The position numbers and the translations under genes were made by a program. Of a DNA stretch of 64,000 nucleotides, positions 1 to 64,000 are shown piece by piece; the first letter of the stretch is position 1, and each line of letters starts with the position of its first letter. The DNA comes from Oscillospiraceae bacterium (GTDB taxonomy: Bacteria; Bacillota_A; Clostridia; Oscillospirales; Oscillospiraceae), in the NCBI GenBank assembly GCA_017505505.1, contig JAFVPA010000014.1:1-64000 (forward strand), read 5' to 3'. Under the pieces are notes generated by a model. It did not search any database. It worked only from the letters and a program-made list of their open reading frames with translations, and was not told where the DNA came from.

Positions 1-139
1 CCTGGTTCAGCTTTCGGATCAGGTCCTTATAGGAGCGAACAGAGCCCAATAGATGCAGAGAGTTCATAGGAAATTCCCCCACAAAAGAGAGAAGAAGAAT
101 CAAAGTGTGGACATGACCGCCCGGTCTGATGGTAATCAT
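1..139 (-). CDS. Partial protein of unknown function (mobile-element neighbourhood)
   Basis: An open frame runs off the left edge of the window. Its start ATG follows AGGAGGTACCA and it begins MITIRPGGHVHTL. A second in-frame start (MNSLHLLGSVRSYKDL) follows a GGGGGAA site and could be the true one, because the region before it is short and hydrophobic. Only 46 codons are visible, so no family can be assigned. It lies downstream of and co-oriented with two genes typical of integrative elements, so it is probably part of the same operon. Confidence 0.45.
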   Translation of the reverse strand, partial: MITIRPGGHVHTLILLLSFVGEFPMNSLHLLGSVRSYKDLIRKLNQ

Positions 140-306
140 TGGTACCTCCTAACTGATTTTGCAGAATCAGGCGACGGAGTTCGCCTCCTGGCCTGAATTC
201 TTCGGATTCAACAATGCTATAAAGTGGTTGCAGCGCAACGCCTTTTTCGTTTTTTGACTGCATAAAAAAGATACGTCAGTTGATTTTACGTCAAAAGCAT
301 CGGTTT

Positions 307-1008
307 TTACGTATGATTTTTCCCGGGAATTGGCGGATCTTTACGGAGAAAAAGACCTATCTCCGGGATGCTGTTTTCCAGTGCAAGCCAGTCTTCAAAT
401 TCATTTCTGGGAACGATATAAACTTCAGTCCGTTCTGTACTACCCGCAGTGCTGCAGTAGTAATGCCGGCACTCCAGAGGAGTATCATCCACCAGAAAGA
501 ACATGGCGATGGCATCCACCACCGTATTCAATTCGATGTTGTCATGGTCCCGGTATTCCCGTTCCGGCCGGTTCCGATCATAGACGTGGCGGAAAATCAG
601 TACGCAGTTCCGGTAACGGAATTCTCTCCCTGCTGCAAACTGTTCCAGGACCGGATAGAGGAAATCCCGGATATAGCTACGGGAGGACTTCTCCTTCCGG
701 GGCAACAGAATGGGTATTCTGAGGCAAAACCACCCCTGATCCGTAAAACCGATTTCAATCGGAATCGCTTCTGCAATTGCATCGTGTGTCAGTGCCTTTG
801 CCCTGGGATGACCGGTATAGGCAGGCAGAGCTCTGGTCAGCAAGGCCACCTTTTCCGCCTGTTTGGCTGCGGAGACTGCATTTTCCATGGCAGCTTCCAT
901 ACGCTTATCTGCGTAGTCGGTCTGAACAGCCTGCAAAATGTTCAGCAGTTTCTCAGTCTGCCGGATAGTCTTCTCCAAAGTCATCTGAAAATAAGATTTT
1001 TGCATCAT
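307..1008 (-). CDS. DUF6100-like protein of integrative elements
   Basis: This is a 233-residue soluble protein. The start at the double Met (MMQKSYFQMT) is chosen because AGGAGGAAAA lies just upstream; the upstream in-frame extension has no such site. The first 60 residues look helical (TLEKTIRQTEKLLNILQ), followed by a mixed alpha/beta part. It resembles the DUF6100 proteins found next to replication genes in Firmicutes integrative elements, a match made from memory of the family and not certain. The function is unknown. It sits between the replication-type gene upstream and the partial gene downstream, in one direction. Confidence 0.6.
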   Translation of the reverse strand: MMQKSYFQMTLEKTIRQTEKLLNILQAVQTDYADKRMEAAMENAVSAAKQAEKVALLTRALPAYTGHPRAKALTHDAIAEAIPIEIGFTDQGWFCLRIPILLPRKEKSSRSYIRDFLYPVLEQFAAGREFRYRNCVLIFRHVYDRNRPEREYRDHDNIELNTVVDAIAMFFLVDDTPLECRHYYCSTAGSTERTEVYIVPRNEFEDWLALENSIPEIGLFLRKDPPIPGKNHT

Positions 1009-1149
1009 TTTTCCTCCTAACGCTAGAAGAATGGGATGTTCCATGCATATAGGCATAGCATCCCTATCTCGGCTTTTGTCGAATTTTTCGGCTCTTCCTT
1101 TATTACACACTGGCAGTCATAAATACAATTCCTACCATACTTACAGTTC

Positions 1150-2139
1150 CTACCATGAGAAAAATACGCGCGTATTATAGGGGGGCGAAAGTGCAACGCG
1201 GCTGTCAGACTCATTTTCGCAAAGCACACTTTCTCCAGGGTCATCCCGCTCCGGCGCTACATCCCCAGACTGATTTTGAGCAGACTCCTCCTGTCTCTTT
1301 TTCAGAATCTTACGGCTCATCCAAGCTACAAGGCAGTTGAGGTTCTCATTTTCGGTCTTACCGTAATGTGTATTAGGCCTGCTAATGCGCATTACGGCCA
1401 TAATGCGTTTTACGTTTTCTGCATCCGGAAAGGAAATCTCCTGCCCGGCGGGATAACACATGTTGAAAATCACGCATCCAAAGGAACCGGGCAGACGGTA
1501 CAGAGGAAAGGTGCAGGCATGTTTCCGGAAGAACCGCCAGACCTTGGTCTTCTCCCAGCCCCAGCGTTTTCCCAGAGTCTGCAGGGTCAGCACAGCGCCA
1601 AACTTCCCATACTGAACCGCAGGTGCCTCAAAGGAGAAGGCATTTCCATAATCCTGCCAGACAGTATGACACCACAGATCCAGCCAGGCATCGGACTCAT
1701 CAAAGACTCTCCCCTGCTCTGCCAGCCGTTCCGTGATATTCCGGGGCATACAGAGGAAACCATATCCGTCCGTAGTGTAGACCACACCGTCGCAGCATTC
1801 CGCCCCGGAGCACTTCAGAACCCAATCTGTAATCCGATAGGTCAGAATTTTGGTTCCCGGCTCCAGCGTATAGGTGATGTAGCCCAGCTTTTGCAGCTCC
1901 TCCATGATTTGCAGAGCTTTCTCGCGGTTTCTAACGTCCAAAATGCTTTTCAGGCCCACGATACCACCAACCCACATTCCGGGCTCCACAGCGTTCTCAT
2001 ACCCGCAATAAGTAGATCTTCCCTTCCGGAACGCAGCCCGGGATACAAGCTTCAGCCAGTAACCCAGCAGGCCCTTCAAAGCCGGGATTTCCTCTCTGGG
2101 CACTTTAATCCATGGGAATTTTAATAAGCACTTCTTCAT
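1150..2139 (-). CDS. Replication-initiator-like protein of a mobile element
   Basis: This 329-residue protein starts MKKCLLKFPW behind AAAGGAGGAAATC. The N-terminal third reads like a winged-helix module (EKALQIMEELQKLGYITYTL, residues about 75-95), as in phage and ICE replisome organisers. The middle is rich in Trp and Cys, and the C-terminus is a charged, probably disordered tail ending in VFFSW. An attenuator-like terminator lies directly upstream of the ribosome site. The paired DUF6100-like gene supports a mobile-element origin. The exact function is not proven from sequence. Confidence 0.55.
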   Translation of the reverse strand: MKKCLLKFPWIKVPREEIPALKGLLGYWLKLVSRAAFRKGRSTYCGYENAVEPGMWVGGIVGLKSILDVRNREKALQIMEELQKLGYITYTLEPGTKILTYRITDWVLKCSGAECCDGVVYTTDGYGFLCMPRNITERLAEQGRVFDESDAWLDLWCHTVWQDYGNAFSFEAPAVQYGKFGAVLTLQTLGKRWGWEKTKVWRFFRKHACTFPLYRLPGSFGCVIFNMCYPAGQEISFPDAENVKRIMAVMRISRPNTHYGKTENENLNCLVAWMSRKILKKRQEESAQNQSGDVAPERDDPGESVLCENESDSRVALSPPYNTRVFFSW

Positions 2140-2167
2140 GATTTCCTCCTTTCCCGGAAAATAGAAA

Positions 2168-2195
2168 AACGGCTCTTGTGTTAACAAGAACCGTT
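2168..2195 (-). terminator. Terminator or attenuator ahead of the replication-type gene
   Basis: On the minus strand a 12-bp stem (AACGGTTCTTGT with ACAAGAGCCGTT, one G-U pair, 4-base loop) is followed by TTTTTCTATTTT. It ends about 10 bases before the ribosome site of the gene starting at 2139. With a promoter at 2496-2524 upstream, it would have to be read through, so it may act as an attenuator. Confidence 0.7.
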
Positions 2196-2495
2196 CATAA
2201 GATATGAAATTTTGTGTATATCAAGGCTCAACCCATAAAAATGGTGTAAATTTGGTGTAGGCAGTTTTTCGTCATAGTTTGATAACGTATGATATGTATT
2301 TATTCATACTCCAGTTTTCAAACATTGTCCAGAATAAATCTGCCGTTTTTGTGGCATAGTCCGTGGTTTTCAAAGAATTTCCGTCTCGGATACACCATCT
2401 TCATACACCACGGGAAAGGCCAGGAAGGTGCTCTATGAATAACTATCAATTTTGGTCATAGAAAACACACCTTTGCTAAAAATTCTTTAAAAAAT

Positions 2496-2524
2496 AGTAT
2501 AGCATTTTCTGTCAATACTTACAA
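2496..2524 (-). promoter_or_regulatory. Sigma-A-type promoter
   Basis: The minus strand carries TTGTAA, a 17-base spacer, then TATACT preceded by TG (extended -10). It points toward the mobile-element genes 2139 to 1 and is the only promoter-like site seen for them. Confidence 0.5.
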
Positions 2525-2739
2525 GTGTTTTTTATGCCCCTCTTATTCCTTTCACAGCCCTATTTCCTGATTCGGTTTTGCTAACACGCCCAGTCATAAT
2601 AAGCACTGCATGATAATTTGGCAGCCTTTTGATTTTTACAGCTCCGTACATTTCGACGCAATTTTCTTGCATTCGCCGGGAGAAACGTAGTAAGCTGTTT
2701 CCAGGCAGGTCATTCCCAGAAAAAGCGACCATACTGCCT

Positions 2740-2770
2740 GCGGCGCACCGGATCTCCCCCGGTGCGCCGC
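2740..2770. terminator. GC-rich hairpin after the SPOCS-LysM gene
   Basis: GCGGCGCACCGG pairs with CCGGTGCGCCGC (12 bp, 7-base loop), eight bases after the stop of the SPOCS-LysM gene. No T-run follows on either strand. It may be a weak terminator or an RNA 3' end stabiliser. Confidence 0.5.
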
Positions 2771-2777
2771 TTGATTT

Positions 2778-4274
2778 TCAGCTGACCGGAATCAGCAGCA
2801 TCTGATTCGGTGCCGGTTCTTCCTGCAATCCATTGGCCCGGCGGATGGCCTCCACTGTGGAACCGCTGCCTTTGGCAATATCCCACAGCCGCTCTTCTCC
2901 CGCCCTGCGCAGGATCAGCGTGGGACGATTGGGGTCCGGAGTACGCTGTCCGCCCGGTTCCAGGCCTGTCACCATAGGAATGGCTTGCCGTGCCGCAGCT
3001 GTCATCTCCATAGGCACTTCCGCCTTGGCCATAATCTGGCCGCTGCCTGCCATGGCCTGAGGCTGGGCAGGCATGGGGACAGCAAAAATTTGGCTATTGC
3101 TGTCAGCAGTCAGGCTCTGGCGGCCCTCCCAGCGGGCAGTACCGGAGCGCAGGATGCCGTCTTCCCCATAATAGAGCACCTGGAACGTACCGGGCAGCTC
3201 CAGCTCCACTCCGTTCTCCGTACGGCGCTGCCGGGGAAAATCCGGGGAGAAGCTGACATCCGCAGCCAGATTGGCCTGGGCCGGAAGGGTCTGTTCCCCG
3301 TAGATGTTTTCCCGGCGGTTTTCCAGCACTACGGGCAGCTCCAGGTTTTCCGTCCGGATCCCCAGCTCCCGGCTGGGGCTGTAGGCATCCTCGATCACAT
3401 CCACCAGCTGCTTGTCTGTGACCAGATACTGCCCCACCACCCCGGCTTTCAGTCGGATATGGCTTTCATCATCCAGCACTACCTCCAGATTGGTCGGCAT
3501 CAGCGCAATATCTGACTGTGCATCAGTCCCGTACTCTCCCTCCAGCTGGGCATACTGGGAAAAGGGCAGTTCGAAATCCCAGGTGTGAAGCTGGCCCTCC
3601 TCGCTGCGGTAAAGCAGATGCAGATTTCCATTTCCCCGGAATACAAGTTTGTTCCCCAGGACCTTTCGGTCTGTGATCACCGGGTCCATACGGTAATACA
3701 TCAGCTGTTCCGGCTGGGGAACGGAGTCCGGCATTGTCAGATCCTCGTCGATCAGGAAGGTCTTCTCTCCTGCTTCTTTGGGAATTCGAACCGGATAAGT
3801 ACTGCGCAACAGTTCCACATCCCCCGGGACCTCCTCCGGAGCAAAAACCTCTACGCTCTTGGGTGTAAAGGCCTCCGCCATGGCACTCATACCACAGCGT
3901 ACCATGATCTTTCGAGGCGACACACTGCGGCCGTCCACGAATCGGGGCAGGCAGCGGATACGGATGATCCCCTCGGGGGTATCCTCCGGCAATTCCCAGT
4001 TCATCTGGAAAGGTATCCAGGTCTCCATCACCCGTTCCACACTGCCGTCTTCCGGCGCATACAGCACCCAGACCATCATCCCGCCGGTAAAAGAAATGCT
4101 GTCCCGGTCCCATTCCTTGCCCCGTAGGATCGGCTGGCCCCAGGAAGCCAGAACACGGCCGATATCCGGCATTCCATCCGGCAGCCGGATCTCCTGGGTT
4201 TGTTCACTGTTTCGAACTTCCCGCACCGGTGTATCCAGGCAGGAAAGCGTTGACTTTCCAAATTGAATCTCCAT
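2778..4274 (-). CDS. SPOCS (DUF3794) and LysM domain protein
   Basis: This is a 498-residue protein. The start MEIQFGKSTL is preceded by AAGGAGTGATC, which sets it over a longer upstream frame. The N-terminal and middle parts match the DUF3794/SPOCS repeat of SipL-like spore proteins (for example REVRNSEQTQEIRLPDGMPD near residue 17, and VLGNKLVFRGNGNLHLLYRS near 200). The last 50 residues form a LysM domain (RAGEERLWDIAKGSGSTVEA ending LLIPVS). Family knowledge places such proteins in spore morphogenesis, SipL binding SpoIVA at the forespore surface. No signal peptide is seen, which fits a mother-cell protein. It is a single-gene unit. Confidence 0.85.
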   Translation of the reverse strand: MEIQFGKSTLSCLDTPVREVRNSEQTQEIRLPDGMPDIGRVLASWGQPILRGKEWDRDSISFTGGMMVWVLYAPEDGSVERVMETWIPFQMNWELPEDTPEGIIRIRCLPRFVDGRSVSPRKIMVRCGMSAMAEAFTPKSVEVFAPEEVPGDVELLRSTYPVRIPKEAGEKTFLIDEDLTMPDSVPQPEQLMYYRMDPVITDRKVLGNKLVFRGNGNLHLLYRSEEGQLHTWDFELPFSQYAQLEGEYGTDAQSDIALMPTNLEVVLDDESHIRLKAGVVGQYLVTDKQLVDVIEDAYSPSRELGIRTENLELPVVLENRRENIYGEQTLPAQANLAADVSFSPDFPRQRRTENGVELELPGTFQVLYYGEDGILRSGTARWEGRQSLTADSNSQIFAVPMPAQPQAMAGSGQIMAKAEVPMEMTAAARQAIPMVTGLEPGGQRTPDPNRPTLILRRAGEERLWDIAKGSGSTVEAIRRANGLQEEPAPNQMLLIPVS

Positions 4275-4341
4275 ATATGGATCACTCCTTATCCTGCGTT
4301 TGTTATGAAAGTATATTCCATCCGGGACAAGGTTATGACCC

Positions 4342-4491
4342 TTATTTTTGGTGCATGACGCCAAAACCCAAAAGAACCAGCCCAAGGCCGCCGAAGCAGC
4401 ACAGGAACCAGCTCTCCAAACAGTGACCGATAATCAGGCCAAAGCCAAAGGATGCGATACATCCACCACGCATGTGGCTTTTCCGGCACAT
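4342..4491 (-). CDS. Small membrane peptide, 49 residues
   Basis: The frame MCRKSHMRGG to GVMHQK has a Shine-Dalgarno AGGAGGTG 7 bases before the ATG. Residues 12-46 are hydrophobic, with Gly and Cys (FGFGLIIGHC, FGGLGLVLLGFG), suggesting one hairpin-like or two short membrane segments. The ribosome site lies inside a 15-bp palindrome (4496-4527), so translation may be structure-controlled. No function is known. It lies between the liv terminator and the SPOCS-LysM gene, all on the minus strand. Confidence 0.65.
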   Translation of the reverse strand: MCRKSHMRGGCIASFGFGLIIGHCLESWFLCCFGGLGLVLLGFGVMHQK

Positions 4492-4495
4492 ATTA

Positions 4496-4527
4496 CCACC
4501 TCCTGCATAATTTTATGCAGGAGGTGG
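4496..4527. repeat. Perfect 15-bp palindrome covering a ribosome site
   Basis: The arms CCACCTCCTGCATAA and TTATGCAGGAGGTGG are separated by 2 bases. On the minus strand the second arm in the RNA contains the AGGAGGTGG Shine-Dalgarno of the 49-residue peptide, so the hairpin would hide it. Confidence 0.8.
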
Positions 4528-4543
4528 ATAAGATTTCCCGTGC

Positions 4544-4575
4544 AAAAAAGAGATGTCCGAAGACATCTCTTTTTC
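4544..4575 (-). terminator. Terminator of the liv operon
   Basis: On the minus strand GAGATGTC-TTCG-GACATCTC forms a UUCG-capped stem, extended by A-T pairs and followed by TTTTTT. It lies 16 bases after the last transporter gene. Confidence 0.9.
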
Positions 4576-4590
4576 ATCAATATTGTTTCC

Positions 4591-5289
4591 TTAACCGCCC
4601 AGGTAGGCCTTCTTGACGGCGTCGGAGCTGGCCAGTTCTGCGCCGGTACCGCTGAGGGTAATGTTGCCGGTTTCCAGAACGTAAGCCCGGTCCGCGATCT
4701 GCAGGGCCTTACGGGCATTCTGCTCGACCAGCAGAATCGTGGTTCCGTTCTTATGCAGCTCCTTGATGATCTCAAAGATCTGGTCAACCAGAATGGGGGC
4801 CAGGCCCATGGAGGGCTCATCCAGCATCATCAGCTTAGGATGGCTCATGAGGGCACGGGACATGGCCAGCATCTGCTGCTCGCCGCCGGACAGCGTGCCG
4901 GCGATCTGTTTGCGGCGTTCCTTCAGGCGGGGGAAATAGTTGAAAACCATTTCCAGATCCTGCTGGGAAACTTCCTTATTGATATAAGCGCCCATCTCCA
5001 GATTTTCCTGGACGGACATCTGCAGGAAGATCCGGCGTCCCTCGGGAACGTGGGCCAGGCCGGTCCGCAGCAGCTTATAGGCATCCGTATGGGCAATATC
5101 CTGACCGCAGAAGCTGATGGAGCCGCTGCGGGGATGCATCAGGCCGGAAACCGTCTTCAGAATGGTGGACTTACCGGCACCGTTGGCACCGATCAAAGCC
5201 ACGATCTCGCCTTCACCGACTTCGAAGGAGATACCCTTGATGGCGTGGATGGCGCCGTAATACACATGAAGATCTTCAATTTTCAGCAT
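4591..5289 (-). CDS. livF: Branched-chain amino acid ABC transporter, ATPase LivF
   Basis: This 232-residue ATPase has the usual LivF length. Walker A is GANGAGKST (residues about 33-41), the signature is LSGGEQQML (about 135), and Walker B is MLDEP. It binds and hydrolyses ATP at the membrane together with LivG to drive uptake of Leu, Ile and Val through LivHM. Its ATG overlaps the TGA of livG, so the two are translationally coupled. It is the last gene of the operon and is followed by a UUCG terminator. Confidence 0.95.
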   Translation of the reverse strand: MLKIEDLHVYYGAIHAIKGISFEVGEGEIVALIGANGAGKSTILKTVSGLMHPRSGSISFCGQDIAHTDAYKLLRTGLAHVPEGRRIFLQMSVQENLEMGAYINKEVSQQDLEMVFNYFPRLKERRKQIAGTLSGGEQQMLAMSRALMSHPKLMMLDEPSMGLAPILVDQIFEIIKELHKNGTTILLVEQNARKALQIADRAYVLETGNITLSGTGAELASSDAVKKAYLGG

Positions 5290-6134
5290 CAGGCGTCACC
5301 TTCCTCTCTACCTAAGTAGGCTTCAATAACAGCGGGGTTGGCCCGGACTTCTTCGGGAGTACCCTTGGCGATAATACGGCCGTAGTTCACAACGGCAATG
5401 GCTTCGCAGACATTCATGACCAGATTCATATCGTGCTCGATCAGGAAGATGGCGATATGGAAGGTATCACGAATGCGGCGGATCTGGTGCATCAGCTCAG
5501 CGGTCTCACTGGGGTTCATACCGGCAGCAGGCTCGTCCAGCAAGATGATGGAAGGGTTGGTCGCCAGAGCACGGACGATCTCCAGCCGGCGCTGGACACC
5601 GTAAGGCAGGCTGCCGGCCTTTACATCGGCCACATCGGCCAAGCCCATAAAGTCCAGTAGTTCCATAGCCCGCTCATTGGCGGCCTTCTCTGCCCGCTTA
5701 TAGGAGGGCAGATGCAGCAGAGATGCCAGGAAGGAGCACTTGATGTGGTTGTGCATGCCCACCTTGACATTGTCCAGTGCGGTCATATCGGTGAACAGGC
5801 GGATATTCTGGAAGGTACGGGCGATGCCCAGCTTGTTGACCTTGTGGACAGGCATGCCCTTAATGTCGATACCGTTGATCAGAACGGAACCGCGGGTAGG
5901 CTGGTACACGCCGGTGAGCAGGTTGAAGATCGTGGTCTTACCGGCACCGTTGGGGCCAATCAGACCGGAGATCTCGGTGGGGCCAATGGTGATGTTGAAG
6001 CCGTCAACAGCAGTCAGGCCACCGAAGTCGATGCCCAGATTACGGACATCCAGAACGGGAAGTTTGTCAATGTCCTCCTCACGGAGCAGATTCATGGTGG
6101 GGACCTTGATCATTTTGCGGGAATACTCATTCAT
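5289..6134 (-). CDS. livG: Branched-chain amino acid ABC transporter, ATPase LivG
   Basis: This 281-residue ATPase starts at MNEYSRKMIK, chosen because AAGGAGGTGGGTACCG precedes it. Walker A is GPNGAGKTT and Walker B is LLDEPAAGMNP, followed by the family's C-terminal EVRANPAVIEAYLG. The N-terminal extension of about 30 residues before the ATPase fold is slightly longer than in typical LivG. Its start overlaps the end of livM by 8 bases. It pairs with LivF. Confidence 0.94.
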   Translation of the reverse strand: MNEYSRKMIKVPTMNLLREEDIDKLPVLDVRNLGIDFGGLTAVDGFNITIGPTEISGLIGPNGAGKTTIFNLLTGVYQPTRGSVLINGIDIKGMPVHKVNKLGIARTFQNIRLFTDMTALDNVKVGMHNHIKCSFLASLLHLPSYKRAEKAANERAMELLDFMGLADVADVKAGSLPYGVQRRLEIVRALATNPSIILLDEPAAGMNPSETAELMHQIRRIRDTFHIAIFLIEHDMNLVMNVCEAIAVVNYGRIIAKGTPEEVRANPAVIEAYLGREEGDA

Positions 6135-7197
6135 CGGTACCCACCTCCTTCTTCTTGAAAATACGGACGATCTTATCGGTGACAACAGCAGTGAAGTCCT
6201 TCACCTTGGGAGACCAGGTGAACAGCATGACCACGATCAGCACAACTGCGTACAGCAGCATACGGTAGTCTTCCAGCTCACGCATGGCTTCGGGCAGGAC
6301 GTACAGGACCGTTGCAGAAATGACGGAACCAAGGATATTGCCCATGCCGCCCAGAACCACGAACACCAGAATATTGATGGAGGTGTTGAAGTTGAACTTG
6401 GATGCGGTCAGAGAAGAGTAGTTCAGGCCATACAGGGCACCGGCCATGCCGGCCAGGAATGCGGAGACCACAAAGGCCTTCAGACGGAAGGCAGTCACGT
6501 TGATACCAACGGATTCCGCAGCGATCCGGTTGCCGCGAACGGCCTTGATAGCACGGCCTTCCTTGGAATCGATCAGGTTCAGCACCACGAACAGGGTGAT
6601 CAGCACCAGAACGAAGCCCATGGGGAAGGAAGCGATCTTCTGGACACCGGTGGCACCCATAGGACCGGAGAGGATCTTCTTACCGCCCTCGCCCAGAACA
6701 AGATCCGCAGAGTTAAACGCAAAATGGATACCCTTAACATCCTTGCCGATGTACAGGTTGCCGATGAGGTTCTTCAGGATCTCACCAAAGGCCAGGGTAA
6801 CGATGGCCAGGTAGTCGCCCCGCAGACGCAGGACGGGAATTCCGATCACGACGCTGGCAACGCCTGCAATGACACCGCCGCCCAGCATGGCGCAGGCCAA
6901 GCGGAGCACATCGTTTGCCATCACGTCCTTCAGCAGAGCGGCAATGACCACACCGGAGAATGCACCCAGGCCCATGAAACCGGCATGACCCAGGCTCAGC
7001 TCACCACAGACACCGACCAGCAGATTCAGGGAAACAGCCAGAGAAATGTAGACGCAGATAGGAATCAGGAAGCCCTTGATGGAGCTGCCCAGCATATTCA
7101 TGGAGGACAGGGTCTGCATCAGGATAAAAGCAACGATGACCAGCAGGTAGGTTGCCAGATCGGTGCGGGAATTCTTGTTTTTCAGCATATTCTTCAT
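6127..7197 (-). CDS. livM: Branched-chain amino acid ABC transporter permease LivM
   Basis: This 356-residue protein has about eight to ten hydrophobic segments. It carries the LivM signatures GELSLGHAGFMGLGAFSG (about residues 65-82) and RLRGDYLAIVTLAFGEI (about 124-140), and the permease EAA-like loop near ESVGINVTAFRLKAFV. It forms the membrane channel with LivH. The start MKNMLKNKNS follows GAGGTAAG. It ends inside the livG start region. Confidence 0.94.
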   Translation of the reverse strand: MKNMLKNKNSRTDLATYLLVIVAFILMQTLSSMNMLGSSIKGFLIPICVYISLAVSLNLLVGVCGELSLGHAGFMGLGAFSGVVIAALLKDVMANDVLRLACAMLGGGVIAGVASVVIGIPVLRLRGDYLAIVTLAFGEILKNLIGNLYIGKDVKGIHFAFNSADLVLGEGGKKILSGPMGATGVQKIASFPMGFVLVLITLFVVLNLIDSKEGRAIKAVRGNRIAAESVGINVTAFRLKAFVVSAFLAGMAGALYGLNYSSLTASKFNFNTSINILVFVVLGGMGNILGSVISATVLYVLPEAMRELEDYRMLLYAVVLIVVMLFTWSPKVKDFTAVVTDKIVRIFKKKEVGTDE

Positions 7198-7207
7198 AGC
7201 ACTTACC

Positions 7208-8089
7208 TCACACCTTCTCCTGGATCTGCTTGCCCAGCAGACCGGCGGGCTTCACCAGCAGAATAACGATCAGCACCAGGAACACGATGGCATCAGAAAA
7301 CTGGGTGGACAGATAGGCCTTGGAGAAAGTCTCGATGATACCCAGCAGGATGCCGCCCAGCATGGCACCGGGAATGGAACCGATGCCGCCGAAGACCGCA
7401 GCGGTAAAGGCGCGGATACCGGGCATGGAGCCGGTAGTGGGCATCAGGGTAGGAACCGTGGAACACAGCAGCACACCGGCCACGGCAGCCAGAGCGGAAC
7501 CGATGGCGAAGGTGGTGGAGATGGTCTGGTTAACGTTGATGCCCATGAGCTGGGCAGCGTCCCGGTCCTCAGAAACGGCACGCATGGCCTTGCCCATGCG
7601 GGTCTTGTTGATGAACAGGGTCAGCGCAATCATGATCAGCACGGAGGCCACGATGGTATAGATGACCTCACCGGTAATGGTAAGCTGGCCGTCGAACAGA
7701 ACAACAGGCTTCATGGTAACGATGCTCTTGAAATTCTTGGGTGCGCTGCCCCAAATCAGCTGGGCCGCGTTCTGCAGGAAGTAGCTGACACCGATGGCGG
7801 TAATCAGAACCGCCAGACTGGGAACACCCCGAAGGGGCTTGTAGGCCAGGCCTTCGATCAGAACGCCCAGCAGCGTGCAGACGATGACAGCCACGGCAAT
7901 ACCCACGGCAGTGGGCAAACCCATATAACTGGTGACACTGTAGGACATATACGCACCCACCATGATAACGTCACCATGGGCAAAGTTCAGCATCTTGGCA
8001 ATGCCGTAAACCATGGTATAGCCCAGGGCGATGATGGCGTAGACGGCACCGATGCTGACACCGTTGATTAAGTACTGAAGAAAACTCAC
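7208..8089 (-). CDS. livH: Branched-chain amino acid ABC transporter permease LivH
   Basis: This 293-residue permease starts at a GTG (MSFLQYLINGVSIGAVYA), preceded by GAGAGGG. The start is preferred over an upstream in-frame ATG that lies inside a long hairpin. LivH signatures are GYTMVYGIAKMLNFAHGD near residue 25 and AVFGGIGSIPGAMLGGILLG near 225. It follows the binding-protein gene after a structured 140-base gap, which probably lowers permease output relative to the binding protein. Confidence 0.93.
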   Translation of the reverse strand: MSFLQYLINGVSIGAVYAIIALGYTMVYGIAKMLNFAHGDVIMVGAYMSYSVTSYMGLPTAVGIAVAVIVCTLLGVLIEGLAYKPLRGVPSLAVLITAIGVSYFLQNAAQLIWGSAPKNFKSIVTMKPVVLFDGQLTITGEVIYTIVASVLIMIALTLFINKTRMGKAMRAVSEDRDAAQLMGINVNQTISTTFAIGSALAAVAGVLLCSTVPTLMPTTGSMPGIRAFTAAVFGGIGSIPGAMLGGILLGIIETFSKAYLSTQFSDAIVFLVLIVILLVKPAGLLGKQIQEKV

Positions 8090-8107
8090 GGTTTTTCCCT
8101 CTCTTTC

Positions 8108-8155
8108 CGACAGTCTATGACAAGGACTTTGACAAGTCCCTCTCATGGACTGTCG
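8108..8155 (-). promoter_or_regulatory. Long intercistronic hairpin before livH
   Basis: CGACAGTCTATGA pairs with TCATGGACTGTCG (13 positions, one mismatch or wobble). An inner stem GGACTT/AAGTCC sits at 8123-8138. The structure ends just before the livH ribosome site and may be a processing or stability element separating livK from livHMGF. Confidence 0.6.
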
Positions 8156-8188
8156 CATAGTTTGTTTTTCTAAAACGGCACGGAAGCC

Positions 8189-8210
8189 GGACAGGGGCTT
8201 CCCCCTGTCC
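8189..8210 (-). promoter_or_regulatory. Intercistronic hairpin after livK
   Basis: GGACAGGGG pairs with CCCCTGTCC (9 bp, 4-base loop), 21 bases after the livK stop, without a T-run. Such stems after a binding-protein gene commonly protect its mRNA end, and that is the likely role here. Confidence 0.55.
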
Positions 8211-8231
8211 AGCCGCCGAATAAACGTTTAA

Positions 8232-9407
8232 TTATGCACCAACGTAGACGCCGTTCTCGATAACGACAGCCATGGGAGCCTTGGAAACTTCGCCGGTAGC
8301 AGCCCAGGTCATGCCAGCGCCGGTCAGGCCGTCGAAGGTCATGGAGGTGAACTGCTCGACCAGCAGAGCATTGATCTCGGTAGCAGACATATCAGCAGTC
8401 ACGCCGGCAGCCTCGCAAGCCTGTGCGATGGCGTAAATAACGTCGTAAGCGTCAGCAGCGAACTGGTTGGGAACGATGCCGGTCTTCTCCTGATACTTGG
8501 CAACGAAGGACTTGGTAGCCTCGTCCTCAGCATCAGCGGAGAAGGGAGTCAGCAGCATAACGCCCTCAGCCAGAGCGGGGTCGAAGCCTTCCACAGTCAG
8601 AACACCGTCCAGGCCGTCGCAGCCGAAGAAGACGGGGCTGTAGTCGATGGTGTCAGCATAGGTCAGAACCTGAGCGGCTTCGGTAGCGTAGAAGGGCAGG
8701 AAGACCAGATCGCAGCCTGCGTCCTTGCACTTGGTGACCTGGGTGGTCAGGTCAGCCTTGTTATCAGCGGTGAAAGCCTCAACGCAGGCGATGTTCAGGC
8801 CGTTGGCCTTAGCCTGAGCTTCGAACTTCTCGAAGATACCGGCAGAGTAAACGTCGGAGGAGTCGTAAATAACACCAATGGTGGTGCCCAGGTTGTTCTG
8901 AGCCATGTAGTCAGCGGAAGCAATACCCTGGTTGGGGTCGGTGAAGCAGATCTGGAAGATGTTGTCGCCGTACTCGATGACGGAAACACCGGATGCGGAG
9001 GGGGTCAGCATGAAGATCTCATCGTTGGCGCACTCAGCAGCAACAGCATTGGAGGGAGCGGTGGTGACAGGGCCAGCCATGATCTGCATGCCCCAGTCCT
9101 TCAGAGCGTTGTAAGCATTGGCAGCCTTCTCGGTGTCGTGCTCGTCGTCCTGGCAGTTCAGTTCGAACTGGAGGCCGCCCAGAGCATTGATCTCTTCAAC
9201 AGCGATCTGCATACCAGCCTGGACAGCGGTACCATAAACAGCAGCGCCGCCGGTCAGGGGGCCGGACATGCCCAGCTTAATAGCAGCAGTGGAAGAAGCC
9301 TCAGCTTCAGCAGCGGGAGCCTGGGCAGTCTCTTCCTTGGCACCGCAGCCTGCGAACATACCGGCTACCATCAGGCAGGCCAGCAGCAGAGCAATAAACT
9401 TTTTCAT
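8232..9407 (-). CDS. livK: Branched-chain amino acid ABC transporter substrate-binding lipoprotein
   Basis: This 391-residue protein starts with a lipoprotein signal (MKKFIALLLACLMVAGMFAGC; lipobox FAGC, Cys 21) and a short acidic Ala-rich linker. The periplasmic-binding-type-1 fold follows, with family motifs KLGMSGPLTGGAAVYG (about 44-59) and GVIYDSSDVYSAGIFEKF. It captures Leu, Ile or Val outside the membrane and delivers it to LivHM. The gene is strongly codon-optimised and leads the operon. Its expression is set by the leader peptide and attenuator just upstream. Confidence 0.95.
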   Translation of the reverse strand: MKKFIALLLACLMVAGMFAGCGAKEETAQAPAAEAEASSTAAIKLGMSGPLTGGAAVYGTAVQAGMQIAVEEINALGGLQFELNCQDDEHDTEKAANAYNALKDWGMQIMAGPVTTAPSNAVAAECANDEIFMLTPSASGVSVIEYGDNIFQICFTDPNQGIASADYMAQNNLGTTIGVIYDSSDVYSAGIFEKFEAQAKANGLNIACVEAFTADNKADLTTQVTKCKDAGCDLVFLPFYATEAAQVLTYADTIDYSPVFFGCDGLDGVLTVEGFDPALAEGVMLLTPFSADAEDEATKSFVAKYQEKTGIVPNQFAADAYDVIYAIAQACEAAGVTADMSATEINALLVEQFTSMTFDGLTGAGMTWAATGEVSKAPMAVVIENGVYVGA

Positions 9408-9436
9408 AATCGTGTTCTCCTTTTCTCAAATGGCTT

Positions 9437-9467
9437 ATAAAAAAGCGGCCACGTTACGTGACCGCTT
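9437..9467 (-). terminator. Attenuator terminator of the liv operon
   Basis: On the minus strand AAGCGGTCACG-TAA-CGTGGCCGCTT (11 bp, one wobble) is followed by TTTTTTAT. It lies between the leader peptide and livK. Its 5' arm can instead pair CGGTCAC with GTGACCG at 9488-9494, which overlaps the leader stop codon, giving the alternative antiterminator. Confidence 0.85.
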
Positions 9468-9490
9468 CTCCATACATCAGGAAATCCCGG

Positions 9491-9625
9491 TCACACAGTT
9501 GGCGCAATAATTCGCAGAATTACTACACAAAGGGACACTACCAGAATAATGGCAGCGTCTACGACGGGACGAATTCGCAGGCTGGCACAAGCCAGGCTAT
9601 TCAGTTCACGGATGCTTGTAGTCAT
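9491..9625 (-). CDS. Ile/Leu/Val leader peptide of the liv operon
   Basis: This is a 44-residue frame starting MTTSIRELNS behind AGGAGGAACACAGCC, about 24 bases after the predicted transcription start. Its second half is packed with branched-chain residues (AAIILVVSLCVVILRIIAPT); about half of its last 22 codons are Ile, Leu or Val. It ends 24 bases before an intrinsic terminator, and its stop codon overlaps a segment able to pair with that terminator. This is the layout of ribosome-mediated attenuation as in enterobacterial ilv leaders: stalling for lack of these amino acids frees the antiterminator and turns on the transporter. The mechanism is inferred. The composition, spacing and pairing are seen. 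Confidence 0.85.
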   Translation of the reverse strand: MTTSIRELNSLACASLRIRPVVDAAIILVVSLCVVILRIIAPTV

Positions 9626-9655
9626 GGCTGTGTTCCTCCTGTAGAATATGGGTGT

Positions 9656-9684
9656 ATTGTATCTCACAGAAAGACATTTGTCAA
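9656..9684 (-). promoter_or_regulatory. Promoter of the liv leader
   Basis: TTGACA, 17-base spacer, TACAAT on the minus strand: near-consensus sigma-A promoter. The predicted start near 9649 gives a 24-base 5' leader before the peptide. Confidence 0.85.
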
Positions 9685-9685
9685 C

Positions 9686-9722
9686 GAGAAAAACACCACA
9701 GATTCCTCCGTGGTGTTTTTCC
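9686..9722 (-). terminator. Terminator after the PBP gene
   Basis: AAAAACACCAC pairs with GTGGTGTTTTT (11 bp, 11-base loop), and T-rich sequence follows on both strands. It separates the SEDS/PBP operon from the liv promoter. Confidence 0.85.
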
Positions 9723-9760
9723 CTTTTTTGTACACAATGTACAAATGTATACAAAAGTGT

Positions 9761-11134
9761 TTATTCTCCGTCCAGAACGGCCTTGCAGACACCCAATACC
9801 TTGCTCAAAATCGGCACACAGGTGTGGCTGCCGTAGCCGCCGTTTTCCACGACGACCATAAAGGCCAGGGGATATTCGTCACTGTCCACAAAGCCGGCAA
9901 ACATGGCATTGGGATTCTGTTCGCCGCCCAGCTGGCTGGTACCGGATTTGGCACAGACGGTCAGTCCGGGGAAATTCCAATCGCCGTAGACGGCTTCCAC
10001 GTTATGGCGCATATAAGCCTTCACCTGCGCTGCCGCTTCTTCGGACAGATAGCGGTCCGTCTTGGCCGTCTTGGCTTTGTAAGTCGCCTCTCCCCCATTT
10101 TCCACATAAGACATGATATACGGCTCCGCCGCCACACCGCCATTTGCGATGGCCCCCATAAAGGTCATAAACCGGGCCGGGTTTACCAAATCGGAATGCT
10201 GACCGATACAACTCCAGGCAAAGGACACCGGGGCGGTGTTGGAAATATCATAGTTGCCTTTGGCCGTGGTAATGCCGTCAAAGGTCAGCTGTTTTGTAAC
10301 CTCAAATTTTTTGACGTAGCTGACCATATTGCTTTTCCCTACCAGCTCCGCGATCTTGGCAAAGGCGCAGTTGCAGGAGTTGGCAAACGCGGTTTTCAGC
10401 GACTGTTTTCCGTGAGCTTTTTCGCAGGTGACGGCTTCAGTGCCGTATTCTACCTTCCCGTAGCACTGGAAAGTCTCGTTCTCGATCCCGGGAACACATT
10501 CCATGGCCGCTGCCAAAGTTACAATTTTAAAGATAGAACCAGGGACGTAAGAGGACTGGATAAAGCGGTTCAGGTAGACACCGTCATATGCTCCGGTGGT
10601 ATCCCCTGCTATATCAGGCACATTGTCCGGGTCGTAGGTCGGTGTGGTCACGGCGCATAGGATCTCACCTGTTTTATAGTTATAGACCGCCACGGTACCC
10701 TTTCTTCCCTTCATAGCCTCCAATGCCGTATTCTGGGCCCAGGCAGACAGGGTCAGCTTTGCTTTGCCTCCCTCACCGGTAGAATTGTAAACGCCGTTGA
10801 TCAGGTCAAAGCCCGCCATATCTCCGGCGTAGGTGGATACCGCCGCTGCATTGATGAAGCCACTGCGGTCACCCAGCCAGTGGAGGGTGGATTTTCGGGT
10901 GGCCTCACTTTGGGCATAGCTGCGGCTTTCCGTAATGTCCAGAAGGACCTCTCCGGAACGGTCAGTGATGGTGCCGCAGCCGATGTTGGTATTATTATAA
11001 ATGTGCGGGGAGCCGGTAAAAGCTACCCATTCATGGGCTGAGCTGGCGTATTCCCACAGGAAAAACACCATACCGAAGAGCAGGACCACCAGGAAAGCGC
11101 CCATAAGCCACGTACGTTTCGTTACACGGTTCAT
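9761..11134 (-). CDS. Penicillin-binding protein, transpeptidase (class B type)
   Basis: This 457-residue protein has one N-terminal membrane segment (WLMGAFLVVLLFGMVFFLW). The transpeptidase motifs are SxxK in PGSIFKIVT, SxN in FANSCNCAFAKI, and K(S/T)G in CAKSGTSQLGG. It cross-links peptidoglycan stems outside the membrane. It lacks a large dimerisation domain and matches the short PBPs paired with FHA-SEDS proteins in Actinobacteria and Clostridia. It overlaps the SEDS gene by ATGA, so the two are made together. Which division or elongation complex it serves cannot be told. Confidence 0.9.
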   Translation of the reverse strand: MNRVTKRTWLMGAFLVVLLFGMVFFLWEYASSAHEWVAFTGSPHIYNNTNIGCGTITDRSGEVLLDITESRSYAQSEATRKSTLHWLGDRSGFINAAAVSTYAGDMAGFDLINGVYNSTGEGGKAKLTLSAWAQNTALEAMKGRKGTVAVYNYKTGEILCAVTTPTYDPDNVPDIAGDTTGAYDGVYLNRFIQSSYVPGSIFKIVTLAAAMECVPGIENETFQCYGKVEYGTEAVTCEKAHGKQSLKTAFANSCNCAFAKIAELVGKSNMVSYVKKFEVTKQLTFDGITTAKGNYDISNTAPVSFAWSCIGQHSDLVNPARFMTFMGAIANGGVAAEPYIMSYVENGGEATYKAKTAKTDRYLSEEAAAQVKAYMRHNVEAVYGDWNFPGLTVCAKSGTSQLGGEQNPNAMFAGFVDSDEYPLAFMVVVENGGYGSHTCVPILSKVLGVCKAVLDGE

Positions 11135-12852
11135 TGGCTCACTCCCTTCTTTTCCTTCTTCAGCCGGACCGCGAAGCTGGCATTCTGCCGGGTATCCGCC
11201 GCCTTAACAAAGGCCAGCAGGCCCCAGGCCCCGATCATGCTGGTACCGCCGTTACTGACAAAGGGGAAGGTAACGCCGGTAAAAGGCAGGATATCCAGCG
11301 TACCCAGACAATTAAGGATGGTCTGGATCACCAGGACTCCCGCTGCGGTGCAGCCGCCGATGGAATAGAAGCTGCTGCGGGCAACCCGGGCAGTGCGGAT
11401 ACAGAAGAAGCCCAAAGCCACGATGCACAGAACGGTCATCACTGCCATCAGCAGTCCCCATTCCTCGCTGATGGTGGCAAAGACGATATCCGAGTCCGCC
11501 GCGAAGACATATTGCAGCAAGCCTCCCTCCGGACCAAGGCCGAAGAGGCCGCCGGAAGCGATACACATCAGCGCCCGGGTCTGCTGGTAGCCGGTATGGT
11601 AAGGATCCTCCCAGATATGCCGCCAGGTAGCAAAACGCTGCAGGGCGTGGGGTGCGATCTCCAGAGCGATAACTCCGGCAAAGCCCAAAGCCGTGATGGC
11701 CAGGGCCACCGTGCCCATACTGCCGGAACGCAGGTAAGCAATTACCAGGAACGCGCAGAAGAAGATCAGTGCCGTACCAAAATCATTCATCAGGGCCAGC
11801 AATCCGCAGATCACCACGGAATAGGCGATGAACAGGATCAGGTTTCGTTTGCTCATGATCCGGTCCATGGTGGAAGCACCGGCGTAGACAAAACACACCT
11901 TACTTAATTCCGAAGGCTGAAGGGACATACCACCGAAGATCAGCCAGTTTTTCGCGCCATACAGCTCTGTGCCAAAAATCAGCGTAATCACCAGAAAACC
12001 GATGCCCGCCGCCACTGCCGCATAACGGACCTTCTTGGCCCGTTCCAGATCCCGAAGGGACCAGCCAAGGAACAGGAAAATGGATACGCCTAAAATCAGC
12101 GCAAAAAGCTGCTTCACCGTTTCTCCGGGCCGCACGGTTGCGATAGCCGCCATACCCATGGTACTGAGGAAAAAGGCAATGGTCTCCACCTCAAAGGATT
12201 TTCGGTGGATCATACAATAGAATATGTAAAGGATCCATTCACACAACACGATCCCGCCGAAGCCCTGTAAAATGCTGAGAAAGTCAGACCGCTGCCCTTT
12301 CAGCAGGAAGCCCAGGAGCATCATGCATTGCAGGATCGTCAGCAGCATCAGGTTGGTCATGGTATCCCAGCCGCTGGCCGCCTTGGTACGAAGCTGGGCC
12401 TGCCGCACCTCCTGGTGCTGGGTGATCGGCTGCAAATGCATCTCCACGCCGCCGATGTTGATTCGGTCCCTGGATTTCAGCGCACAGATCTGGACGGGAC
12501 GGTCATTGACGAAGGTCCCGGCTTTGGAATTCACATCACTGATGGTCCAGCTTCCATCATCATAGCGGGTCAGGACCGCATGGTTGCGGGATATGGTGGG
12601 ATAATTGATGGTCACATCGCAGTTTTTGCTGCGGCCGATGACATTCTCCCAGTGGGTGATGGGGATCTGAGACCCGTCAGCCATGTTCAGCCAGGCCCAG
12701 ATCTCCGGTTCCCGCTTGAAGGTCAGCAGCGGAAGGCAGCAGCGCAGCAGCAGGATCAGGGTCAGTACCGGAGCGGCGATCCGCAGGAAATCCACATATT
12801 CTCCCGCCAGCACACCGGGGTCCGCAGGAAGCATGCTCAGGAATTCCTCCAT
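11131..12852 (-). CDS. FHA domain fused to an FtsW/RodA/SpoVE-family glycosyltransferase
   Basis: This 573-residue protein has one N-terminal membrane segment, then an FHA domain (residues about 60-140; IGRSKNCDVTINYPTISRNH holds the Arg and Ser/His phosphothreonine-binding core). A multi-pass SEDS domain follows, with PSELSKVCFVYAG, FVSNGGTSM and other SEDS signatures. SEDS enzymes polymerise peptidoglycan with a partner PBP, here the next gene. The FHA domain suggests control by a Thr-kinase such as PknB, which is not in the window. A TTGACA lies about 80 bases upstream, but its -10 is poor. Confidence 0.9.
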   Translation of the reverse strand: MEEFLSMLPADPGVLAGEYVDFLRIAAPVLTLILLLRCCLPLLTFKREPEIWAWLNMADGSQIPITHWENVIGRSKNCDVTINYPTISRNHAVLTRYDDGSWTISDVNSKAGTFVNDRPVQICALKSRDRINIGGVEMHLQPITQHQEVRQAQLRTKAASGWDTMTNLMLLTILQCMMLLGFLLKGQRSDFLSILQGFGGIVLCEWILYIFYCMIHRKSFEVETIAFFLSTMGMAAIATVRPGETVKQLFALILGVSIFLFLGWSLRDLERAKKVRYAAVAAGIGFLVITLIFGTELYGAKNWLIFGGMSLQPSELSKVCFVYAGASTMDRIMSKRNLILFIAYSVVICGLLALMNDFGTALIFFCAFLVIAYLRSGSMGTVALAITALGFAGVIALEIAPHALQRFATWRHIWEDPYHTGYQQTRALMCIASGGLFGLGPEGGLLQYVFAADSDIVFATISEEWGLLMAVMTVLCIVALGFFCIRTARVARSSFYSIGGCTAAGVLVIQTILNCLGTLDILPFTGVTFPFVSNGGTSMIGAWGLLAFVKAADTRQNASFAVRLKKEKKGVSQ

Positions 12853-12948
12853 AGGCTCACCATCCTTTCTTTCGTAAACTTACGGTTTTCTATAAAATGA
12901 CATACTTTTTGCCGGATGTCAAATGAACTTTTTCTTAAGATTCCGCTC

Positions 12949-13776
12949 CTATCCTTCCAGACTCCGCAGAATGGCGATTTCCTTCTGATAGCCCGGAAGC
13001 TCATTGGGAGTTTCCAGGATCATGGGTTTGCCCTTTAACGCAGGATGATTCACGATGGTGCGGAACGTCTCAAGTCCTAAGCTTCCTTCTCCCAGCAGAT
13101 CATGACGGTCCTTATGGCTGGCAAAGGGGTTCTTGCTGTCGTTCAGATGCAGGGCACAAAGCCTGTCCAGACCGATGATCCGGTCAAACTCAGAAAGCAC
13201 GCCATCAAAGTCCTGCACAATATCATAACCGCCGTCATAAACATGGCAGGTATCCAGACAGACGCCTATATTTTCGCTGCCCACGGCATCCATGATCGCT
13301 TTCAGCTCTTCAAATTTTCCGCCAATTTCGCTGCCCTTTCCGGCCATGGTCTCCAACAGGACTTTTACGGGGTAATCGTGGCGCAGTGCATTTTTCAACG
13401 CAGCGGCAATATAGCCGATACCCGCTTCCGTTCCCTGTCCCACATGACTGCCGGGGTGGAAATTATAGAAATTCCCGGGCAGCGCCGCCATCCGGCGCAG
13501 GTCATCTTCCAGAACCTGTGCAGCAAAAGCCCGGGCCTCCGGGTCGGCGGTGCAGAGGTTCATGGTATAAGCCCCATGGGCCACCAGCGGGCCAAAGCCG
13601 TTTTCTTGCAGCAGGGCCACCGCCTTTGCGGCATCCGCCGGATCTTCTTTCTTTGCCTTGCTGCCCCGGGGATTCCGGGTAAAGAAAGCAAAAGTATTCG
13701 CTCCGATTTTCAAAGCCGTCTTCACCATGGCGGCATTGCCGGCACTGGCAGACAGGTGACAGCCAAAATAACCCAA
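12949..13776 (-). CDS. nfo: Endonuclease IV (AP endonuclease)
   Basis: This 275-residue enzyme starts at TTG (MGYFGCHLSAS) after AGGAGTG. The upstream ATG at 13809 lies inside the -10 box and cannot be used. AP-endonuclease-2 family motifs of the TIM barrel and its zinc ligands are seen: HGAYTMNL near residue 64, FHPGSHVG, VLLETMAGKG, GVCLDTCHVYDGGYD, LHLNDSKN and ILETPN. It cuts abasic sites and 3'-blocked ends in base excision repair. It is a single gene, divergent from the WYL regulator. Confidence 0.95.
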   Translation of the reverse strand: MGYFGCHLSASAGNAAMVKTALKIGANTFAFFTRNPRGSKAKKEDPADAAKAVALLQENGFGPLVAHGAYTMNLCTADPEARAFAAQVLEDDLRRMAALPGNFYNFHPGSHVGQGTEAGIGYIAAALKNALRHDYPVKVLLETMAGKGSEIGGKFEELKAIMDAVGSENIGVCLDTCHVYDGGYDIVQDFDGVLSEFDRIIGLDRLCALHLNDSKNPFASHKDRHDLLGEGSLGLETFRTIVNHPALKGKPMILETPNELPGYQKEIAILRSLEG

Positions 13777-13797
13777 AATAATCACTCCTTTTTGGTG

Positions 13798-13826
13798 ATT
13801 ATAGCACATTCCGAAACAAAATGCAA
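13798..13826 (-). promoter_or_regulatory. Promoter of nfo
   Basis: TTGCAT, 17-base spacer, TGCTATAAT (extended -10) on the minus strand. The predicted start near 13791 leaves a 15-base leader to the TTG start codon. Confidence 0.8.
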
Positions 13827-13892
13827 ATTTCCTCTTTTCCCAGGTGCAAACAATATGATATACTATAAAAAATATGCGCAGGGGGGATATCC

Positions 13893-14870
13893 ATGCCGAA
13901 GTCTGACAATCAAAAGCTGAAGATCTTCTACATCCTGGACTATTTACAAAGAAACTCCCACCAGGAGCACCCGGTGAGAGCGGCAGAGCTGCTGTCCATG
14001 CTGGAACGGCAGCATAATATCGTCTGTGACCGCAAAACGGTGTATTCCGACATTGCGGCTTTACAGGATTACGGTGTGGACATTGTCTCCATCCCCGGAA
14101 AAAACGGCGGCTATTATATCGCTTCCCGGAACTTTGAGCTCCCCGAGCTGAAGCTGCTCATCGATGCCGTCCAGTCCAGCCGTTTCCTGACAGAGAAAAA
14201 ATCCCGGGAACTGATAGAAAAACTCTGCAACCAGTGCTCCGTCTACGACGCCCGGCTCATGCGCCGGGATGTGCTGGTCTCCGGACGGGTCAAGAGCATG
14301 AATGAGACCATTTATTATAATGTAGATGCCATCCAGGATGCGATTGCGGAGAATAGGCAGATCACTTTCCGCTATTTCGACTACGGTCTGGACGGAAAAC
14401 GGGTCTACCGTACCAAGGATTATCAGGCCAGTCCTTACGGCCTGTGCCAGGACAACGAGAACTGTTACCTGTTGGCCCACTCCCCCCGCCACGGCGTGAC
14501 CTCCTACCGTGTTGACCGGATGAGCGACATCAAGCTGACCGACCAGAACCGTACTCCCTGTCCCGAGCTGACAGGAAAAGCCCTGGTGGAGCATGCCAAC
14601 CGGCTGTTCCAGATGTATTCCGGTGAAACTGCCAACGTGAAGCTTCGGTTCCACCGGAGCCTGGTCAACGTAGTCATTGACCGCTTCGGCCGGGATGTGA
14701 TCCTGATCCCGGATGGTGAAGAGCATTTCGTTTTTACCGTAAACGTAGCCGTCTCTCCCATGTTCTTAAGCTGGGTCATTGGCTTCGGTGCCAAAGCCAA
14801 GGTGCTGCATCCCCAGAGTGTGGTAGAGCAGTGCAAGGCAATGTGCATGGAAGCATTGGGACAGTATTAA
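13893..14870 (+). CDS. WYL-domain transcriptional regulator
   Basis: This 325-residue protein has an N-terminal HTH_11-type domain (FYILDYLQRN to RKTVYSDIAALQDYGVDI, residues about 10-65), followed by a WYL domain (residues about 145-225; YYNVDAIQDAIAENRQITFR and YRTKDYQASPYGL) and a WCX-like C-terminus. WYL proteins bind nucleic-acid-type ligands and often control DNA repair or defence. It is divergent from nfo with about 115 bases between, so the two may share control. The start follows AGGGGGGATATCC; TATACT at 13859 is a likely -10. Its stop overlaps the stop of the convergent next gene. Confidence 0.88.
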   Translation: MPKSDNQKLKIFYILDYLQRNSHQEHPVRAAELLSMLERQHNIVCDRKTVYSDIAALQDYGVDIVSIPGKNGGYYIASRNFELPELKLLIDAVQSSRFLTEKKSRELIEKLCNQCSVYDARLMRRDVLVSGRVKSMNETIYYNVDAIQDAIAENRQITFRYFDYGLDGKRVYRTKDYQASPYGLCQDNENCYLLAHSPRHGVTSYRVDRMSDIKLTDQNRTPCPELTGKALVEHANRLFQMYSGETANVKLRFHRSLVNVVIDRFGRDVILIPDGEEHFVFTVNVAVSPMFLSWVIGFGAKAKVLHPQSVVEQCKAMCMEALGQY

Positions 14871-15355
14871 GTCAGCACAAAGGAGCGGAACACATCGTTC
14901 CACACGATTTGGGATCGGTCCACCATATCCGCATCCCGCAGAACGGACATACAGTAATGGTAAGTACCATCATCCAGCACCACAGCCCGGCCCAGGCGTT
15001 CTCCCGTCTCCCCGGCTGCGGCCCACACGAATTCGTAGCGGGTGACGCTGTCCTGCCGGGTCTCCATAATGGTGAGCTGGTCCTTATTGTAGCCACTCAG
15101 AGTCTGGATGGTAGCATCCAGATCCCCTGCTGACAGAGTCTCCAGGACGATTTCATAGTCCTCGCACAGATAGACCTGTTCGCTGTCGCTTTCCAGCACC
15201 GGGGCCACTGCATCATCCGGCAGGTGCACAGCAACCTGCCTTGGCTGGGCCATCACCGGGGCCACCAGTTCGTCGGAGATCGTTTCAAAGGTCTCCTCCG
15301 CCGCGCAGCCGCACAGCAGAACAGCCAAAGCGATCATTATCCAGCATTGTTTCAA
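14867..15355 (-). CDS. Putative lipoprotein of unknown function
   Basis: A 162-residue protein from a TTG start (MKQCWIMIALAVLLCGC) preceded by GGGAGGG. The short hydrophobic segment ends at Cys 16 (lipobox LCGC), so it is probably a surface lipoprotein. The mature part contains DYEIVLETLSAGDLDATIQT and YEFVWAAAGETGERLGRAVV, with no family I recognise. It stands between two plus-strand genes and overlaps the WYL gene's stop tail to tail. Confidence 0.7.
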   Translation of the reverse strand: MKQCWIMIALAVLLCGCAAEETFETISDELVAPVMAQPRQVAVHLPDDAVAPVLESDSEQVYLCEDYEIVLETLSAGDLDATIQTLSGYNKDQLTIMETRQDSVTRYEFVWAAAGETGERLGRAVVLDDGTYHYCMSVLRDADMVDRSQIVWNDVFRSFVLT

Positions 15356-15382
15356 ATGGATCCCTCCCGAAAGGAATGTACT

Positions 15383-15652
15383 ATGACAAAGCTTATCCTT
15401 CTTTACCTCCTTATAATCAATGCGGTGGGGTTCCTGCTTATGCTTGTGGACAAGTTCAAGGCCAGGAAAAACCTCTGGCGTATCCCGGAAGCCACACTGA
15501 TGACTGTGGCTGCTATCGGCGGCAGCGTGGGAAGTCTGATCGGAATGTACACCGTGCGACATAAAACCAGGCATCTGAAATTCACGCTGGGGATCCCGCT
15601 GATTTTGGCGGTGCAGGTGGTGGCAGCGGTCTGGCTGTTTCTTTTCCAATAA
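15383..15652 (+). CDS. DUF1294 small membrane protein
   Basis: This 89-residue protein has three hydrophobic segments and the DUF1294 pattern: LLMLVDKFKARKNLWRIPE near the first loop, then AAIGGSVGSLIGMYTVRHKT and FTLGIPLILAVQVV. The length is typical of the family. Its role is unknown. The start MTKLILLYLL follows AAAGGAATGTACT. The 28-base palindrome just downstream may serve as its terminator. Confidence 0.88.
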   Translation: MTKLILLYLLIINAVGFLLMLVDKFKARKNLWRIPEATLMTVAAIGGSVGSLIGMYTVRHKTRHLKFTLGIPLILAVQVVAAVWLFLFQ

Positions 15653-15658
15653 ATATTT

Positions 15659-15686
15659 GTAGGGCGGGGTCATGACCCCGCCCTAC
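15659..15686. repeat. GTAGGGCGGG-family palindrome
   Basis: A perfect 28-base palindrome with arms GTAGGGCGGGGTCA and TGACCCCGCCCTAC. The same unit closes the MITE-like element at 33331-33444 and its ends match 20573-20647. It lies between two convergent genes. Confidence 0.85.
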
Positions 15687-15692
15687 GATTGT

Positions 15693-16649
15693 TTATACAA
15701 AGAAAAGCGATCCCATACCAATCAGCCCAATGGCTGTCAGAACCAGAATTCCGCTGCTGGTGAAGAAGCACTTCAGACACCGCCGGTCCATCCATTCGCT
15801 CTGCCGGTAGGCCCGGATCCCATGGCGGTTCCGCAGCAGGATCACCAGGGAAGCCAGGAATCCCCCGCCAAAGAGGATCAGATTCAGGATGCCATAAGCC
15901 ATATCCGACCAGTTCATGGTCAGCCGGGTCAGCAGGTCCGCCAGCACCAGATTATTGAACATGTGCAGCCCGATCGCCCAACCAATGGAATACTCCACCG
16001 CCACATATCCCAGAAGCAGCCCCATCAGGATGGCATAGGGTGCTTGCAGCAAATTACCATGGAACAAGCCGAAAAGCAGAGCAGACCCGAAAATAGCAAA
16101 CCGCTTTCCAAAGGGGCGCAGAGACCGCAAAGCATAGCCCCGGAAGAGGATTTCCTCCCCAATTGGCCCAAGGACCGACGCATAAAGGAACATGCTGAAG
16201 GTATCAGCCTCTCCGGAAATGGTTTCCAGCATGCCTATCGCTGATTTCCCGAACACGTTCAGGACCGCTTCCAGCAGTGTGACCCACAGGCTGTTGACCA
16301 TCTGGGCCCCCATGCAAAGCAACAGGATACAGCAGAACAAACCGGGACGCATTTTGGAATTCTTTACCAGGATCTTCCGTTTCCAGTAATCCCTTCCCTT
16401 CCAGGCCCACAAGATCACCAAACCGACCAAAATGGACAGAACATAGCCCCAGGCATTGCCGTAAATGGCATCATAGTCCGGTTCCAGAACAGCTCCGCTC
16501 CATGCAAGGGAAGAAAGCATCTGCTTTGCTTCCTCCAGAAAGATTGTCAGAGATACCAGCAGATTCATCAGCACATAATAGCCGAACAGCACCCAGCCCA
16601 CGGCGGAAAAACGGCGGCGCAGCCACCTGTTGATCTGCTTATCTGTCAT
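15693..16649 (-). CDS. CPBP-family intramembrane metalloprotease
   Basis: This 318-residue multi-pass protein has the CPBP (CAAX protease/Abi) motifs: EEILFRGYALRSLR (about 163), FGLFHGNLLQ (about 195) and HMFNN (about 233). The two Glu and the His residues would form the metal site. The substrate is unknown; relatives process prenylated or bacteriocin-related peptides or give immunity. It overlaps the following flavoprotein gene by 11 bases at its start, so it ends the operon 19427-15693. Confidence 0.9.
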   Translation of the reverse strand: MTDKQINRWLRRRFSAVGWVLFGYYVLMNLLVSLTIFLEEAKQMLSSLAWSGAVLEPDYDAIYGNAWGYVLSILVGLVILWAWKGRDYWKRKILVKNSKMRPGLFCCILLLCMGAQMVNSLWVTLLEAVLNVFGKSAIGMLETISGEADTFSMFLYASVLGPIGEEILFRGYALRSLRPFGKRFAIFGSALLFGLFHGNLLQAPYAILMGLLLGYVAVEYSIGWAIGLHMFNNLVLADLLTRLTMNWSDMAYGILNLILFGGGFLASLVILLRNRHGIRAYRQSEWMDRRCLKCFFTSSGILVLTAIGLIGMGSLFFV

Positions 16650-18219
16650 AGCTTACCCCCAAAATGGCTTCTGCCGTCATGATGCCGTCCACCGCCGCAG
16701 ACATGATGCCTCCGGCATAACCGGCCCCTTCTCCCGTAGGGTACAAGCCTTCAAGAGAAGACTGGCGGCTTTCATTACGGAGGATACGGACCGGGGACGA
16801 GCTACGGGTCTCCGGGGCCGTCATAACCGCATCGGAAGATGCAAAGCCTTTCAGCTTTCCGTCCAGCTGCGGTAACGCTTCCGCAATGGAGGCGGTAATC
16901 TTTTTAGGAAGCACTTCGTGGAGATCACACCAGTGGACACCGGGGCGGTAAGTAGGCTTCACGACGCCTTCTCCGGTGCTGGGTTTTCCGTTCAGAAAAT
17001 CTCCCACCAGCTGGGCCGGAGCCCGGTAGCTTCCGCTGACCCGGTAAGCGGTTTCTTCAATTTCCCGCTGCCATTTCATGCCGCCCAGAGTCCCCTCATA
17101 AGGGAAGTCGGCGGGATTCACCGTCACCAGCAGGGCCGCATTGGCATTTTCCCCATCCCGGTCGGCGTAGCTCATGCCGTTGGTGACGATGCGGCCTTCC
17201 TCGGAAGCTGCCGCCACCACATGGCCGCCGGGACACATACAGAAGGTGTAGACGGTGGCGTTGTCCAGATGCTGCACCAGCTTGTAATCCGCCGGGGGCA
17301 GCACAGGATCTACCCGCCCGTACTGGCTTTCATCCACCAGAGACTGTTTATGCTCGATGCGCACACCCATGGCAAAGGGTTTCGGCTCCATAGGGATCCC
17401 GGTTTCATCCAGCATCTCGAAGGTATCCCGTGCACTGTGGCCGATGGCCAGCACTGCCGCGTCGCAGGAAATGATCTCTCCGTCAGCAGTCTTCAGCCCA
17501 GTGAGTTTTCCATTTTCCGTACAAAGCCCGGTGACCTGAGTATTAAAGCGGACTTCGCCGCCCAGGTCAATGATCCGCCGGCGCAGATTCTGCACCACCG
17601 TCAGCAGTACATCCGTTCCCACGTGGGGCTTGGCATCGTAGAGGATCTCCTCCCGGGCACCGGCCTTGACGAACTGTTCCAGCACCCAGCCGATCCTGGG
17701 ATTATTGACGCCGGTATTCAGCTTTCCGTCAGAGAAGGTTCCCGCACCGCCTTCGCCAAACTGAACGTTGCTCCGGGTGTCCAGTTCTCCGGTCTCGAAG
17801 AATTTCTGCACCTTTTTATGGCGGCTTTCGGCATCCTCGCCCCGTTCCAGTACCAGAGGCTTCCATCCCGCCATAGCCAGAACCAGGGCCGCAAACATAC
17901 CTGCCGGGCCAAAGCCCACAACAACAGGACGTTTGCCTGTCATAGGGATATTCCTGGGTGCCTTATAGTAAGACACCGGAGCAACACTGGCCCGCTTGCA
18001 GCCGCTGGCGCGCAAGATTTTCTTTTCGTTGCCATCCACCGCCACATCAATGGTATAGATGACCTTGATATCCGGCTTTTTCCGGGCATCCACACTACGG
18101 CGAACGATGCGCAGCTGCCGGATCTTGGAATTGGAAATGCGCAGCATCTGGGCTGCTTCAAACTGGAGCTGGTGCGCGTTATGCTCCGGGGGCAAGGGAA
18201 TGTCCCGTAATCTGATCAT
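16639..18219 (-). CDS. FAD-dependent dehydrogenase (COG2509 family)
   Basis: This 526-residue flavoprotein starts at MIRLRDIPLP after GGAGGAAACCT. An N-terminal domain of about 90 residues (KIRQLRIVRRSVDARKKPDI) precedes the FAD-binding site VVVGFGPAGMFAALVLAMAG, with the family motif SNVQFGEGGAGTFSDGKLNT and a C-terminal YPTGEGAGYAGGIMSAAVDG. It probably reduces an unknown substrate with NAD(P)H. It overlaps the previous gene by ATGA. The pairing of two Rossmann flavoproteins is common in Clostridia. Confidence 0.9.
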   Translation of the reverse strand: MIRLRDIPLPPEHNAHQLQFEAAQMLRISNSKIRQLRIVRRSVDARKKPDIKVIYTIDVAVDGNEKKILRASGCKRASVAPVSYYKAPRNIPMTGKRPVVVGFGPAGMFAALVLAMAGWKPLVLERGEDAESRHKKVQKFFETGELDTRSNVQFGEGGAGTFSDGKLNTGVNNPRIGWVLEQFVKAGAREEILYDAKPHVGTDVLLTVVQNLRRRIIDLGGEVRFNTQVTGLCTENGKLTGLKTADGEIISCDAAVLAIGHSARDTFEMLDETGIPMEPKPFAMGVRIEHKQSLVDESQYGRVDPVLPPADYKLVQHLDNATVYTFCMCPGGHVVAAASEEGRIVTNGMSYADRDGENANAALLVTVNPADFPYEGTLGGMKWQREIEETAYRVSGSYRAPAQLVGDFLNGKPSTGEGVVKPTYRPGVHWCDLHEVLPKKITASIAEALPQLDGKLKGFASSDAVMTAPETRSSSPVRILRNESRQSSLEGLYPTGEGAGYAGGIMSAAVDGIMTAEAILGVSYDR

Positions 18220-19427
18220 AGGTTTCCTCCTGCATGGCCTCCTGCCAAATGGCCGGAGCTCCATGCCCATTGTAAGTTATAGCCGCCGCAGTCGCCGTCG
18301 ATATCCAGCACTTCCCCGCAGGCATACAGGCCGGGGACAATGCGGCTTTCCATGGTCTTATCGTTGAATTCTTTCGTCACGATGCCGCCTGCGGTGACCT
18401 GGGCACTGTCCATACCCATAGGCTCCGTCAGGGAGACATCGAAGGATTTTGTCAGCTTTGCAAGCTGCTTCAGCTCATAATCGGAAAGTTCCGCAATTTG
18501 GCGGTTTGCCCCGATCCCCGCCGCCTGGGTCAATACCCGGCCAAGACGGTTGTGCAGGATTCCTGTCAGCAGCTCTGATGTGGGAAGATTGGTCGTCTTT
18601 CTGCGAAGCAGTTCTTCTTCCAGCGTTTCTTCGCTGAGCTGTGGCAGGAAATCCAGACGGCACAGCCATTCTCCCCCGCCCTGACAGGCATCCCGGGAAA
18701 TTTCGAAAATCACCGGACCAGACAAGCCGTATTCCGTAAACTGCAGTTCTCCGGTGCTTTCGCTGTGAAGCCTGCCGTTATGGAAGATGGCCGCATGACA
18801 ATTGGCCCGGACACCCTTCAGCCCCGTCACACCGTTCCATCCGGATTTCAGCTGGACCAGCGTGGGGCGAAGCTTGGTGCATTTATGTCCCAGAGACCGC
18901 AGCAGCTTGTATCCGGACATGGTTCCGCCCAGCTTTGTTCCAGCGAGACCTCCGCAGGCGATAATGAGCTTGTCACACTCCACGGTTTCCTCTTTGGCTT
19001 CGATACGGAAGCCACCCGCTGTCTTTTTAATCTTTTCCGCTTCAAACCCCAGTTTGACTGTGATATTAGGCTGTTCCAGCGCAAACCGCAGCACATCCAC
19101 CACGGAGTTGGCCTGGTCGGAATAAGGATACACCCGCCCGCTTTCCTCCGCCACGGTGAACAGCCCCAGAGAGCGGAACCAGTCCAGCGCCGCTTCCGGT
19201 CCGAAGTCCCCAATAGCAAACTCCGCAAAGGAAGGTTCATCACCGTGATACCCGCCTTCGGCCGCATGAAGGTTTGTCAGATTGCAGCGGCCATTTCCGG
19301 TGGCCTGCAACTTCCGACCCACCCGGGCCTGGCGCTCCATGAGAATGACCTGTACATTCTTATTACCCGCCGCAGCCAGCGCCGCAGCCATGCCGCTGGC
19401 GCCGCCGCCGATGATTCCGATGACCAT
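18216..19427 (-). CDS. HI0933/YhiN-family flavoprotein (aminoacetone oxidase-like)
   Basis: This 403-residue protein opens with the FAD dinucleotide motif GIIGGGASGMAAALAAA, followed by ERQARVGRKLQATGNGRCNL, the hallmark of the HI0933 family. The C-terminal GLYACGEVLDIDGDCGGYNL closes the FAD site. Annotated relatives are called NAD(P)/FAD-dependent oxidoreductases; the substrate is not known. It is first in a three-gene operon with the next flavoprotein and the CPBP protease, and is divergent from ylmH. Confidence 0.92.
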   Translation of the reverse strand: MVIGIIGGGASGMAAALAAAGNKNVQVILMERQARVGRKLQATGNGRCNLTNLHAAEGGYHGDEPSFAEFAIGDFGPEAALDWFRSLGLFTVAEESGRVYPYSDQANSVVDVLRFALEQPNITVKLGFEAEKIKKTAGGFRIEAKEETVECDKLIIACGGLAGTKLGGTMSGYKLLRSLGHKCTKLRPTLVQLKSGWNGVTGLKGVRANCHAAIFHNGRLHSESTGELQFTEYGLSGPVIFEISRDACQGGGEWLCRLDFLPQLSEETLEEELLRRKTTNLPTSELLTGILHNRLGRVLTQAAGIGANRQIAELSDYELKQLAKLTKSFDVSLTEPMGMDSAQVTAGGIVTKEFNDKTMESRIVPGLYACGEVLDIDGDCGGYNLQWAWSSGHLAGGHAGGNL

Positions 19428-19475
19428 AAGCCGTCCTTTCCGCGTTTTTTCGCATACTTCCCAATTTATTTTACC

Positions 19476-19504
19476 ATTATAGCCTAACTTTCGATTTTAC
19501 ACAA
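19476..19504 (-). promoter_or_regulatory. Promoter of the flavoprotein operon
   Basis: TTGTGT, 17 bases, TATAAT on the minus strand. It lies back to back with the ylmH promoter at 19515-19543, only 10 bases away. Confidence 0.6.
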
Positions 19505-19514
19505 GAAAAACTTC

Positions 19515-19543
19515 TTTTCAGTTTCAAAAAGATGTGCTATAAT
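19515..19543 (+). promoter_or_regulatory. Promoter of ylmH
   Basis: TTTTCA, 17 bases, TGCTATAAT (extended -10). The predicted start near 19550 leaves only about 10 bases before the ATG at 19560. Confidence 0.65.
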
Positions 19544-19559
19544 GCTCTCTGGTGATACA

Positions 19560-20345
19560 ATGGACCGCAATAATATCGAAAAAATCGCCCACACTGGAGA
19601 AGACAGGCTGCTGCTTGCCAAGCTGTGGGACAAAATAAATGCAGGTATGCGAAAAAACATCCCTGCAAACACCCCCTTTCTCTCCCTCCGGGAGATGGAA
19701 ATGGCGAAGTTCCTCTTTGGTGAACCGGAAGGGCTGTACGCCTTCGGCGGCTACGAAGAAGCTGAACGAAAAATGCTCATCTACCTGCCGGAATATCTGG
19801 AGGAATCTTCCCTATTGGAAGAAGACAGCCCCTGTGTATGCCTTCGGGCCGCCTTTTATCAAGGAGACACACCCACCCACCGGGATTTTCTGGGTGCCCT
19901 CATGGGGGCCGGTATTGCCCGGGAAACGGTGGGCGATATCTGTGTTGGCAAAGGAAGCTGTGATTTCTTCGTAACTGCGGAAATCGCACCTTATATCCTG
20001 CAGAATTTCATCTCTGCGGGACGAACGAAGCTGCACCTGCAGCAAATCCCCCTTTCCGAAGCCCATATTCCGGAACCGGAAGTAAAGGAGATCAAAGATA
20101 CCCTGGCCTCCCTGCGCCTGGACAGCATTATTTCCTCGGGCTTTCGCATCGGCCGCTCCCTTGCTGCCCAATATGTCTCCGCAGGAAAAGCCGCTATCGA
20201 CGGCCTTCCCTGTGAAAAACCCGACAAAGCTGTCACCGAAGGAATGAAGATTTCCGTCCGGGGACTGGGAAAGATCAAACTGTATGCCGTAAACGGCAAA
20301 ACAAAAAAAGACAGAATTTCGGTGGTCATCCACCGCTATGTGTGA
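19560..20345 (+). CDS. ylmH: S4-domain RNA-binding protein YlmH
   Basis: This 261-residue protein starts at MDRNNIEKIA; the in-frame ATG at 19542 overlaps the -10 box. The N-terminal YlmH domain includes RDFLGALMGAGIARETVGDI and the C-terminal S4 domain includes RLDSIISSGFRIGRSLAAQY. YlmH binds RNA/ribosomes and helps rescue stalled 50S-peptidyl-tRNA complexes, and lies near division genes in Bacillus. Here it is followed by a DUF896 gene 9 bases later. The ribosome site is weak (GGTGAT), and with the short leader the mRNA is almost leaderless. Confidence 0.9.
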   Translation: MDRNNIEKIAHTGEDRLLLAKLWDKINAGMRKNIPANTPFLSLREMEMAKFLFGEPEGLYAFGGYEEAERKMLIYLPEYLEESSLLEEDSPCVCLRAAFYQGDTPTHRDFLGALMGAGIARETVGDICVGKGSCDFFVTAEIAPYILQNFISAGRTKLHLQQIPLSEAHIPEPEVKEIKDTLASLRLDSIISSGFRIGRSLAAQYVSAGKAAIDGLPCEKPDKAVTEGMKISVRGLGKIKLYAVNGKTKKDRISVVIHRYV

Positions 20346-20354
20346 GGTATTGTT

Positions 20355-20558
20355 ATGAATATGAATGAAGTTATCGCCAGGATCAATGAACTGGCCGCCA
20401 AGAATAAGGCCGAGGGCCTGACCCCCGAAGAACTGGCAGAGCGGGACAAGCTCCGCCGCATCTATATCGATTCCGTCAAGGGCAATCTCATCGGCCAGCT
20501 AGAAAACACCTACATCGTCCGTCCCGACGGTTCCAAGGAAAAGGTCAGACACAAATAA
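20355..20558 (+). CDS. DUF896/YnzC-family small protein
   Basis: A 67-residue protein with the DUF896 pattern IARINELAAKNKAEGLTPEE (residues about 7-26) and ERDKLRRIYIDSVKGNLIGQ. These small helical-hairpin proteins are conserved in Firmicutes, and in Bacillus one member is SOS-linked. It follows ylmH by 9 bases with GAGGTATTGTT as ribosome site, so it is co-transcribed. A GTAGGGCGGG element follows. Confidence 0.92.
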   Translation: MNMNEVIARINELAAKNKAEGLTPEELAERDKLRRIYIDSVKGNLIGQLENTYIVRPDGSKEKVRHK

Positions 20559-20572
20559 GGAAACGGGCATCA

Positions 20573-20647
20573 GTAGGGCGGGCTGCCCTCAGCCCGCCGT
20601 TTTGCATATTCGATGCATTCCGGCGGCTTGAGGGCAACCCGCCCTAC
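20573..20647. repeat. GTAGGGCGGG MITE-like element, 75 bp
   Basis: Ends GTAGGGCGGG and CCCGCCCTAC form terminal inverted repeats, with inner pairs TGCCCTCAGCCCGCC and GGCGGCTTGAGGGCA. It fills the gap between the DUF896 gene and the next promoter, and is related to 15659-15686 and 33331-33444. Confidence 0.8.
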
Positions 20648-20654
20648 TTTGCTC

Positions 20655-20683
20655 TTTTCAAATCAGAAAATTTCTGCTATACT
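20655..20683 (+). promoter_or_regulatory. Promoter of the YgiQ-type gene
   Basis: TTTTCA, 17 bases, TGCTATACT. It starts 8 bases after the MITE-like element. Confidence 0.6.
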
Positions 20684-20713
20684 GAATAAAATATGTTCAT
20701 TTGGAGGTAGGAT

Positions 20714-22639
20714 ATGGCCTTTCTGCCTATCAACAAACAGGAGATGCTGGAACGGGGCTGGGAACGCTGCGATTTCGTCTATGTCATCGGCGATGCTTAC
20801 GTAGACCACCCTTCCTTCGGCCACGCCATCATCAGCCGCATTCTGGAAAGCCATGGCTACAGCGTGGGCATCATCTCCCAGCCCAACTGGAAAGACCCCA
20901 AGTCCATCGATGTGTTCGGACGGCCCCGGCTGGGCTTCCTGGTCAGCGGCGGCAATATGGATTCCATGGTCAACCACTATTCCGTTACCAAACATAAGCG
21001 CAAAACCGATGCCTTCACCCCCGGCGGGGTCATGGGCAAGCGCCCCGACTATGCTACCATCGTCTACTGTAATCTGATCCGCCAGACCTATAAGGATGTG
21101 CCCATCCTCATTGGCGGCATCGAAGCCAGCCTGCGGCGATTGGGCCATTACGATTACTGGTCCGAAAGCATGAAGCGCTCCATTTTGCTGGACTCCCAGG
21201 CTGACATTCTTATGTACGGTATGGGCGAAAAGTCCATCGTGGAGCTTGCGGATGCCCTGAATGCCGGTATGGAAGCCAAAGATATCACTTACATCGACGG
21301 CACCGTTTTTAAAACCACCGAACTGGACGAAAGCCTGCCCACCATCGTTCTGCCCCCCTTCGAGGAACTGAAAGCCAATAAGAAGAAGTACGCAGAAAGC
21401 TTTAAGATCCAGTACGGCAACTGCGACCCCTTCACCGCAAAACGCCTGGCAGAGCCCTACGGCAGGGAATTCGTGGTCCAGAATCCCCCCCAGAAGCCCC
21501 TGACTACGGAAGAAATGGATGCTGTTTATGACCTGCCCTATGAGCGGACCTGGCATCCCAGCTATGCCAAGGCCGGCGGTGTCCCCGCCATTGAAGAGGT
21601 CAAATTCAGTCTGGTCTCCAACCGGGGCTGCTTCGGCGCCTGCTCCTTCTGTGCCCTGACCTTCCACCAGGGCCGCATCATCCAGACCCGCAGCCATGAA
21701 TCCATTCTCAAGGAAGCGGAACTCATGGTGAAGGACAGGGATTTTAAGGGCTACATCCACGACGTCGGCGGTCCTACCGCCAACTTCCGCCACCCCGCCT
21801 GCGAAAAACAACTTACGAAGGGTGCCTGCGGCGGACGGCAGTGTCTGTACCCCACCCCCTGCAAAAACATGCGGGCTGACCATTCCGACTATATCGCCCT
21901 GCTTCGCAAGCTGCGGAAGGTCCCCGGTGTCAAGAAGGTCTTCGTCCGCAGCGGCATCCGCTTCGACTATCTGCTGGCAGATAAAAAGGATACCTTCTTC
22001 AAGGAGCTGGTTCAGTTCCATATTTCCGGTCAGCTGAAGGTGGCCCCGGAGCATGTTTCCGATGCGGTTCTTTCCCGGATGGGCAAGCCCAGGAATGCGG
22101 TTTACAACCAGTTTGTGGATAAATATTTTGCTCTGAACAAGCAGTACGGCATGAACCAGTATCTGGTCCCCTATCTCATGTCCAGCCATCCCGGCTCTAC
22201 ACTAAAGGAAGCCATTGAGCTGGCAGAATACATCCGGGAAATGGGCTACAACCCCGAGCAGGTCCAGGACTTCTACCCCACTCCCTCTACCCTGTCTACG
22301 GTCATGTACTATACGGGGCTTGACCCCCGAACCATGGACCGGGTCTATGTCCCCACGGATCCCCACGAAAAAGCCATGCAGCGGGCCCTGATCCAATACC
22401 GTAACCCCAAGAACTACTATCTGGTCCGGGAAGCACTGCTCACCGCCCACCGGGAGGATCTCATTGGCTCCGGCCCCAAGTGCCTGATCCGTGCCATTCC
22501 CCCAAAAGCTGGCGGCTATACCGCACCCCCACCCAAAGCCTCCGCCAAGGGTAAACCTACGGCAAAAAAAGCACCGTCCAAACCCGCCGCAAAAAAGAAT
22601 CCGGCTCCCCCAAAGGGCAAGCCGAAGAAATCGAGGTAA
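20714..22639 (+). CDS. YgiQ-family radical SAM protein
   Basis: This 641-residue protein has the N-terminal YgiQ domain ([20 protein letters not shown]) and the radical SAM cluster motif [12 protein letters not shown] (Cys-x3-Cys-x2-Cys, about residue 305). It also has the family's Cys-rich segment [21 protein letters not shown] and a basic Pro/Lys-rich tail. It would bind a 4Fe-4S cluster and cleave SAM; the substrate is unknown. The start follows GGAGGTAGGAT. A 34-residue frame follows 4 bases after the stop. Confidence 0.93.
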
Positions 22640-22643
22640 TACT

Positions 22644-22748
22644 ATGAAAATCGACAGCACCTTCAAGCTCGTTCTCGCTCTGATCGCCCTGTTCGTAGGC
22701 TTCTGCCTGCCCGATATCTGGGATTTCATCGCCGGCCTGTTCGGCTGA
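22644..22748 (+). CDS. Small membrane peptide, 34 residues
   Basis: The frame MKIDSTFKLV to AGLFG lies 4 bases after the YgiQ-type gene, with GAGGTAATACT as ribosome site inside that gene's end. Residues 8-33 form one hydrophobic segment with Trp near the end (ALIALFVGFCLPDIWDFIAG). It may be a small membrane protein translated with the gene before it. No family is recognised. Confidence 0.5.
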   Translation: MKIDSTFKLVLALIALFVGFCLPDIWDFIAGLFG

Positions 22749-22844
22749 TATCGCCCCGCAACCCCAAATTGCGCCATAGTTGGTGGCAGCAACCGATACT
22801 TTTTGATACACTTTTGGTGACACAAACCGAAAGGAGCAAAGTAT

Positions 22845-23201
22845 ATGACTGGCAATCAAATCATGACCACCATACTGTTTAACGGAATGCTTCTATTTTT
22901 CTATGGTATTCCGCTCTATCTTGTGTATCTTCTGGTCAAAGCACTGCGCAAGTATTTACGATCCGAAGATGTTCGTAAAGAGAAGGCCGTAATCTGCAAA
23001 TCCTTGGGTGAAGCCCTGAAGGAACACCGCACCCGCTGCCACATGACCCAGGAGTTTGTAGCCGAGCATTTGGGCGTCAGCCGTCAGGCAGTCTCAAAAT
23101 GGGAAATTGGCACCTCAGACCCCAGCACCTCCAACCTTCTGGCCCTGGCCAGGCTCTACGGCATCAACCCGGAAGATCTGCTGCGGCAAGTACAGGAATA
23201 A
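22845..23201 (+). CDS. Membrane-anchored XRE-family regulator
   Basis: This 118-residue protein has an N-terminal membrane segment (ILFNGMLLFFYGIPLYLVYL, residues about 10-29) and a C-terminal HTH_XRE domain (EALKEHRTRCHMTQEFVAEH to VSRQAVSKWEIG). This order, anchor first, is unusual for XRE proteins and suggests a regulator tied to the membrane. The start follows AAAGGAGCAAAGTAT. It converges on the phage-type lysis cassette. Confidence 0.85.
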   Translation: MTGNQIMTTILFNGMLLFFYGIPLYLVYLLVKALRKYLRSEDVRKEKAVICKSLGEALKEHRTRCHMTQEFVAEHLGVSRQAVSKWEIGTSDPSTSNLLALARLYGINPEDLLRQVQE

Positions 23202-23210
23202 AACGAAAAT

Positions 23211-23240
23211 GTCCCTCTGTCCAACCCCGGACAGAGGGAC
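23211..23240. terminator. Bidirectional terminator
   Basis: GTCCCTCTGTCC pairs with GGACAGAGGGAC (12 bp, 6-base loop) between convergent genes. ATTTTCGTTTTA follows on the minus strand and TTCTCATTTA on the plus strand. Confidence 0.85.
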
Positions 23241-23254
23241 TTCTCATTTACCGC

Positions 23255-23443
23255 TCAAACCTTGGCATCCACCAAACCCTCAGCAAGGATGTAGGCCACC
23301 ACATCAGCCCCGGCCATCACCAGAGCCGTTACCTGCGTAACGGTATCCTCCGCCACACCGAAGGCCAGCAGCAGCGGTGTCACAAAAGCCACCACCGCCA
23401 TCCAGAACTTCCGGCTGGTCAGTTTCTTCTTCCAATCGATCAT
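23255..23443 (-). CDS. Phage holin-like protein
   Basis: This 62-residue protein starts MIDWKKKLTS after AAAGGAGGAAACG. A basic N-terminus precedes hydrophobic segments (FWMAVVAFVTPLLLAFG and VTALVMAGADVVAYILA). This matches small phage holins of Firmicutes, which form membrane holes for endolysin release. It is last in the cassette 26687-23255. Confidence 0.8.
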   Translation of the reverse strand: MIDWKKKLTSRKFWMAVVAFVTPLLLAFGVAEDTVTQVTALVMAGADVVAYILAEGLVDAKV

Positions 23444-23454
23444 CGTTTCCTCCT

Positions 23455-23757
23455 TTATGCGATCTCCCATTCCTGCATTTCTGTATGGATATGGTCCACG
23501 AACGAGTTCCCACCCAATGCCTTATAGGCCTCATAGCATTGCACCAGATTCCGGAACTCATATTCCTGCAAACGCTTGTCCTTCACATGGCGGTAATAGA
23601 TCCGGACGATCTCCGAACGCAGCAGGCACCGCTGCCCTTCCCGAATCTGCCGGGTTCCCAGGATCCGCTCCCGGATGGGACGGATCAGCAACGCGCCACA
23701 GGTCAGGATCTGGCAAATATCGCCTGCATGGTCCGCAAGTTTCTGTATGATCTCCAT
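23455..23757 (-). CDS. Phage lysis-cassette protein, holin-associated
   Basis: This 100-residue protein starts MEIIQKLADH after GAGGTGAG. It has a short hydrophobic stretch (ICQILTCGALLIRPI, residues about 14-28) and then a charged region with YYRHVKDKRLQEYEFRNLVQ. It resembles small proteins preceding the holin in clostridial prophages, but I cannot name its family. The position between endolysin and holin supports a role in lysis. Confidence 0.65.
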   Translation of the reverse strand: MEIIQKLADHAGDICQILTCGALLIRPIRERILGTRQIREGQRCLLRSEIVRIYYRHVKDKRLQEYEFRNLVQCYEAYKALGGNSFVDHIHTEMQEWEIA

Positions 23758-23763
23758 GATTTC

Positions 23764-24336
23764 TCACCTCGCTCCCTTCGGGATATCGAAGTGGACATTG
23801 GTAGAATTGATGGCATAAGCATACCGTACCTCCGGCTGCTGCTTCAAAAATACAAGCAGCTCCTTTGCACTGACACCATCGATCCGCAGGTCCACTGCTT
23901 CCCCGTACATATGCTGGGAGTTGGCTACGCCGCCGGAAGCTGCATTATGCTCCCGGCAGCGCAAGCCGCTGACGATATATCCCGGCCGTCCGAAGTGATT
24001 CCTTGCCCGGTCCGCGATCTCCACAGCCGTCCGCTGCATCTTGGCCGGGCGGCCATTACAGTACCGCCCGCCGCATTTACAGTCAAATTCCTCTGCGGAA
24101 AACCATCGGATACCCGTCCACCAGCTTTCCTGCCGGACAGGCCCGATCCCACTTCCGATAATCTCCCGGATCTTCGCTTCCGTTTCCCCTCCGAAGACAC
24201 CGTCCGCATCCAGACCGTAGTCTTCCTGAAAGGCCTTGGCCGCCGCTTCACATTTCGGCCCCCACCGGCCATCAATTTCCCTTTGAGGATAGTACCCCAG
24301 GAAAGCCAGCAGACATTGCTTCTGTGAGACCGTCAT
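23764..24336 (-). CDS. Phage-type endolysin, peptidase M15 with peptidoglycan-binding domain
   Basis: This 190-residue protein has an N-terminal peptidoglycan-binding module (GRWGPKCEAAAKAFQEDYGL, residues about 23-42). A C-terminal M15_3 peptidase domain carries the zinc motif in SGLRCREHNAASGGVANSQH and AVDLRI, with the final His in VHFDI. It would cut D-Ala-containing peptide stems of peptidoglycan. It starts 2 bases upstream of the end of the preceding gene's region (weak GGATCTGAG site), so it is coupled to the baseplate protein. No signal peptide is seen, so the holins must export it. Confidence 0.9.
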   Translation of the reverse strand: MTVSQKQCLLAFLGYYPQREIDGRWGPKCEAAAKAFQEDYGLDADGVFGGETEAKIREIIGSGIGPVRQESWWTGIRWFSAEEFDCKCGGRYCNGRPAKMQRTAVEIADRARNHFGRPGYIVSGLRCREHNAASGGVANSQHMYGEAVDLRIDGVSAKELLVFLKQQPEVRYAYAINSTNVHFDIPKGAR

Positions 24337-24338
24337 TC

Positions 24339-26687
24339 TCAGATCCCTGCCCCAAAGGACCCGGTACCATCGTTTTCATAGAATGTCTGGCTCACCAGGT
24401 CATACAAGCCCGCCACATTGTCCGCATTCCGCACCACAGGTACAAAATCCCGGATCAGTTCTCCGGCACTGTACATTTTCAGGAAATACAGATGCATACT
24501 GGCATGATACTGCTTCTCCGTGGGAGAAGTACCGATATACCAGCTGGTATCACCCCAGCCGCAGCCCGCATAAGCGCCGTTAGGAGGATAGGCATAATTG
24601 GTCTGCTCAATGTCATCCATGTACAGCTTCACAGCCACGCTCTCATACCGGATAGTTCTGGGCACTGCGTCGTTCCAGCTCAACCGCCAGCAGCCCTCCG
24701 CTTCCACACTGGAGCACTGGGCCACAACCATACCGTCGCCGTTCTTGAAATACAGTTTAGGCGCAGTCTTCACACCGCCGCCAACGAAATACTGTTCATA
24801 CGTTGTTGCCAGCTGGCCCAGCATATTGAACTTGATCTCGTAGGAAGCCTCTGTGCCGCCGGTAACACCGGTATTGATATACTGTCCATCGGTAAACACC
24901 AGATAAGACATCTGCGTATAATCACTGGGCAGGACCGGCACCTCAGGCGCTTCCTCTTCGCCCAGCACAGCCATTCGCTGGTCCACATAGGCCAGCCGCT
25001 TCCGGATAAATTCCCGCAGCTGTGCAATATTGTTGGTAGACCCACTGGGAATGGTTGGATACACCACCAGATCTTCGGCATACAGGTCCTTTCCGATCAC
25101 CTCTGTGAAATATTCAAACCGGCTGACCATATTGGCAAAACTCAGAGGACCTTTCCGAAGCTGCCCATACCGCTGCTTCAATTCCTCTGTGTAGCAGGCC
25201 AGAATACGTTCCCACAGCAGGCTGAAGGGCTCCTGGTAATTCTCCGGGCAGGCATACTCCGCAGAGACAAATTTACTGCCATCCCACCACAGGCCGAAGG
25301 TTGAGTCCATGTCATACTGCCCGCAGAACCATTTCTTGCCATCATAGGTGCCCAGCAGCATATTCCGGGCCAGGCTGTCCAATCCGCAGCTCACATAGCT
25401 GAACAGGAAATAATCCAGAGCAGACTGCACATCCAGAAATTCCCCGATACCTTTTTTAAACTTCTCCCCGGTGTTGTGCATCACAAAGTCAATGAGGGCA
25501 TTCAGACTGTCTTTTACTGCATCCGAATTGGTACCCACTTCCACGCTCCAATCCACCCCATCCTTGCCGTTCCACAGGGTACGGAAATTGCAGGCCGTTG
25601 CAGTAAAGACGCCGTTGGAGTTGGTCTCGCCGCACAGGAGTACATGCTTTTCATTATCCTCATCCATGCCCCACATCCAATCCTCTTTACCAATGTTCCA
25701 GGTGTACAGGCCCTGATACACGCCGTTGGCAAACAGTCGTACGGGAAATCCGTCAATGGCACCGTTGCGGGGGCTGATGCGCATTTCCTCCGGCAGCGCC
25801 TCATAATCGCTGCGGCTGGAAACCACCTCGTCCCACAATCTTGCGGAAACAATATTCCGCGCATGGCTGTGGTCGATATAATTGGCCTTCAGCACATACT
25901 TGTGAGACTCCCACCCCCAGTCCCGGAAGACCTTCTTCAGCTTCTTATCCCGGTCTTCATCGGCATACATCTTGATGGTAAAATTCTTCTTGGGGTAATT
26001 CATGGAAGAGTTACCCTGACACTTGATTTTCAGGTACGCGCTGAAAACCTCCGTTCTGGAAACGTAGGTCAGCTCCGCCAGCACCTCATCCTTAGTAGTA
26101 GGAATGGTTCCCGACAGAAAAACCTTGGGAATATCCTCTTCCTTGGGCTCCCCTACACCGTATCCCTCTGCCAGGTCTACCGCCTCCACCCGCAGCACCC
26201 GTCCCTGGGCATCCACAGAAGCCACCTGAAAGAACTGACCTACCGCCGCCTTCTCCGGCGCGGGGAGAAAGCCTGTGGCATACTGGTAATCCTGAGAGTC
26301 CGCCCCGCCCTGTGCTGAAGGCCGCACATTGACCAATACCGCGAAGGTAGTGATCTGTACATCCTTTTGGAGCAGCACCACCTCCAGCTGCACCGGACCG
26401 GCCGCTGTCAATACCTGAGGGGCCAACCATACCGTCAGCACATTTCCCTCAGCCATCCAGGCCCTGTCCCCATTGGGCAGGGTGTCATAATTTCCCTTCG
26501 TCCCATCGGGTTTGCTGTAGCGGATCACCGCAGCGGCCATCTCCGGAACAGGCCAGGCCGCACCGTCAGACAGCAGCGTCAGTTCCAGACAACGGCTGTA
26601 CCGGTCGTTGCGTACCGCCTGCACCACCGGAATGGGCCCGGACTTCATCAGATCCATACTTACTTTATTTACTATCATCATATACAT
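24339..26687 (-). CDS. BppU-type phage baseplate protein with CotH kinase domain
   Basis: This 782-residue protein starts MYMMIVNKVS after GGTGGAGGG. Residues about 4-130 match the BppU N-terminal domain (SRCLELTLLSDGAAWPVP). Residues about 190-580 match a CotH kinase domain: CQGNSSMNYPKKNFTIKM, VLKANYIDHSHARNIVS, a GVYQGLYTW segment and the metal-site-like QYDMDSTFG. The last 180 residues look like a lectin/LamG-type fold (YLVFTDGQYINTGVTG). CotH proteins phosphorylate spore coat proteins; finding one fused to a tail-tip module is unusual. It leads a cassette with endolysin and holins. Confidence 0.8.
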   Translation of the reverse strand: MYMMIVNKVSMDLMKSGPIPVVQAVRNDRYSRCLELTLLSDGAAWPVPEMAAAVIRYSKPDGTKGNYDTLPNGDRAWMAEGNVLTVWLAPQVLTAAGPVQLEVVLLQKDVQITTFAVLVNVRPSAQGGADSQDYQYATGFLPAPEKAAVGQFFQVASVDAQGRVLRVEAVDLAEGYGVGEPKEEDIPKVFLSGTIPTTKDEVLAELTYVSRTEVFSAYLKIKCQGNSSMNYPKKNFTIKMYADEDRDKKLKKVFRDWGWESHKYVLKANYIDHSHARNIVSARLWDEVVSSRSDYEALPEEMRISPRNGAIDGFPVRLFANGVYQGLYTWNIGKEDWMWGMDEDNEKHVLLCGETNSNGVFTATACNFRTLWNGKDGVDWSVEVGTNSDAVKDSLNALIDFVMHNTGEKFKKGIGEFLDVQSALDYFLFSYVSCGLDSLARNMLLGTYDGKKWFCGQYDMDSTFGLWWDGSKFVSAEYACPENYQEPFSLLWERILACYTEELKQRYGQLRKGPLSFANMVSRFEYFTEVIGKDLYAEDLVVYPTIPSGSTNNIAQLREFIRKRLAYVDQRMAVLGEEEAPEVPVLPSDYTQMSYLVFTDGQYINTGVTGGTEASYEIKFNMLGQLATTYEQYFVGGGVKTAPKLYFKNGDGMVVAQCSSVEAEGCWRLSWNDAVPRTIRYESVAVKLYMDDIEQTNYAYPPNGAYAGCGWGDTSWYIGTSPTEKQYHASMHLYFLKMYSAGELIRDFVPVVRNADNVAGLYDLVSQTFYENDGTGSFGAGI

Positions 26688-26745
26688 CCCTCCACCCTTA
26701 TCGCAAAATAGGCAGAAAGTTGCATACTTTCGTCTCACTTTTCTC

Positions 26746-26783
26746 AAAAAAATCTCACCCCTTTTTTCGGGGTGAGATTTTTT
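26746..26783. terminator. Strong bidirectional terminator
   Basis: AAAAAATCTCACCCC pairs with GGGGTGAGATTTTTT (15 bp, 7-base loop). It lies just after the stop of the SH3 protein gene and just upstream of the baseplate gene. Confidence 0.92.
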
Positions 26784-26787
26784 ACCA

Positions 26788-27936
26788 TTAACTCCAAAGA
26801 AAATCCAATATCGATGTTTTTTCCCGTTTCAGATGTCCGCTGTACACATATCCCCGAACACCTTCCGATTCTGTCAGATACCATTTGTTATCCGCGCTGT
26901 TGCGGATACTGCCCAGAACCATGACCGCCTGTCCTTCTCTGATCGTTCCCAGAACCTTCGTCCTGGCATCCGTATCTCCGCTGCAGGGCAGGCTCATGAT
27001 CTCCGCCTCCCGGACAGCAATTCTGCGCTCCGTCTCCTCCAGCATTTCCTCTTCGCTGCATTGCTTAAAATACATTTCAGGCTGCTGCTCCCGGGAAAAT
27101 TCCGTAAACCGCTCCACCGCCGACTGGCTTTCATACAAAGGTATCAGCTTCTCCACCAGCAGCTGCCGGTCAATGGTCAGCGTCCCTACAAAGTTATCGA
27201 TTTCAAAAGGACCATCATAAATCGAATCATAGGTAGCATCGATGAGCCGTTCGAATTCCCAGGTATCCCCATCTCCCACCAGCGGGCAGCCGGCAGACCA
27301 CATGCCCACGCTGCTGATATGATCCGTAGTCCGGGTATGAACATTGATTTCCGTGGCCCGCTTCGTCACATAGCCCTCGGAGGTCATGTACACCGCATCC
27401 ATAGACATATCCCAGTAGTCTGTCCGCACATGCAGTGCCTCGTAGTTACCCCTATGATGTACAGAGTAAAGCTGATAGGTACCATCAAAAATTGTCGCCG
27501 GTCCCACATCACCAAATTCCGGGAAAGACCAGGCCCCGTATTTCAGCGGCCGGTCCGGGATGGTGCTGCAATCGTCATTGAAATAGGTGATCTTCAGTTC
27601 TCCCGCCGCATTCTTCTTCACTACGATGCATACCCCGGTCACCCGGAAGAACATCAGATCCGAACGGGAATGATCATCCATATGGTCCGAAGCCCCATCA
27701 AAGAGGAATACTGCCGCAAAGCCGCCGTCCAGCGCCTGCTGCACCATTGTATCCGTCCGAATGTAATGATCCAGCATCATTTCCACATATTCCCGGCGCG
27801 CAGAATTGCGGATTCTGGCAGACAGATCCCAATGGAAGGGTTCTCCCATCTGATAGGCCTGCACCGGAGTGGCAAGGGATATGAGCATCCCCAGCACAAG
27901 GCACAGGGAAAGAAATTTTTTCAGGATCTTCTTCAT
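26788..27936 (-). CDS. Secreted SH3-domain protein with L,D-transpeptidase-like motif
   Basis: This 382-residue protein has a signal peptide (MKKILKKFLSLCLVLGML to ATPVQA, cleavage near residue 27). The middle part includes HTRTTDHISSVGMWSAGCPL, which resembles the His...Ser-x-Gly-Cys core of L,D-transpeptidase-like folds. A C-terminal bacterial SH3 domain (GQAVMVLGSIRNSADNKWYL to GYVYSGHLKREK) closes it. It is probably an envelope enzyme or cell-wall binder, but catalysis is inferred from one motif only. The start is set by a good promoter upstream and AAGGGCG. Confidence 0.72.
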   Translation of the reverse strand: MKKILKKFLSLCLVLGMLISLATPVQAYQMGEPFHWDLSARIRNSARREYVEMMLDHYIRTDTMVQQALDGGFAAVFLFDGASDHMDDHSRSDLMFFRVTGVCIVVKKNAAGELKITYFNDDCSTIPDRPLKYGAWSFPEFGDVGPATIFDGTYQLYSVHHRGNYEALHVRTDYWDMSMDAVYMTSEGYVTKRATEINVHTRTTDHISSVGMWSAGCPLVGDGDTWEFERLIDATYDSIYDGPFEIDNFVGTLTIDRQLLVEKLIPLYESQSAVERFTEFSREQQPEMYFKQCSEEEMLEETERRIAVREAEIMSLPCSGDTDARTKVLGTIREGQAVMVLGSIRNSADNKWYLTESEGVRGYVYSGHLKREKTSILDFLWS

Positions 27937-27967
27937 TGATTTCGCCCTTATCTCGAAGATTTTTTCC

Positions 27968-27996
27968 ATTATAGCATCCGAAAGTGGGATAGTCAA
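27968..27996 (-). promoter_or_regulatory. Promoter of the secreted SH3 protein
   Basis: TTGACT, 17 bases, TGCTATAAT on the minus strand, about 31 bases before the ATG. It is divergent from the blaI promoter. Confidence 0.8.
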
Positions 27997-28028
27997 CGAT
28001 ATCATCTGTCCAAGTACAAAACCAATGC

Positions 28029-28084
28029 TTGACATTTTTACTCTAATGCATTAGAGTATAGATAGAACTCTAATCCAGTAGAGC
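28029..28084 (+). promoter_or_regulatory. BlaI-type promoter with two operators
   Basis: TTGACA (28029-28034), 17 bases, TAGAGT (-10). A perfect 20-base palindrome TACTCTAATGCATTAGAGTA (28039-28058) overlaps the promoter spacer and -10. A second copy, CTCTA-N6-TAGAG, follows at 28068-28083, 27 bases centre to centre. This sequence differs from the TACTACA-type operators of staphylococcal BlaI/MecI. The next gene is a BlaI homologue, so autoregulation is likely. Confidence 0.85.
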
Positions 28085-28100
28085 AAAAGGAGGATACCCA

Positions 28101-28472
28101 ATGGAAACACCGAAGATTTATGAAAGTGAATACCGCTTTTGCCTGATCCTCTGGGAGCACGAACCTGTCAAAAGCAAGGAACTGGTCCGGCTGTGCCAGG
28201 AACAGTTGGGCTGGAAATCAACCACCACCTATACCGTCATCAAGCGTCTGGCCCAGCGGGGCGTTCTGAAAAATGAGAACACCGTCGTCACCTCTTTGGT
28301 ATCCAAGGATGCCGTTCAGGCAGCAGAATTGGAGGACTTCGTGGAGAAAACCTTCGAAGGCTCCCTTCCCGCCTTTGTGGCCGCCTTTACGAAGCATCAA
28401 AATATCTCCCAGAACGAGATCGATGCCGTCCAGGCCATGATCGACCAATACCGCAGCCAGCACGAACAATAA
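28101..28472 (+). CDS. BlaI/MecI-family transcriptional repressor
   Basis: A 123-residue winged-helix protein with the family pattern EYRFCLILWEHEPVKSKELV and GWKSTTTYTVIKRLAQRGVL, then a dimerising C-terminus. In the family it represses its own operon until cleaved by a BlaR1 metalloprotease, here the next gene. The start follows AAAAGGAGGATACCCA. Two operators overlap the promoter. Confidence 0.93.
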   Translation: METPKIYESEYRFCLILWEHEPVKSKELVRLCQEQLGWKSTTTYTVIKRLAQRGVLKNENTVVTSLVSKDAVQAAELEDFVEKTFEGSLPAFVAAFTKHQNISQNEIDAVQAMIDQYRSQHEQ

Positions 28473-28476
28473 TTCT

Positions 28477-28517
28477 GTCATTGCGAACCAGTCCGCAGAC
28501 TGGTGTGGCAATCTTCC
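28477..28517. repeat. CATTGC-family dispersed repeat
   Basis: TGTCATTGCGAACCAGTCCG, then an inverted match CAGACTGGTGTGGCAATC: ends CATTGCGA and TGGCAAT form an imperfect hairpin. The core resembles a repeat unit common between genes in Clostridia. A related copy lies at 61352-61391. Confidence 0.55.
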
Positions 28518-28536
28518 GCCAAAGAGGTGAACTCTT

Positions 28537-31500
28537 ATGACCAACTTATTTTTAAAGATTATAAACATGAGCATCTCCGCCACCTATCTTGTTCTGGCGG
28601 TGCTCCTTCTGCGTCTTCTTCTGAAAAAAGCTCCCAAATGGATTCATGTCCTGCTGTGGGGCCTGGTAGCCGTCCGTCTGCTCTGCCCCTTCACGCTTGA
28701 AAGCGCCATGAGTCTGATCCCCAGCACGGAAGTAATTTCCCCGGAGATCATGATGGATGTAACCCCAACCGGAATTGAAGCAGTGAACAACGTCGTCAAT
28801 CCCATTATCACCGAATCCTTCGCCCCAGCCCCCATTGCAAGCGCCAACCCCCTGCAGATCTGGATCCCGGTCTTCTCCATTTTGTGGTGCTCCGGTATGG
28901 CCCTCATGGCCCTCTATACCCTTTTCACTTACCTGCGCCTGCGCCACCGGGTCAGCACCGCCATCCGGGTCAAGGATAATCTTTACATCAGCGAATATGT
29001 GGCTTCCCCCTTCGTGCTGGGTATTTTCCGTCCCCGGATCTATCTGCCCTACCACATGAGCGACCTGGACCGTTACCATGTCATCGCCCACGAGCGTGCC
29101 CATATCCGCCGCCGGGACCACTGGTGGAAACCCCTGGGATTCCTTCTTCTGACCATCCACTGGTTTAACCCCATCATGTGGCTGGCTTACATCCTGCTGT
29201 GCCGGGATATTGAGCTTGCCTGCGATGAAAAAGTCATCCAGGAATTAGGGCCAGATCAGCGGGCGGATTATTCTCAGGCCCTGCTCCATTGCAGCATCAG
29301 TCACCGCTCCATCGCCGCCTGCCCCATCGCCTTCGGCGAAGTTGGTGTCAAAGAGCGTGTCCGCAACGTGCTGAATTACAAAAAGCCCGCCTTCTGGGTC
29401 ATCGTCGTCTGCCTTGCCCTTGTTGCCATCGTTTCTGTCTGCTTCCTTACCGATCCCCCCGAAGAACCGGAACGCCTCCCCGGCTACCACCTGATCGAAC
29501 AGGTGGTGAACCAGCAGGGCTATACCATCACCGGACAGGAGAACATGATCGTCAATCTGGTCCTGGAAAAGGACAAGCTCCCGGAAGACTGCTTCACCAA
29601 AAAGGGCCACACCTTCGAAGTCAACGAGGTCATCCCCTACGAGACTGGTGTTTTTTACGATAACCGTATCTATCTCCACCGGGCCGCTCTGGACGAAGAG
29701 GATCCCACCTACGTCCGCTTCACCTTTGCCTTCCAGACCGATGGTCTCTCCAGAAACGCCCTTCTTCTTCCCTACCATGTGGATATTGAGGGCAACGGCT
29801 TCGTCTGCGATGTCTCCTGGCGCAGCGAGGTCTGGGACAATCAGACCACCTATTCCCAGTCCGCCGATGGCGAACCCGTCATGTTATTTGAGCCCGTCAT
29901 GAATGGCGAAGGCTTCTGTGTCCTTGTAAAGGCCGACATCTGCCGGCAGGCCGGCCACCACATCGCCTTCATGCTGAAAAACATGAACCGCCTGACCTAT
30001 GAAGAAACCAAACCCACCCCGCCTGTCTCCATCACCCTGGACAACGTTTCCTCCACCGGCCTGACCATGCTCTTCCACCAGGACCAGTCCGCCATTGACG
30101 GTCCCTTAAAAACCAGCAACGACTATTTCCTGGAGAAAGAAGAAAACGGCCAGTGGCTGGCCGTCCCCTATCTGATGCAGCCCAAATTCATGGAAGGTGC
30201 CCTGGATGTATCCACACTCCATCACTACGGCATCGACTGGACCGGAGTCTACGGCCGCCTCTCCGATGGCCGCTACCGCGTTGCCAAGCCTGTCCCCCTC
30301 AGCAGCAGTCCAGACTCCGAGCGGGTTGTCCTCTACGCCGAATTCACCATCGATGAACACGATATCTACCTCTCCGTAGAATCCGCCTCCACCACCGGCA
30401 TGGCTCTGTCCATCTACCCTGACAACGATACCCTCCTCCGGGAGCAGATCACCACGGACCTTCTCTTCCAACTGGAAAGCTACGACCACAACACCTGCAA
30501 ATGGTCTCCTGTGGAGCCCACCAAGGCCCCGGAGCTATCCGTAGCCCCCGGCCGCACCATCCGTGTCCTCCCCGACACCGCCCAGGAAAATACCCGCGTG
30601 AACCTGGACTGGTCCGAATGCTACGGCGAACTCCCCATGGGCCGCTACCGTGCCGTGACCAAATTCTTCATCCATTCCGAACCCCACACCTACTACGCCG
30701 AATTCTACCCCGGCAGCAGCGTCTATGCAGCCGCGGAAACCACCCCCGCCTACCCGGCAGCCTCCGCTACGGACTTTTCCCTCCCGGAATGCTACGCCTT
30801 TGCCGATGACACCACCGCCGCCATCGTGCACACCGAAAGCGGCCAGACCGTAGGCGGGATCACCGACACAGAGCTGGATGCCGCCCACCTGGAAGAACCG
30901 GACATGCTGTCCATAAGCAGATACCTGGATTCCCTTGATCCCCGATGCGAGTGGCTCTCCATGAATGCCGACGGCTACAAAGCCGTCAGCGTAGCCATCA
31001 CTGATCCCCAAACCAATATCCGCACCGAATCCAGCCACGCCATCTTTGCCCATAACGGCCAATGCTACGACCTGTGGTTTGACAACGATGTGATCAGCGG
31101 CAAGGAAAAAGAAAACATTCGCAAGGCAGTCATGGGTGTCGGACACATTTCCCTCGGCACCGTCACCGTCCGCGCAGAGCCCCAGCTCACCATTCCCGAC
31201 ACCAAAGAGATCTCCCTGGAAGTGGAGGGCAGCACCTTCTACGTTCTGGTGGATGAAGATGCCGTACAGACTTTGGAGACCCTGTTCGCCGAAGGCACCG
31301 CTATGGGCTTCGAACCCAAAACTTACTTCCCCGGCCCCCAGATGGTCTTCCACGGCAAGGACGGCAGCAAAACAACCATTACCCTGGATCTGGACAGCGA
31401 TATGTTTATCCACGAAGGTGTTTTTTACGACTATGGCCGCCCGGGCTACCCGGACCTGGAAAAGGTCTTTATCCTCATGCGCATGGTCTACTGGCCCGAA

Positions 31501-31953
31501 GCCGTCACGGAGCACCCTTCCTTCCAATGGTACTTTGACCAGATCCTGGAGCCGGTCTCCGATGAAGCTCTTCCCGGTGTCTGGCGGGGCAATATCGATT
31601 CTGACGGAGCGTATATGTTCCCTGAAGGGCAGTTCTACGTGCAGTTCGAATTCCACAAATACGGAAAGGGCCAGTATAGCTTCCATACCGATGGCATTGA
31701 CAGCATCGGGATCTTCTCTTACCGCATTGAGGACGGCACCCTCCATATGAACCTCTATGGTGATGAAATGTATGCCATTCCCTACCGCATTGAAGACGGC
31801 TTCCTCTATCTGACCATGAGCGGCAGAGAAGTCCCCCTTTTCACCGCCACCGAGGTAGCCCAGTTCGCCCGGTCCCAACAAACAGATCCCCAACTGGAAG
31901 CCACCCGCATCCAGCGTCTTCTGAAAATTCTCAATGACCAGGAAAGCACCTGA
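28537..31953 (+). CDS. Giant BlaR1-like M56 sensor metallopeptidase
   Basis: This 1138-residue protein has three or four membrane segments in the first 310 residues. The M56 zinc motif HERAH is at about residue 185 (HVIAHERAHIRRRDHWW), with a distal Glu in DIELACDEK, and a last membrane segment FWVIVVCLALVAIVSVCFL near 290. The C-terminal 830 residues are outside. They contain two copies of an immunoglobulin-like unit (about 490-600 and 600-715; GRYRVAKPV and GRYRAVTKF) and other unknown parts, not a penicillin-sensor domain. It probably senses an extracellular signal and cleaves the BlaI-type repressor. It is about 550 residues longer than staphylococcal BlaR1. Confidence 0.88.
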   Translation: MTNLFLKIINMSISATYLVLAVLLLRLLLKKAPKWIHVLLWGLVAVRLLCPFTLESAMSLIPSTEVISPEIMMDVTPTGIEAVNNVVNPIITESFAPAPIASANPLQIWIPVFSILWCSGMALMALYTLFTYLRLRHRVSTAIRVKDNLYISEYVASPFVLGIFRPRIYLPYHMSDLDRYHVIAHERAHIRRRDHWWKPLGFLLLTIHWFNPIMWLAYILLCRDIELACDEKVIQELGPDQRADYSQALLHCSISHRSIAACPIAFGEVGVKERVRNVLNYKKPAFWVIVVCLALVAIVSVCFLTDPPEEPERLPGYHLIEQVVNQQGYTITGQENMIVNLVLEKDKLPEDCFTKKGHTFEVNEVIPYETGVFYDNRIYLHRAALDEEDPTYVRFTFAFQTDGLSRNALLLPYHVDIEGNGFVCDVSWRSEVWDNQTTYSQSADGEPVMLFEPVMNGEGFCVLVKADICRQAGHHIAFMLKNMNRLTYEETKPTPPVSITLDNVSSTGLTMLFHQDQSAIDGPLKTSNDYFLEKEENGQWLAVPYLMQPKFMEGALDVSTLHHYGIDWTGVYGRLSDGRYRVAKPVPLSSSPDSERVVLYAEFTIDEHDIYLSVESASTTGMALSIYPDNDTLLREQITTDLLFQLESYDHNTCKWSPVEPTKAPELSVAPGRTIRVLPDTAQENTRVNLDWSECYGELPMGRYRAVTKFFIHSEPHTYYAEFYPGSSVYAAAETTPAYPAASATDFSLPECYAFADDTTAAIVHTESGQTVGGITDTELDAAHLEEPDMLSISRYLDSLDPRCEWLSMNADGYKAVSVAITDPQTNIRTESSHAIFAHNGQCYDLWFDNDVISGKEKENIRKAVMGVGHISLGTVTVRAEPQLTIPDTKEISLEVEGSTFYVLVDEDAVQTLETLFAEGTAMGFEPKTYFPGPQMVFHGKDGSKTTITLDLDSDMFIHEGVFYDYGRPGYPDLEKVFILMRMVYWPEAVTEHPSFQWYFDQILEPVSDEALPGVWRGNIDSDGAYMFPEGQFYVQFEFHKYGKGQYSFHTDGIDSIGIFSYRIEDGTLHMNLYGDEMYAIPYRIEDGFLYLTMSGREVPLFTATEVAQFARSQQTDPQLEATRIQRLLKILNDQEST

Positions 31954-32011
31954 AGATCCCTCTGCAACCACTACTTTCCCCAAACTTCCCAAAAAAGCAC
32001 CCCACAATTGA

Positions 32012-32070
32012 TAGACACAGGCCATTCCCTCTGATATAATGGAGCTATCCATAAAAAGGAGGGAATGGCC
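32012..32070 (+). promoter_or_regulatory. Promoter with a 12-bp inverted repeat
   Basis: TAGACA (32012-32017), 17 bases, TATAAT (32035-32040). GGCCATTCCCTC at 32020-32031 is repeated inverted as GAGGGAATGGCC at 32059-32070, flanking the -10 and covering the ribosome site. This may be an operator of the XRE protein that follows. Confidence 0.65.
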
Positions 32071-32784
32071 ATGTTTTTCGGCTCCAATCTGCAATTTCTC
32101 CGCCGCCAGGCCGGGCTGACCCAGGAACAGCTGGCTCAGCAGATGGGGGTCTCCCGTCAGACCATCTCCAAGTGGGAATCCGGTCAGGCCCCGGAGCTGG
32201 GAAAACTTCTGGAATTGTCCGATTATTTCCGCTGTGCTCTGGATGATCTTCTGCGGCAGGACCTGTCCCTCCGAAGATCCCCCGTTGAAATTCGTCTGGT
32301 AAAGGGCTTCTCCATGGCCCGCTATACCATGATCTCCCCCCACGCCGAGAGGGATCTGCAAATCCGTATGGAAGACTGGACCCGCCAAAACGCTTTGGAA
32401 AACGCCCCCTATCTGACCTGGTCCTTCCCCTATGTCTCTGCCGATCAGAAACGGCTTGGCCTCACCGGCTTCTGCGGGGCCTGCGTTTTACCCCGGGGCT
32501 TTCTCCCCTCTTCGCAGGAGCTGGAAATAACCTCCCAGGGGGACCATCCCTATGCAGTGATGACCTTCCCGGAACCTTCCGGGCGGGACCCCCGGCACAT
32601 TGCCCGTTGTATCCAGACCATCCTGGAATTTCTCCGTGAGTCCGGAATTTCCAAGTCCGCTGAGCCGGGCTATCTTCCCTGCTTTGAATGGCGCTATGAA
32701 AAAAACGGCACGCCCTGTGCCGCCCTGTTCCTACAGTGCCGCAACACCGAAACCGCAGAAGTATTTACATTTGAAACAACATAA
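32071..32784 (+). CDS. XRE-family regulator with C-terminal effector-type domain
   Basis: This 237-residue protein starts at MFFGSNLQFL. The in-frame ATG six bases earlier lies too close to the AAGGAGGG site. The HTH_XRE domain spans residues about 5-60 (LTQEQLAQQMGVSRQTISKW). The C-terminal 150 residues (YLTWSFPYVSADQKRLGLTG, PYAVMTFPEP) resemble AraC/GyrI-like effector-binding folds, weakly. An inverted repeat in its promoter suggests autoregulation. A flavodoxin gene follows 19 bases later. Confidence 0.85.
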   Translation: MFFGSNLQFLRRQAGLTQEQLAQQMGVSRQTISKWESGQAPELGKLLELSDYFRCALDDLLRQDLSLRRSPVEIRLVKGFSMARYTMISPHAERDLQIRMEDWTRQNALENAPYLTWSFPYVSADQKRLGLTGFCGACVLPRGFLPSSQELEITSQGDHPYAVMTFPEPSGRDPRHIARCIQTILEFLRESGISKSAEPGYLPCFEWRYEKNGTPCAALFLQCRNTETAEVFTFETT

Positions 32785-32803
32785 ATGATAAGGAGAAAGC
32801 AAT

Positions 32804-33319
32804 ATGGCAAAACAGCTCGTCGTCTACTATTCCCGCAAGGGAGAAAACCACATGCCCGGCGGCATCCAGATTTTGGAAAAGGGCAACACCGAATACGCAG
32901 CCGAATACATCGCCAAGGCCCTCAACGCCGACATTTTTGAGATCGACACCGTAAAGCCCTACGCAGCGGATTACAAGGCCTGCTGCGGCGAAGCCTTCGG
33001 CGAATTCAAAGCCAAGGCCCGCCCCCAGATCAAAGGCTTTGTGGAAGACATCAGCAGCTATGACACTATTTTTGTCTGCTACCCCTGCTGGTGCGGCACC
33101 GCGCCCATGTGCGTCTTCACTTTCCTGGAGCACTACGACTGGACCGGCAAGAAGCTCGTTCCCCTGTGCACCAACGAAGGCAGCGGCCTGGCCAACTCCG
33201 AGAAGGACATCGCCGCCAGCTGCCCCGGCGCCGTAATGGCCCCCGGCCTTTCCATCCGCGGCCACCAGTGCAAAGACAGCGAAGCACAACTCGCCGCCTG
33301 GGCCAAAGAAAATATCTGA
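32804..33319 (+). CDS. Flavodoxin-family protein
   Basis: This 171-residue protein opens with VVYYSRKGENHMPGG, the FMN phosphate-binding loop region, and has the 60s-type loop YPCWCGTAPMCVFTFLEHYD. The C-terminus carries GLSIRGHQCKD. It would carry electrons via FMN; relatives are annotated flavodoxin or NADPH-quinone reductase-like. The start follows AAGGAGAAAGCAAT. It is co-transcribed with the XRE regulator, so it may be its regulated target. Confidence 0.88.
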   Translation: MAKQLVVYYSRKGENHMPGGIQILEKGNTEYAAEYIAKALNADIFEIDTVKPYAADYKACCGEAFGEFKAKARPQIKGFVEDISSYDTIFVCYPCWCGTAPMCVFTFLEHYDWTGKKLVPLCTNEGSGLANSEKDIAASCPGAVMAPGLSIRGHQCKDSEAQLAAWAKENI

Positions 33320-33330
33320 TGAAGTCTTAA

Positions 33331-33444
33331 AAAATGTAGGGCGGAGGCCTGCCTCCGCCGGGCAGAAACAAAATCAGAGCGTTCAAATCATTCTGCTCAT
33401 TTTTCGTTACTGCCCGGCGGGGTCATGACCCCGCCCTACATTTT
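33331..33444. mobile_element. MITE-like element, 114 bp
   Basis: Perfect 14-bp terminal inverted repeats AAAATGTAGGGCGG and CCGCCCTACATTTT enclose two palindromes (GGCGGAGGCCTGCCTCCGCC and GGCGGGGTCATGACCCCGCC) and an inner inverted pair CCGGGCAG/CTGCCCGG. No coding capacity. It sits between two convergent genes and touches the stop codon of the DUF4179 gene. It shares its right palindrome with 15659-15686. Confidence 0.8.
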
Positions 33445-34412
33445 TATTTCACCGGGATCTCCGTCCCACAAACCACAACAGCCTGCACATCCTCCGGTCT
33501 GATGGGCACCTCAAACATAGCCCCGTAACGCCACTTGAACTTACCATCCTCCAAACTTCCGCCGCCTCCGAGATTCGCGTCCTTAATTTCCATATACGTC
33601 CCGTCCCTCAGCAGAAGCTGGGCGGTAAACCCCCGGTACGTTTTCTCCATGTGTTCACTGTCCCGCATAGGCGTTCCCAGCATTTTGATGTGGATGCCCA
33701 CAGGCGAAAGCAGCAGCTTCTGAATGGTATACTCCGCGCCATCCGCCCCCTTCACCGTCACACCCCTTGCCGGGATCTTCCGGGTGGTGTCTTCATAGCG
33801 GACCGTGAATTTCAGTTTCCACAGCCCCTCCTGTACCGGAATGTCGTCCTCCTTGCCCTTCTGCCAGATCACCAGATCCTGGAAGCTGGTCGTCACATTC
33901 CGTTTGATCCAGAACAGCCGGCTGGTACTGGTCCATTGCTCTGTGATATAAAGCGTCTTCCGGTCCTCACTGAGTCTGTAGGACATACTTCCACCGCCGG
34001 AGCCCCGGGCAAATCTACCCCCGGCCCAACGGCCAAACCGCAGTCCCTCCGGCAAAACCTCCCCATCCACATGGGTCAGGCTGTACACCGCCGCGATGTT
34101 GTACCGGTCTCCAATCACAGCGTCCGCCGTCAGGGTGTAATCGCCTACAGTTACAGATGCATTCAGCGGTACACCGATGCTTTCCACGATTTCTGTTTTA
34201 GCACCGCCATAGAAGGGTGCCAGCAGATTGCTGATATACCCGGTGCTCATCTCCGCGCTGACCGGCAGTACGAGGAAGCACATAGTCAAGCACGCCGCAA
34301 TAAGATTCCGTATCCCCCATTTTCTGCGGCCCATGGGGTGCCTCTCCGCTTCCTCCAAAATATCCTCCCGGATCTCTCCGATGGCCTCAAATAACAATTC
34401 AGCGTCCCTCAA
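33444..34412 (-). CDS. DUF4179-type anti-sigma factor-like membrane protein
   Basis: This 322-residue protein begins at a TTG (MRDAELLFEAIGEI) preceded by GGAGGGG, overlapping the sigma gene by 14 bases. A cytoplasmic N-terminus (about 30 residues), one membrane segment (NLIAACLTMCFLVLPVSA) and a large external domain typical of DUF4179 follow. In such pairs the short N-terminus holds the sigma factor and the outer domain senses stress. The stop codon sits in the terminal repeat of a MITE-like element. Confidence 0.8.
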   Translation of the reverse strand: MRDAELLFEAIGEIREDILEEAERHPMGRRKWGIRNLIAACLTMCFLVLPVSAEMSTGYISNLLAPFYGGAKTEIVESIGVPLNASVTVGDYTLTADAVIGDRYNIAAVYSLTHVDGEVLPEGLRFGRWAGGRFARGSGGGSMSYRLSEDRKTLYITEQWTSTSRLFWIKRNVTTSFQDLVIWQKGKEDDIPVQEGLWKLKFTVRYEDTTRKIPARGVTVKGADGAEYTIQKLLLSPVGIHIKMLGTPMRDSEHMEKTYRGFTAQLLLRDGTYMEIKDANLGGGGSLEDGKFKWRYGAMFEVPIRPEDVQAVVVCGTEIPVK

Positions 34413-34965
34413 AATACCCCTCCTCCCGCAGTCTTTCCCGCAGCTTTCCTCTCATCCGGTGAAGCATGCTCTCCACCTTGCTTTTGCTGAAGCCGCTGAT
34501 CTTCCCGATTTCCCTGATGGCATATCCATGCCAGTACCGCAGCACGAACACCCGCCGCTCCTGTACGGATGATTCCAGCAAAAAGGCGTTGATGGTCTGC
34601 ACCAGCTCCTTGGCCGCCAGTGCCTCATCAATGTGCCGGCCATCCGGGATGCAGTCTCCCAATTCTTCCAGCGACAGTGCCATTTCTCCGCCGCCCCGCT
34701 TCTGTGCGTCCATGCTGCGCCACCGCTTCATGCAGATACGGCGGGCCAGCTTTCCTAAGTAAGTCCGTAAATTCTCCGGGCGGTTGGGCGGGATACTGTC
34801 CCAGCCTGCCTGCCAAGTGTCGTTGACACATTCCCGGGCATCTTCTTCATTCCCCAGAATCCGCAGAGCGATCTGCATACAGTACTGCCCATATTTCCGG
34901 GCCGTTTCCTCAACGGCCTGTTCCCGGCGCTGCCAGTACAGCGCCACGATCTTGCTGTCTTCCAC
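34399..34965 (-). CDS. ECF-type RNA polymerase sigma factor
   Basis: This 188-residue protein has region 2 (YCMQIALRILGNEEDARECV to DTWQAGWDSIPPNRPENLRT) and region 4 (VQERRVFVLRYWHGYAIREI to FSKSKVESMLHRMRGKLRER). It starts at GTG behind AAAGGAGGTACGGTAA. It directs RNA polymerase to a stress regulon, is probably held by the next gene's membrane protein, and is translationally coupled to it. Confidence 0.93.
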   Translation of the reverse strand: MEDSKIVALYWQRREQAVEETARKYGQYCMQIALRILGNEEDARECVNDTWQAGWDSIPPNRPENLRTYLGKLARRICMKRWRSMDAQKRGGGEMALSLEELGDCIPDGRHIDEALAAKELVQTINAFLLESSVQERRVFVLRYWHGYAIREIGKISGFSKSKVESMLHRMRGKLRERLREEGYFEGR

Positions 34966-35274
34966 TTACCGTACCTCCTTTCATCCTTCTACTGCCAAAA
35001 AAACAGCTTCGCTTGCAAATCAGATAAAAATTAGACATCATACAGATTATAAATATATCCAGCATTCCTGCATTTTCTATGCTGTATCGTCAGGCTGCAT
35101 AAAATACAGCTATAATCATATTACAAAAATCTTTGATGTCAACCACGGGCACTGAAAGATATTCCTGCTATTCTTTTGGTGCAGACACGCAAAATGACAA
35201 GATTTTCAAAACTGCGCTAGCTGGAATTTCTGTACGCCGTGCCATTCCGATGCTTTCGCACAACTGAAAAATTG
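34966..35274. other. AT-rich non-coding stretch upstream of the sigma gene
   Basis: About 310 bases without a gene. It holds one minus-strand promoter (35115-35142) and a weak hairpin GCTGTAT/ATACAGC near 35080-35110. No other feature was found. The AT-rich composition marks the left edge of the accessory island. Confidence 0.5.
35115..35142 (-). promoter_or_regulatory. Promoter upstream of the ECF sigma gene
   Basis: TTGACA, 16 bases, TATGAT on the minus strand, about 150 bases before the GTG start. This is a vegetative-type promoter; an ECF-type autoregulated promoter was not recognised. Confidence 0.6.
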
Positions 35275-35556
35275 TCATAACGCAACCATCCAAACCGTCA
35301 GCAATCGTAAAAGTTTCCGGACAGGCGCTTGAATCCATGTAAGTCCTTTTTTCATCATCCTGAAAACACTTCGCCCTTCCTGTCGTTCCGTTTCTTCTAC
35401 GTCCTGCGCCATCAGTTCAAACATCCAGCAGTAATAGTCCGCGCATTCCCGGCATTTTCTCACATGTTGGTCTATTACTTCTGTTGTCTCCCCACTGCTT
35501 TCTCCCCGAATGTATACAGGGATCAGATCCTGGATGATCTCACAGGGATATTCCAC
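35275..35556 (-). CDS. Zinc-finger (zf-HC2) anti-sigma-like protein
   Basis: This 93-residue protein starts at GTG (MEYPCEIIQDLIPVY); GAGGTGGGAG is 4 bases upstream, better than the ATG at 35571. The Cys...His-x3-Cys-x2-Cys pattern (PCEIIQDL, QHVRKCRECADYY) is that of zf-HC2 anti-sigma factors. A C-terminal hydrophobic end (KLLRLLTVWMVAL) may be a membrane anchor, but it is short and the gene may be truncated. No sigma gene is adjacent on its own operon; the nearest is at 34399. Confidence 0.75.
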   Translation of the reverse strand: MEYPCEIIQDLIPVYIRGESSGETTEVIDQHVRKCRECADYYCWMFELMAQDVEETERQEGRSVFRMMKKGLTWIQAPVRKLLRLLTVWMVAL

Positions 35557-35567
35557 TATCTCCCACC

Positions 35568-36230
35568 TCATTTATCGTATGCGTTCATATGCACGAATGT
35601 CTGATACTCCAGATTATCCATCGAAAGTTTCAGTTCCATCTCTACAGGATGTAACGCCTTTCTTAAGCAATTCAGATCATACTGTGAGTAGGTTCCCGGC
35701 TTAAAATAGGCCATGGTAATATGCGGTGTTAATGCATAACCCAACGGTACAACAGATTCCAATGTCAGATACATCTCGTCCAGTCTGCACCAGGAATCCT
35801 CGTCTGCCGGCCTAAGTCCCAGAACGATGCTGGTATTGACCATATTGAACAGCCATGTTGCGTTCAGGACCAGGGGCCGCTGTCCCTGCCATTGTTCCAG
35901 AATAGGTTTTGCCTGATCCTCCGCTTTCTTCATTTTTGTTTTGAGATCATCTGACATTTCCGGTGCATTTACCAGATCATGGAGTGTCATATGAAAGGTG
36001 GAAGGATCCAGCTTCTGAGACAGCATCCAACCTGCTGCACAGTACAATTCATCCTGAACCTTCTGCAGATGTACCTTTGCGGTGTCATTCAGATCAAACA
36101 CGATCGTATTTCCAAAGAACGGAAGAAACGCTCCCGTCTGACTGACTTTCTTGCACAAATTCGGATTGGTAGTGAGATCCCCCCATTCCGGGAGGCTTTT
36201 GAAAATATATTTTTCCAATAAGTTGATCAT
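35568..36230 (-). CDS. 2H phosphoesterase (2'-5' RNA ligase-like) superfamily protein
   Basis: This 220-residue protein has the two H-x-T/S-x motifs of the superfamily: FHMTLHDL (about residue 80) and TPHITMAYF (about 170). Members hydrolyse or ligate 2',3'-cyclic phosphate RNA ends or cyclic nucleotides. The start follows AGGAGAAAAAT. It overlaps the zf-HC2 gene region. The nearest hammerhead ribozymes (38665-38892) make exactly this kind of RNA end, though a link is only suggested by proximity. Confidence 0.8.
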   Translation of the reverse strand: MINLLEKYIFKSLPEWGDLTTNPNLCKKVSQTGAFLPFFGNTIVFDLNDTAKVHLQKVQDELYCAAGWMLSQKLDPSTFHMTLHDLVNAPEMSDDLKTKMKKAEDQAKPILEQWQGQRPLVLNATWLFNMVNTSIVLGLRPADEDSWCRLDEMYLTLESVVPLGYALTPHITMAYFKPGTYSQYDLNCLRKALHPVEMELKLSMDNLEYQTFVHMNAYDK

Positions 36231-36277
36231 ATTTTTCTCCTGTCACAATACATTTTTTCAATAGAGGGTATCTTTGT

Positions 36278-36808
36278 TTATGCTGTGCTTTCCCTTACAG
36301 GATAGCACCAGGTACAATCCTTACCGATGCAGGACCCTGTACGGAAGTCACTCAGAAATGCCAGCTGCAAACCTGCGTGAAGCTCTGTATGGAAATTGGC
36401 CTCTATGTTGGGATGGGGATATACCTTAAAACAATACGGAATCTTGGACTGGGCCGGAATGCGGAGATTTTGCATCGTTGCTTCATCCATAATATGGACG
36501 CCCAGTTCTCTTCCCTGCATATCCGCTACGGAGATAAACATAATTTCCATGTTCCGAAGATGGTAGTCCGCATTTTGATTACAGAAATTCCCCTCAATGA
36601 CAATCATTTCTCCGTCCCACCGGTAGGATAACAGCTCATAGGAAAAATTTGAGGCAATCTCTGCCTCTCGTTCTTCCTGAAGCTTCCACATCTGCTGTAT
36701 TGTCCGAAAAACTGCCGTCAGGCCCGTTCCAATGCTGCAAAGGATCAATATCACAAGACAGGCCAGAAAGAACCCTCTTTTTGCAGACTGAATGTTCCAT
36801 AAATTCAT
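36278..36808 (-). CDS. Membrane-anchored protein of unknown function
   Basis: This 176-residue protein has one N-terminal membrane segment (GFFLACLVILILCSIGTGLT, residues about 12-31) and an external domain of about 140 residues with Cys near the end (GSCIGKDCTWCYPV). The segment EGNFCNQNADYHLRNMEIMF suggests a beta-rich FxLYD-like fold, weakly. The start follows GTGGGGAAATCACT. It is in line with the 2H gene 47 bases downstream. Confidence 0.6.
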   Translation of the reverse strand: MNLWNIQSAKRGFFLACLVILILCSIGTGLTAVFRTIQQMWKLQEEREAEIASNFSYELLSYRWDGEMIVIEGNFCNQNADYHLRNMEIMFISVADMQGRELGVHIMDEATMQNLRIPAQSKIPYCFKVYPHPNIEANFHTELHAGLQLAFLSDFRTGSCIGKDCTWCYPVRESTA

Positions 36809-36840
36809 AGTGATTTCCCCACTTTTTAAATAGATTTCAA

Positions 36841-36880
36841 ATAATCGGCCAGCAGAAAACCATCACCGCTGGCCGATTAT
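36841..36880. terminator. Terminator after the PHP gene pair
   Basis: ATAATCGGCCAGC pairs with GCTGGCCGATTAT (13 bp, 14-base loop). T-rich sequence follows on both sides. It ends the transcript 38600-37064 on the minus strand. Confidence 0.8.
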
Positions 36881-36976
36881 TTTGCGTGACCGCACGATTT
36901 CGCCAACCGTGCAACCCACTTACTTCGTTATCCTGATTTTCATACTAATTCTTGAGCAAAATATTTCACCGAGAAT

Positions 36977-37020
36977 GCTGTGCTGAAAGCACAGCTGAAT
37001 CTGCAGTACATTGCAGATTC
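36977..37020. other. Two adjacent strong hairpins, unknown role
   Basis: GCTGTGC/GCACAGC (36977-36995, 5-base loop) and GAATCTGCA/TGCAGATTC (36997-37020, 6-base loop) stand one base apart, with GAGA and TCTC outside them. They lie downstream of the PHP gene on the minus strand. No T-run follows, and no known RNA family is recognised. Confidence 0.5.
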
Positions 37021-37063
37021 CCGTCTCATCTGAGTCATTATGTAAAAGCTGTTAAGGCTTGTA

Positions 37064-37786
37064 TTAAGAATCAGTATCGTTTATCAGCAGTCTGGAGGCA
37101 TTTTGAAAACTGATTGCCTCCAGGTATCGTTTGCTGCAATTCTGTTGCAGCCAATTCATCCCCTGTTCAATGCTCGGTGGACGGTAGTAGCTGCGATGGG
37201 TGTCGGTCCCCAAAAAATCTACCAGTTTTTCGCGGATCAACGATCTGGCCCAGTCGCGAACGTTTTCTTCGCCATATTCTTCCAGACTATACACATTCAC
37301 CTGAATCAGGCAGCCACTCTGCCGAATATCGTGAATGTACGCCATCCGGCGCAAATAGACATACCGTTCCATATGTGCAATGATTGGGATCCACCCGGCC
37401 TGCTGCAGCTCGGATAAACAAAAGCTTGCGTCTTCAGGGGAGATCCAGGGAGAGAATTCAGCCAGAACATACCGGGTACCATTCATGGAAGGAAGTCTTT
37501 TGTTAGAGAGATATGCCAGAATAGCCGGCATATCTCTCTTCGCGCACATCACTTCACATCCCAAATAGAAGTTCAGTTCAGGAAAGATACCCTGAAGCAC
37601 AGTCTTCATTCGATAAAAATCCCTAAAAACCACATCTGAATTTTGGAAAAATGCTTCACTGTGAGGTGTTGCAAACACATCGGTGACACCCTGATTTTTT
37701 GCAAAGAAAACCTGAGAAATGGTACCGTTCAAAGAATCAGAACCATCGTCCACACAGGGAACAATGTGTGTATGAATATCAATCAT
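37064..37786 (-). CDS. CpsB/CapC-type PHP phosphatase
   Basis: This 240-residue protein has the full PHP metal set: MIDIHTHIVPCVDDGS at the N-terminus, FATPHSEAFF (about 38), LGCEVM (about 75), IIAHMERY (about 138) and LGTDTHRS (about 194). CpsB proteins are Mn-dependent protein-tyrosine phosphatases that control capsule synthesis kinases. No capsule genes are nearby, so the substrate here is unknown. It follows a degenerate paralogue 28 bases upstream in the same transcript, downstream of two hammerhead ribozymes. Confidence 0.87.
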   Translation of the reverse strand: MIDIHTHIVPCVDDGSDSLNGTISQVFFAKNQGVTDVFATPHSEAFFQNSDVVFRDFYRMKTVLQGIFPELNFYLGCEVMCAKRDMPAILAYLSNKRLPSMNGTRYVLAEFSPWISPEDASFCLSELQQAGWIPIIAHMERYVYLRRMAYIHDIRQSGCLIQVNVYSLEEYGEENVRDWARSLIREKLVDFLGTDTHRSYYRPPSIEQGMNWLQQNCSKRYLEAISFQNASRLLINDTDS

Positions 37787-37814
37787 AAAGAAATCCCCCA
37801 GCTGTTACCATGAA

Positions 37815-38600
37815 TTATTCGCCTTCTACAGAAGGCCGAAACAGCCAACTCGCATTGCCCCAGGTAATGGCCTGCAGATAGTCAGGTGTGCAGATATTGG
37901 AAATAGATTCGATTTCCTCCCGAATATGCGGCGGATTCGTAAATGTATTCCGGGCATTGGTTGCCATAACGTCAACAACGCCGGAGCGGATCATCTCTCT
38001 TGGCCAGCTGTTGTCTTCAGAAAAATGAAGCGAAAAAGTATCCAGCTGGATCAGACAACGGAACTGATAGAATGCATCCCGAGGGGCTTCTCCCTTCAGA
38101 CACTTGATTTCATGGATATCGTGCTTCAGTGTGTAAATGTTCTGAGCATGGCTCAGAACCGGGTGATACCCTTCCTTATCCAGACGGTCCAGACAGAACC
38201 ACAGATCTTCCCGGGTAATGTCAACGGGGAAAGAAACCAAAACATAGGGGCTGTTGTTGAGGGTAGGCAAGTGCTTCTTTTTCAGATGGTAAATTACGTT
38301 CTCCACCTCGCTGCGGGAGCAGGTAATTTCGCAGCCCAAGCCGAGTTCCATCTTGGGCAGGAAATAACGGATTCTGCTGCGCAAAGACTTGTAACGTTCA
38401 GAGATGCTGGCAGGAATCCCCTCTGCTGCGGAATCCGTCAGCGCATCCAGAAAGGCTGCGCTGGGAGGAGTAGCCATGATAAAGCGGCAGCCCTGAGTAT
38501 ATGCTTCAAAAGCCATGCAGAACGCCATATCTTCATCCTGAGCACATTCGCAGAACGGTTCTGTACCATACATCAGATGATTCTTCGTATCAAAAAACAT
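37815..38600 (-). CDS. Degenerate PHP/CpsB-like protein (probable pseudoenzyme)
   Basis: This 261-residue protein starts MFFDTKNHLM after AAGGAGGCTTG. It aligns by eye with the next gene, but the metal ligands are lost: DxHTH has become DTKNHL, ATPHS has become ATPPS, and GTDTH has become ATNAR. GCEITC and one His (LSHAQN) remain. It is probably not a phosphatase; it may bind or regulate the active neighbour. It sits directly downstream of two tandem hammerhead ribozymes in its own 5' leader. Confidence 0.75.
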   Translation of the reverse strand: MFFDTKNHLMYGTEPFCECAQDEDMAFCMAFEAYTQGCRFIMATPPSAAFLDALTDSAAEGIPASISERYKSLRSRIRYFLPKMELGLGCEITCSRSEVENVIYHLKKKHLPTLNNSPYVLVSFPVDITREDLWFCLDRLDKEGYHPVLSHAQNIYTLKHDIHEIKCLKGEAPRDAFYQFRCLIQLDTFSLHFSEDNSWPREMIRSGVVDVMATNARNTFTNPPHIREEIESISNICTPDYLQAITWGNASWLFRPSVEGE

Positions 38601-38664
38601 GATCAAGCCTCCTTGTATTATTTGGCCGTTGGCCATAAAAATGTATAGGATCCTATTGTGGCTT

Positions 38665-38724
38665 TCCACGACCGGCATTGGACTGCCGGTTTCGGTTCGT
38701 GGCCGGCGAACCTCATCAGGTGGA
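38665..38724 (-). ncRNA. Hammerhead ribozyme B (type I)
   Basis: The minus strand has the full hammerhead core. Stem I is TCCAC with GTGGA, then CTGATGA (38719-38713). Stem II is GGTTCG/CGAACC with loop CCGGCCA, then GAA. Stem III is ACCGGCA/TGCCGGT with loop GTCCAA, then C17. Predicted cleavage is between 38670 and 38669. All conserved core bases are present. The ends leave through stem I (type I). After cleavage the new 5' end GTGGAAAGCCAC can fold on itself, which would block re-ligation. Confidence 0.92.
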
Positions 38725-38834
38725 TATTGCGAACAGGGAAACGGAAACACAGGTACTTGCAGCGACGCGGCAACAATTCTTCCACATCATGCAGTTGCGA
38801 TGTGCAGATGGCTACCTGCCATCTGTGTACAGCT

Positions 38835-38892
38835 TCCCACGACCCCATTATGGAGTTTCGGCTGACAGCCAATCAGCCATCATCAGGCGGGA
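38835..38892 (-). ncRNA. Hammerhead ribozyme A (type I, one core insertion)
   Basis: On the minus strand stem I is TCCCGC with GTGGGA (one G-U), then CTGATGA (38886-38880), then one extra T at 38879. Stem II is GGCTGA/TCAGCC with loop TTGGCTG, then GAA. Stem III is ACTCCA/TGGGGT with a 3-base loop, then C17. Predicted cleavage is between 38841 and 38840. The inserted T between the core and stem II departs from the consensus and may slow it. It is the upstream member of the pair. Confidence 0.85.
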
Positions 38893-38907
38893 TATGGTAT
38901 GTCTTGG

Positions 38908-38936
38908 ATGCTAAAATTTTACCATGGGCCCAGCAA
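38908..38936 (-). promoter_or_regulatory. Candidate promoter of the ribozyme/PHP transcript
   Basis: TTGCTG, 17 bases, TAGCAT on the minus strand. The predicted start near 38901 is only about 9 bases before hammerhead A. The boxes are weak matches. Confidence 0.4.
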
Positions 38937-38968
38937 GCCCACATCCCATCTCACACGGAAAGACAAAA

Positions 38969-38998
38969 ATTCCCCCGGTGATGCTTCACCGGGGGAAT
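38969..38998 (-). terminator. Terminator of the AAA+/Hsp70-like operon
   Basis: ATTCCCCCGGTGA pairs with TCACCGGGGGAAT (13 bp, 4-base loop), followed by TTTTTG on the minus strand, 12 bases after the AAA+ stop codon. Confidence 0.93.
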
Positions 38999-39009
38999 AA
39001 ACATATCAA

Positions 39010-40875
39010 TTATCTATACTGTTCTTTCAGCAATCGGTCCATGGTGTTGCCTATCCAGCGGACCATTCTCTGATCGTAGAGGGAAAGGTGCTTGTACTGG
39101 GAATCCGGAATATTCAGGCACAGGGGCATCTGACGCATATCCATCCAATCTTTTTTGCTGTCGGGCGTAGCCTTGTCCGGGGTATAGGTTTCCCGGCTGA
39201 ACAGGGGCTGCTCAGAATTGGCCGGATGGGTGTTTTCCTGCAGCACGGTCATATAGGTCAGGGCTGCGGTTTCCAGAGTTTTGCGGATCCGGGAGTCTAC
39301 AGTGAACCTACCCTGCGCGACAGCCCGTTTCATAGCATCCCTGGCCGCTGCTCTGCGGCTTTCCGACCAACCTGTTGCTTCATAGACCCTGCTGCCAGGA
39401 AGCAGATCCATCTCAATGACCATTTCATTAGCCAGTGCTGTGATATCCGCGCCGGTGAGGAAGCAGGCATAGTCTTCCTGATCCAGAGCGGCACAGATAT
39501 CCACCAGTTCTCTCGCCAGCGGCTTGTTCTCGCTGCCCAGATGATGGCGGATATTGTCATTCATAATAGATACGCATTCTTCATAAGTAGGCAGCATTAG
39601 GCTGAAAATCATGCTGAACCGTCCGGAGCGTAAAAATTCAGGATGCTTTGTAGAGATAGCAGAAATATCATTGGCGGTAGCTACGATGAACACAGACCGC
39701 TTCATCTCCTGCATGAAGGTCAGCAGTTTTGCAAAAATCCGGGTCATTGCAGCGCTGCCACTGTCACCACCTCCGTTTTCCCAGAGCTTTTCCACCTCGT
39801 CCATCCAAAGCACGCAGGGTGCGCCGGCGGACTGCAGATCCTCCAGGATTTCATCCATATTTTTATCAGACTCGCCCAGGTGCTTATCCAAGATCCGGCT
39901 CATTTCCAGCTTGATCAGAGGAAGTCCCAGAATGGCGGCACAGGCCTTAGCCATCATGCTCTTTCCGGTACCGGGCAAGCCCAGCAGCAGAATTCCTTTG
40001 GTAATGTCCTTTTCGCTGTCAAAATCCGTACGGCGGATATTGGCCCGGTGCTTTCTCAGCCATTTACGTACCGGCTTAAGACCTTGCCCCTCGTCTATTG
40101 CTTCCATACATTCCAGCCTGCCGTGAGCCTTGAGCTGCTTATTTTTTGCTTCCCGGATCACGGCTTCAGCAATTTTCCTGTTCAGCAGTCGGGTCTCGTC
40201 TGCAGAGCCATAGTGGATACTATCCAGAATATTGCGTACCTTCAGTTCCGGAAAACCAGCCAGATTGTCGGCATACCAGCCGGACAGATCCTTCATTTTT
40301 TCATTATACCGCTCCCATTCCCGGGGATCTTTGGGCCGCTCCCAGTATTCGGAAAGAAGCAGTCGAAAATCCTCCTGATTCAGAGCCGGTAATTCGATCC
40401 GGGCCACATGGGGCTCCAGCACACTGGGAATTTTCACCTGGCGGCCATAGATGACCATGCAGCTTCTGGGGCCGGGTTCTCCTGCGTACCGGGAAGCACT
40501 GCACAGCTCCTGGTAATCCATCAGGTATTTTAAGTGGGCCTTGTCCAGTTCCCCCTTTTCATCAGCAGCCAAATAAATGACCACCTGTTCCTTTTCCAGA
40601 AGCGTCAGCCAGAGGTCCGTATCCTCCTCTTCAAAAGAAACCTTTTTCCGGGCTCTGGACTTCTTCAGAATATCCTCCAGACGGATGTAGTTCTGGCTCC
40701 TCCGGCCGGGGATATAGACGCTCCGGTCCCCGGCACTGTCGAAAAAGGCTTCCTGCAGGATAGCCTGGACCTGAGCGAAGTCGTCCGTCACCAGGTGCAA
40801 TATGGGTGTGCAGCCTGCCAGCGCCCGGCGGGTCTCCCCCCGGGCGCTGTTCGTAGAGTTTGTAATTTTAACCAT
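39010..40875 (-). CDS. AAA+ ATPase of an Hsp70-associated operon
   Basis: This 621-residue protein has an N-terminal region of about 270 residues (including PILHLVTDDFAQVQAILQEA, Ycf46-like) and an AAA core with Walker A GLPGTGKSMMAKA (about 299-308). Walker B is VLWMDEVEKLW (about 355) and the sensor/Arg region is FIVATANDISAI to FLRSGRF. A C-terminal domain of about 190 residues follows. It probably remodels a protein target with ATP, perhaps together with the Hsp70-like partner 10 bases upstream. It is last in the operon 47215-39010. The start follows GAGGAGGTTTCC. Confidence 0.87.
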   Translation of the reverse strand: MVKITNSTNSARGETRRALAGCTPILHLVTDDFAQVQAILQEAFFDSAGDRSVYIPGRRSQNYIRLEDILKKSRARKKVSFEEEDTDLWLTLLEKEQVVIYLAADEKGELDKAHLKYLMDYQELCSASRYAGEPGPRSCMVIYGRQVKIPSVLEPHVARIELPALNQEDFRLLLSEYWERPKDPREWERYNEKMKDLSGWYADNLAGFPELKVRNILDSIHYGSADETRLLNRKIAEAVIREAKNKQLKAHGRLECMEAIDEGQGLKPVRKWLRKHRANIRRTDFDSEKDITKGILLLGLPGTGKSMMAKACAAILGLPLIKLEMSRILDKHLGESDKNMDEILEDLQSAGAPCVLWMDEVEKLWENGGGDSGSAAMTRIFAKLLTFMQEMKRSVFIVATANDISAISTKHPEFLRSGRFSMIFSLMLPTYEECVSIMNDNIRHHLGSENKPLARELVDICAALDQEDYACFLTGADITALANEMVIEMDLLPGSRVYEATGWSESRRAAARDAMKRAVAQGRFTVDSRIRKTLETAALTYMTVLQENTHPANSEQPLFSRETYTPDKATPDSKKDWMDMRQMPLCLNIPDSQYKHLSLYDQRMVRWIGNTMDRLLKEQYR

Positions 40876-40885
40876 GGAAACCTCC

Positions 40886-43015
40886 TCATCCGGTGTACAC
40901 GAACTTGCGGATATCGTCCACCAGCTGGGTCATATACGCCTCAGGAATACCGAAGGCATTCTTTTCATATTCCGCCAAGAGAAGTTTACTGATCTGCGGA
41001 ACCATTTCTGCTTGCAGATTTTCGTAATTGCTGTTTGCCACGATCTTGTCATAGGCCTTTGACCGTTGTTCGAAGTCTTCCTGCTTCTGCTTCTCTTCCT
41101 TCTTCTTCTGCCGCTCCATATTGGTTTTGGCATCGGCGAAGGTATCATACAGCCAGTCTGTCACATTTTCTGCGACCCCGACCACGATCCCGACGACCAC
41201 TGCGATTGGAATTACCAAAATACCAATTGCAATTATCAGGATATCTTCCAAAAGACTGGTAACCCGGTCTGCAAGGGCTGCTGAAATCTGGGCCGCCACC
41301 GTATCCGCGACATTGAGTCCCTGCATGTTGACCTCAGGCATCTTCCATTTGGCATTGCCAGCCTTGGCTCCATAGAGCTCATTCATAAAGTCGGTGATGA
41401 TGGTTTGGAACGTGACGAAATGCATTCCAGCTTCTTTATTCATTGCAGCGGCACAGATCCTCTGGCATCGTTCCTGAACAGACTTCTGCTTACAGGCGTT
41501 CCTGATCATGTCTTCCAGATCCTCCTGTTTACAGCCGGTGCCGTGGTCCCGCCATTCCTTCGCCTGTACTTTGATCACGTCTTCCATCAGATAGGGTGTC
41601 AGCTCCCCGGCTATTTTCTCAGCCATGGGTTCGACCATGCTCTTGCCGGCAGTTTTCAGGTTTTTGTATAACACAGGCAGTCCGCTAAGCGTATTCTGCG
41701 CTTTTTGGTAGTAATATAAGCTACCATGAGACACGGCATCGTTAATCAGAGAATCGTTGATTTTGTCCGGCCAGATGTGGTCCTCGCTTACATCCCACAG
41801 CTCGTTAACAGACTGGATGATGGTTTCCTTGGCAGGCTTCATTCTGGCAGCACCACCGGTGATCAGAACGTAGTCCACACGCTCGATTCCACCAACATGG
41901 CTGCCATCCAGATTTCTTCTTCCCCGCTTGGCATCCCGCAGGAACCGCTTCAGATGGCCGGTGTAGCTGTCTGTAACGGTTTCTCCGCTGAGCTCGTGGT
42001 ATACGGGAAAAGCGTATTTTTCGTCTGTCACGGCATCGTAAAAATCACCGGGTGTCAGCGTCACGGTAACGGATACTCCGTTTTTCTGCTTGATGGTCAG
42101 GTCTTCTTCGCTTTCCCCCTTGGGCCAGTGGCCTTCCTTAATGGCCCGCGTCTCCATGCACAGGTTTTCCGCCAGATTTTCCGGCTTAATACCGCTCTTG
42201 TCGATGCCGATGGTTTCCACATTGGCATCGATTTCCTTGCCGCCCAGGTCAATGGAAGCTTCCACATGTCGGCGGGTCACCTTGTCGATGTAAGTGATAT
42301 CCGCAGTGGTTGCACCCAGGTCAATAATCAGGACTCTCGCTGCCGCACCCAGATTGGTGCGGTTTTTCATGGCATAGAGGATAGCAGAATTGGACTCCGC
42401 CATGGTAAGTACCTGAGAAACACCGGTAGCCTCCCGGATCATAGTTTCCAGGTTTTTCCGGGCTTCCTTATCCTTCCACCTCTCGCTGGTGGGATGTCCC
42501 ACAATCACCAGGATCTTATCTCTGGGGCATTCTTTCAACTGTCGGTTATTTTTATTACCCAGGATACCGTCCATCAGACAGGAGAGGAATGTCTTTGTCA
42601 GCTCCTCCAGTGTCCGTTCCGTGGCTTCATTATCCGGATCATTGTCCGCTGGGAAGCCGATTAACAAATTGTCATTTGTGGGAACCCGTTTATAGTTGCT
42701 GTAACGGTAGGCACGATTCTTAACGGACTTTCCAATGGAAATCATACCACCCCGGCCACTCTGAGGCAGCTCATCAAAGCCTACCATGGACCAAATGCTC
42801 TCTTCGTTCCGGATGAACATTTTCAGAGTCTGGATCCTGGCATCCGATTCCGTAAGACTGGTACCGGCTGCGCTGACGTTGCCGCCGCCCAGGTCAATGC
42901 TGATAGCTTGCTGCAGCTTCTGCAGTTCCTCCAGATCGATCTTCTTCTCAAACAGAATACTGGCTACTTTGTTAACGACCCGCTTTTCTTCCGCGGTCAA
43001 TTTCGAAAAATCCAT
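40886..43015 (-). CDS. Membrane-anchored Hsp70-like ATPase
   Basis: This 709-residue protein has the actin/Hsp70 fold motifs SIDLGGGNVSAAGTS (about residue 39, phosphate 1), VLIIDLGATTADITYIDKVT (about 228, phosphate 2), SIDLGGKEID and YVLITGGAARMKPAKE (about 385, adenosine). There is no standard DnaK substrate domain. Instead a helical region leads to one long hydrophobic segment (ILIIAIGILVIPIAVVVGIV, near 590-615) and a charged coiled tail of about 90 residues (NMERQKKKEEKQKQEDFEQR). An Hsp70-type switch tied to a membrane is unusual. The start follows AAAGGATGG. Confidence 0.85.
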   Translation of the reverse strand: MDFSKLTAEEKRVVNKVASILFEKKIDLEELQKLQQAISIDLGGGNVSAAGTSLTESDARIQTLKMFIRNEESIWSMVGFDELPQSGRGGMISIGKSVKNRAYRYSNYKRVPTNDNLLIGFPADNDPDNEATERTLEELTKTFLSCLMDGILGNKNNRQLKECPRDKILVIVGHPTSERWKDKEARKNLETMIREATGVSQVLTMAESNSAILYAMKNRTNLGAAARVLIIDLGATTADITYIDKVTRRHVEASIDLGGKEIDANVETIGIDKSGIKPENLAENLCMETRAIKEGHWPKGESEEDLTIKQKNGVSVTVTLTPGDFYDAVTDEKYAFPVYHELSGETVTDSYTGHLKRFLRDAKRGRRNLDGSHVGGIERVDYVLITGGAARMKPAKETIIQSVNELWDVSEDHIWPDKINDSLINDAVSHGSLYYYQKAQNTLSGLPVLYKNLKTAGKSMVEPMAEKIAGELTPYLMEDVIKVQAKEWRDHGTGCKQEDLEDMIRNACKQKSVQERCQRICAAAMNKEAGMHFVTFQTIITDFMNELYGAKAGNAKWKMPEVNMQGLNVADTVAAQISAALADRVTSLLEDILIIAIGILVIPIAVVVGIVVGVAENVTDWLYDTFADAKTNMERQKKKEEKQKQEDFEQRSKAYDKIVANSNYENLQAEMVPQISKLLLAEYEKNAFGIPEAYMTQLVDDIRKFVYTG

Positions 43016-43102
43016 TGTGCTTCCATCCTTTCTGTCTGTCGTTCGATGGAATTAGTTTATAGGATCAGGTGAACAGTTTGCCTCCCAGCTAAACCGGAAA
43101 TT

Positions 43103-43954
43103 TCAAGTTTCTTCTGACTGCCGTTTGGAAAACAGATGGGGATAGTCCTCCTGCAGGGCCTGCTGCAGTTCCTCGGGAATTTCTCTCATAGCCCGTTCCA
43201 AAATGACTGCGGTCCTGCGGCACCAAAAATTCCCTTCTCCCAGTTTCTCCGGCAGGAGGATTTGGCGCAAATGTGGAAGCAAAAGCGCAAAATCCGACGG
43301 CAGCTGTGTTTCCTGCAATTGCAGAAGCTGCTTTTCCAAGGCCTGCACCAGTTTCTCTACAGTTTGCGGAATGGCTTCCTCCGGGCAGTGAAGCTGTGTC
43401 CGGGGCTCTTCCAACTCTGTCAGTTTCCGCAAGGCCCTCTCCCGCAGGGTATTCCAGCTGACGGTGTCTTTTCTTTGGGACTCATCCATCATCCGGTTCA
43501 GAATGCCCAGCAGGCCGGTTTCCCGGTTCATATCCCGCTCCAGCATCTCGATCCATTCCCGTTTGTCCTCCCGCTGCTTCAGCAGGATCCAGTTATGCCG
43601 GTAGCAATCCCGGGCGCTTTCCAGCAGCAGCTGCTTTTCCTTGTTCTGGAGATTGGTTTGCCCGCAGAGCTTTGCCTGGTCCGGGTGCTGCAGAAAAAAG
43701 CGAAGCAAGTCGATCCGTTCCGTATCTCTGTTATCTGTGAAATTGACAGGCATCCTGGATGCTGGCTGTTTCCGGGAAGCCGCTTCCGTATTCTTCTCCA
43801 ATTGCATGACCTGGGACAGTCTGCTGAGTCCCTGGTCTGTCTCCTGCTTTACTTTCTCGGAAAGATTCTGGGTTTTCTTTGCCAGGGATTCCAGGAAAGC
43901 CTTTTTATTTACATACAGATCTTTGTATGGATTTCCATTTAAATCTCGTTTCAT
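43103..43954 (-). CDS. Helical, coiled-coil-like protein of unknown function
   Basis: This 283-residue protein starts MKRDLNGNPYKDLYVNKKAF, which sits 19 bases after the previous stop. It is rich in Leu, Gln, Glu and Arg, with long helical stretches (SLAKKTQNLSEKVKQETDQG; TVEKLVQALEKQLLQLQETQ) and no membrane segment. Its place directly before the Hsp70-like gene suggests a co-factor or adaptor, as GrpE-like nucleotide exchangers are also helical, but no sequence match to GrpE is seen. Confidence 0.6.
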   Translation of the reverse strand: MKRDLNGNPYKDLYVNKKAFLESLAKKTQNLSEKVKQETDQGLSRLSQVMQLEKNTEAASRKQPASRMPVNFTDNRDTERIDLLRFFLQHPDQAKLCGQTNLQNKEKQLLLESARDCYRHNWILLKQREDKREWIEMLERDMNRETGLLGILNRMMDESQRKDTVSWNTLRERALRKLTELEEPRTQLHCPEEAIPQTVEKLVQALEKQLLQLQETQLPSDFALLLPHLRQILLPEKLGEGNFWCRRTAVILERAMREIPEELQQALQEDYPHLFSKRQSEET

Positions 43955-43973
43955 CGTCACACTGCCTTTCCGA

Positions 43974-45239
43974 TCAGGGGCAGACCATATTGCCTTTTTC
44001 CGTATACCGGAAGGTCTGTCCGTTGTGTTCCAGCCGTTCAGCATCCCCCTGCTTCAAATTGGAGAATGGAGCCGCCATGGCGTTCCACACTGCGTCAGGC
44101 GTATACATCCTGCCATTCATGGCCGTGACAGTGCCATCCCGGGTCAGCACCAGGAGTGTCTCCGGGGTTCTTACCACTGCCAGCACATCCTTCCTGCGCA
44201 GGTCCGGACGATTGGACTTTGTGCATCCATCCTCCATATGTACCACCCAGACGTCCTCCCGGGCCCAGATGCCCATAGCATTGGATATGGTTTTTTTTCC
44301 GTTCTCCTTCAGACTGACCGTATTTCCCACCAGGACATGAGGCAGGCCGTTAGAATGTAAGGAAGCATCCAGGCAATCATCCGCATCGGCCAGCCGGGTG
44401 GTCTGCCATTTTGTCTCATACTGCCAGAGCTTATCCTGCATAAGACAAGCCACATGGCTGCCATTGGCACAGAGACTACCTTTGAAATTGGTCATAGTCT
44501 TATCTGCAAACCAGGCGGCGACCCGTCCTCCGGGTGGGATCATCACCGTGAGTCTGCCCTGGTCCGGATTGTCGATATGGATCTTCCGTGCAGTATCTCC
44601 GGTATTTTTCAGGATCCGCAGCTTGGGCACAGTCCCCTCAGGCAGATTCTTCCAGCTGAAGGGGAAGATTTCCCCTTCGTCCTTCAGCTCATAGTCTGTG
44701 TCTGTATCTGCACATTTCCAGGGTACGAGCATGGCTTTGCGCAATTTTGAGGGCAGCTTGGAGGGTACCCGGGACAGTGCCATACAGTTCAGTGTCATCA
44801 GGACCATGGCCATTCCCCGTTTTTCAGCAGGAAGCAGCACGACAGTATCCTCCGCATCCTTGAGAAATTCAGAAGGTGCCCGGAAGTCACCGCATCCGTC
44901 CATCAGATAGGGCTCTTTATTCTCGTTCTCCAGATACAGAAAAAAATCATCCAGCTTCCAGTTTTCCAGCCATTGGATAACAGAAGCTTTATTCGGGAAA
45001 TCTTCATAGCAAAATAAATCATCCAGGATTCTACAGATTTGCTGCTCCGTTCCAACTGACGGAGCCTGCGAGAAAAACCAGCGAAGAAATTCCCGGTTTT
45101 TTTCCAGATCCGAGAAGGTGTCTCCACGAATTCCGTCTGCCAGCCGCTGAAGAGAGCTGCGGCTGCCAATCTCCACAGCCTGCAGATTATCCAGATCCGC
45201 CCAGATATTACTCGTATTCGGACGCTCCATCGTCGTCAT
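43974..45239 (-). CDS. Protein of unknown function in the Hsp70/AAA+ operon
   Basis: This 421-residue soluble protein starts MTTMERPNTS after AAGGAGTG. The N-terminal 100 residues are helical (SLQRLADGIRGDTFSDLEKN); the rest appears beta-rich with several short motifs like WQTTRLADADDCLDASLHSN and DVLAVVRTPETLLVLTRDGT, which could be a beta-propeller-type repeat. The family is not recognised. Its start lies 32 bases inside the end of the preceding gene, so the two are coupled. Confidence 0.6.
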   Translation of the reverse strand: MTTMERPNTSNIWADLDNLQAVEIGSRSSLQRLADGIRGDTFSDLEKNREFLRWFFSQAPSVGTEQQICRILDDLFCYEDFPNKASVIQWLENWKLDDFFLYLENENKEPYLMDGCGDFRAPSEFLKDAEDTVVLLPAEKRGMAMVLMTLNCMALSRVPSKLPSKLRKAMLVPWKCADTDTDYELKDEGEIFPFSWKNLPEGTVPKLRILKNTGDTARKIHIDNPDQGRLTVMIPPGGRVAAWFADKTMTNFKGSLCANGSHVACLMQDKLWQYETKWQTTRLADADDCLDASLHSNGLPHVLVGNTVSLKENGKKTISNAMGIWAREDVWVVHMEDGCTKSNRPDLRRKDVLAVVRTPETLLVLTRDGTVTAMNGRMYTPDAVWNAMAAPFSNLKQGDAERLEHNGQTFRYTEKGNMVCP

Positions 45240-46209
45240 GTTCAAACACTCCTTCTTTTTCTGTCATGGACTCCCAGACAATCCCATCTGCTTTCCGGGT
45301 TTGAAGACTTCGAACCTGCTGGTCCAGCAAATGGATCAGCGGCTGAACCGATTCCTGTGGCTTTTCCAAATCCACCCACTGTTCTTCCAATATTTCCGGG
45401 GTTTCGTTCAGTGCAGGGAAGATCCATTTTCGAATTATCTTCAGTATCAGGATGATCACTGGGTAGGACAGAGCTGCCAGAGACAGTACACATCTCAGCA
45501 GCCCGGACCATTCTATGGTATGCATTTTCCGGGCAGCCAGTACACTGGCCACTGTGGCGGCACGCTCCGGTTCCGGCCGTTGCTCCGGTTTTCTGCACAA
45601 AACCTGAGCCGCAGTGATGCTCCAGATACACACCGCATCAAAAGACAGGTCCGGATGGATTTCCTTCGGTGGTTCCTGTTTGACGGATACATAGCTGCAC
45701 ATGGCCAGGATAGCTGCCACCTGGGGAATCATTCTCTCCGGGAAACTGGGCACCCGGCCTCCTACAAACAGGGCCTGGGAGGAGCTTGCCGCAAAAGCAT
45801 GGAGCAGACGCCTGTTTTCCTCGGTTTCCGCCGGGGCCAGCTTCATGCGCTGTTCCAACAGGTTCATAACCTCCCGCCGCTGCATGTTCGATCCGTGGAG
45901 CCAGGCGCTCAGGGCAGTCAGACTGCAAACCAGGGCATCCGGATCTTCAGCCAATGCCAGCTGTTCCTGCTCCCAGGTATCCGGATTCTTCTGATACCGT
46001 TCCATCTGCTCCGGAACAAACTGTTGGATCTGGTGCAGCCGCTGGACAAATGCTTTTTCCACCCCCTCTACATAGGGGATGTCTTCAAATCCCTTTCGAA
46101 AAATAGCTTCCAGAGCCGCATCCAGCTGAGATTCCTCCCAAAGGGCAGCAGCGCACAGCTGTCGGATTTCCTCATACTGCAAGAGATCATTGATATAGTT
46201 CATGGCCAT
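45208..46209 (-). CDS. Putative membrane protein of unknown function
   Basis: This 333-residue protein starts MAMNYINDLL behind TGGAGGCATAAGACC. The first 200 residues are helical, with one hydrophobic patch near 160 (MIPQVAAILAMCSYVSV). A strong membrane segment (RCVLSLAALSYPVIILILKI) lies near 245-265. The C-terminus after it is acidic and ends DDDGASEYE. It is a candidate membrane partner of the Hsp70-like protein. No family is recognised. Confidence 0.6.
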   Translation of the reverse strand: MAMNYINDLLQYEEIRQLCAAALWEESQLDAALEAIFRKGFEDIPYVEGVEKAFVQRLHQIQQFVPEQMERYQKNPDTWEQEQLALAEDPDALVCSLTALSAWLHGSNMQRREVMNLLEQRMKLAPAETEENRRLLHAFAASSSQALFVGGRVPSFPERMIPQVAAILAMCSYVSVKQEPPKEIHPDLSFDAVCIWSITAAQVLCRKPEQRPEPERAATVASVLAARKMHTIEWSGLLRCVLSLAALSYPVIILILKIIRKWIFPALNETPEILEEQWVDLEKPQESVQPLIHLLDQQVRSLQTRKADGIVWESMTEKEGVFEHDDDGASEYE

Positions 46210-46213
46210 GGTC

Positions 46214-47215
46214 TTATGCCTCCATAATTGCTTTTGCTTCGGCCAGATCCAGTTTCTCCGGCCCCTGGTAGAAAAGCTGCCCGCAGAGCTTGATTTTCCG
46301 GTAGGTTCCCTTGCTGTCAAGATAGTACTGGGAATCATAGTACTTCAGCAAGGTTTTCAGGGAACTCCAGAAGTCACCGCTGGCATACTCCTCGGCAGAA
46401 CCATCTTGATACAGCTTCCGCCGGACGGGCATTACTTTTGCGTAGATTTTCTGACACAGGTCCACCAGTTTATCCGCTTCACCTTCAGGCAGACGATGTA
46501 CGCCAAAGCAGTGGTACAGCTTCTCCTCCCGCTCCGTATCGCCAGGGATGCCGGTTGCAATATTCACCCGCAAGACGTTGCTGTAGTGGACAGGGCGTGT
46601 CTTCATATCGTTGAACATATTTTTGGACATACCCAGGTAAATACCGATCTCCTCATCGTTTGCACCGCGCCAGCGTTCATGTTTCAGATCGTTGAGCTGC
46701 TTTTTTGCATCGGCAAAGCTGTCCTCCGTCTGGGGGTAATGGCCCAACAACATATACAGGTCTTCTGTTTTTGCTGCAGGCAGACCTTCACCCAGTTTTT
46801 CCACGCTGTCCCGTTCCGGTCGTTTGGAGGCTTTGAAGACCTTCTCGTTCAGCATGCTCTTGCCCAGTCCAGTCATTTCGCTGAGAAAAGCGGTAAATTC
46901 CGTTTTGGACAACTCCCGGCCGGGAACCCAATGTGCAGGAGCCTTTCCCCCCGGAAAGGCAGGCAGCCGGCAGAACTTTCCTTTGGCTAACTTATCCTGA
47001 CTGCAGCCAATAATGGTACACAGCTCATCCCGGCGATCGCCGTCCTCATCCATAGCCACACTTTTATAATATCTCTCGATTTCTTCCCAGAACCGGTCCT
47101 GCGCTTTGGTTGCATCAGAAACAGGCATGTCCTTCTGCTTCCGGGAAGCGGAAGCATTTAAAAACGCTTCCTGTGCCCGCTGGTCCGCGCTGCGCTGCTC
47201 CAGATCCTTGTTCAT
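46214..47215 (-). CDS. First gene of the Hsp70/AAA+ operon, unknown function
   Basis: This 333-residue protein is given from MNKDLEQRSA, where GGAG lies 6 bases upstream. An ATG at 47320 is unlikely because the predicted transcript begins near 47317; other Met codons between are possible. It is charged and helical. GANDEEIGIYLGMSKNMFND could be a helix-turn-helix, as could LLGHYPQTED, so it may be the operon's regulator. It is divergent from the helicase operon. No family is recognised. Confidence 0.55.
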   Translation of the reverse strand: MNKDLEQRSADQRAQEAFLNASASRKQKDMPVSDATKAQDRFWEEIERYYKSVAMDEDGDRRDELCTIIGCSQDKLAKGKFCRLPAFPGGKAPAHWVPGRELSKTEFTAFLSEMTGLGKSMLNEKVFKASKRPERDSVEKLGEGLPAAKTEDLYMLLGHYPQTEDSFADAKKQLNDLKHERWRGANDEEIGIYLGMSKNMFNDMKTRPVHYSNVLRVNIATGIPGDTEREEKLYHCFGVHRLPEGEADKLVDLCQKIYAKVMPVRRKLYQDGSAEEYASGDFWSSLKTLLKYYDSQYYLDSKGTYRKIKLCGQLFYQGPEKLDLAEAKAIMEA

Positions 47216-47323
47216 CTCTTTCTCCATTCTCACCATCTCCATTATAGTCTCTGCATAGGCTGCTTCCACCCAGCTAAGCCGGAACAGGCAGATTTCTTGT
47301 TCCATATATATCATATTCATTTT

Positions 47324-47352
47324 ATCATATCACCAATAATCGCAAAAATCAA
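47324..47352 (-). promoter_or_regulatory. Promoter of the Hsp70/AAA+ operon
   Basis: TTGATT, 17 bases, TATGAT on the minus strand. It is back to back with the helicase-operon promoter about 70 bases away. Confidence 0.65.
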
Positions 47353-47419
47353 CCGCTCTCCTTTTGTTAAAAACGCACAAAGAAGTATGGTTTTCCTTTC
47401 CGTCTTAGGTGGGATGCCG

Positions 47420-47447
47420 TTGATTTTGGGCTGCGGTAGAATACGAT
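47420..47447 (+). promoter_or_regulatory. Promoter of the helicase/MoxR/VWA operon
   Basis: TTGATT, 16 bases, TACGAT on the plus strand, about 38 bases before the first ATG. The -35 box matches that of the divergent promoter. Confidence 0.5.
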
Positions 47448-47484
47448 CAGAACCATATTATTTTCTGATGAAGGAGCAAACAGC

Positions 47485-47856
47485 ATGAAGAATCTTACTA
47501 TTTTTTCTAATCTGAAGAATTGTTTTCAGCCTCTGGCTACGGGATTGGACCGAGGGACCTCCGGTTGCCTCCCGCCCCGGATCGTACTGACGGAGAATAC
47601 CATTACATTCGATGGTTTCACCACTCCCCGGCTTCGGAATACGGTACCTGTCCGGGAGGATGGCCCGGAGGCTTGGGGTTACCAGATCAAAGTACCTGCC
47701 GGAGGCTGGTACAGCCGCAGCGGTGGTACCCATTGGAAACAGGTGGAATCCACCACCTATGTGTGGCTGGAATATGAGGGCAGCACCCTGGATGTGATAT
47801 ACATCGGACAGGGAGGTAAGCCGGTTTGGGAAACATCCACGGCGAAGGCCTTTTGA
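47485..47856 (+). CDS. Small protein of unknown function before the helicase
   Basis: This 123-residue protein starts MKNLTIFSNL after AAGGAGCAAACAGC. It is rich in Gly, Thr and Trp, with likely beta structure (VPAGGWYSRSGGTHWKQVES, YVWLEYEGSTLDVIYIGQGG). There is no membrane segment or Cys pattern. It is the first gene of the plus-strand operon, 62 bases before the helicase. No family is recognised. Confidence 0.6.
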   Translation: MKNLTIFSNLKNCFQPLATGLDRGTSGCLPPRIVLTENTITFDGFTTPRLRNTVPVREDGPEAWGYQIKVPAGGWYSRSGGTHWKQVESTTYVWLEYEGSTLDVIYIGQGGKPVWETSTAKAF

Positions 47857-47918
47857 ATGGCTGCTTTGGATATTTTCAAGTGTCCCCTTATCGAAACAAA
47901 TACCAAAGGAGGGATCGT

Positions 47919-50900
47919 ATGTCTTCTGCCAGTGATATTTTTGAGATTCAGGATTTTGGACTTCAGTACGAGACAGACTGGATATCCGAGAAGGAAGAAA
48001 CCTGCAGTGAGATAAGCGCTGCCGATGGACTTGTCCGATGTGTCCGGGAAACGGGCAGAGTTGATCTTCCTTACATCTCCCAACTTACCGGGCTGGGCCT
48101 GCACCGATTGATCAAGGACCTGGGAGAGGCCGGTGCTATCTACCAGGACCCGGCCCCCTTTGCCTGCCGGGAAGATTGGGAACCTGCCCAGGGCTGGCTG
48201 CTCAGTGCTTCCTATCTCAGCGGCAATATTTCCCACAAGTATACCCAAGCCTGTGAAATGGAGGCGAAATTTCCCGGCTGCTTCCGCCGCAATGTCACGG
48301 CGCTGAAAGCCCTCCTGCCTCTGGGACAGGCCTTTGAGGACATCCATATTTCCCTGGGTGCTCCTTGGATCCCGGCGGTGGAATATGGCCGGTTTCTCCG
48401 GGATCTGCTTCAGCTGAAGACACCTCCTGCCATTTTCTTCAACCGGGAATTGGCAGTCTGGAAGATTGAATCCCCTCCCGAAGCCCGGCTGTCGGTGTTG
48501 AACAACATGACCTACGGCAATGAGGACATCAGTGCTCTACGGATCATTGAGCAGACTATGAATGCCAAGACCGTGAAAATTTATGATTATCACTTTAATC
48601 CCGCCACCTATGACACAGAACGGATTCTCAACCTGAAGAAGACCCTGGCAGCCCAGGAGCTGCAGAAGCGGATCCTCCGGGAATTTGAACTCTGGACACA
48701 AAAAGATCTCTTCCGCCGGACTCGTCTGGAAGAATATTATAACGAAGCCCTGTCCGGCTTCCTCTACACCCCCTATAACGGAACATTCCTGGATTTTAAA
48801 GATATCGCCCCCGGTATTGCGCTGTACAAGCACCAGCGCGATGCCATTGCCCGAATCGTCCTGTCCGGTGAGAATGTGCTGCTGGCCCACGATGTGGGCA
48901 CCGGCAAAACCTACGAAATGATTATTGGTATCCACGAGCTGTATCGGATGGGGATCAGCGGAAAAAATCTGCTGGTAGTACCGAACAATGTGCTGCAGGA
49001 CTTTGCCAACACCCATGCGCTGCTGTACCCCGAAGATCAGATTCTGGTGATTACGCCCCAGGCCTTCCGGGTACAGAAACGGGCAGCAGTGCTGGAGCAG
49101 ATCCGCAGCGGAGATTATACTGCCGTGTACATAAGTCATTCTTCTTTCGATCTGATTCCCATGAGCCGGGACTATCAAATCAGAAAGCGTACCCAGCGGA
49201 TCCGCCAGCTGCGCTCAGCCGCAGCCAGAACCGAAAACAAGTCCGAAAAGCACATGCTGGATGGTCAGGCCGACCGGGAAGCCCGGAAGCTTGCCCAATT
49301 CCAGGTCAACACCAAGGATCCTCCCTGGTTGTGCTATGATCAGCTGGACATTGAGACCCTGGTGGTGGATGAAGCCCATAGCTACAAGAATATCTCCCTG
49401 GAAACCCGCAGCGACGGCATCACCGGCCTGCACCGCCGGGGCAGCAGAAAATGCGATGAGATGCTGGAAAAGGTCCACCATACCGGACGGACAATCTTCG
49501 CCACCGGAACCACCATCACCAATTCCATTTCCGATGTATTCGTGATGCAGAAGTACCTGCAGCCGGAATTCCTGGAATTTCACAATCTCAGTTCCTTCGA
49601 CCAGTGGATCAACACCTTTGCCCGGCGGGAAACCAACTGGGAGGTGGATGTGGACGGAAGCGACCTGCGGGAGGTGACCCGTTTTAGCTCTTTCCACAAT
49701 CTTAATGAGCTGATGGGATTGTTTTCTCTGGTCTGCGATTTTCACCACATGGAGGAAAAGGACAGCACGCTTCCAGCCTTCCACGGTGTAACCAACATCT
49801 GTGTCCCCAGAAATACCCAGCAGGCCGCCTATATCCAGGAGCTGTCTCAGCGCACCGAGGCCATCCGCCAGCGGAAGGTGGACCGCACCGAGGATAACCT
49901 GCTGAAGGTCACCACCGACGGCAGAAAGGCGGCGCTGGACATTCGCCTGGTGGTACCCAATGCCCGGGAAACCAGCATGGAAGCCACCAAAATCAGCGCC
50001 TGCGCCGGGGAAATCTGGAAGCTGTACCAGCGTTATCCCGGTTCCGCCCAGTTGGTCTTCAGCGACCTTGGTACCCCTAAAAACGGCTTCAATATTTACG
50101 ATACTCTGCAAAGCCATCTGATCCGGCTTGGCATCCCCGAAGCAGAAATAGCCTTCGTCCACGATGCCGACAGCGAGAAGGCCCGGACCAAGTTGTTTCT
50201 GGCCGTCAATGAGGGAAGCCTGCGAGTGATTATCGGCTCCACCCAAAAGCTGGGTGTTGGTGTCAATATCCAGAAGAAGCTCCGGGCTATCCACCATCTG
50301 TCCATCCCTTGGCGGCCTGCGGACCTGACCCAGCGGGAAGGCCGTCTGCTCCGTCAGGGCAATACCTCTGACGAGGTCTTCATTTTCCGCTATATCACAG
50401 AAGGTACCTTCGACAGCTATTCCTGGCAGCTGCTGGAAAATAAGCAGCGCTTCATCGCATCATTCCTTGGCGGCAGCTGTGGTGTCAACCGGATGGATGA
50501 CGTGGCGGACATGGTGCTGTCCTACGCCGAGGTCAAAGCCTTGGCTGTCGGCAACCCCCTGATCAAAAAGCGTGTAGAGGTGGCCAATCTCATCTCCCGG
50601 ACCAAGATGGCCTCCCGTCAGCGGCAGAAGCAGCTGGCCCAGCTGCATGCTGTTATGGAGGAAGCTCCCAAAAAGAAAAAGAAGCTGAGGGCGCTGGAAC
50701 GCTGTGCCTGCATCGATGCGGCCTTCTACAAAGAACACCGGGAACCGATCCCTAACGACGAGCGATTGGCCTTTGGTGACGATCTGCTGGAAGTCCTGGC
50801 AGAAAATATTCTCTGTCAGGAGGAACGTCTTTTCTTCTCCTATCAGGACTTTGATGTGATCCTTCCCAGGATGATGCGGCAGGATGAATCCTACATCCTC

Positions 50901-51173
50901 CTGCGGGGCCCCAGCGGCAGCAGCTATCGGGTAGATTTAACGGATACAAAGGTCATGGGCTGCACCCAACGCATGGACAACGTCCTGAATCATCTGGAAG
51001 ACCGGGCCAGAGAGCTGGCGGCTCAACGTAAAAAAGTCGAGTCTGAGCGGAAAAATGCCAAAGAAGAATTTGACAAAGGCAATCCCTATCTTACCCGGAT
51101 CGAAGAACTGGAGAACTCCCTTCGTGCAATCGACGAAGAGCTGGAAACCGCAAAGGAGGTACCATCTACATGA
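47919..51173 (+). CDS. Large DEAH/SNF2-type helicase
   Basis: This 1084-residue protein starts MSSASDIFEI after AAAGGAGGGATCGT. The N-terminal 300 residues include a helical region; motif I is LLAHDVGTGKTYEM (about 320-333), motif II is VVDEAHSYKN (about 482), motif III is FATGTTITNS, and motif VI is TQREGRLLRQGN (about 805). The C-terminal 180 residues are coiled and charged. The core resembles the helicase half of the giant methylase-helicases of integrative elements, but no methylase motif is present. It would translocate on DNA or remodel nucleoprotein. It overlaps the MoxR gene by ATGA. Confidence 0.88.
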   Translation: MSSASDIFEIQDFGLQYETDWISEKEETCSEISAADGLVRCVRETGRVDLPYISQLTGLGLHRLIKDLGEAGAIYQDPAPFACREDWEPAQGWLLSASYLSGNISHKYTQACEMEAKFPGCFRRNVTALKALLPLGQAFEDIHISLGAPWIPAVEYGRFLRDLLQLKTPPAIFFNRELAVWKIESPPEARLSVLNNMTYGNEDISALRIIEQTMNAKTVKIYDYHFNPATYDTERILNLKKTLAAQELQKRILREFELWTQKDLFRRTRLEEYYNEALSGFLYTPYNGTFLDFKDIAPGIALYKHQRDAIARIVLSGENVLLAHDVGTGKTYEMIIGIHELYRMGISGKNLLVVPNNVLQDFANTHALLYPEDQILVITPQAFRVQKRAAVLEQIRSGDYTAVYISHSSFDLIPMSRDYQIRKRTQRIRQLRSAAARTENKSEKHMLDGQADREARKLAQFQVNTKDPPWLCYDQLDIETLVVDEAHSYKNISLETRSDGITGLHRRGSRKCDEMLEKVHHTGRTIFATGTTITNSISDVFVMQKYLQPEFLEFHNLSSFDQWINTFARRETNWEVDVDGSDLREVTRFSSFHNLNELMGLFSLVCDFHHMEEKDSTLPAFHGVTNICVPRNTQQAAYIQELSQRTEAIRQRKVDRTEDNLLKVTTDGRKAALDIRLVVPNARETSMEATKISACAGEIWKLYQRYPGSAQLVFSDLGTPKNGFNIYDTLQSHLIRLGIPEAEIAFVHDADSEKARTKLFLAVNEGSLRVIIGSTQKLGVGVNIQKKLRAIHHLSIPWRPADLTQREGRLLRQGNTSDEVFIFRYITEGTFDSYSWQLLENKQRFIASFLGGSCGVNRMDDVADMVLSYAEVKALAVGNPLIKKRVEVANLISRTKMASRQRQKQLAQLHAVMEEAPKKKKKLRALERCACIDAAFYKEHREPIPNDERLAFGDDLLEVLAENILCQEERLFFSYQDFDVILPRMMRQDESYILLRGPSGSSYRVDLTDTKVMGCTQRMDNVLNHLEDRARELAAQRKKVESERKNAKEEFDKGNPYLTRIEELENSLRAIDEELETAKEVPST

Positions 51174-52282
51174 ACCCTAACATCACCATGAACCTCCCAA
51201 CACTCTCCGTCACCCGGGCGGTGACTCTGATGACGGAGATGTACGGCAGCTATATCCGCAGCAACATACCCATGAAGCAGGTTCCCGCAGTTTTTCTGTG
51301 GGGACCGCCGGGCATCGGCAAAAGCCAGGGCATCCGGCAGCTGGCCCATCAGTTGGAAGAACGGACGGGCAAACAGGCCGTTGTCCAGGATATTCGGCTG
51401 ATTCTGTTTTCCCCCATCGACCTTCGGGGCGTTCCTGTTGCGGATGAAAACCGGGAATTCACCCTGTGGCTGAAGCCCCGGATCTTTGCCATGGACAAGA
51501 GCCCAGATGTGATCAACATTCTGCTTCTGGACGAGCTGTCCGCCGCGCCCCAGAGCGTCCAGGCCGCTGCCTATCAGATATGTCTGGACCGCCGGGTGGG
51601 AGAGCATACCCTGCCGGACAACTGCATTGTGATCTGCGCAGGCAACCGCACCACAGACCATTCTGTAGCCTATCAGATGCCCAAGGCCCTATGTAACCGC
51701 CTGCTCCATTTTGAAATTCAGGCAGATTTTGAAAGCTGGAAAGTCTGGGCACAGGGAAACGGCATCTCCCCCCTGGTCATCGGCTATCTTTCCTTTGACC
51801 GCACCAGACTGTGCAGGGAACCTTCCCCTTCTGACCTGGCCTATCCCACCCCCAGAAGCTGGCAGTTTGTCAGTGACCTGCTGACCACTATGGACTGCCA
51901 CCCCAAGGAAATTCATCCTCTGATCTGCGGCTGTGTCGGTTCCGATACCGCCGTAGAACTGGAAGCCTGGTGCGATAACCATCAGGATCTGCCTCCCATA
52001 GAGGAAATTTTACAGGGATGCTGCAGCCGCTATCCCAAGACCCATGACGCCCTGTTCGCCCTGTCCGTCAGCCTGACAGAAACCTTGACAGCAAGAGGGG
52101 ATGCCATCACCGAGCAGGAGCTGATGAACGTATGCCGCTATGTGAAGGCCTGGCCCATCGAATTTGCCATGAAGTTCTTCCAGGACCTGCGGGAATTGGA
52201 CTTTCTCTGGAAAAAGGTCATAAAATCCCGGATCATGGCAGACTGGTTGTCCAAAAACAAGAAATACTTCCGTGAGGTCTGA
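51170..52282 (+). CDS. MoxR-type AAA+ ATPase
   Basis: This 370-residue protein has Walker A GPPGIGKS (45-52), Walker B ILLLDELSAAPQSVQ (about 117) and the sensor ICAGNRTTDHSVAYQMPKAL typical of MoxR ATPases, then a C-terminal helical lid. MoxR ATPases work with von Willebrand A proteins to load or remodel partners; the next gene is such a protein. AAAGGAGG lies 12 bases before its ATG, within the helicase end. Confidence 0.9.
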   Translation: MNPNITMNLPTLSVTRAVTLMTEMYGSYIRSNIPMKQVPAVFLWGPPGIGKSQGIRQLAHQLEERTGKQAVVQDIRLILFSPIDLRGVPVADENREFTLWLKPRIFAMDKSPDVINILLLDELSAAPQSVQAAAYQICLDRRVGEHTLPDNCIVICAGNRTTDHSVAYQMPKALCNRLLHFEIQADFESWKVWAQGNGISPLVIGYLSFDRTRLCREPSPSDLAYPTPRSWQFVSDLLTTMDCHPKEIHPLICGCVGSDTAVELEAWCDNHQDLPPIEEILQGCCSRYPKTHDALFALSVSLTETLTARGDAITEQELMNVCRYVKAWPIEFAMKFFQDLRELDFLWKKVIKSRIMADWLSKNKKYFREV

Positions 52283-52285
52283 ACC

Positions 52286-53440
52286 ATGGCAGAAAGAGAA
52301 AAGCTGATGGCGTACCAGCGGCAGATCGCCCAGGCAAAAAGCCGCCTTCTGGTAGAGCATCCTTTCTACGGACGGCTGCTGCTGCACCTGGGACTGGCCT
52401 TCGGCCGCTGCGGCACCGCTTGCACCGACGGGAAAAAGATCATCTTTGACCCGGACTTTGCGGCAAAACTGGGAGAAAAAGAGCTGTGCTTTGTGCTGCT
52501 GCATGAAGTACTGCACTGTGTGCTGGACCACTTTTCCCGAGGAAAAAACCGGGACCACGAACGCTTCAACATTGCAGCGGATATCGTCGTCAATTCCATA
52601 ATCCTGGAGATCATGGGCATGACGGAGTTCACGCTCCGTGGCCGTCCTGTCATCCACCTGGCCCCCAACGGCAAAGAAGGACGGCTGTACTGTACAGAGG
52701 AAATCTATTACATGCTGGGGCCGGAATATCTGGCCGAAAAAATCCGCAAAACGTTGATAGACTCCCACGAAAGCTGGCCCCAGGAAGAAGACGGCGTGCT
52801 GTCCGGCCACTGGAAACGTCATATCCGTCAGACAATACATCAACTGGGAGCGAACGCCCGGCTGCCTCCCAATCTGCGCAATCTGATAAAGGATGGAACG
52901 CACCTGGGAGCAGACTGGCGGGTTCTGCTGCATAGTCTGATCCGCCATGACCGAAGCGACTTTACCTTCAGTCCACCGGATCGCCGGTTTTCCGGAGACC
53001 TTCTGCTGCCGTCCTTTCAGGAAAATATCTATGGATCTCAAATCGAGAAGATTTGGTTCTGCCTGGACACCTCCGCTTCCATGTCTGTACAGGCTATTTC
53101 CGTCGCCTATGAGGAAATACAGCGGGCTATCACCCAGATTGGATCTCTTCACGGCTACCTATCCTATTTCGACAGCGATGTAACAGACCCCGTTTCTTTT
53201 GAATCTGTGGAGGATATTCTGAACCATCCCCCTGTGGGTTATGGCGGTACCAGCTTCCACCGCCTCTTCGAAAAACTCAATTGGTTCGAAGAGTCGATGC
53301 CCAGAGCCATTGTCATCATCACCGATGGCCGTGCCGATTTTCCCAGCGAGGAAGCTGCCAGGGGGATCCCTACTATCTGGCTTATGGTGGAAAGTGACGT
53401 GACTCCCGACTGGGGCCTGTGTGCGAAACTCCGTACATAA
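52286..53440 (+). CDS. Metallopeptidase-like and VWA-domain protein (DUF2201 type)
   Basis: This 384-residue protein has an N-terminal zinc-peptidase-like motif LHEVLHCVLDH (HExxH at 73-77) and a C-terminal VWA domain with the MIDAS motif DTSASMS (about 260) and later Thr/Asp sites (GGTSFHR, ITDGRAD). It pairs with the MoxR ATPase 3 bases upstream. In related systems the pair acts as a metal-dependent scaffold or chaperone. The HExxH implies proteolysis, which is not proven. A terminator follows at 53447. Confidence 0.9.
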   Translation: MAEREKLMAYQRQIAQAKSRLLVEHPFYGRLLLHLGLAFGRCGTACTDGKKIIFDPDFAAKLGEKELCFVLLHEVLHCVLDHFSRGKNRDHERFNIAADIVVNSIILEIMGMTEFTLRGRPVIHLAPNGKEGRLYCTEEIYYMLGPEYLAEKIRKTLIDSHESWPQEEDGVLSGHWKRHIRQTIHQLGANARLPPNLRNLIKDGTHLGADWRVLLHSLIRHDRSDFTFSPPDRRFSGDLLLPSFQENIYGSQIEKIWFCLDTSASMSVQAISVAYEEIQRAITQIGSLHGYLSYFDSDVTDPVSFESVEDILNHPPVGYGGTSFHRLFEKLNWFEESMPRAIVIITDGRADFPSEEAARGIPTIWLMVESDVTPDWGLCAKLRT

Positions 53441-53446
53441 AAAATC

Positions 53447-53470
53447 CAGGCCGGAAGCTTTTCCGGCCTG
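53447..53470. terminator. Hairpin after the VWA gene
   Basis: CAGGCCGGAA pairs with TTCCGGCCTG (10 bp, loop GCTT), 7 bases after the stop. The T-run is poor on the plus strand (TGCAATT), so readthrough into the next gene is possible. Confidence 0.65.
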
Positions 53471-53617
53471 TGCAATTACTGCCTGCCTTCAGACTATTCC
53501 ACGTTAGCTGGTTGGATAATGGCAGAGAAATACATTATAGTGAATACAAAGATGGTGCTTATTCGCAAAAACGAAAAAAGCAACTGTCTAAATCTAATTA
53601 TGCGAGGGGATAACTTC

Positions 53618-54835
53618 ATGAGAAAGAACACTAATATTTTCCGCAAGCGCATTTCCTATGGCAGAAACAAGGAAAAGAACCCCAATGTGGATATCTATGA
53701 AAAAATGAAGGCCGCAGCCACCGCAAAGAAGGTCGATCCCATTCTGATCCAGATGCAGACCGATTGCGGCATCGCTCCTCAGCTGGCCATGGAAAATGCC
53801 CGACTGTGCATGGAGCTGGTAGCCAGCCGTCAGCTGGTACATAGCCTGGTAAGTGAGGATGCCCGAAAGGTACTGGCTCAGTTTTTGGAATACGTGGAAG
53901 ATATGGACAGATCCAAGCGCGATATGATCCTGCGCTATCTGCACTTCGGCTTCACTATCTACCGGAAGAAGGACCTGGTTGCCCGCCTGGAGCAGGGTGA
54001 AACTTTGGATCAGCTGTTTCAGCAGTATGGCCTGGAGCTGTACCCCACTGCACCTACTGCCGAAGAGGTTCTGATGGTTATGGAGCAGTACCGTCTGTCT
54101 GAAGAAACCGCGCAGATCCTGTGGAAGAAAATGGCGGTTTCCAAGGATTACCTGACTTTCGCTGCCCGACTGGGGGAAGACAGCCGTAATTTTGAGTGCA
54201 TTGCCGCCATGAAGCTGTATTTGGAAAACAGAGACACCATGACCCTGGAACAGGCTGTGAATCAGGCCGGTGACGATGTGGCAGTCCTGGCTGCAGGTGA
54301 TGCGCTCTCTCAGGCGCCTGCTGTCAGCGAGAAAGTAAAGAAGCTCCTGCTTGTGGCAGGCATTGTTACCATAATCGTAGGTGCCGGCCTGATTCTGTAC
54401 GGTGCAGGCAGCCTCATCGCCGCCAATAAAATGATCGTTGGTGTTGCGGTAGAGATGCCCAAAGTCTTTGCCGAATTTGCAATGGGCACCACTGCAGCAG
54501 GTAAACCTGCCCTGATACTGGGCGGTGTATCCCAGGCTGTGGTAGATGCAGCTATGGCCGCAGGCAAAACAAAGCTGGTGGCCGGTACAGTCACGGCTCT
54601 GGGTGGTGCTGCAGTGACCGCCGTATCCGGTATGGCAGGAGAGCTGGCCGGCAAGATCGCCGTAGGCAAGCAGCCCTGCTATTTCGGCTCCGGCCACAGC
54701 CCCCGCAGAGCATCCCACAGCATTCCAACTTCGGCTGGAGAAGAAATTTTTGGCGAATATCCGGAATTTTGGGAATTCGATGAGGAAGACGAGGAAGAAG
54801 AAATCTACGAAGAGGATGAGGAAATTGATTTCTAA
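53618..54835 (+). CDS. Glycine-zipper membrane protein with acidic tail
   Basis: This 405-residue protein starts MRKNTNIFRK after GCGAGGGGATAACTTC. A basic start and helical region of about 220 residues come first. Then residues about 236-345 are hydrophobic and rich in Gly and Ala (LLLVAGIVTIIVGAGLILYG; LVAGTVTALGGAAVTAVSGM), a glycine-zipper pattern as in membrane-inserting proteins. The tail is very acidic (EFDEEDEEEEIYEEDEEIDF). It is the last island gene on the plus strand. It may be the membrane-acting or targeting component. No family is recognised. Confidence 0.65.
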   Translation: MRKNTNIFRKRISYGRNKEKNPNVDIYEKMKAAATAKKVDPILIQMQTDCGIAPQLAMENARLCMELVASRQLVHSLVSEDARKVLAQFLEYVEDMDRSKRDMILRYLHFGFTIYRKKDLVARLEQGETLDQLFQQYGLELYPTAPTAEEVLMVMEQYRLSEETAQILWKKMAVSKDYLTFAARLGEDSRNFECIAAMKLYLENRDTMTLEQAVNQAGDDVAVLAAGDALSQAPAVSEKVKKLLLVAGIVTIIVGAGLILYGAGSLIAANKMIVGVAVEMPKVFAEFAMGTTAAGKPALILGGVSQAVVDAAMAAGKTKLVAGTVTALGGAAVTAVSGMAGELAGKIAVGKQPCYFGSGHSPRRASHSIPTSAGEEIFGEYPEFWEFDEEDEEEEIYEEDEEIDF

Positions 54836-54891
54836 CAATCCGTTCCTAATCTAACACAGCCCTGTCCAAGGTAACCTCTTCTGTATAAATG

Positions 54892-54953
54892 AACTGCACC
54901 CTATTTGTTAGACAAGTATGAAATAATACTTGTACTAAAAATAGGGTGCAGTT
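54892..54953. terminator. Nested hairpin at the island's right edge
   Basis: AACTGCACCCTATTT pairs with AAATAGGGTGCAGTT (15 bp perfect), enclosing a second stem ACAAGTAT/ATACTTGT (54912-54933). It lies between convergent genes and can act as a terminator in both directions, or mark an insertion border. Confidence 0.75.
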
Positions 54954-54969
54954 TCATATTCGTCTGAGA

Positions 54970-55857
54970 TTACAAAAATGGCTGTGCTGATTCAGGCAAC
55001 GCATCGAAATCCTGCAATTCTTCCGTATCGATCAAGTAGGCCCCCAGCTGTTCCATCTCCATAGATGCTTCGCTTCCATCCCGGAAGCAGGCCACCGGGC
55101 TCCAGCCAAAGCGCAGATTTTTCGCCGTACCATCCCAGGTACCGCCCTTATGCAGGGAGGACTGGGCCACAAACACCATCCGTCCCAAAGTATGGATGCA
55201 CCGGTTCCGGCTCAGCGCCCGCTGGGAGGAAAAGGCTTCATCATAGCCATCCTCACTGAGAAACAGCACATTCCCCCTCTGTCTCTGGCGGTACAGTTCA
55301 TCCGCCACGATGCTCACTACCCGGCCCCCGGCTTCCAGACAGGCCTCCTGGGCCGTCCGGTCGGCCCCTCTGGCATTTCCGGAAACCAGTGTCAAACCCT
55401 GCAAGGCAGCATGGTGTCCCACAGCCTCCGCAAATTTCCGGTTGGGTTCCTGCAAATCCCGGCTGCCCACCAGTGCGATAGCCGGAGTGTTCAGAATTCC
55501 GATATCTCCCATGGCCCACAGGCATCCGGGGCTGTCCAGCCCCAGCCGTTGCCGCAGGATCAATGGATACCGGGAACTCACCCGGGTCACCGGATAACAG
55601 TCCATCCGGGCCCCCCGCTGCAAATAGAGTTCTAAACGCGCTTCCTCTTCCAGCAGTGCCACAATGCGCCGGGCCATTTCCCGTCCATAGCCCAGACAGA
55701 TCAGATCTCTTTCGGATACCTCCCGGTCTTCTCCAACGCTTTCCGAATGTTTGATCCTGTCAGCCAAAATACGAAGCTGCGCTGTGGTCAGCACCTTCCG
55801 TTCCGGGTCTCCCAGATGACTGGTCAGCAGCAGGAAGCCCCGCTCCAGCGCGTTCAA
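54970..55857 (-). CDS. DprA-like Rossmann-fold protein
   Basis: This 295-residue protein starts at TTG (MNALERGFLLLTSHL), overlapping the DEAD helicase stop. The DprA/Smf core is seen in IALVGSRDLQEPNRKFAEAV (about 125-144), LVSGNARGADRTAQEACLEA (about 155-175) and the family-type SLHKGGTWDGTAKNLR. DprA loads RecA on incoming single-stranded DNA; relatives also act in phage defence. The usual C-terminal winged helix is missing and an N-terminal domain of about 110 residues is present. No other competence gene is nearby. Confidence 0.82.
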   Translation of the reverse strand: MNALERGFLLLTSHLGDPERKVLTTAQLRILADRIKHSESVGEDREVSERDLICLGYGREMARRIVALLEEEARLELYLQRGARMDCYPVTRVSSRYPLILRQRLGLDSPGCLWAMGDIGILNTPAIALVGSRDLQEPNRKFAEAVGHHAALQGLTLVSGNARGADRTAQEACLEAGGRVVSIVADELYRQRQRGNVLFLSEDGYDEAFSSQRALSRNRCIHTLGRMVFVAQSSLHKGGTWDGTAKNLRFGWSPVACFRDGSEASMEMEQLGAYLIDTEELQDFDALPESAQPFL

Positions 55858-57035
55858 CGGAACCGCCTCTTGGGTGCGGGAGCAGGCTTCACCACTTCTT
55901 CCGTCAGCGCGCCGTCCTCCCCCAGCACCATGGGCTTGATGGTGAAATTGCAGAATTTGCAGATCTCATCCAGCTTGGCCTTTTCCGGGAAATTGCTTAC
56001 CACACTCCAGGCCACGCCCTTCCGCTTGGCCCGTCCGGTACGGCCGATCCGGTGGACATAGTATTCGTTCTCTTCGGGCACATCATAGTTGATGACGCAG
56101 TCCACATCGTCCACGTCAATGCCCCGGCTGGCTACATCCGTGGCGATCAGGATGGCCAGCTTGCCGTCCCGGTACTGCTGCATGGTCTTCTCCCGCTGCT
56201 TCTGGCGGATATCGCCATGGATACAATCACAGTCCAGCCCGGCCCGCTGGAATTCATCGCTGAGCCGCTGGCACATATGCTTGGTGTTGCAGAAGATCAT
56301 AATCCGCTCATAGCCCTGGCTGCGGATCAGCCGCAGGGTGGTCTCCGCCTTTTCCAGAGGAGTACAGCTTAAGGAAAACTGGTCGATGTCCGGACGGTCC
56401 TCCTGCTTGGGCTCCACGGTGATCTCCACCTCGTCCCGCTGGTACATCCAGGATACCGTCATGACCTCCTGAGAGATGGTGGCAGAGAACAGGCCCAGAT
56501 TTTTCCGGTTTTTGACCTTCTCAATAATCTTGGTCACATCCTTGAAAAAGCCCATATCCAACATCCGGTCTGCCTCGTCCAGAACAACGGTCTGGATCTT
56601 ATCCAGCCGGATGGTCTTACGGTTATAGTGGTCCATCAGCCGGCCGGGAGTTGCCACCACGATCTGGGGCTTCCGTTCCAGCTGCTTGATCTGGCCGCCG
56701 ATACCTGCACCGCCGTACAGCACCGCCACCCGAATGCCCTGATAATAGGTGAGCAATCCCCTCAGCTCATCACCAATCTGGATGGCCAGTTCCCGGGTAG
56801 GGGCCAGGATCAGGCCCTGAACCTCCTGCAATTCCGGGTCGATATGCTCGATCATGGGAATGCCGAAGGCGAAGGTCTTACCGGTGCCGGTGGGGGCCTT
56901 TGCGATGACATCCTTCCACTGCATAAAATGAGGGATTGCTTCTGCCTGAATGGTGGTGGGATATCCGTAGCCCTTCTTCTCCAGGGCTTTCAGCATGGCC
57001 TCGCTGAGGCCTAAGCTCTCAAATGTTACTTCCAT
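55854..57035 (-). CDS. DEAD-box RNA helicase
   Basis: This 393-residue protein starts MEVTFESLGL behind AAAGGAAAGACATAC. The Q motif is YPTTIQAEAIPHF, motif I is APTGTGKTF, motif II is VLDEADRML, motif III is SATI, and motif VI is HRIGRTGRAKR. It is close to the minimal DEAD core with a short basic tail (KPAPAPKRRFR), like CshA/RhlE-type helicases that unwind RNA in ribosome assembly or decay. It has its own promoter (57074-57102). Confidence 0.93.
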   Translation of the reverse strand: MEVTFESLGLSEAMLKALEKKGYGYPTTIQAEAIPHFMQWKDVIAKAPTGTGKTFAFGIPMIEHIDPELQEVQGLILAPTRELAIQIGDELRGLLTYYQGIRVAVLYGGAGIGGQIKQLERKPQIVVATPGRLMDHYNRKTIRLDKIQTVVLDEADRMLDMGFFKDVTKIIEKVKNRKNLGLFSATISQEVMTVSWMYQRDEVEITVEPKQEDRPDIDQFSLSCTPLEKAETTLRLIRSQGYERIMIFCNTKHMCQRLSDEFQRAGLDCDCIHGDIRQKQREKTMQQYRDGKLAILIATDVASRGIDVDDVDCVINYDVPEENEYYVHRIGRTGRAKRKGVAWSVVSNFPEKAKLDEICKFCNFTIKPMVLGEDGALTEEVVKPAPAPKRRFR

Positions 57036-57073
57036 GTATGTCTTTCCTTTATCGTCACAAAATTCGTCAGAAT

Positions 57074-57102
57074 ATTGTAGCATCTTTTCGTAATTTTTGC
57101 AA
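57074..57102 (-). promoter_or_regulatory. Promoter of the DEAD-box helicase gene
   Basis: TTGCAA, 17 bases, TACAAT on the minus strand. The long 5' leader (about 32 bases) holds the AAAGGAAAG ribosome site. An upstream in-frame ATG overlaps the -10 and was not used. Confidence 0.75.
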
Positions 57103-57168
57103 CTTCTTTTGACGGAAATTCCGTTTCTTCGTTCTCAGAAAATTAAGAATTCCAAAAGATACGAACGG

Positions 57169-57197
57169 TGGACAAAGACTGCATTTTATGGTATATT
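57169..57197 (+). promoter_or_regulatory. Promoter of tmk
   Basis: TGGACA, 17 bases, TATATT on the plus strand, 42 bases before the ATG. It is divergent from the DEAD-box helicase promoter. Confidence 0.6.
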
Positions 57198-57239
57198 GTA
57201 GGTTATGATAATATGTCCAGACTATAAGGAGATCTTTTT

Positions 57240-57908
57240 ATGGGCAAACTAATTGTAATCGAGGGTACCGACGGCTCCGGCAAGTCTACCCAGTTCAAAT
57301 TATTAACTTCCCGTCTGGAAGCAGAAAACCGGAAATTTCAAAAGCTGGTCTTCCCCCAGTATGCAGAGCCCAGCTCCGCACTGATCCGGATGTACCTGGG
57401 CGGCGAATTCGGCACCAAGCCTTCTGATGTGAATGCCTATGCCGCCTCTGCTTTCTATGCTGTGGACCGCTATGCTTCTTACAAGAAGGTCTGGGGAGAT
57501 TGGTATGAACAGGGCGGCCTGATCGTATCCGACCGCTACACCACTTCCAATGCTGTCCACCAGGCCAGCAAGGAGCCAATGGAAAAGCAGCCGGAATTCT
57601 TAAAATGGCTCTATGACTTCGAATATGACAAGCTGGGCCTTCCCCGTCCCGATCTTATCATTTATCTGGACGTACCTACAGACTTCACCGAGGCCATGAT
57701 GCGCCGCCGGGAAGCGGACACCAATACCCATGCCGACATCCACGAGCAGGATATGGCCTACCTTGCCACCTGCCGCCGTACCGGAAAAGCCGCTGCCGAA
57801 TATTACGGCTGGACCGTTATTCAATGCGTCAAAAACGGAAAAATGCGTTCTATTGAAGACATTCACGAAGAAATCTACCGCCATGTTGCGGCCTGTTTGG
57901 AGGAATAA
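57240..57908 (+). CDS. tmk: Thymidylate kinase
   Basis: This 222-residue protein has the P-loop IEGTDGSGKSTQF (6-18), the DRY-type motif LIVSDRYTTSNAVHQASK (about 92-109) and the LID region MMRRREADTNTH. It phosphorylates dTMP to dTDP with ATP. The start follows AAGGAGATCTTTTT. It leads a run of four genes (tmk, DJ-1-type, MltG, U32) separated by 3, 10 and overlapping bases. Confidence 0.92.
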   Translation: MGKLIVIEGTDGSGKSTQFKLLTSRLEAENRKFQKLVFPQYAEPSSALIRMYLGGEFGTKPSDVNAYAASAFYAVDRYASYKKVWGDWYEQGGLIVSDRYTTSNAVHQASKEPMEKQPEFLKWLYDFEYDKLGLPRPDLIIYLDVPTDFTEAMMRRREADTNTHADIHEQDMAYLATCRRTGKAAAEYYGWTVIQCVKNGKMRSIEDIHEEIYRHVAACLEE

Positions 57909-57911
57909 TTT

Positions 57912-58451
57912 ATGGTATACATGTTACTGGGAACCGGATTTGAGGAGACCGAAGCCATCGCTCCCCTGGATCTGCTGCGCCGGGCCGGTGTGGAAGTAAA
58001 AACCGTCGGATTAAACGGTAAGATCATTTATGGCAGCCATAAGATCGGCGTGGAGGCCGATATTGAAATCAGGGAACTGGATCTGACTGATCTGGAAATG
58101 ATCATCCTCCCCGGTGGCTTGGGCGGCGTGGCCTCCATCCGTGCCTGCCAGGCCGCCATGGATGCCGTCCGTTTCGCCTGGGAAAACGGCAAATATACCG
58201 CCGCCATCTGTGCGGGCCCTACCGTTCTGGCAGACCTGGGTATCGTGGACGGTAAAAACGCCACTTGCTATCCCGGCTGTGAAGACGGCATGGGCAGCGC
58301 CAATATGGTAAACGCAGCCGCTGTCACCGACGGCAAGCTCATTACCGGCACCTCCGCCGGCTGCGCCATTCCCTTCGGTCTGGCCCTGATCACTGCCCTG
58401 AAGGGACAGGAGGAAGCCGACCGCATCGCAAAGCAGATCGTCATCCGCTAA
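57912..58451 (+). CDS. DJ-1/PfpI family protein (YajL-like)
   Basis: This 179-residue protein has MLLGTGFEETEAIAPLDLL at the N-terminus with the conserved Glu, and the nucleophile elbow AAICAGPTVLADLG (Cys about 97). The length and motifs fit YajL/DJ-1, which act in protein or glyoxal stress repair; the exact reaction is debated for the family. It starts 3 bases after tmk with GGAGGAATAATTT as ribosome site. Confidence 0.9.
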   Translation: MVYMLLGTGFEETEAIAPLDLLRRAGVEVKTVGLNGKIIYGSHKIGVEADIEIRELDLTDLEMIILPGGLGGVASIRACQAAMDAVRFAWENGKYTAAICAGPTVLADLGIVDGKNATCYPGCEDGMGSANMVNAAAVTDGKLITGTSAGCAIPFGLALITALKGQEEADRIAKQIVIR

Positions 58452-58461
58452 GGAGGAAACC

Positions 58462-60129
58462 ATGGACAAGAAAGAATACCCGGAGCTGGAGGAAACCACT
58501 GTTCTTCCCGAAGAACAGCCTGCTCCCCCTGTGGAACCGGTGGAGGATATGCCCGTCATTGAAGAGCTGACCTTCTCCGCAGAACCCCACGTGGAGCTTC
58601 CCTCCGTTCCGAACGAGATAGAACCCGACGAAACACCGATACCCGAAGCAATGCCCGAATTGGAGAGCGCACCTGCTGCGAAGGAGATTCCCGGTGATCC
58701 CCAGCCAGCCCCCAGCGCTGAGCCTGCCGTTCTTCCAATGCCTGAGGAAGTGTCCGCGGAAGCGTCCCAATCTGCTCCTGCCGAAGTGGTAGCTCCCATT
58801 GAGATCCTCCCCGACACCCAGGCCATGGATGCCCACGGTATGCTGGACCACGGTGAGGAAGAACCGCCCTTCGACATGAGCATTCTGGATGACCCGGAGC
58901 TGGCCATTCCGGAAGAACCCCCTGTGGAAGAAATTCAAGATCAGGAATACCGTGACAACGGCAAGGAATTCGATGCCATGTTCCACGCCCCTGCTCCCAA
59001 ACAGAAGGAACCGGAGCCTCCCCGCCAGGCTCCCAAGGGCCGCCCCAAGCGGAAAAAGGGCGAAGGCCTGCTGGGTATCCCCAACATTCTCGTCACCATC
59101 GTGTGGCTGGCCCTGATCGTAGCCATCGGTGTCACCGCAGGCCGTATGCTGTGGATCTGCGCCGCCGATGTTCTGGCCTTTGGCCGGGAGGACAAGCCTG
59201 TCACCATCACCATCTACGAAGCTGACACCATGGATGACATTATCAACAAGCTCCAGGAAAACGGCCTGATCCGTTATAAGAGCCTGTTTAAATTCTACGC
59301 AGATATCTCCGATGCGGAAGAAGACATCAAACCCGGTATCTACGACCTGAACACCCGCTACGATTACCACGCCCTGGTCAACTTCATGTCTCCCCGTTCC
59401 AGCCGCGAGGTCATTACCCTTACCATCCCCGAAGGCTATACCAGCGCCCAGATCTTCCGCCTGCTGGAGGAAAATCGTATTTGCACCGCCCAGGATATTG
59501 CCGCTTACGCCGCCAACGGTGAGCTGGATCCTTACTGGTTCCTGGAGGGTATCCAGCGGGGCAGCGAAAATTGTCTGGAGGGCTACCTCTTCCCCGATAC
59601 CTACGAGTTCTATAAGAACTCCACCCCACGGGAAGCCCTGCAAAGAATGCTGAACAACTTTGATTACCGTTTTGACGCAGACATGCGTGCCCGGATCGAT
59701 GCCCTGAACGCCGAGCTTACCGGAAACTACACCATCCGGGAGATCGCCATTGTGGCATCCCTTATTGAGAAGGAATCCGCCGCACCCGCTGAAAGTCCCA
59801 AGATCGCCGGTGTCATCTACAACCGTCTGTTCAACTGGGGCAACAACCCTCCCTATCTGAACATTGACGCCTCCATCGTCTACGCCCAGGGCGGCGACAC
59901 GGAGCACATCGACACCAAGCTGGACAGCCCCTACAACACCTATACGAACACCGGCCTGACCCCCGGCCCCATCGCCAACCCCGGTCTTGCCAGCCTGAAG
60001 GCTGCCCTGAATCCCGAATCCCACAACTATTACTACTACGTTCTGAATCCTGCCACCGGTATGCACCAGTTCTCCACCACCTATGACGAGCACACCGGCT
60101 ATGTGCGCAGCTTCGCGGAGGCCCAATGA
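58462..60129 (+). CDS. mltG: MltG-type endolytic transglycosylase with a long cytoplasmic N-terminus
   Basis: This 555-residue protein has about 200 acidic, Pro-rich residues at the N-terminus, then one membrane segment (NILVTIVWLALIVAIGVTAG, about 207-226). The YceG domain ends with the catalytic region IVASLIEKESAAPAESPKIA (Glu about 436), GDTEHIDTKL and PGPIANPGLASLKAAL. It cuts nascent glycan strands outside the membrane. The disordered N-terminus is far longer than in E. coli MltG. The start follows AAGGAGGAAACC. It overlaps the U32 gene. Confidence 0.93.
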   Translation: MDKKEYPELEETTVLPEEQPAPPVEPVEDMPVIEELTFSAEPHVELPSVPNEIEPDETPIPEAMPELESAPAAKEIPGDPQPAPSAEPAVLPMPEEVSAEASQSAPAEVVAPIEILPDTQAMDAHGMLDHGEEEPPFDMSILDDPELAIPEEPPVEEIQDQEYRDNGKEFDAMFHAPAPKQKEPEPPRQAPKGRPKRKKGEGLLGIPNILVTIVWLALIVAIGVTAGRMLWICAADVLAFGREDKPVTITIYEADTMDDIINKLQENGLIRYKSLFKFYADISDAEEDIKPGIYDLNTRYDYHALVNFMSPRSSREVITLTIPEGYTSAQIFRLLEENRICTAQDIAAYAANGELDPYWFLEGIQRGSENCLEGYLFPDTYEFYKNSTPREALQRMLNNFDYRFDADMRARIDALNAELTGNYTIREIAIVASLIEKESAAPAESPKIAGVIYNRLFNWGNNPPYLNIDASIVYAQGGDTEHIDTKLDSPYNTYTNTGLTPGPIANPGLASLKAALNPESHNYYYYVLNPATGMHQFSTTYDEHTGYVRSFAEAQ

Positions 60130-61343
60130 GAAAATTAGAACTGCTTAGTCCCGCCGGAGATATGGAACGGCTGAAAATGTCTGTCCTCTATGGTGCGGAT
60201 GCCGTCTATCTTGCCGGAACCAGCTTCGGTATGCGCTCCTTTGCCGGGAATTTCACCCCGGAGGAGCTGCCAATCGCCGTAAAATACGCCCACGACCACG
60301 GGGTCAAGTGCCATGTCACCGTGAACACCATGCCCCGTAATGACGAAGTTGTCCACCTGCCTGCCTATTTGGAGCAGCTGGACGCAGCCGGGGTGGATGC
60401 CCTGATTCTGGCAGACCTGGGTGCCTTCACCCTGGCAGGAAAATATGCCCCCCGCTGCGAGCGGCATATCTCCACGCAGCAATCCATCGCCAACTACGAG
60501 TGCGCCCAGGCCTGGTTCGACCTGGGTGCCACCCGGGTAGTTCTGGCCCGGGAGTGCTCTCTGGAGGAAGTCCGCACCATCCGTCAAAAAGTCGATCCCA
60601 AGCTGGAAATCGAGACCTTCGGCCATGGTGCCATGTGCGTCAGCTACTCCGGCCGCTGCCTTCTCAGCAACTACATGACCGGCCGGGACTCTAACCGTGG
60701 TGCCTGCGCCCAGCCCTGCCGCTACCAGTATGCCCTGATGGAGGAAAAGCGCCCCGGCGAATATTTCCCCGTCTACGAGGACGAAAAGGGTACATATATC
60801 CTCAATTCCCGGGATATGTGCATGATCGACCATTTAAAAGATCTGATGGATGCCGGCGTGGACTGCATCAAAATTGAGGGCCGTGCCAAATCCGCCTATT
60901 ACGCCGCCATTGTCACCGGAGCTTACCGCCATTGCATCGACGATGTGGCCGCGGGCCGTCCTGTAGATCCGGTGTGGCGGGACGAGGTGGACCACGTTTC
61001 CCACCGGATCTATTCCACCGGCTTCTACTACGGCGAGCCCGGCCAGTATACCGCCAATTCCCGCTATATCCGGGAATGGCAGATCGTGGCAAAAGTCGAA
61101 TCCTGCGACGAAAACGGCGTAGCCGTTTGCTCCCTGAACAACAAATTCAAAGCCGGGGACGAACTGGAAGTGGTGGGTCCCGACCTGCGCCCCTTCCCCA
61201 TCGTGGCGGAAAAGATGTTCGACAAAGAGGGAAACGCACTGGAGGAACCCAAGCGTCCCGAAATGAAATTCACCATCCAGCTTCCCAAACAGGTCCCTGC
61301 CCTGTCCATGCTCCGCCGCTCTGTGGATCTGTCCGCAAAGTAA
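60126..61343 (+). CDS. Peptidase U32 family protein
   Basis: This 405-residue protein has LSPAGDMERLKMSVLYGADA at the start and the U32 signature ETFGHGAMCVSYSGRCLLSN (about 159-178), followed by Cys-rich GACAQPCRYQY. U32 proteins such as TrhP/RlhA act in tRNA or rRNA hydroxylation, others were described as collagenases; here the Fe-S Cys set fits the RNA-modifying group. It overlaps MltG by ATGA. The C-terminal 80 residues are a beta domain. Confidence 0.92.
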   Translation: MRKLELLSPAGDMERLKMSVLYGADAVYLAGTSFGMRSFAGNFTPEELPIAVKYAHDHGVKCHVTVNTMPRNDEVVHLPAYLEQLDAAGVDALILADLGAFTLAGKYAPRCERHISTQQSIANYECAQAWFDLGATRVVLARECSLEEVRTIRQKVDPKLEIETFGHGAMCVSYSGRCLLSNYMTGRDSNRGACAQPCRYQYALMEEKRPGEYFPVYEDEKGTYILNSRDMCMIDHLKDLMDAGVDCIKIEGRAKSAYYAAIVTGAYRHCIDDVAAGRPVDPVWRDEVDHVSHRIYSTGFYYGEPGQYTANSRYIREWQIVAKVESCDENGVAVCSLNNKFKAGDELEVVGPDLRPFPIVAEKMFDKEGNALEEPKRPEMKFTIQLPKQVPALSMLRRSVDLSAK

Positions 61344-61351
61344 CCATCCCC

Positions 61352-61391
61352 ACTGTCATTGCCAGGAGCAAAGCGATGTATCCATCTCCGG
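61352..61391. repeat. CATTGC-family dispersed repeat
   Basis: TGTCATTGCCAGGAGCAAAG followed by CGATGTATCCATCTCC. This is a decayed version of the TGTCATTGCGAGGAGCGAAG-type unit common in Clostridia, related to 28477-28517. Confidence 0.5.
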
Positions 61392-61410
61392 AAAATAAGG
61401 GAGGTATCTT

Positions 61411-61704
61411 ATGAGAGAAAAGCTCTTCAAAGCCATCGATATTTTCTTTGAATCCCTGTATTTTCTTATCCTCACCTACACCCTTTCCAGCATGGCCATT
61501 TCCTTCAACTATGACCTGTTCGGCCTTCTCTGCCGGGTTGCCAATATCTATGCCATCACCCAGTATTACACTTCCATGAAAAAACTCACCGGAAGCACCT
61601 TCTGGACCTATGTGCTTTTGTTTGGTAATTTGTTTCTCTTCTCCGTATTGGCCTGGCGGATCGGATATGTCAAAGGTGTATTCACCCCCTTTCCCCGCTT
61701 CTAA
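61411..61704 (+). CDS. Small membrane protein of unknown function
   Basis: This 97-residue protein starts MREKLFKAID after GGGAGGTATCTT. Two hydrophobic segments (FFESLYFLILTYTLSSMAIS; YVLLFGNLFLFSVLAWRIGY) are linked by a loop with NIYAITQYYTSMKKLTGS. No family is recognised. It is the first of three small membrane genes in one unit. Confidence 0.65.
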   Translation: MREKLFKAIDIFFESLYFLILTYTLSSMAISFNYDLFGLLCRVANIYAITQYYTSMKKLTGSTFWTYVLLFGNLFLFSVLAWRIGYVKGVFTPFPRF

Positions 61705-61716
61705 AGGAGGTATTTT

Positions 61717-61965
61717 ATGAAACACGGACTGACGCTGAAATTTCTGCTGAAAGCCACTCTGGCCTGTGTTCTTCTGACCGTAGTGGAGATCCTGTTCGCC
61801 CGGTTTACCACAATTCACTACTTCTCCAGAACAGATATGAAGATGATCATAGCCTGGATCGTTGTAGCAATTGCCTGGGTCATCTACCTGGTTGGCCTGA
61901 TCCGCCAACGTAGAACTGTCAAAGAAACCGAACCCTGGAACCGAAGGGAGAAAGACCCATGGTAA
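61717..61965 (+). CDS. Small membrane protein of unknown function
   Basis: This 82-residue protein starts MKHGLTLKFL after AAAGGAGGTATTTT. It has two hydrophobic segments (LLKATLACVLLTVVEILFAR and IIAWIVVAIAWVIYLVGLIR) and a charged C-terminus (QRRTVKETEPWNRREKDPW). It overlaps the next gene by 7 bases. The function is unknown. Confidence 0.65.
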   Translation: MKHGLTLKFLLKATLACVLLTVVEILFARFTTIHYFSRTDMKMIIAWIVVAIAWVIYLVGLIRQRRTVKETEPWNRREKDPW

Positions 61966-62237
61966 AATACTGGTATTTCCTCCTCCCCGCCATCCTCATG
62001 GCCCTGATTCCTGGAGAGACCATCAACACTGTTACAAAAAAATGGATCCCGGACGAGAAAAAACGTGCAAAGTTTTTCATGGGTATTCTGACCGGATGCA
62101 TGACACTCACTACTGTGCTGCTGTTTCTGGTATCTGAAAACATCCCCTGGCATGTGCGTCTTCCCCTCTGCCTGTTCCCACTGGTCAGCGTTGGCCTTGG
62201 ATTTCTGCTTGGAAAGTTCTTTTCCAGGAAAAAGTAG
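61959..62237 (+). CDS. Small membrane protein of unknown function
   Basis: This 92-residue protein starts MVKYWYFLLP; GGGAG lies 8 bases upstream. Hydrophobic segments are at residues about 6-20, 38-55 (FFMGILTGCMTLTTVLLFLV) and 68-85 (LPLCLFPLVSVGLGFLLGKF). It ends FSRKK. It is the third of the small membrane trio and is followed by a strong terminator. Confidence 0.65.
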   Translation: MVKYWYFLLPAILMALIPGETINTVTKKWIPDEKKRAKFFMGILTGCMTLTTVLLFLVSENIPWHVRLPLCLFPLVSVGLGFLLGKFFSRKK

Positions 62238-62240
62238 TAC

Positions 62241-62274
62241 AAAAAGCACCGAACAAAACCGTTCGGTGCTTTTT
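62241..62274. terminator. Bidirectional terminator
   Basis: AAAAAGCACCGAAC pairs with GTTCGGTGCTTTTT (14 bp, 6-base loop) between convergent genes. Confidence 0.93.
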
Positions 62275-62286
62275 TATTCTCTGTAA

Positions 62287-63645
62287 TTAATTTTTCAGAC
62301 TCTGCAGCGGAGCCGGAATCCGTCCGCCTCTTGCAATGAACTTCTCGCTGGACTCTCCATGGACCGGCATAACAGGGGCGCTGCCCAGCAGGCCGCCCAT
62401 CTCTACCCGGTCTCCAACCACTTTGTTGGGAGCGGGAATGATACGGACCGCCTTGTTCTTGGAGTTCACCATACCAATAGCCGCCTCGTCCGCGATGATT
62501 GCGGAGATGGTGGCGGCACTGGTGTCTCCGGGCACCGCGATCATGTCCAGACCAACGGAGCAGACACAGGTCATAGCCTCCAGCTTATCCAGACACAGGG
62601 TGCCGCCCTCAGCCGCGGCGATCATACCCTCGTCCTCAGATACCGGGATGAAGGCACCGGACAGGCCACCCACATGGTTGGAGGCCATAACGCCGCCCTT
62701 CTTGACAGCATCGTTCAGCATAGCCAGTGCCGCTGTGGTACCATGGGTACCGCAGACCTCCAGACCCATCTCCTCCAGGATCCGGGCCACACTGTCGCCC
62801 ACAGCAGGGGTAGGTGCCAGGCTCAGATCTACAATACCGAAGGGAATGCCCAGACGGTGGGAAGCCTCCCGACCCACCAGCTGGCCCATACGGGTGATCT
62901 GGAAAGCGGTCTTCTTAATGGTCTCAGCCACAACGTCAAAAGGCTGGCCCTTAACACTCTTCAGCGCATGATGCACCACGCCGGGGCCGGAAACGCCTAC
63001 ATTCAGCACACACTCCGGCTCGCCCACACCGTGGAAGGCACCGGCCATAAAGGGGTTGTCCTCCACCGCATTGGCAAAAACCACCACCTTGGCACAGCCC
63101 AGGCCGTCGTTGTCAGCGGTAACTTCCGCAGTACGCTTGATGATACGGCCCATCTCAGCCACCGCATCCATGTTGATACCCGCCCGGGTGGAACCCACGT
63201 TGACACTGGAACAGACCCGTTCCGTAGCCGCCATAGCATCGGGAATGGAGCGCATCAGCTTCCAGTCACTGGCGGTGCAGCCCTTCTGCACCAGGGCCGA
63301 GAAGCCGCCGATAAAGTTAACACCGCAGGTCTTGGCCGCCGCGTCCAGGGTCTTGGCAATCTCCACATAGCTGTCGCACTGGCAGGCTGCACCCACCAGA
63401 GAGATGGGTGTTACGGAGATTCGTTTGTTGACGATGGGAATACCAAATTCCTTTTCGATGTCCTCGCCCACTTTCACCAGATTTTTGGCGCAGCGGGTAA
63501 TCTTGTCATAGATCTTATCACAGCAGACCTGCAGATCCGGATCACAGCAATCCAGCAGGCTGATACCCATGGTGATGGTGCGGATATCCAGATGCTGCTT
63601 GTCGATCATGTTCTGGGTCTTCAGTATGTCTTTTCTATCCAGCAT
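62287..63645 (-). CDS. UPF0210 (DUF711/PFL) family protein
   Basis: This 452-residue protein has the family signatures [20 protein letters not shown] at the N-terminus and [18 protein letters not shown] (about 133), and [16 protein letters not shown] in the middle. The reaction is unknown; the protein is found in many anaerobes next to the UPF0237 ACT-domain protein, as here. The start follows GAGGTAAAGCC, 9 bases after the ACT gene's stop. Confidence 0.94.
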
Positions 63646-63654
63646 GGCTTTACC

Positions 63655-63924
63655 TCAGATGCGGTGCATGGCCTGGAAGATATCCTCCCGCTGGACCCGG
63701 ATAGACAGGCCCATCTCTTCACCGATGCGGGCCATTTCCGTGACCAGTTCCGCCAGAGGGATGTTGCACTGGGATACTTCTGCGGCCATCATCATGGTGA
63801 AGTAGCCCTGCATGACAGTCTGGTTGATATCCAGCACGTTGATATTATAGTTTGCCAGGGCGGTACAGACATTAGCAATGATGCCGACTCTGTCCTTGCC
63901 CACGACAGTTACGATTGCTTTCAT
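63655..63924 (-). CDS. UPF0237 ACT-domain protein
   Basis: This 89-residue protein is a single ACT domain (MKAIVTVVGKDRVGIIANVC), with QTVMQGYFTMMMAAEVSQCN typical of UPF0237. ACT domains bind amino acids and regulate enzymes; here it probably controls the UPF0210 partner. The start follows AAGGAGCATTTTACC. Confidence 0.93.
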   Translation of the reverse strand: MKAIVTVVGKDRVGIIANVCTALANYNINVLDINQTVMQGYFTMMMAAEVSQCNIPLAELVTEMARIGEEMGLSIRVQREDIFQAMHRI

Positions 63925-63948
63925 GGTAAAATGCTCCTTATTTGTTAA

Positions 63949-64000
63949 TCAAACCTCATAATCCGCAGAAACGCGGGTATCCAGCAGATGATGGAAATGC
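63949..64000 (-). CDS. Partial protein, C-terminus only
   Basis: The frame enters from the right edge and ends HFHHLLDTRVSADYEV, then TGA, 24 bases before the ACT gene's ATG. Only 16 codons are visible. The ending looks like those of some HEPN-domain proteins, but this is a guess. Confidence 0.3.
   Translation of the reverse strand, partial: HFHHLLDTRVSADYEV

What the first reader, a model, noticed from the sequence alone, without database searches (positions are those of the whole stretch)
38665..38892. Two tandem hammerhead ribozymes upstream of a degenerate PHP gene
Seen: two complete hammerhead cores lie on the minus strand (38835-38892 and 38665-38724). Each has CTGATGA, a stem II, GAA, an A-U closed stem III and a C at the cleavage position, with a paired stem I. 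Copy B is consensus; copy A has one extra T after CTGATGA. The predicted cuts, 38841/38840 and 38670/38669, release a 171-base RNA. The downstream mRNA would carry a 5'-OH and can refold (GTGGAAAGCCAC) to prevent re-ligation. Known: hammerhead ribozymes occur in bacteria, but their roles there are mostly unclear, and tandem pairs flanking a fixed RNA resemble retrozymes or circular-RNA producers. Inference: the pair sets mRNA levels of the PHP gene pair, or makes a small (possibly circular) RNA for the nearby island.
Basis: partly seen in the sequence, partly recalled or inferred. Interest (0 to 1): 0.95.

Follow-up and report, generated by a model that had tools for sequence, protein, structure and literature searches.

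The report
Twin self-cutting RNAs before a gene
A bacterium related to gut Oscillospiraceae has two hammerhead ribozyme motifs in a row in front of a gene pair, predicted to cut its messenger RNA twice, and many of their relatives in phages share a small hairpin that would lock the cut so that it cannot be undone.

Summary
The minus strand carries exactly two complete type I hammerhead ribozyme motifs (A 38892-38835, B 38724-38665). A covariance model built from 54 phage-contig hammerheads, without the window, finds both (E 7.5e-15 and 7.9e-16) and nothing else in 64 kb. Rfam misses them, but it also reported 0 of 23 type I hammerheads in 20 phage loci.

They belong to the known hammerhead kind of phages and mobile elements, with its frequent extra T and loop II pseudoknot. 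Here they lie outside any recognised phage gene, in a roughly 21-kb island missing at the same junction in four relatives, upstream of a CpsB/CapC-like pseudo-enzyme and an intact CpsB/CapC gene.

Most likely both cut the leader as it is made. A 12-nt hairpin re-using stem I's 3' strand (GUGG AAAG CCAC) would then cap the mRNA and make the cut one-way. Its outer pairs covary in a subset of phage hammerheads, and a test fixed in advance succeeded on a second set. The gene-less 171-nt interval is unusual: 74 of 75 phage tandem pairs enclose an ORF. Ring closure is predicted to be disfavoured. No cleavage was measured, and the nearest homologous loci could not be reached.

The parts
38835..38892 (-). 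Hammerhead A, type I, with extra T at 38879; predicted cut between C38841 and G38840
   Evidence: R3 61.6 bits, E 7.5e-15
38665..38724 (-). Hammerhead B, type I; predicted cut between C38670 and G38669
   Evidence: R3 65.2 bits, E 7.9e-16
38670..38840 (-). 171-nt RNA predicted to be released by the two cuts (contains all of B except its stem I 3' strand)
   Evidence: coordinates; its first 111 nt fold with z -2.5, 3 of 200 shuffles as good
38658..38669 (-). Lock hairpin of B: GUGG-AAAG-CCAC, predicted to form after the cut at the new 5' end of the mRNA
   Evidence: predicted pairing 0.90-1.00 with 40-120 nt of mRNA, 0.41 with 200 nt; class covariation
38736..38838 (-). Predicted 7-bp stem 38838-38832 with 38742-38736 (GGGAAGC/GUUUCCC) that captures the stem I 3' strand of A after its cut
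   Evidence: pair probabilities 0.99 or more in the 171-nt RNA
38831..38870 (-). Pseudoknot of A: loop II GGC(U) 38870-38867 with 38834-38831 (one G-U pair)
   Evidence: alignment columns 26-28 with 72-74
38660..38704 (-). Pseudoknot of B: loop II GGC 38704-38702 with GCC 38662-38660
   Evidence: alignment columns 26-28 with 72-74
38716..38790 (-). 24-aa open frame between the ribozymes; its stop is the TGA of core B; no ribosome-binding site seen by eye; may be meaningless
38916..38924 (-). Possible extended -10 promoter (TGGTAAAAT), seen by eye only
   Evidence: sequence; the promoter scan did not report it
38969..38998 (-). Terminator-like hairpin after the AAA gene (13-bp stem, then TTTTTG)
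   Evidence: 1 found, 0.4 expected in shuffles
37815..38600 (-). CpsB/CapC-like pseudo-enzyme, first gene after B; ATG 69 nt after cut B
   Evidence: PF19567 E 3.5e-20; homologues begin MFFD
37064..37786 (-). Intact CpsB/CapC PHP phosphatase gene
   Evidence: PF19567 E 1.4e-51
36278..36808 (-). Protein of unknown function downstream in the same direction
   Evidence: no Pfam, NCBIfam or PHROG match
35568..36230 (-). 2H-type phosphoesterase-like protein with both HxT motifs
   Evidence: weak PF13563 match below cut-off (E 6e-4); motifs at residues 80 and 170; some of its 120 listed homologues carry PF13563, PF08975 or PF02834

Best explanation
The minus strand at 38892-38665 holds two complete type I hammerhead ribozyme motifs that are predicted to cut the leader of the PHP-operon mRNA twice as it is transcribed, likely leaving an mRNA that begins with a 5'-OH and a 12-nt lock hairpin. 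Shown by sequence: both cores, all helices, the pseudoknot pairings, and the position between a terminator-like hairpin and the PHP gene. Inferred: transcription starts shortly upstream of A; A cuts, then B. After cut B the 3' strand of stem I (GUGG) would leave the ribozyme and pair with CCAC eight bases on, which would stop re-ligation and put a hairpin flush at the 5' end of the mRNA, slowing decay from that end. After cut A the matching strand is predicted to be captured by a 7-bp stem with GUUUCCC, so the 171-nt middle RNA would stay linear. The main output is thus a trimmed mRNA with a fixed, hairpin-capped 5' end; the middle RNA is a by-product or a structured small RNA.
For: Identity. 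Class fold and pseudoknot: 95.1% of cells paired against 70.2% shuffled, 0 of 500 shuffles reach any of five measures (51 sequences including A and B). Lock: both outer pairs formed in 40 of 78 (expected 24.1, 0 of 2000) and, as a test written down first, in 29 of 50 of a second set (expected 18.3, 0 of 2000). Position: in 129 of 149 phage-type hammerheads with enough sequence (2 of the 161 examined are the window's) an ORF with a ribosome-site-like motif starts within 400 nt of the cut, median 44 nt, against 136 nt from random positions. In the family genome G425 a copy cuts 61 nt before an ArdC-like gene. Predicted lock pairing 0.90-1.00 for 40-120 nt of mRNA. Self-cleavage of other tandem bacterial hammerheads in vitro, and of a triple set in E. 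coli, is reported in PMC3088659 (passages).
Against: No cleavage was measured. In the uncut leader the energy model gives stem I of A 0.00 and of B 0.14, and the lock 0.75, so cutting must beat competitors during transcription; the model ignores the pseudoknot. Lock pairing falls to 0.41 with 200 nt of mRNA. On all 51 aligned sequences the lock signal is weak (69.1% against 66.2% paired, 15 of 500), and the C/T-G/A association over all 159 is not significant (p 0.19). A has no standard lock. No promoter was reported upstream of A. Whether homologous loci keep the pair is unknown.
Confidence: 0.58

Rival explanations
1. Relic: the pair was carried in from a phage or other mobile element, lost most of the gene between the ribozymes, and now only happens to stand before the PHP genes.
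For: In the same genus two strong hammerhead hits (G132, G128) lie on contigs with phage genes. 74 of 75 phage tandem pairs enclose an ORF of 35 aa or more, and in 19 that ORF stops on the TGA of the next core, as the 24-aa frame here does. The pair lies in an island absent at the same junction in four relatives.
Against: Both copies keep every core base, all helices and pseudoknot pairings, unlike decaying sequence. No phage structural family matched ten proteins tested around it. Another gene-less pair exists in L589.
Confidence: 0.2
2. Circular-RNA producer or retrozyme-like element: ribozyme B closes the excised 171-nt RNA into a ring, using the 5' strand left by A.
For: Two hammerheads in one direction flank a fixed-length RNA; the A 3' strand can form up to 5 pairs with the B 5' strand. 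Retrozymes make circular RNAs this way (PMC4918200, search listing and start of abstract only).
Against: Hybrid stem I probability about 0.001, 4.8 kcal/mol penalty. No direct repeats of 12 nt or more between the copies. PMC3088659 reports that circular products of tandem bacterial hammerheads were looked for and not detected (passage).
Confidence: 0.07
3. Regulated riboswitch-like leader: the folded middle region or a bound factor decides whether B can form, and so sets PHP expression.
For: The 111 nt after cut A fold better than shuffles (z -2.5, 3 of 200), and strong alternative pairings compete with stem I of both ribozymes.
Against: No Rfam riboswitch match; no relatives of the middle region found, so no conservation evidence.
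Confidence: 0.12

Closest known systems
Tandem hammerheads flanking single genes in bacterial prophages (Perreault et al. 2011, PMC3088659; passages read)
   Same: Type I hammerheads in tandem, loop II pseudoknot, gene-proximal, same strand as the downstream gene
   Different: Here no gene (at most 24 aa) lies between them, no phage gene was recognised around them, and the downstream genes are CpsB/CapC-like; Rfam does not detect them
Type I hammerheads of IMG/VR phage contigs, including L589 (this work)
   Same: Core, stems, extra T, pseudoknot, cut shortly before an ORF; L589 also has two copies 103 nt apart with no ORF of 35 aa between
   Different: Window copies are in a chromosomal island; copy A lacks the standard lock and has a predicted long-range one
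Retrozymes (PMC4918200; search listing and start of abstract)
   Same: Hammerheads at both ends of an RNA of fixed length
   Different: Bacterial, copies diverged and not direct repeats, ring closure predicted unfavourable

Membership tests
Type I hammerhead ribozyme | Conserved core CUGANGA, GAA, A-U closing stem III, non-G at the cut | tested here: met
Type I hammerhead ribozyme | Three helices, stems II and III closed by loops, stem I open | tested here: met
Type I hammerhead ribozyme | Match to a covariance model of other members, built without the window | tested here: met
   61.6 and 65.2 bits
Type I hammerhead ribozyme | Loop II tertiary contact (pseudoknot form) | tested here: met
   B by three Watson-Crick pairs, A with one G-U pair
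Type I hammerhead ribozyme | Rfam gathering score (a database threshold, not a defining trait) | tested here: not met
   control searches show that Rfam reported 0 of 23 type I phage examples
Type I hammerhead ribozyme | Self-cleavage | not testable with these tools
   needs in vitro transcription
Retrozyme | Hammerheads in near-identical direct (terminal) repeats | tested here: not met
   no direct repeats in 38560-39010; A and B diverged
Retrozyme | Circular RNA product | tested here: inconclusive
   predicts it unfavourable; no experiment

The most novel reading that the evidence does not exclude
Many phage and bacterial type I hammerheads are one-way switches: the same CC that holds the ribozyme together through the loop II pseudoknot before the cut pairs with the freed 3' strand of stem I after it, which makes cleavage irreversible and caps the new mRNA 5' end with a hairpin. 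The window's gene-less pair is a stand-alone two-cut leader of this kind that serves a host island operon rather than a phage.
Probability: 0.42. Interest if true: 0.72.

Novelty: new variant of a known kind. Interest (0 to 1): 0.55.

Why it matters
The passages read here (PMC3088659, PMC6155905) call the roles of bacterial hammerheads unclear or an open question. The lock hairpin offers a concrete, testable answer: irreversible trimming that leaves a 5'-OH mRNA with a flush 5' hairpin. The gene-less pair before a CpsB/CapC operon is a small, separable test case outside a recognised phage. The Rfam control (0 of 23 type I examples in 20 loci) suggests that this branch is under-annotated.

Tried and rejected
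Chance resemblance: rejected. Rfam negative as refutation: rejected by the control. Circular RNA: disfavoured by prediction. Prophage around the pair: ten proteins tested gave only ATPase, protease, partition-protein and similar non-structural PHROG matches.

Homologous loci of the pseudo-enzyme: alignment A2 found none in GTDB r220 contigs or IMG/VR. In whole genomes it found only distant relatives: 7 of 20 at E 1e-5, 14 of 136 genus genomes at 1e-20, 3 of 400 family genomes at 1e-25, 0 of 394 order genomes at 1e-30. By tblastn the best of these loci are closer to the intact CpsB than to the pseudo-enzyme. The scanner saw no hammerhead in L001-L101 or L102-L103, and model R3 none in L081, L089-L092, L102 and L103. 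So conservation of the pair at true homologues is untested.

Model R1 (the two window copies): 1 of 136 genus genomes at E 0.07, without an intact core on reading. AAA protein: 0 of 136 genus genomes at E 1e-60, with no positive control. Leader by BLASTN: no match in phages or plasmids. CpsB in IMG/VR: none. PADLOC: partial matches for the AAA, Hsp70-like, SNF2 and MoxR-like proteins, none for the four genes downstream of B. Direct repeats between A and B: none.

Literature: no description of the lock hairpin seen in six answered searches or in passages of two papers; subscription papers are mostly not held.

For some searches and 88 rows with scanner score under 14 or cut by a contig end were dropped, then sequences at or above 85% similarity. 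One search had 239 type I hits; one search kept 234 rows and 161 non-redundant, 2 of them the window's; one search kept 196 rows and 138. The 75 tandem pairs were not made non-redundant. Shared descent below 85% similarity remains, so permutation counts are not exact probabilities. The statistic was chosen after looking at the first set; only one search is a test fixed in advance.

Full report
WHAT IS THERE. On the minus strand, 38892-38835 and 38724-38665 each spell a complete hammerhead: stem I 5' strand, CTGATGA, stem II, GAA, a stem III closed by A-U, C at the cut, and the stem I 3' strand. A scanner for type I, II and III topologies reports only these two in 64 kb, with 19 and 18 base pairs in total. 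In 60 dinucleotide-preserving shuffles it reports one type I match (score 12), three type III and no type II. Between A and B, 3 of 6 stem II pairs change on both sides and stay paired (weak by itself, 65 of 500 shuffles reach it with two sequences).

RFAM AND A BETTER TEST. Rfam 15 reports no hammerhead over the window at gathering score, none at E up to 1 over 4.5 kb, none at E up to 10 over 281 bases. I tested Rfam itself: in 20 phage-contig loci that hold 23 type I hammerheads (in 18 of the loci) and one type II by my scanner, Rfam at gathering score reported the type II and none of the type I. I then built a covariance model, R3, from 54 phage-contig sequences without the window. It scores B 65.2 bits (E 7.9e-16) and A 61.6 bits (E 7.5e-15) and finds nothing else in the window up to E 10. 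E-values of such models are rough by the tool's own note. Membership in the type I hammerhead kind is well supported; activity is untested.

THE CLASS. Pattern scans of IMG/VR brought in loci that, with all other loci and the window, hold 239 type I hits. They reduce to 161 non-redundant sequences, 159 without the window's two. The extra T of copy A is frequent: 98 of 161. On 51 aligned sequences including A and B the ribozyme fold plus a 3-bp pseudoknot between loop II and the strand 3' of stem I is paired in 95.1% of cells against 70.2% in shuffles, with 227 cells changed on both sides against 56.9; 0 of 500 shuffles reach any of the five measures. Such a pseudoknot in bacterial hammerheads was described in PMC3088659 (passages).

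THE LOCK HAIRPIN. In the first phage set a 4-bp, 4-nt-loop hairpin starting at the cut forms in 46 of 159 (permuted mean 25.5, maximum 35 in 300); of the loop lengths 3 and 5-8, only 7 also exceeds its permutations (13 against 5.4, maximum 11). In an earlier, looser count (loops 3-10) it was 101 of 210 against 33 in shuffles, while the mirror-image hairpin upstream was 11 of 210 against 9.75. Because two of the four pairs use the CC of the pseudoknot, I tested only the two outer pairs in the subset with CC in register: both form in 40 of 78 against 24.1 expected, 0 of 2000 permutations. I wrote this test down and ran it on scans with the CTGACGA core, keeping only sequences under 85% similar to the first set: 29 of 50 against 18.3, 0 of 2000; the C/T against G/A association at the second pair has p 0.0004. 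Results against it: on all 51 aligned sequences the signal is weak (69.1% against 66.2%, 15 of 500), the association over all 159 has p 0.19, and the full hairpin is present in only 46 of 159 and 35 of 138. I read it as a feature of a large subset, in which the freed stem I strand is captured by bases that also serve the pseudoknot. My six answered searches did not show it described; the search is limited.

HOW IT WOULD WORK HERE. A terminator-like hairpin (38998-38969) ends the upstream AAA gene, so the leader probably has its own promoter. I see an extended -10 (TGGTAAAAT, 38924-38916) by eye; the scan reported no promoter there. Cut B lies 69 nt before the ATG at 38600, the start supported by homologues that begin MFFD; the script's mechanical pick was an earlier in-frame ATG at 33 nt. 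Of 161 non-redundant hammerheads (the window's two included), 12 were cut off by contig ends, 129 have an ORF with a ribosome-site-like motif within 400 nt (median 44, quartiles 37 and 73) and 20 have none; from random positions the median is 136 nt. Predicted lock pairing at the new 5' end is 0.90-1.00 for 40 to 120 nt of mRNA but 0.41 for 200 nt. In the 171-nt product GGGAAGC pairs with GUUUCCC at 0.99 or more, and the hybrid stem I needed for ring closure has about 0.001, a 4.8 kcal/mol penalty. In the uncut leader the same model gives stem I 0.00 for A and at most 0.14 for B, and the lock 0.75. So the ribozymes must act during transcription or be helped by the pseudoknot and core contacts, which the model ignores. 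That hammerheads leave 5'-OH and 2',3'-cyclic phosphate ends, and that a flush 5' hairpin slows 5' decay, is recalled and not tested here.

WHAT IS UNUSUAL. Of 75 tandem phage pairs 60-600 nt apart (contigs not de-duplicated), 74 enclose an ORF of 35 aa or more, and in 19 its stop codon is the TGA of the next core; the exception is L589, with 103 nt between cuts. Here the interval is 171 nt with at best a 24-aa frame that also ends on that TGA; I see no ribosome site. By my rough reckoning such a frame is not surprising by chance. The first 111 nt of the interval fold better than shuffles (z -2.5, 3 of 200). No relative of the leader was found in phage or plasmid records.

CONTEXT. By the TrhP-like protein (60126-61343) the closest named genome is an Oscillospiraceae MAG at 92%; named Candidatus Faecousia genomes reach 87%. 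In ten regions fetched from relatives at the DprA end, four (G001, G007, G018, G003) have DprA directly followed by a homologue of 32804-33319 (flavodoxin-like by eye); the other six keep DprA but show another neighbourhood. None of the ten carries the AAA, Hsp70-like, PHP, CpsB or 2H genes at E 1e-10; G018 has a distant sigma-factor homologue nearby. The pair thus lies in an island of about 21 kb (33.3-55.0 kb). With R3, hammerheads occur in 3 of 136 genomes of that genus (one weak, E 0.008) and in 18 of 400 of the family at E 0.001. The two strong genus cases lie on contigs with a serine recombinase and baseplate and tail genes (G132) or baseplate and tail genes (G128); in G425 one copy cuts 61 nt before an ArdC-like gene. 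Ten proteins around the window's pair matched no phage structural family. The gene after B keeps the CpsB/CapC fold signature (E 3.5e-20) but has lost residues that I recall as metal ligands (HTH reads KNH, DTH reads NAR). It is conserved in 23 non-identical homologues, hence a pseudo-enzyme rather than a dying gene. An intact CpsB follows, and two genes on lies a 2H-type protein with both HxT motifs. 2H enzymes are recalled to act on cyclic phosphate ends such as hammerheads make, a tempting link. But a 2H gene also adjoins a CpsB homologue in L102 and L103, where neither scanner nor model saw a hammerhead, so the link may be coincidental.

VERDICT. Real, complete hammerheads of a known kind in an uncommon, gene-less arrangement; one-way trimming of the leader is the likeliest mechanism; function is unproven.

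Noticed in passing
window 33320-54970: An island of about 21 kb (sigma factor, 2H protein, CpsB pair, AAA, Hsp70-like, SNF2 helicase, MoxR-like, DUF2201) sits between a flavodoxin-like gene and DprA; four of ten relatives have these two genes side by side.
   Followed up: partly
window 33330-33445 and 54892-54953: Large inverted repeats lie at both ends of that island: 51-nt arms, 80% complementary, and 28-nt arms, 86% complementary. They could be small mobile repeats or traces of insertion.
   Followed up: no
window 35568-37786; L102, L103: A 2H-type phosphoesterase gene neighbours a CpsB/CapC gene here and in two distant relatives; the pairing has no explanation yet.
   Followed up: partly
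L190, L163, L150: Phage contigs with type I hammerheads also hold two pistol ribozymes (L190), a twister-P5 (L163) and a type II hammerhead (L150) by Rfam: several self-cleaving classes in one contig.
   Followed up: no
phage loci from L105 on: Rfam at gathering score reported 0 of 23 type I hammerheads in 20 loci, and in 19 of 75 tandem pairs the stop codon of the enclosed ORF is the TGA of the next ribozyme core.
   Followed up: partly
G425 (L343, L360, L365, L368, L374): One family genome carries 12 hammerhead hits over several contigs, some before an ArdC-like anti-restriction gene.
   Followed up: partly
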